21,294 nt of DNA from Larix sibirica. Taxonomy: Eukaryota > Streptophyta > Pinopsida > Pinales > Pinaceae. The DNA is taken from the NCBI GenBank assembly GCA_004151065.3, contig NWUY0300038459.1, forward strand, positions 14,871 to 36,164, read 5' to 3'. A program made the position numbers and the translations under genes. A model generated the notes under the pieces. The model was not told the DNA's origin. It ran no database searches and saw only the letters and a program-made list of their open reading frames with translations. Positions 1-21,294 of the stretch are shown in pieces. Position 1 is the first letter of the stretch. Every line of letters starts with the position of its first letter.

Positions 1-864
1 TTGATTGCTGTCTATACCCAAAGCTGCAAATAGGCCAAGTGGAAATGTCGGGGACATTGCCACCACGTGGCTCTTGTTTTAAATTATGATATAGAAATTT
101 AATTAAACAAATATAAACAACGAGTATCAAAATATATTCCAATTCAACAGCTCAAACAAGATAAGATGCAAGAATCTCATTTGAGAGAGATTTCTTGGCA
201 CCTAAAGAACCTAGAAACCTCAATAACGCTGAACTCTAGAAATTTCTTACAATTGTCCATCGGAATGGTGAAACTCTCACTTGGCTTGTGAAACATTCAC
301 ATTAATTTCCAAGTATGTCAAAGCTAAGCAGTAAATATATTTTACTTGTAAAGTATACCATGTCTAATTCCAAAAGACTGATGGAGAGGTCCTTTATTAC
401 ACAATACTACAAAAACAACACCCGGTAGTTATGGAAAGGTTAGATGATATACCCTAGGACCTTAGATTTAAATACCTCATGAGGTCTATCATGAAAGCTT
501 TAAACATGTAAGTTATACATGGATCATTCCACATCTATTAAGTGCCTTCCCAAATTCGAAACTAAAACATATACCTAAGCACATATAAATCAATTCGAAT
601 TCGAAGGTGACTTGTGAGAAGGATTTTAACTCATTCCATTGTTTAACAAGGGGACCATCGTAGCAGCAAGTCCCTACTTTTAGTGTTTGTTTTCTAATGA
701 CAAGAAAAACAAGTATTTAATAAATTAATTATGGTGCTCTTATTGCTTAAATGTTCTACGAAGTTGGTTATCGAAGAATTGACAATATTTAGCTAATAAA
801 AACAATGTCAAACCATATTTTGATAGTTCTTTACAAAAATTATTATTTAGTTGTGGAAGAGACT
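1..864. other. AT-rich stretch without a recognisable gene
   Basis: I see no coding similarity on either strand here or in the duplicate at 3025-3888. Two 12-bp perfect palindromes are present, at 474-485 (acctcatgaggt) and 594-605 (ttcgaattcgaa). A CACGTG G-box-like site occurs at about 64-69 in this copy, but the matching site in the right copy is changed by the substitution at 3089. Confidence 0.6.
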
Positions 865-1010
865 TAGTATTTTATATTAAAAAAATTATTAGTGTTTACA
901 CATAGAGGTAGGTCTTCTTAATTTAGAAGTAGAAATTTAGTATTTTATATTAAAAAAATTTATTAATGTTACACATAGAGGTAGGCCTTCTAAATTTAGA
1001 AGTAGCTTTC
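865..1010. repeat. 73-bp tandem repeat, two copies
   Basis: A unit beginning tagtattttatattaaaa starts at 865 and again at 938, a period of 73 bp. Each copy ends in a block resembling cacatagaggtaggccttct followed by atttagaagtag. The same pair is present in the duplicated segment at 3889-4034. No function is evident. Confidence 0.85.
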
Positions 1011-1061
1011 AAAATATAAGTATAGCTTGATGCGTTTAAGTATGTTTTCTATATTTGATTG

Positions 1062-1393
1062 TAGTGTTTATTTTATCATATATTATGTAGTTTTATTCAT
1101 GTGGTTTTAAAATACTTTCACCGGATACTCATTCATTAGACATTGAATATTTTGAAATATGTTATATTTATGTTGTAGAGTTTATTTTATCTTATATTGT
1201 GTAGTTTTATTCATGTGATATTAAAATACTTCCATCAAATACTCGTCCATTAGACGTTGAATATTTTGAAATATGTTGTATTTAAGGTGTAATGTGCAAG
1301 CAACGACTAACTTGTAAGTTCATTAGACGTTGAATATTTTGAAATATGTTGTATTTACAGTGTAATGTGCACGCAACGACTAACTTGTAATTT
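1062..1393. repeat. Nested tandem repeat: 114-bp unit then 73-bp unit
   Basis: A 114-bp unit beginning near tttattttatc starts at 1067 and again at 1181. The second half of that unit, starting at cattagac (1134, 1248), is repeated once more at 1321 with a 73-bp period and carries the block gcaacgactaacttgtaa. This is stepwise tandem growth in which only part of the older unit was copied again. It is duplicated at 4086-4417. Confidence 0.85.
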
Positions 1394-2861
1394 GCAGTCT
1401 CTTGATTATCGTTTTTGGAACTGGCCAAAAAATTTCTTGCAACGATTTCTTCTATGAGTGGCTATGGTAGCAATATTATGAAGCGACCACGTCCAAACCT
1501 TGTCCAATGTCCGGGTTGGAGTGACGTTCTTTGTTTAGCAGCACCACGTGGATTGCAATCACAGCCTCAGTGGACCACAATGACATACAATGCAAAGTGC
1601 ATTGACTACAGTGCAATGACCGCGACCTACATTGGGCAAGTTCACTTTTGCAATCAAGGATTCTTATTGGATGGAATTATTGAATGGATAGATAGTCACA
1701 TTGGATGATCATTCATCGCTATACGACTTTCATGGGAAAATCCCCATATTTCCCCCATGATAGAACCATTCATCCAGTTATATAGATATATAATTGGATA
1801 AGATAGATATAATATTGTCTTAGAGATATATATACTTTGTAAGCTTTATAGATACTTCCTCTAAGTCGAGAAAAAGGAAGCAGAACATTCAGGTTAGATT
1901 TAAGATGGGAGATGCTTTTCTGGGAGAAAAGGTGCTATCATCGGGAGATGGTCAATGTTGTTCCTGAAGCCTGATTTGTTCAAGTTGTGTTGGTATGTGC
2001 AAGGGCATGTTATAAAAAAAAAAAATTACATTTCCAAACAATCATGTGACTTGACAAAAGCGTATCTTGGTTGGAATACTCATTGAAACCATACACCTCT
2101 CAAGACATGCAAAGAGTCCATGCTCTAAGTAGTCCACATTTGGAGTTAGTGCATGGAGATAGGCACACAAACTAGATAAATGCCATAATGACAGGTGACC
2201 TAGCCACAGGTAGAAACACCAGAGTATGTGTTTCCAAATATAGGAAATGTCACTGCGAAGTAATTGTCTCATCATTCAAAATAGAGTTGGTGGATACAAA
2301 AGATGCGAGACAACCACATTTAAGCCATGAAAGGTTAGCGAGCACATGTTCAAGGAATCCATGGAGTCCATTGCTCCATACGTGGATAATGGTCATGTAT
2401 TCTATTTGTTTTACAGAGAAAAGTAGTTCCATAGGATTTCTTCGGATGCATGATATGACGGTAGATTGGGCATTTCACCAGGAATTCAGTTTAAAAGATC
2501 ACCACAAAGAGGTTTGAAAGATTTTTCCAAAAATACTTGTCGATAGCAAAGCATTCACAAACAAGCTTTAAGATTAGTTTTTAAGAAATCTAGACACATT
2601 TGGGGTCAATCCTGATCAATGATATTCATCCAAGAATGACAATTTAAAACACTTGAATGATGAAGGAGCAGTGCATTCACATATCTTATCAACAGAGAAG
2701 ACAAGATGCAATGACGAGGAATCATGGAATATCACCACTCCTATAGCCTCCATAAATGATGTGGTAGTTTTCAATATTAATCCCAAGGTGCTGGATTCAT
2801 CCTTTTTAAGTTGTTTTAAGGGAGGTGGAAGGGAGGTGGTTAGAGTGAGGACCATGCACCA
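1394..2861. other. Stretch without a recognisable gene (left copy)
   Basis: Open frames exist at 1415-1708 (97 codons), 2188-2517 (109 codons) and 2653-2934 (93 codons, running into the LTR fragment). I recognise no domain in any of them. The first opens with TTG, and an in-frame TGA lies at 1403-1405 just upstream. A purine-rich run with GGAGGTGGAAGGGAGGTGG lies at about 2821-2839, ahead of the LTR edge at 2862. It could be an old polypurine tract, which would make this stretch the interior of a decayed retroelement, but there is no pol-like motif to support that. Confidence 0.4.
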
Positions 2862-2991
2862 TGATTTGAATCTTAGGGGGGCATATAGTCTAAGTTCAGA
2901 TGTAAAAGCAATAAAGCCATATTTTGTTGTGTAAAAGGGAACATGATGGACATCTAATTAATGGAGTTAGTTATTCAAAGTTGACATTGTC
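2862..2991 (+). repeat. Truncated LTR fragment, first 130 bp
   Basis: This begins TGATTTGAATCTTAGG, like the LTRs at 5886 and 7462, and is cut at the N at 2992 before the TATA box. It is the third LTR piece of the same family in the window. Confidence 0.85.
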
Positions 2992-3024
2992 NTAGGAATA
3001 AATTTATTCAGGGTATGTTTCTTG
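2992..3024. other. Junction between the two 3-kb copies, with ambiguous base
   Basis: Position 2992 is N. It is followed by 32 bp that occur once in the window and then the right copy starts. The ambiguous base at the exact point of divergence makes an assembly join a serious possibility. A second isolated N at 6583 is not at a repeat boundary, so single Ns in this assembly are not always gaps. Confidence 0.7.
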
Positions 3025-6015
3025 TTGATTGCTGTCTATACCCAAAGCTGCAAATAGGCCAAGTGGCAATGTCGGGGACATTGCCACCTCGTGGCTCTTG
3101 TTTTAAATTATGATATAGAAATTTAATTAAACAAATATAAACAACGAGTATCAAAATATATTCCAATTCAACAGCTCAAACAAGATAAGATGCAAGAATC
3201 TCATTTGAGAGAGATTTCTTGGCACCTAAAGAACCTAGAAACCTCAATAACGCTGAACTCTAGAAATTTCTTACAATTGTCCATCGGAATGGTGAAACTC
3301 TCACTTGGCTTGTGAAACATTCACATTAATTTCCAAGTATGTCAAAGCTAAGCAGTAAATATATTTTACTTGTAAAGTATACCATGTCTAATTCCAAAAG
3401 ACTGATGGAGAGGTCCTTTATTACACAATACTACAAAAACAACACCCGGTAGTTATGGAAAGGTTAGATGATATACCCTAGGACCTTAGATTTAAATACC
3501 TCATGAGGTCTATCATGAAAGCTTTAAACATGTAAGTTATACATGGATCATTCCACATCTATTAAGTGCCTTCCCAAATTCGAAACTAAAACATATACCT
3601 AAGCACATATAAATCAATTCGAATTCGAAGGTGACTTGTGAGAAGGATTTTAACTCATTCCATTGTTTAACAAGGGGACCATCGTAGCAGCAAGTCCCTA
3701 CTTTTAGTGTTTGTTTTCTAATGACAAGAAAAACAAGTATTTAATAAATTAATTATGGTGCTCTTATTGCTTAAATGTTCTACGAAGTTGGTTATCGAAG
3801 AATTGACAATATTTAGCTAATAAAAACAATGTCAAACCATATTTTGATAGTTCTTTACAAAAATTATTATTTAGTTGTGGAAGAGACTTAGTATTTTATA
3901 TTAAAAAAATTATTAGTGTTTACACATAGAGGTAGGTCTTCTTAATTTAGAAGTAGAAATTTAGTATTTTATATTAAAAAAATTTATTAATGTTACACAT
4001 AGAGGTAGGCCTTCTAAATTTAGAAGTAGCTTTCAAAATATAAGTATAGCTTGATGCGTTTAAGTATGTTTTCTATATTTGATTGTAGTGTTTATTTTAT
4101 CATATATTATGTAGTTTTATTCATGTGGTTTTAAAATACTTTCACCGGATACTCATTCATTAGACATTGAATATTTTGAAATATGTTATATTTATGTTGT
4201 AGAGTTTATTTTATCTTATATTGTGTAGTTTTATTCATGTGATATTAAAATACTTCCATCAAATACTCGTCCATTAGACGTTGAATATTTTGAAATATGT
4301 TGTATTTAAGGTGTAATGTGCAAGCAACGACTAACTTGTAAGTTCATTAGACGTTGAATATTTTGAAATATGTTGTATTTACAGTGTAATGTGCACGCAA
4401 CGACTAACTTGTAATTTGCAGTCTCTTGATTATCGTTTTTGGAACTGGCCAAAAATTTTCTTGCAACGATTTCTTCTATGAGTGGCTATGGTAGCAATAT
4501 TATGAAGCGACCACGTCCAAACCTTGTCCAATGTCCGGGTTGGAGTGACGTTCTTTGTTTAGCAGCACCACGTGGATTGCAATCACAGCCTCAGTGGACC
4601 ACAATGACATACAATGCAAAGTGCATTGACTACAGTGCAATGACCGCGACCTACATTGGGCAAGTTCACTTTTGCAATCAAGGATTCTTATTGGATGGAA
4701 TTATTGAATGGATAGATAGTCACATTGGATGATCATTCATCGCTATACGACTTTCATGGGAAAATCCCCATATTTCCCCCATGATAGAACCATTCATCCA
4801 GTTATATAGATATATAATTGGATAAGATAGATATAATATTGTCTTAGAGATATATATACTTTGTAAGCTTTATAGATACTTCCTCTAAGTCGAGAAAAAG
4901 GAAGCAGAACATTCAGGTTAGATTTAAGATGGGAGATGCTTTTCTGGGAGAAAAGGTGCTATCATCGGGAGATGGTCAATGTTGTTCCTGAAGCCAGATT
5001 TGTTCAAGTTGTGTTGGTATGTGCAAGGGCATGTTATAAAAAAAAAAAATTACATTTCCAAACAATCATGTGACTTGACAAAAGCGTATCTTGGTTGGAA
5101 TACTCATTGAAACCATACACCTCTCAAGACATGCAAAGAGTCCATGCTCTAAGTAGTCCACATTTGGAGTTAGTGCATGGAGATAGGCACACAAACTAGA
5201 TAAATGCCATAATGACAGGTGACCTAGCCACAGGTAGAAACACCAGAGTATGTGTTTCCAAATATAGGAAATGTCACTGCGAAGTAATTGTCTCATCATT
5301 CAAAATAGAGTTGGTGGATACAAAAGATGCGAGACAACCACATTTAAGCCATGAAAGGTTAGCGAGCACATGTTCAAGGAATCCATGGAGTCCATTGCTC
5401 CATACGTGGATAATGGTCATGTATTCTATTTGTTTTACAGAGAAAAGTAGTTCCATAGGATTTCTTCGGATGCATGATATGACGGTAGATTGGGCATTTC
5501 ACCAGGAATTCAGTTTAAAAGATCACCACAAAGAGGTTTGAAAGATTTTTCCAAAAATACTTGTCGATAGCAAAGCATTCACAAACAAGCTTTAAGATTA
5601 GTTTTTAAGAAATCTAGACACATTTGGGGTCAATCCTGATCAATGATATTCATCCAAGAATGACAATTTAAAACACTTGAATGATGAAGGAGCAGTGCAT
5701 TCACATATCTTATCAACAGAGAAGACAAGATGCAATGACGAGGAATCATGGAATATCACCACTCCTATAGCCTCCATAAATGATGTGGTAGTTTTCAATA
5801 TTAATCCCAAGGTGCTGGATTCATCCTTTTTAAGTTGTTTTAAGGGAGGTGGAAGGGAGGTGGTTAGAGTGAGGACCATGCACCATGATTTGAATCTTAG
5901 GGGGGCATATAGTCTAAGTTCAGATGTAAAAGCAATAAAGCCATATTTTGTTGTGTAAAAGGGAACATGATGGACATCTAATTAATGGAGTTAGTTATTC
6001 AAAGTTGACATTGTC
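3025..6015. repeat. Right copy of the 3-kb direct duplication
   Basis: This is the second copy of 1-2991. Unlike the left copy it runs on without interruption into the rest of the LTR and the LTR element at 5886-7748, so it looks like the native arrangement. The bases just left of it (2993-3024) may belong to the duplicated unit beyond the window's left edge; that cannot be decided here. Confidence 0.95.
4418..5885. other. Stretch without a recognisable gene (right copy)
   Basis: This is the duplicate of 1394-2861. The three open frames recur at 4439-4732, 5212-5541 and 5677-5958. In the first, the substitution at 4456 changes a Lys codon to Asn. Conservation of these frames between copies only reflects how recent the duplication is and is not evidence of selection. 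Confidence 0.4.
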
Positions 6016-6276
6016 AAAAAGACACCTTATAAAAAGGTAGTAGGGAGAGAGTTAGAATCAAGAAGAAGAGGTCCCAAAATTGGCCTCATTGCATGTAATG
6101 GTTCATCTTAATGGAATCTTTCTTCTCCAACTCTCTCTTGTATTTTCATGGTGTATTTCATTTATTTGTTTCTTGTTTATGTTCATTAAATGATTTTCAT
6201 AGTAGATATATATGTTTTCTCTCCTCCTCTCTCGACATTCAAGCTTTTTGGATCTCATCCCTTAAGATATGGATCA
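5886..6276 (+). repeat. 5' LTR (391 bp)
   Basis: The LTR opens TGATTTGAATC and closes with GGATCA one base before the primer site, giving TG...CA ends. A TATAAAAA box lies at 6028-6035 inside a short inverted repeat (ACCTT-ATAAA-AAGGT). Its first 130 bp lie inside the 3-kb duplication and the rest does not. Confidence 0.8.
6028..6035 (+). promoter_or_regulatory. LTR TATA box
   Basis: The sequence TATAAAAA sits 142 bp into the LTR and is matched at the same place in the 3' LTR at 7606-7613. Retrotransposon transcription normally starts about 30 bp downstream of such a box. Confidence 0.5.
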
Positions 6277-6277
6277 T

Positions 6278-6288
6278 TGGTATTAGAG
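6278..6288 (+). promoter_or_regulatory. tRNA-iMet-type primer binding site
   Basis: TGGTATTAGAG starts one base after the LTR end. It differs by one C-to-T change from TGGTATCAGAG, the usual plant retrotransposon site complementary to the 3' end of initiator tRNA-Met. Confidence 0.75.
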
Positions 6289-7448
6289 AAGGAAACCACT
6301 CCATGGGAATGAGGGTTTGAAGCATAGTTCATGTTCAAAGATTTATAGGAATATCCAACTTCTTTTTGGCACTCTCGGAATCTATTTGTTGTGCCATACA
6401 CTGTAAGCATCATAGTTGGCCCTCAGGCATTACATGGTTTTTCTACCCTCGTATCTTTGTTCACCATTGCAGGAGCATCATGCATGGATCTCACTGCATC
6501 CACTTATTTAAAAAAATTGTAAAAATATTGAAGGGTTTCTATGTTGCAGCTAGAGGTTCCATGATCTCTACAACAACCCATGNAACCCATGCTTCTCTAC
6601 AAACCCTTGGCATCCTATGTGGCTCTCTTCACTCTCACATCGAGCATTATTTTATATTTAACAATTATGGTGCAACTTAAATTTTATTTTGCATGCATAT
6701 TGAATCTTTGGAGACCTCATTCCATCCCTTTATCAACCTATCCGCAAATGTACAACCACCATAGAAACTCAATGATGGACAGATTGGAGGCCAAATCACC
6801 TCTGCAAACTTTAAACGGATGTTGAGACCTATATAGGGCATTTCCGAGAGTCTATCATAGCTCATCGAAAGGTCTCTTTGTCATCTTAAATAGGTATTTC
6901 GCATAATTTTGTTTTGTTTCCTAGTTTGAGATATATTGTTGATTGAAGTAATCCATATATTTGTTTAAAGATGACTCCATGCATCCTCAGTTTCAACAAC
7001 TATTTTCTCACTCGTCAAGATACTACAGAAGGAGTTCCATATATCAATGGAACTATCTCTTCAAGATCTCAAATGGGTCTTCGATGGAATTTTATTTTAT
7101 TGCTCGTAGCCAAAGTTAGGAACAAATTTGCAACCAAACATCAACTGCAACAAAAGTCACAATTTTTTCATGATTTTTTAATTTTTGGATTCATTAAATC
7201 CTATTGTAACTTTATTTTCTTACCCAGAGTAAAATATTGGGCATGTAAAGTTCCCCAACATTAATTTGGGACCAATATAAAAAAATTCACTGCCATTTCG
7301 GTTATGGGTCATCCACAAACCCATGGTTACAGGTAAACAACACAAAACCCTTATTTTCATTGGCAATTGACAATTGTAAACATGTTGGTACGATACATAA
7401 TGAGGTCTTATTTTTTGTCTAGTGAAATGATGGGGACCATCATTTTCT
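6289..7448. other. Non-coding interior of the short LTR element
   Basis: No retroviral-type domain is visible. The modest open frames at 6111-6320, 6366-6680 and 6971-7264 show no recognisable motif. An ambiguous base is at 6583. A perfect 8-bp inverted repeat (AATGATGG-gga-CCATCATT) is at 7426-7444, just ahead of the polypurine tract. Confidence 0.6.
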
Positions 7449-7460
7449 AAGGGGGGAGGA
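7449..7460 (+). promoter_or_regulatory. Polypurine tract
   Basis: AAGGGGGGAGGA ends one base before the TG of the 3' LTR at 7462, the expected position of the plus-strand priming tract. Confidence 0.75.
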
Positions 7461-7461
7461 A

Positions 7462-7748
7462 TGATTTGAATCTTAGGGGAGCATATAGTCTCAGTTCGGA
7501 TATAAAAGTCATAAAGCCATATTTTGTTAAGTGTAAAAGGGAACATGATGGACATCTAATTAATGGAGTTAGTTATTCAAAGTTGACATTGTCAACAAAA
7601 CACCTTATAAAAAGGTAGTAGGGAGAGAGTTAGAATAAAAAAGGAGAGGTCCCAAAATTGGTCTCATTGCATGTAATGGTTCATCTTAATGGAATCCTTC
7701 TTCTCTTACTCTCTCTTGTATTTTCATGGTGCATTTCATTGTATTTCA
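7462..7748 (+). repeat. 3' LTR, truncated
   Basis: This aligns with 5886 to about 6165, TATA box included (7606-7613), with scattered substitutions and small indels (for example an inserted aa after the ttttgtt block). Homology fades near 7740-7748 at a ttcata motif that also occurs further into the 5' LTR. The last roughly 100 bp are missing, and Penelope-like coding sequence begins at once. Confidence 0.8.
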
Positions 7749-7751
7749 TAG

Positions 7752-8093
7752 GAGCATAGTGCAGACTTAATACATAATTGTCATAAGAAGTCTACACTAG
7801 TTGACCACACCCACATATCAAACCACCACATTTGTATTGGCGATTCCAAGTTGGTCATGAGAGAAGATCACTACAGCAGGAGGAAGATCCATGAGGCTAT
7901 TGAGTTTGAGAAGTTCCCAATAAATATAAATAGGGATGACAGCTTAAAGATTGGTGAATGTTGGCAATCTATCATTCATCTCCTTAGAAATAAAAAGAGT
8001 ATTATGAAAAAAAATAACAATAATAGCATAGGCACTTCTAATAGTACTAATTCTAACAACATAAATACTAATGTTACTGCTAATAATTTGTAA
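7752..8093 (+). pseudogene. Penelope-like element: C-terminal part of the GIY-YIG endonuclease domain
   Basis: The open frame from 7752 (after an in-frame TAG at 7749) to the TAA at 8091-8093 encodes 113 residues. In order it shows EHSADL, then KKSTLVDHTH, then MREDHYSRRKIHEAIEFEKF, then NINRDD and a Trp (GECW). This is the layout of the second half of the Penelope-like GIY-YIG (URI) endonuclease: an EH after the lost YIG block, K-S-x-L-x-x-H, R-x-I-x-E-A-I-E with the presumed metal-binding Glu, N-x-N-R-D, and W. The RT domain and the GIY and YIG motifs are absent, so the copy is 5'-truncated. The last about 32 residues are Asn, Ser and Thr rich and look like read-through into simple sequence. 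Endonuclease-bearing Penelope elements in plants are known from conifers (Dryad). The family call is by eye. Confidence 0.75.
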
Positions 8094-8480
8094 TATGATC
8101 GCTAAGTATTAATGAGTATTAGAACAAACTTAATAATAATAATTATAACTTATAAATAACCTATTCTTAGTATATAATCCTAGCTTAGTTCTTCTCCTAA
8201 TGTATACCCTAGGTATTAATAATAAGAATTTGATCTTAACTTTAATCATAAGATCATATAAAATTTCATATATATTCCTAATTTAGTTTTAGTTCTAGTA
8301 AGCCTAATTGTTAGCTTTAGTTCTAATTTCCCTAGTCCTAGTATTAGATCTAGTATTTTTTTTAGTTTTGATTATAATTATAATATAGTCCTAGTAATAT
8401 TAATAGCGTTTTAATTTTAGCATGAATAATAATATTAAATGAGCACTTTAACATTGTCAAGACTAATAATAATAGGATAT
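7980..8480. repeat. AT-rich simple sequence downstream of the Penelope fragment
   Basis: The stretch is dominated by scrambled aat, aac, act and tta triplets and by repeated ctagt and cctag motifs (for example around 8290-8400). No coding similarity is seen beyond 8093. It is probably the 3' end of the Penelope copy or a microsatellite expanded from it. Confidence 0.6.
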
Positions 8481-9679
8481 TATTGACTCTATTAGAACAC
8501 TCATAAAAAAACAAGATCACTTAGAGTACAAATAATAACTTAAAAATTAAAGTTCAAAATCAATAAAATAAAGGATCAAACCCTAGTCTAAGGTTGTCAT
8601 GTAGGTAAACTGGCGATAACAAAACACATTTGTGGATTGCTATTATCTTACCATATTCTTGAAACACTTCTTATCTTGATGATGAACCTGACTTAGAGGC
8701 CCAAAAAATTAATACTAAACACTTGTCAACGCAATTATCCTCCATTTTTATGAAGATTTATCTATGTATGATCAATGAACAACATTTCCAGCATTCCATG
8801 CCATCCATTTTTCAAGAAAAGGAATAGTATCAACCAATCCTTTCGAATGTAGTATTTAAAAAAATTGCCACCTTCTTAAGAAGAACTCTAAACCAATTTG
8901 AAACTGACTTCTTCCTTAAATACATTGCTTGAAAAATCTCCTCCACAATCCTTTACCCTTTAAACCCTTCCATAAGCTTTTCATCGCTAAGGCCTTGCCA
9001 AATAAGAAAATGTTTTTATGCCCCATCCACCTTTTTTTTGGCAAAGCAATTTTATCTCATTTGACAAGATGAATACCTTCTTTACTTTTTTTTCCTGTCC
9101 ACAAGAAACTAAACATTTTTTGTCTGATCTTATTCAAGATGTACATTGGAATTTTTTCTAAAGATATTTAATATATAGGAATATTTTCCAAAACTAATTT
9201 TACAAGTATTAGTCTACCTCGAAGGGATAGTCATCTGTAGCACCAGTTTTCAATCCTCTTTTCAACTTTATTTAAAAGCCAAATCCAATCCTTCTTCAAA
9301 TAACATTTAGTTTAAAGAAAGTATCCAATATATTTAAATCTAGAATCTATAGGTTCCATTTTGAAGGGGAACACATCCTTAATCTCCTGCAACACCTCTT
9401 CATCAATCACATTAAATAAGAAGTTGTACTTTTGACAGCTAATCTCCATTCCAGATGCCTAAAAAAATGCCTTAATTAAATCCTAATAAGCTCTTCATTC
9501 CTCAATAGAGCCATTTCCAAAGAGAAGAACATCATCAACAAACAATAAATTAAATGAGTGATGAAATGCATTGAAATTATTTTGACTCATGTTAATATGC
9601 CTTCTTTTCTTGCTTTATAAGTTTGCTTAAACCTTCTATTACGAGCAAGAAAGCAAAGATGACAAATGACAACCTTGTT

Positions 9680-10006
9680 TCAATCCTTATAACTCTTGAA
9701 AAACTTTGTAGGAGTTCCATTGATTAGTAAACCAAAGTTGGAAGAAGTTACACACACCATAATCCAATTTATAACTTCCATATTTAGGCCAATGTGGTGA
9801 AGGATTAACCTCATAAAAGTCCAATTGACGTTGTCATAAGCTTTGACAAGATCCATTTTCAAAATAAGAGCCTTCAACCTCTTGACTTTGATCAAATGTA
9901 AGATTTCACGGGCCACACCCACCGCATCCAAAATTTGTCTATTGGATAAAAAACCAAATTGTTCTTTATAAATAGCTCTATCCAAATATGGTCTTATTAT
10001 ATTCAC
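9680..10006 (-). pseudogene. LINE reverse transcriptase core, longest open piece
   Basis: This is a 108-residue open frame in the LINE. It holds EQFGFLSNRQ near residue 16, the motif-A block KMDLVKAYDNVNW near residues 50-62, and FGLLINGTPTKFF near residues 90-102. The downstream glycine-rich motif (G-x-x-Q-G) follows after a frame change as GLKQGCHLS, and the FVDD box is at 9542-9531. The Asp residues of motifs A and C are still encoded, but they are separated by stops and frame changes. Confidence 0.85.
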
Positions 10007-10674
10007 AATTACTTTTGAAATTAATTTGTAGACCAGGTTACATAGGGAAATGGGACAAAAGTCACCGAAATATTTAGGCTGGGAGGATTTATGAATAAAT
10101 GCAATGAAGACAGAATTAAGTGCCCCTGAAATAGTTCCATTGGTCCTTGACCCTTATACCACATTTACTAAGTCATTCCCAACAATGTCAAAAAACTGAA
10201 CTTTGAAGAAAAAACTCTACAATCCACCCATCAAGGCCTAGGATTTTGGATTTGGCATAGAGCTTTAAAATATTTTCAATTTCCTTGAAAGTGAGATGAG
10301 CACTTAAATATGGAGCTTCGCTTCTTCATGAGATAACAAAGAAGGATAACATTTTAGTACTTCCATTTGAGAACCTAGGAAGTTTATGTCAAACTCCTTA
10401 AAAAGAGTCTCAAAATGACCAACAACAACTACCTCCAAATATTTTTGAGAATAAATCCTTTCTCCATTCTATCCCTTTAATTCCCAAATAGAATTCATGA
10501 TTATTCTTTGATTAGCAAACCTGTGAAAAAATTTAGTATTGTTGTCTCCCTTTGCCAACCAAAAAGCACGACTTTTGAGTCGCCAAGACTCCTCTTCCAA
10601 CTTCAAAATTCTTACTTTCTTAGCTTCTAGAGAACCTAACACATCTATATCCAAAGCATAAAATACCCCAAAAG

Positions 10675-10697
10675 TATATATATATATATATATATAT
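10675..10697. repeat. (TA)n microsatellite
   Basis: About 11.5 uninterrupted TA dinucleotides lie within the LINE between the endonuclease end and the linker. The expansion interrupts the coding frame. Confidence 0.95.
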
Positions 10698-11184
10698 GAA
10701 TTTCCTCCTCAATATTTATAAGTTCAGCTTTCAAATCAAACTTCTTTTGTTTCTCCTATTGAATAACCTCGCTCTTCAAATCCTTTAACTTAAAAGCCAT
10801 TTGTTGCATAGTTGAACCAACCACCTCATGAGACGAAAATATACATTTATTTTGAACTAAAGTGGAAAAGTATTCTTCGAATACCCACCCATGGTTAAAC
10901 TTGAAAGGAAACTTAGCATTGTCAGAGTCTGCTTCGAATTGGAATGCAATAGGTAAGTGATCATAAAGATTAATATTCATAGACCATGGCCTATACCTCT
11001 CCAAAGTACTAGCTAAATATTTAGAGAATAAAAACTTGTCCAACCTTTTGGACACACCAACTTGACCCAGATGACCATTCCTCTAGGAAGGGGCCATTTT
11101 GAAAGGAAGAACATCAATTAGTTTCGTCATAAGGAAAAAATGTTTGAAGTAATCAACCAGAGGATTAAGTCTAGAATTTTTTGT

Positions 11185-12326
11185 TGGACTTATGGATATA
11201 CTGAGAGGGGGGGGGGTGAATCAATATAAGCTACTTTTTCTTATTTTTACCATTCATAAATCATTCATTTACTTTGAAATAGTAGATACACATAAAATAA
11301 AATCATAGTACACATAATTTAATGGGGAAACCCTTTTGGGAGAAAACCACAAAAAACTTATCTTTATAAATTTAGGTAGGCACTAACTTACTGTTACAAG
11401 AATTGTAGGCACCAACCCAATGGAGACACCAATGCACTCAAATGAGAACCAACTCAAAAATATGTAAGAACTAATCTACTAGAGAAACCAATCTCCTCAA
11501 CTGAGCACCAACTCAGTAATATGTAGGCACCGACCTACTAGAGGCAACAATCTCCTACTGTTTCTATTGTCATTGCTACTAGTGATTCTTCTTCTTTTGT
11601 TTGTACATACTCCCATGTTTTGAATTTATGCCAATATGCACTCTTCCAATAACAAAACCTCTTTCTACAAATGCACCATAATTTGCTTCAAAATTTTCCT
11701 TTGATCTGCACCATAATTAGCCCTAATTATGTCATATGATCACCTTCAAGTCACCTCCAAAATCTGGCATAATCACCTTCTATCTTAGCCTCATCTAAAG
11801 GAGAAAACAGAAGAAAAAATCCCTTCCTCTTCACAAGGTGCACCTTCTCTTCCTTAGATAACCTTAGAAACCCTAAGAAAAACCTTCACGAGTATATCAT
11901 CAAGAATATCTTCAAAACCCAGAAGCATCTTCAAAACCATCTTCAAATCCTAGAAGACCTTCCTCTTCCACAAGTGCACACCTTTTTCAGAGCTCCATGA
12001 GTGGATGAATTAAATGAACAAATGAGGTATGACTCCTTATATTTATACTCTTTTTATATCACTTTTTGGGATAACACAATATTGTTCAATATATTGGCAG
12101 GGCCAATCACCTAAAATTTTGGTTGGGTTGACTTTACAAATCTTTTCATATCTCCTCATTCCCATGGAGTTATAGCGAGTTCCATATACCGCTAGAAAGG
12201 TATCGGAATAATATTTCCAACCATGTAACATATACACCCATTTGATCTAGGTATGTAGAGTAAAAATGCATTCAAAGATAGGGTAACCAAAGTGGCATAA
12301 AACATCCAAAAACAATATTTCCAACA
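11185..12326 (-). repeat. Copia 3' LTR (left-hand copy)
   Basis: On the plus strand it runs from TGGACTTATGG to a CCAACA end, so on the element's strand it opens TGTTGG and closes CCA. The match to 14427-15542 includes the 59-bp hairpin repeat, a cttcaaa-rich block (about 11890-11965) and the block ggttgggttgactttacaaa. A TATA-like stretch on the minus strand lies at about 12038-12058. Its left edge abuts the LINE. Confidence 0.85.
11376..11575. repeat. 59-bp tandem repeat of shared-loop hairpins (left LTR)
   Basis: Units start with gtagg at 11405, 11464 and 11523 (period 59), preceded by a partial unit at 11376. Each unit contains three short inverted repeats around the same hexamer, CACCAA or a close variant: GTAGG/CCTAC, GAGA/TCTC and CTGAG/CTCAG. 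The clearest cases here are ACTGAG-CACCAA-CTCAGT (about 11498-11515) and GTAGG-CACCGA-CCTAC (11523-11538). Other stems in this LTR carry mismatches. Confidence 0.85.
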
Positions 12327-12327
12327 A

Positions 12328-12337
12328 TCTCCATCTT
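12328..12337 (-). promoter_or_regulatory. Copia polypurine tract
   Basis: On the minus strand AAGATGGAGA lies immediately before TTGTTGG, matching the common plant Copia arrangement of a purine run next to the 3' LTR. The same motif stands outside the other LTR at 15553-15544. Confidence 0.6.
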
Positions 12338-12515
12338 GCAATATTTATATTGGACATGTATAGTCTCCCCTTTCCTTTGACATGAATGAAAACAATATTT
12401 ACAACAATACCCTCATTTTTCATTGATGGCAACCTTTATATAATTCTAGAATAAACCTATAGATACCCCCTTTGTCTACAACTCCTATTTTGCCTACAAT
12501 TCTCCCCCTTTGTCA

Positions 12516-12930
12516 TCAATGAAAAAGGGATTCTCCCCCTAATCTTGTGCTTTTCTTCAATATTTTTTCTTCAATGAGTATGTATACATTGATTGAGGTT
12601 CTATTTTCATATGCCACTAATATTCTTGATCCCACTTTCCTTATTCCACACCCTTTAGAATCAGATGTGAGGTTATAACCTTGATCACACATTTGGATAA
12701 CACTTGGAATATTTTTCGTTATCCCTTCAACATACAAGACATTTGGTGTTTTAGTTCCTTTACCAAGACTAACAATACGTTTTCCAACTATCTTTTCATA
12801 ATCATTATCTCCAAAAGTAATATTGACTCCTTGTTTCTTCCTTAAGGTGAGAAACTTTGTCTCATCTCATGTCGTGTGTCTTTAACATCCACTTTTAATA
12901 TGCCATTGGTTCCATTTATCTTGAGAATAG
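12516..12930 (-). pseudogene. Copia aspartic protease and post-protease remnant
   Basis: On the minus strand HIKSGC, a stop, RHTT, a second stop and DETKF (about 12905-12855) align with the usual VDSGCSxHMTG protease signature. The catalytic Asp is replaced by Lys. FGDNDYEKIVGKR, NVLYVEGI and SVIQMCDQGYNLT follow, then RKVGSR; this is the region between protease and integrase of Copia polyproteins. It ends with GGESLFH near 12520 and no integrase follows. Together with the gag piece this is the whole coding content of the element. Two stops and the lost Asp make it non-functional. Confidence 0.8.
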
Positions 12931-13109
12931 AGTACAAATCCACATTATTCATTCTTATATTCTTTTCTGCAGCTTGTATCTTCTAGATCTTCTTGGTTTT
13001 TCTTTTCTTTCCAAACCTTTGAGTATTCTTCTTTATGTTTGGCAATGACATCTTCTTCCATGTTTTGCTTAGGAGAACCTGCTATGTTGCTTCTACAGTA
13101 ACGTGCTAT

Positions 13110-14359
13110 GTGCCCATATTTATTGTATTTATAGAATTTAACATCAAGTAGGGGAGAAAATGAATTGTAACTTCTATCGCAAACCCATAAGAACTACAAT
13201 TTATATTTCTCACACAATCATCCTTTCAAGTCTAATAAGGATCCCTATTTTTGCTTCTCACATTATAACTTCTTTCACATGCTCTACAATCTATTGCTTT
13301 ATGACCAAAATTATTGAAAGAGAAACAATATCCAAAGAAGACATTTTTGGGACCTCGGTGTGAAATATATTCTTGGTGGAAATTCTCTTCTAAACTCATC
13401 AATTTTCTAAATTCTATGTTGCTTTCATTGTTGATGGAGCCTTTGAGAAAATTGACATTGTTTTGGGGATTTTCTTCATCTTCCTTGCTTGCATCTTCGT
13501 CATGGATATTCTAAATCTCATCATAGCCAAGACCTATCTTGATGAGTGGTGACCTTTGGCAACTGAGGATCTCATTCAAAATTTCAATGCTCTTCAAACT
13601 TCTTTGTAATTGTGCATTTGACTTTTCTTGAGACAACTTCATATTCTATATTCTCATAGATTTCTTTCTTTTCCTTGAGTTGACCCATCATTACCTATTC
13701 TATCCTTGTTTCCTCTTCAAGATAAGTATTCAGGTTGATAATTTCCTTCTCTATTTCTCCTTTTATCCCTTTTTTCTCTTCTAGCCGAGTCTTTAGGTTG
13801 ATAATTGTCTTATGTATTTCTCCTTCTATCCTCTTTACCTCTTCTAGCTAAGTCTTCAAGATGATAATTGTCTTCTTTGCTTCATCAAGATCATGATCCT
13901 TCTTTTCATATTTCTACAATTGCTCCTTTTGCTTTATGTTTATCTTCTCAGCTTGTCAATTTCATGTATGGCACTGACAAGTTTTACTTCAAGAAACTAT
14001 TCCACATCAATTTCATCTTCTTCATCTTTATATTTTTCTCTTTCATCAACATTTTTTGTATCCATGGTCATGAAGAGAGGTTCTTCTCTATAAATATCTT
14101 GTAGCTTGTCCCAAATCTCTTTAGCTGATGTACAATTCTTTACCTTGACAATCATAGAATATGGTAGGGCACTCAAAATGGAATCCATTGCTTCTGTATT
14201 GTTTTCACTTGACTTCTTCTTATTTGTATAACATGTTATGAATGAATCCCATATATCAAACCCAAGGGCCATCAAATATATCTTCATTATCATGTTCCAA
14301 AATGCATAGTTTGAACCATCAAATGAAGGAGATATGGAAAGACCTTCCTGATAAACCAT
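13110..14359 (-). pseudogene. Copia gag polyprotein, decayed
   Basis: The open part (14359-13997, 120 residues) begins MVYQEG and contains FDGSNYAFWNMIMKIYLMAL and SAKEIWDKLQ, the standard N-terminal gag signatures of plant Copia elements. After a stop come a coiled-coil region with an in-frame 21-residue repeat (about 13880-13690), then ILSCQRSPLIKIGLGYDE (about 13600-13520), then a zinc knuckle YCFSFNNFGHKAIDC (about 13330-13284) whose second Cys is Phe. Several stops and frame changes separate these parts. Gag packages the element's RNA. The start at 14359 lies 50 bp inside the primer site, which is plausible. Confidence 0.85.
13690..13890 (-). repeat. 63-bp in-frame repeat in gag (21-residue coiled coil)
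   Basis: The plus-strand block ggttgataa recurs at 13733 and 13796 and, as agatgataa, at 13859, a period of 63 bp. In the minus-strand gag frame each unit reads roughly I-I-x-L-K-T-x-L-E-E-x-x-x-I-x-G-E-I. That is three heptads with hydrophobic residues in register, as expected for a coiled coil. Confidence 0.8.
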
Positions 14360-14409
14360 AAGTGCTCAAAATCTTCCTTCTAGTGGTTAGATTGTTTCTA
14401 AAGGAACTT

Positions 14410-14421
14410 GCTCTGATACCA
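14410..14421 (-). promoter_or_regulatory. Copia primer binding site (tRNA-iMet)
   Basis: The minus strand reads TGGTATCAGAGC, the exact common plant retrotransposon primer site. It lies five bases inside the LTR edge at 14427 and fixes the orientation of the element. Confidence 0.95.
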
Positions 14422-14426
14422 ATTCT

Positions 14427-15542
14427 TGGACTTATGGTTATACTAATATGTGGGGGGTTGAATCGATATAAGTTACTTTTTATGATCTTAACCGTTCATC
14501 AATCATTCATTTACTTTGAAACGGTAAATACATATAAACTCAAATCACAATACACATAATTTAACGTGGAAACCCTTTCGGGAGAAAACCATAAAAAGTT
14601 ATCTTTATAAATTCATATAGGCACCAACCTACTGTTACAAAGCTTGTAGGAACCAACCTACTAGAGACACCAATCCCCTCAAATGAGCACCAACTCAACA
14701 ATATGTAAGAACCAAACTACTAGAGACACCAATCTCGTCAACTAAGCACCAACTCAGTAATATGTAGGCACTGACCTACTGGAGACACCAATCCCCTACT
14801 ACTGCTACTGGTGCCGCTGCTTATTTTTCTTGTCCTTCCTTCTATGTTTTGACTCTATGTCAATTTGCACTCTTCCAATAGACAACACCTCTTTCTACAG
14901 ATGCACCATAATTTGCTTCAAAATTTTCCTTTGACATATACCATAATTAGCCCTAATTATGTCATATGATCACCTTCAAGTCAACTCCAAAATTTGGCAT
15001 AATCACCTTCTATCTTAGCCTCATCCAAATAAGAACATGCAAGAAAAAATACCCCCCTCTTCACAAGGTGTGCCTTCTCTTCCTTAGAGAACCTTAGAAA
15101 CCCTAAGAAAAACCTTCAAAAGAATATCTTCAAAACCTAGAAAACATCTTCAAATCCATCTTCAAACCCTAGAAGACCTTCCTCTTCCACAAGTACGCAT
15201 TGTTTTTAGATATCTATGAGTGGATCAATGAATGAAAAAATGAGGGGCGCCTCCTTCTATTTCTACTCTTCTTATATCACTTTTTGGATCGACATAACAT
15301 TGTTCAATATCTTGGCAGGGCCGACCTAAAATTTTGGTTGGGTTGACTTTACAAATCCTTTCATATCTCTTCATTCCTATGGAGTTAGAGAGAGTTCCAT
15401 ATACCATTAGAAAGGTCTCGAAATACAATTTCCAACTATGTAATATATATTCCCATTTGATCTAGGTATATAGAGTAAAAATGCATTGAAATATAACGTA
15501 TCCAAACTAGGCATCAAAAATCCAAAAACAGTATTTCTAACA
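14427..15542 (-). repeat. Copia 5' LTR (right-hand copy)
   Basis: This runs on the plus strand from TGGACTTATGG to CTAACA and is homologous throughout to 11185-12326. On its outer side the homology to the left copy continues about 50-60 bp beyond the expected LTR end, including the purine tract. This is unusual for a 5' LTR. Confidence 0.85.
14615..14810. repeat. 59-bp tandem repeat of shared-loop hairpins (right LTR)
   Basis: Units start at 14646, 14705 and 14764 (period 59). The clearest hairpins are GTAGG-AACCAA-CCTAC (14646-14661), TGAG-CACCAA-CTCA and GTAGG-CACTGA-CCTAC (14764-14779). The hexamer CACCAA or AACCAA is kept in nearly every position even where a stem base has changed. Confidence 0.85.
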
Positions 15543-15860
15543 ATCTCCATCTTGCAATCTTTCTCTTGGACATATGTAGTCTCGTCTTTCCTTGTAGAAT
15601 GAAGTTTGATCTCCATGTATTGTGTATAATATTTTTTTATTGATGATCTCAAGATATCCTCATCCATATGATTTGGAATTGCTTCTATCAATCCAAATGT
15701 AACACTTGTCTTTCAATTTTAATGTCAACTATGAGTTCCCATGGAGATAACTGCATGAAGTTTGCTCTCCATGTTAATTGTGTATAATATATTTTTATTC
15801 ATGATCTCAAGCTTCCCTCATCGATCTGATTTGAAAATGCTTCTAATATAAGCGTCACCT
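15543..15860 (-). mobile_element. Second copy of Copia 3' interior end, with 156-bp repeat
   Basis: Positions 15543 to about 15600 match 12327 to about 12390, including the polypurine tract and the block before it, so this is the 3' interior of another element or of a head-to-tail copy sharing the LTR. Beyond that point the two diverge. A segment starting gaagtttgatctccatg (15601-15694) recurs at 15757-15850 as gaagtttgctctccatg, a period of 156 bp. No pol motif is seen. Confidence 0.6.
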
Positions 15861-16060
15861 GCGACATTGAGGGAAGTCTAAATAGAACACTGGGTTTTCA
15901 ACCTTTTCAAGGTCGCTTAGTTATGGAAAATATGCAACTGCAAAATGTGTTGTTGGATCAAATCCATCAAAAAAATTCATTTTATATTTTCTATTTTGGT
16001 GAATGGTTGGAGATATCACAAAACAAACTTAGGATTTATTTTAATGGATTGAGAATAAGT

Positions 16061-16140
16061 GATATTTTGGTGGAGTGATCTAGGATGCCATATTTAGGCT
16101 TTGGTCCGAAAGGGCATGGGTTCAAATCCCACAGTTGTCA
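16061..16140 (+). pseudogene. tRNA-Leu(UAG) pseudogene or tRNA-derived SINE head
   Basis: The 80-bp stretch has the layout of a nuclear class-II tRNA-Leu. Its anticodon loop is TTTAGGC at 16093-16099 with anticodon TAG. The variable arm is TGGTCCGAAAGGGC-like, an intact B box GGTTCAAATCC lies in the T arm, and the discriminator is A. The acceptor stem pairs 6 of 7 positions including G-T pairs. Against the plant tRNA-Leu(UAG) sequence as I remember it there are about 12 differences, mostly C-to-T or G-to-A, concentrated in the D arm and A box. No CCA is encoded. It is probably inactive, though a functional diverged gene is not excluded. Confidence 0.75.
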
Positions 16141-16212
16141 TCTATCTGTATGTATTTGAGAATTCCGAAACATATTCAAATATAGAAACATTGACTAGTA
16201 GGTGCCACAGTC

Positions 16213-16234
16213 GTGGCTTGAAGTCCCACACCTG
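16213..16234 (+). other. Second tRNA-like T-arm
   Basis: GTGGCTTGAAGTCCCACACC resembles the T arm of the tRNA-Leu pseudogene about 95 bp upstream (17 of 22 positions over the longer match). It hints at a dimeric or partly duplicated tRNA-derived repeat. It could be chance. Confidence 0.3.
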
Positions 16235-16350
16235 TAATTTTATTTTTAAATCTTCCATAAATTCACAAAGACTGATTGGTGGGTGCCATAATCATCGGTG
16301 AACCGCCTAATTTGAATTTTTTTGGGGTGTGGCATCTCGTTTTTCAGCTG

Positions 16351-16413
16351 AAATTACTTTGACACCAATAAATCAATAAATAATTCTTAAATTACTTTGA
16401 CACCAATAAATCA
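16351..16413. repeat. 38-bp tandem duplication
   Basis: AAATTACTTTGACACCAATA followed by aatca starts at 16351 and again at 16389. No coding role is apparent. Confidence 0.85.
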
Positions 16414-17569
16414 TTCATGCTATAAGAATCCTGACAGTACATTTTGGGTAACTTACAAAACAATTATTAATTCTGAGCATAGACTTTGTAGGGTTGTATA
16501 GCGAAGGAATTTCAAACCTATGGATCAATCACAAATGAGGGCCTTTTCTTAGAACTATGTTGAACATTTACACACACTCCAACTACAAAAGAGCTCAACA
16601 TAGCTCTACTCAACAATACATTTTAAATGTACTTTGGATTTCAACCCAGTGATGTGGCTTACCCAATCATCACTAGATATAGGCACTTTTTGTATCAAAG
16701 AATTTTTTTTTTGACAAAGAAATGTAGTTCAAACTATGCGGCAAAAAGATGATGACACTTTGTACTGGTAGACATAAAAAATTGTAAATAGCGATGTGAC
16801 AAACATTGTGACCTACAACACTTCTTAATTTCTTAATTGTGGATATTTTTTAAAGAAAATGATTATTTTAACATTAATATAAATATAGAATTTTGACATT
16901 CTATAAAAAAGTATGGGTTGATATAAATCCCGAATAATTAGTCCAAAACTGTGCTAAACCTACTATAAAAAAAATCATCCAAAAACAAGAAAAAAAATCG
17001 CCACTTAGCATACAATATCATATCAACATTTACAAGAGAAACGAGAATCAATTACCATAACTAAAGTGATGGTTGAGAGAAATTGTACATATAGTTGGGG
17101 GATTGTCATGGTCCTTTGGGATGGAATACCATCCCTTATTAGCCACCCCTCCCATCCCTTATTATCCACTTCAATATATGTAATGACAACCCTCAAACCT
17201 TCATCACCCTCCTCGAGCTCCTAAGTATGATTTTATATTTTAGATATCACAAGGATAAGTCATAGAATTATCATTATGATGTTGGGGAGGGGGGAATGTG
17301 TGGTGATGCACTCTCATTTCTTGAATAGCCCAACCTACTCTATGATGAAATACCTTCAAGTCACTAGGGTTCCTTGGAATGATCCAAATAGGTTGGATAG
17401 TTGAGGGAAGCTCCTGGTTCATGGTGTAAGGGGAAACCCCCCAATACTCTAGGAGTTAGTGTAGGTTTGCCACTACCCACATCCAACTCCACTTCTTGCA
17501 CCTACACTTTGATATTCATGTACATATGACACAAATTAGAGAACTATGATACCACGATAAATTCTTAAT
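16414..17569. other. Stretch without a recognisable gene
   Basis: The sequence is AT-rich with several A and T runs. A short duplication of cccatcccttatta lies near 17130-17165. The minus-strand frame at 17240-17422 shows no known motif. Nothing else is supportable here. Confidence 0.5.
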
Positions 17570-17955
17570 AAGTTGTGCTTTATTAAACATACTAACATTC
17601 CATTTGTGCTTTATTAAACATACCAACATTCCTTTTCTTCCAAATGAGGGTAAACACTTATATTCTAGTTGTTGTGTTGTTATCCCAAACACAACAAACA
17701 CAAGGAATTTTATCTCCTAAAAGATCATATTTTTAAGAAATACAAGCATTGATGACTTGGCCATAGATTTTAGTGACCAAATCCTAAGCAAACATGGCAT
17801 ATCAATAACAAGAACAAATATTTTTAAGGAGTTTAGTTCTATGACATAAAGGACACTCAAGGTGAGGGATGCATAAATGAGACAATATCTTGTCAAGGGA
17901 CAAACCCCCAATAATGAGGGACCATGCAAATAAATATTTTTTGGGATTCATCATT
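17570..17955 (-). pseudogene. LINE C-terminal zinc-binding region (zf-RVT), decayed
   Basis: One minus-strand frame reads KKYLFAWSLIIGGLSLDKIL, then PHLECPLCHRTK, then after stops YAMFA, DL, KYDLLGDKIPCV and TLIWKKRNVGMFNKAQ. This is the order seen in the zf-RVT region at the end of plant LINE ORF2 proteins: a W-x-x-x-x-G-x-L block, the CPLC zinc ligands, the YA-x-x-A-W block, LLG and IWKERN. Several stops (TGA, TAG, TAA) sit where Trp is expected. It is distinct from the LINE at 8590-11184, which ends before this region. No upstream RT is visible. Confidence 0.7.
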
Positions 17956-18161
17956 GAATTTTGATATTGTGAAATCAAGAAAGGAAAGTGTTTTCTTGAT
18001 ACTCAAGTATTTTGAGCATATTCAATCAACCATATAAAATAGGTTGTTATAAAACATTATTCGTATAGCCATCAATAGGATTGTATCTATGGAAAATATT
18101 TGACTTTCTTTTGTTCCCAATATATCCATAAAGATTTAGGTGGTTGAAGGTTCAACTTAAT
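17956..18161. other. Spacer without a recognisable feature
   Basis: This is AT-rich sequence between the LINE fragment and the short LTR. Nothing is recognised. Confidence 0.5.
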
Positions 18162-18364
18162 TGTTGGAAAACTAATCCGTAGAGATTATGGTTCCATTTT
18201 AAAATATTGTAAATATTTAGTTTCACTTCCAGTTAACTAGAATTGATGTCACTCAAGTCCGCATTTCTTAGAATCTGAAAGCCAAGAGTCACATTTGTCA
18301 TATAAATATGGAATTCTCTTCAATGAATAAGAAAATCAACCTTGGAGTTATTTCGGGCCTAGCA
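18162..18364 (+). repeat. Short LTR (203 bp), Copia-type
   Basis: It opens TGTTGGAAAACTAATCC and closes GGGCCTAGCA, with the primer site immediately after. A TATAAATA box is at 18301-18308 and an aataag signal-like motif follows at about 18326. No second LTR copy is found downstream in the window. The left boundary is inferred from the canonical TGTTGGAA start and is less certain than the right. Confidence 0.6.
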
Positions 18365-18376
18365 TGGTATCAAAGC
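18365..18376 (+). promoter_or_regulatory. Primer binding site (tRNA-iMet)
   Basis: TGGTATCAAAGC directly follows the CA end of the LTR. It differs by one G-to-A change from TGGTATCAGAGC. Confidence 0.75.
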
Positions 18377-18559
18377 TCCATCCTTTTAACTCCAATTTTG
18401 TGGTGTATGGTTAGTACTATCCTCCCTCACATATTCTCTACCTTTGGCATACTATCTGAGTCACATGTATCATACTCTCTCTCCATGGAATATTATCTCT
18501 GGAAACCCTAAAGTCCAAAGTGGTGCAGTCTCTCATGGTGCAACCTCCTCTTCTTCAAG

Positions 18560-18975
18560 TTGTCCAATTACCTCTCTGATTGCATGATAATATGCAAATC
18601 CTTCCTCCATGTGAGTGCAACATCCTTAACCTTTCTCTTATGAGTGTGACCTCCCTAACTGTGATGCTACGCAAAATATTTATCCTTACTACCTCCCTGA
18701 CTGTGTGATACTAGGAAGATCCTTCCTGCTTATGAGTGTGACCTCCCTGACTTTGTTATAGTATGCAGATCCTTCTTCCCTATGAGTATGACCTTCTTGA
18801 CTGTGTGATATTATGCATATCCTTTCTCCTTATGACCTCCCTGACTGTGTGATACTATGCAGAGCCTTCATCCTTATGAGTGTGACCTCTCAATCTATGT
18901 GATATTATGCAGAGCCTTCCTACTTGTGAGTGATAATTCCCTATCCTCTCTCTCTATGAGTGTGATCTCTCTGCC
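18560..18975. repeat. Degenerate minisatellite, about 50-bp unit
   Basis: The unit resembles tgagtgtgacctccctgact followed by gtgtgatactatgcagatcc and ttcctcctta. Its acctcc block occurs at about 18570, 18620, 18649, 18691, 18741, 18791, 18835 and 18885, with more degenerate copies to 18975. Spacing is mostly 50 bp, with shortened units of 29, 42 and 44 bp. It lies in the would-be interior of the short-LTR element. Confidence 0.85.
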
Positions 18976-19068
18976 TTAAGCCTTAGGATCCTATATTCTT
19001 TGCATCGCAAGGTTAGTTTTATCACTTGGGTACTCCATTTAAGGGAATTTCCATAATCATTTCCATAT

Positions 19069-19200
19069 TTTGATGCACCGTGAACTAAATGGATAGTGTT
19101 ATCACTTTGCAGACTATAGCTCTGAAGAGAATTATTATCCTTGAGGATCCGACCCTTGTAAATCAATCGTTGTTGATGTGCAAGTTTTGGTGTAACCTTA
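19069..19200 (-). pseudogene. Ubiquilin (DSK2)-like ubiquitin-like domain fragment
   Basis: The minus strand encodes [20 protein letters not shown] and then [18 protein letters not shown]. This is the C-terminal half of a ubiquitin-like fold in the version found at the N-terminus of plant DSK2/ubiquilin proteins ([19 protein letters not shown]-x-H-x-V), which carry ubiquitinated cargo to the proteasome. The first strands of the domain are not recognisable upstream, and the frame continues for about 38 codons after HGASK without similarity before a stop at 18954. There is no STI1 or UBA region. It is a gene fragment or isolated exon. BAG6-type proteins have a related domain, but the [10 protein letters not shown] and SYSLQ wording favours DSK2. 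Confidence 0.7.
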
Positions 19201-20238
19201 AAAGACCAAGAATATCACATTTTTTAGTCAAGAACAACTTAAAAGCCCCAAAAATCATGCATAGCCATAATTCCTCGTTTCATATCTAGTGTCTATTTAA
19301 TATTGAAACCTAGTATTTGTGAAGGCGTAGCATACTGATTCACTAATTTCATACTCCCTACACTATTACAACACAATTTATACCCACTTCTTTTGAAAGG
19401 AAACCAATAAAGTAACTCAAGCCTTTCAATCGTTCTTGCTTAGCTGATCAAGCTTGTAAGTGGTTCAGTATCAACACACACTATTTCAAAATCTAATGCC
19501 ATCAGAGCGAGCCATACAAACCCATACCGACTCAATGTAGATGCTCTGAAAAAGGGGTGGCAATGACTGGTGTCGACTTAATGGAGATGGGACATGGCGG
19601 TGCCTGTAGGCATAATGATCCTCATAAAATATTAATAAATGTCTCCACACTAAATTTTGATATGTTGGTTCACCAAATGTGAATGACTATAACGACATAA
19701 ACATCTCCTAGAAGCAACATAGACCCTCCAAATCTGGTAGACTGCCCAATTAATCTTTGCACTTTTTAAGTTTCGGACTCCATCGCATTTCTATTACTGT
19801 TGGTGTAGAGAGCGTATTGCAAACAATATCAAATATATTGCAGAGATCATTTGTTGACTAGATTTATTATATTGTAGATATTTATATTAGCACATAGACT
19901 ATATTGTAAAGACCATTAAAGAGATATTATATTTCTCATTTCACAAAGAGTGCACTAGCCTATGGTGCCAAGTTTGAACATTGTATTGCATAGATTGTAA
20001 GAAGAGTGTATCTCAAAGATTACCATTATTGTTATTGTATTGTCACAAACAAGGCTACATCATATTATATTATAATTCACTATAGCATATCTTGCACATT
20101 CACAGAGACTGTGTTGTAAGCTTATTGTATTGCAGTACTTGTTGAAAAAAAGTATATTACAGATTGTAAAGCTTGTCAGCGTGTGTTGTCTAGTTTCCAT
20201 TGTTGGGGTAGTTCTCATTGGAAAGGAAAACATACATA
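19201..20238. other. Probable untranslated leader region ahead of the terminal Copia gag
   Basis: No coding region is seen. TGCCATCAGAGCGAGCC at 19497-19513 resembles the iMet primer site TGGTATCAGAGC with two changes, so an LTR may end just before it, though I cannot delimit one. From about 19800 to 20180 the sequence is a scrambled simple repeat rich in attgtaaag, attgcag and tattgta motifs. Confidence 0.35.
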
Positions 20239-21294
20239 ATGGTCAAGGAAGATAAACCACACTATAATATTCAATTATATGTGGGATGGCATTTATGAAG
20301 GAGAAACTATTGAAGGAGCAGATGGTGCTACACCTACAAAACCTATTGTAGACAAATAAATTTCCATATGGAAGAGGAGAGACAAGAAGGCATATGCATT
20401 CATCATTTACATAGTAAGTGAAGAGGTGAGTCATCATATTACACTTGCTAAAAATTCTTAAAATTATTTAAATAAGTTAAAATATTTGCATGACTCACAC
20501 CCAAAATTGGAGCTAATCTAGTTGTTGTTGAAGCTCTTTAACCTAGAGTTGAAGAATAATGATCCCATGGTGGTAGCATATGAAGTTAAATCCATCATGC
20601 ATGAAATTGAATCCATTGGTGTGAAGGTAGACCTTCATCTCACTGCCTTCATCAAGGTCCTCTACCCCACCTATTCCCACTATATTGAGTCACTTCAAGC
20701 TAGTGGCAATCTAAAAGACCTTGATTTTGACACTTTGGTGGAGAGAACTACAGAAAGAGAGAAATCCTTTGGAAAAAAGACAGTTCAACCCATTGAATAT
20801 ATTGCATACCTTGCGCAAAAAAGGAAGAATCAATCAAAAGATTCTTTTAAATGATAAGACAGTAGGAGAGGACATAGAATAAATCATTTCAGAGGAAGGG
20901 GGGGTTGACACAATCACAACAAAAGACCTAATATTCATTGTCTCTAGTGTGGAAAGAATGGACATGGTGAAGAATATTTTTCAAATCCATGGGAGAGGAT
21001 TAAAGATAAGCATGACCATAAGAAGGAAGAAAAATAAAAAGATCTTGATGTGGGTAAACCTCCCGAATCGACTCATTTTATTGTTGCACACTGTAATATT
21101 GGTATAAATGAAGTTTCATTCAATACTTCATTTGCATCTTGAAGAGATACTTGGCGGATTGACATAGGTGTAACCTACCACATAACATTTAGAAGATATT
21201 TTTTTGAATATTTGAATGGCAATGTAGATGGTATAGTGTATTTTGCGGATAAGTCTAGCATCAAACCAAAGGGAATTGGCACCATTAGGCTAAA
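20239..21294 (+). pseudogene. Copia gag and protease, decayed, cut by window end
   Basis: MVKEDKPHYN starts at 20239. After one frame change near 20265 a single frame runs to the window end, with about ten stops. Landmarks in order are DGATPTKP (about 20325), ISIWKRRDKKAYAFI (about 20362), the open stretch 20522-20854 with LLKLFNLELKNNDP and GNLKDLDFDTL, a zinc knuckle at 20939-20980 (CxxC and His present, last Cys is Phe, one stop inside), and the protease block WRIDIGVTYHITFRRYFFEY (from about 21152). In that block the DTG catalytic triad is DIG. It ends at GIGTIRL. The rest of pol lies beyond the window, if it exists. Many changes look like C-to-T or G-to-A. Confidence 0.85.

Follow-up and report, generated by a model that had tools for sequence, protein, structure and literature searches.

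A 5'-truncated Penelope-like endonuclease fragment beside a broken LTR, very probably the relic of a dead retrotransposon

Analysis of a 21,294-nucleotide stretch of DNA (the window) revealed a partial Penelope-like GIY-YIG endonuclease, its C-terminal portion, on the forward strand at 7752..8003, where phmmer, profile, tblastn and alignment recognised 84 codons corresponding to positions 30-113 of a 118-position profile. As judged from this homology, the open reading frame that contains it (7752-8093) carries about 70% of the endonuclease domain of a Penelope-like element (PLE), and it is very probably a remnant of a dead, 5'-truncated copy of an endonuclease-bearing PLE retrotransposon. Penelope-type elements are common in animals, and conifers have been reported to carry them as well. 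The first-pass annotation had described the frame as the C-terminal half of the endonuclease, which is fair as regards the extent of the domain retained but does not hold for the last 29 codons, which lie outside it.

The frame comprises 113 codons, is preceded by a TAG stop (7749-7751) and is closed by a TAA stop (8091-8093). Its length is uninformative, because frames of at least 113 codons from stop to stop occurred on average 1.04 times per window in 100 random windows of the same dinucleotide make-up. A PLE endonuclease profile, built from 94 domains after two of the 96, P0088 and P0097, had been left out as shorter than 70 aa, matched just one of the 368 window frames of at least 30 aa, the frame 7752-8093 (50.8 bits, E 4.3e-15), and matched it again when rebuilt without its closest relative, P0044 (47.8 bits, E 3.7e-14). 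It is this PLE-type GIY-YIG endonuclease sequence that places the copy among the endonuclease-bearing PLEs. With the HMMER filters on, the same profile reported none of the 68,673 frames from 200 windows randomised as first-order Markov sequences. That the resemblance arose by chance in an open frame of low complexity would fit the ordinary length of the frame and its low-complexity tail, but none of the random frames matched the profile and the match covers residues 1-84, not the tail, and this explanation was rejected as vanishingly improbable.

The 96 PLE proteins used for these comparisons were retrieved from a protein database with a PLE endonuclease consensus, which was composed when the frame had already been seen and was used solely to fetch relatives (of 122 candidates, 96 reached E <= 0.001). 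Many of them also contain a reverse transcriptase domain, and the named hosts among them are leafhopper, bees, ant, cockroach, sea urchins, crinoid, clam, scorpion, tick and coral. In the protein search against PLE endonucleases that had been proposed as a check, the frame gave significant phmmer matches to 59 of the 96 at E <= 0.01 and to 57 at E <= 0.001, 37 being unmatched; the top match was P0044 (54.5 bits, E 6.7e-17), followed by P0003 from the leafhopper Macrosteles (E 7.6e-12). When the 96 proteins were searched against the window by tblastn, the frame was matched by 43 of them at E <= 0.001 and by 69 at E <= 10.

Searched with the frame itself, the protein database yielded no relative at E <= 1 (one candidate, or 11 candidates with a padded query). 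The fragment was unmatched in Pfam at E <= 10, and likewise no endonuclease match was found there for P0044, P0003 and P0017, while the PDB sequence search gave one chance match in each of two runs. The AlphaFold2 model of the frame contains four helices but no strand; its mean pLDDT is 70.9, and residues 93-113 are under 50; a fold search of the PDB with this model returned nothing significant (one match at E 5.9), a result that is little informative for a partial domain.

A GIY-YIG endonuclease of bacterial, phage or organellar origin would be another source of such a fragment, the GIY-YIG endonuclease superfamily being, according to passages of one source, common to both (PMC1564403). Against a bacterial, phage or organellar origin stand the matches to PLE proteins, which reach down to E 6.7e-17. 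Bacterial best matches, which the first-pass annotation had regarded as the finding that would speak against its claim, did not appear: there was no tblastn match at E <= 1 in phages or plasmids and none in PHROGs at E <= 1. A search for DNA-level relatives in prokaryote genome contigs with a single 9-residue pattern (35 stretches) gave none that was confirmed, and searches of viral contigs with six patterns (35 stretches) and with one pattern (159 stretches) gave none. On the collections searched, a bacterial or phage origin was rejected, and this reading as a whole is extremely improbable.

Alignment with the relatives places the signature motifs in the order in which the first-pass annotation had listed them. 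In alignment A1 (11 rows), E1, H2, H19, H25, R44, E48, N60, D62 and W71 are invariant. E1 stays invariant across the 49 rows of alignment A2, where conservation reaches at least 90% in the columns of H2, H19, H25 and E48. As in insect PLE proteins that bear the endonuclease (Macrosteles, Periplaneta, bees and ant), the motifs run in order from EH to the C-terminal Trp, but the window copy differs from these proteins in having neither reverse transcriptase nor GIY/YIG part and in having an Asn-rich tail. Identity of the frame with the five insect rows of A1 that carry a name is 28-32%, and it falls to 19% in A2. The best match, P0044, is a PLE fragment of 274 aa from a 1029-bp contig, with 38% identity over 82 columns; it ends a few residues past the last shared helix, close to where homology with the window frame stops, but it retains the GIY/YIG part and a linker ahead of it.

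The fragment starts at the EH motif and profile positions 1-29 are absent, with them the GIY/YIG tyrosines and the conserved Arg upstream. By comparison with I-TevI, the retained part presumably supplies the Glu that binds the metal and the late Asn, and the two tyrosines and the Arg would belong to the missing part. No other PLE sequence, reverse transcriptase included, was found in the window by tblastn with the 96 PLE proteins; the 218 pieces that fell elsewhere at E <= 10 (217 with slightly wider bounds), the best of them at E 0.054, were taken as noise. Absence of the reverse transcriptase is expected for a 5'-truncated copy, and the earlier description of the fragment as a 5'-truncated one is supported. 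Domestication, in which the frame would be a host gene or exon derived from a PLE endonuclease and not a dead copy, would agree with the 84 homologous codons having remained open, but the frame opens directly after a stop next to the broken LTR, the first Met comes at residue 36, the GIY/YIG part is absent and no further PLE coding piece lies near; it was rejected as very unlikely. With profile positions 1-29 absent, the fragment is to be regarded as a relic of an endonuclease-bearing PLE and not as a working member.

Regarding the 3' side, homology stops near residue 84 (about position 8003), beyond which the last 29 codons form an Asn-rich tail (12 of 29 residues are Asn), which has no clear equivalent in the aligned relatives and runs with the TAA stop to 8093 (8004..8093, forward strand; delimited by composition and model). 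The AT content of this tail (0.778) is close to that of the 467 bases downstream of the stop (0.782), compared with 0.627 in the 252 homologous bases. These 467 bases (8094..8560, recognised by composition, the right edge being approximate and set by eye) are rich in TAA and AAT and may be either 3' untranslated DNA of the PLE or an AT-rich flank. The Asn-rich tail of the frame is supplied by TAA/AAT-rich DNA that extends over 8004-8560. Asn-rich stretches coded by AAT and AAC and in frame with the PLE are also described, in the portion of the source available, for Penelope ORFs of the rotifer Adineta vaga, where they are long inserts of several hundred residues within the ORF, in contrast to the 29-codon tail of the window copy with the AT content of the DNA that follows (PMC3846280). 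No hammerhead ribozyme was matched at E <= 1, no tandem repeats were found in 7700-9000, and neither target-site duplication nor pseudo-LTRs were identified in this one truncated copy, in which such features are not resolvable.

On the left, the frame abuts a broken LTR. Self-comparison revealed two forward-strand segments, 5885-6167 and 7461-7746 (93.4% identity), that resemble the LTR pair of a small element. The first copy is taken to extend over 5885..6277, its end being placed by the primer-binding-site-like sequence TGGTATTAGAG that follows it (6278..6288, forward strand, recognised as a motif), which we take to be of the tRNA-Met type. The element also shows a TATAAAAAGG box and a G-rich run ahead of the second copy (7461..7746), which ends just before the endonuclease frame: LTR homology stops at 7746 and the PLE frame starts at 7752, 6 bases on. 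If the first copy ends at 6277, the second is 110 bases shorter, and the missing 110-base end was not found downstream of 7746 on either strand (scores of 27 and 26, compared with shuffled means of 26.5 and 25.9).

In an intact element, the reverse transcriptase would be followed by the C-terminal endonuclease; the endonuclease would cleave AT-rich DNA and the telomerase-like reverse transcriptase would copy the element RNA at the break. Both 5' truncation and AT-rich targets have been described for PLEs in passages of several papers (PMC9033089; PMC3846280; PMC11167929), and the present copy would be one of the frequent 5'-shortened ones, retaining the endonuclease from the EH motif onward. 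Because it retains nothing else of the element, it should have lost the capacity for both DNA cleavage and transposition. The junction with the LTR could have arisen by insertion of the 5'-truncated PLE into the LTR, with the distal LTR piece lost afterwards, or by a deletion that fused the broken LTR to the PLE fragment; insertion into the LTR is unproven because the missing LTR piece was not found.

Regarding the relationships of the fragment, the first-pass annotation had proposed a tree with arthropod elements, and such trees do give arthropod neighbours, but the placement is unstable between trees. The frame groups in the 95-row tree first with P0044 (support 96/67), then P0017 (92/84) and then Macrosteles (86/58) in an insect-rich part, on a long branch of 1.97 changes per column. 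In the 79-row tree, which is based on shared columns and drops 16 of the 95 rows (12 picked out individually because of long branches or gaps, four as too short, with P0017 and the window row retained despite their long branches), three Centruroides rows adjoin the frame (SH-aLRT 46). The tree without P0044 has Centruroides (23) as neighbour, followed by P0084, P0082 and Macrosteles (84). Judged on the rows with a named host, these positions suggest an arthropod kinship of the frame.

The annotation had gone further and assigned the relic to the Dryads, which would make the window conifer DNA. Dryads are conifer elements ascribed to a transfer from arthropods approximately 340 million years ago (PMC9370799; PMC9033089; PMC10473749). 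We consider the assignment to Dryad and conifer somewhat favoured. The available excerpts of three papers assign to conifers those PLEs of land plants that bear an endonuclease (PMC9033089; PMC9370799; PMC10473749), and the Dryads (Lin, Faridi and Casola, 2016), as portrayed in parts of papers citing them, resemble the window copy in being endonuclease-bearing and 5'-truncated and in residing, as this copy probably does, in plant DNA. The position of the frame with P0044, P0017 and Macrosteles in the insect-rich region of the 95-row tree is in line with a Dryad, and the neighbouring copia-type gag, LINE reverse transcriptase and ubiquitin-like fragment are compatible with a plant. However, this neighbourhood is not specific to conifers, nor strictly to plants; no conifer-labelled protein is found among the 96 PLE proteins, the closest relative sits on a short contig, and the shift towards Centruroides in the two other trees also counts against the assignment.

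Penelope is said, in the part of a preprint available, to be absent from other gymnosperms and from angiosperms (PMC10473749). The exclusive link between conifers and Penelope is weakened because the automated annotation of an angiosperm, Barthea barthei, lists 278 Penelope copies, according to an excerpt of the genome's description (PMC11939994). If the DNA is that of a plant, a conifer is nevertheless the best guess for its source, as far as the available passages go (PMC10473749; PMC9033089). A separate animal-to-plant transfer, recorded by a plant PLE lineage other than Dryad or by a host that is not a conifer, is an unlikely alternative to a Dryad origin; room for it is left by the long branch (1.97) and by the 38% identity to the closest relative. 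The portion of the SPTEdb paper available mentions PLEs in general terms only (PMC5846285).

If the relic is a Dryad, it would add a further decayed copy to those left by a proposed transfer of a retroelement from animals to plants, and the nesting order among the neighbouring repeats could help to date it. Alone it changes nothing, since PLE DNA is already annotated in conifer genomes; for Japanese cedar, the part of the source available has a Penelope entry of 2,966,778, apparently bases (PMC11539532). The fragment is a real but ordinary genomic fossil of a known kind, in repeat-rich DNA.

To the right of the PLE frame, the AT-rich stretch is followed by a LINE relic on the reverse strand, with a copia-type element beyond. 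The decayed LINE extends, by eye, over about 8600-11180 and includes a reverse transcriptase identified with Pfam at 9680-10153 (RVT_1, E 1.9e-15). The copia-type LTR element (11181-15593, reverse strand) was delimited by self-comparison, with LTRs at 11181-12377 and 14423-15593 (84% identity), and has a primer-binding-site-like motif at 14411-14421 and a gag at 13997-14365 (Pfam PF14223, E 2.1e-08). Farther on lie a tRNA-Leu-like sequence at 16060-16142, below the Rfam cut-off (25.4 bits compared with 29), a degenerate repeat array at 18569-18977 with copies spaced about 50 and 94 bases apart, and, on the reverse strand at 18954-19214, a ubiquitin-like fragment that spans roughly half of the domain (Pfam E 2e-11) and matches PDB chains of ubiquitin and DSK2. 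At the left end of the window, tandem copies at 1-2991 and 3025-6015 are 99.87% identical, with a single N at 2992 directly after the first copy, and represent either a duplication of very recent date or an artefact of the assembly.
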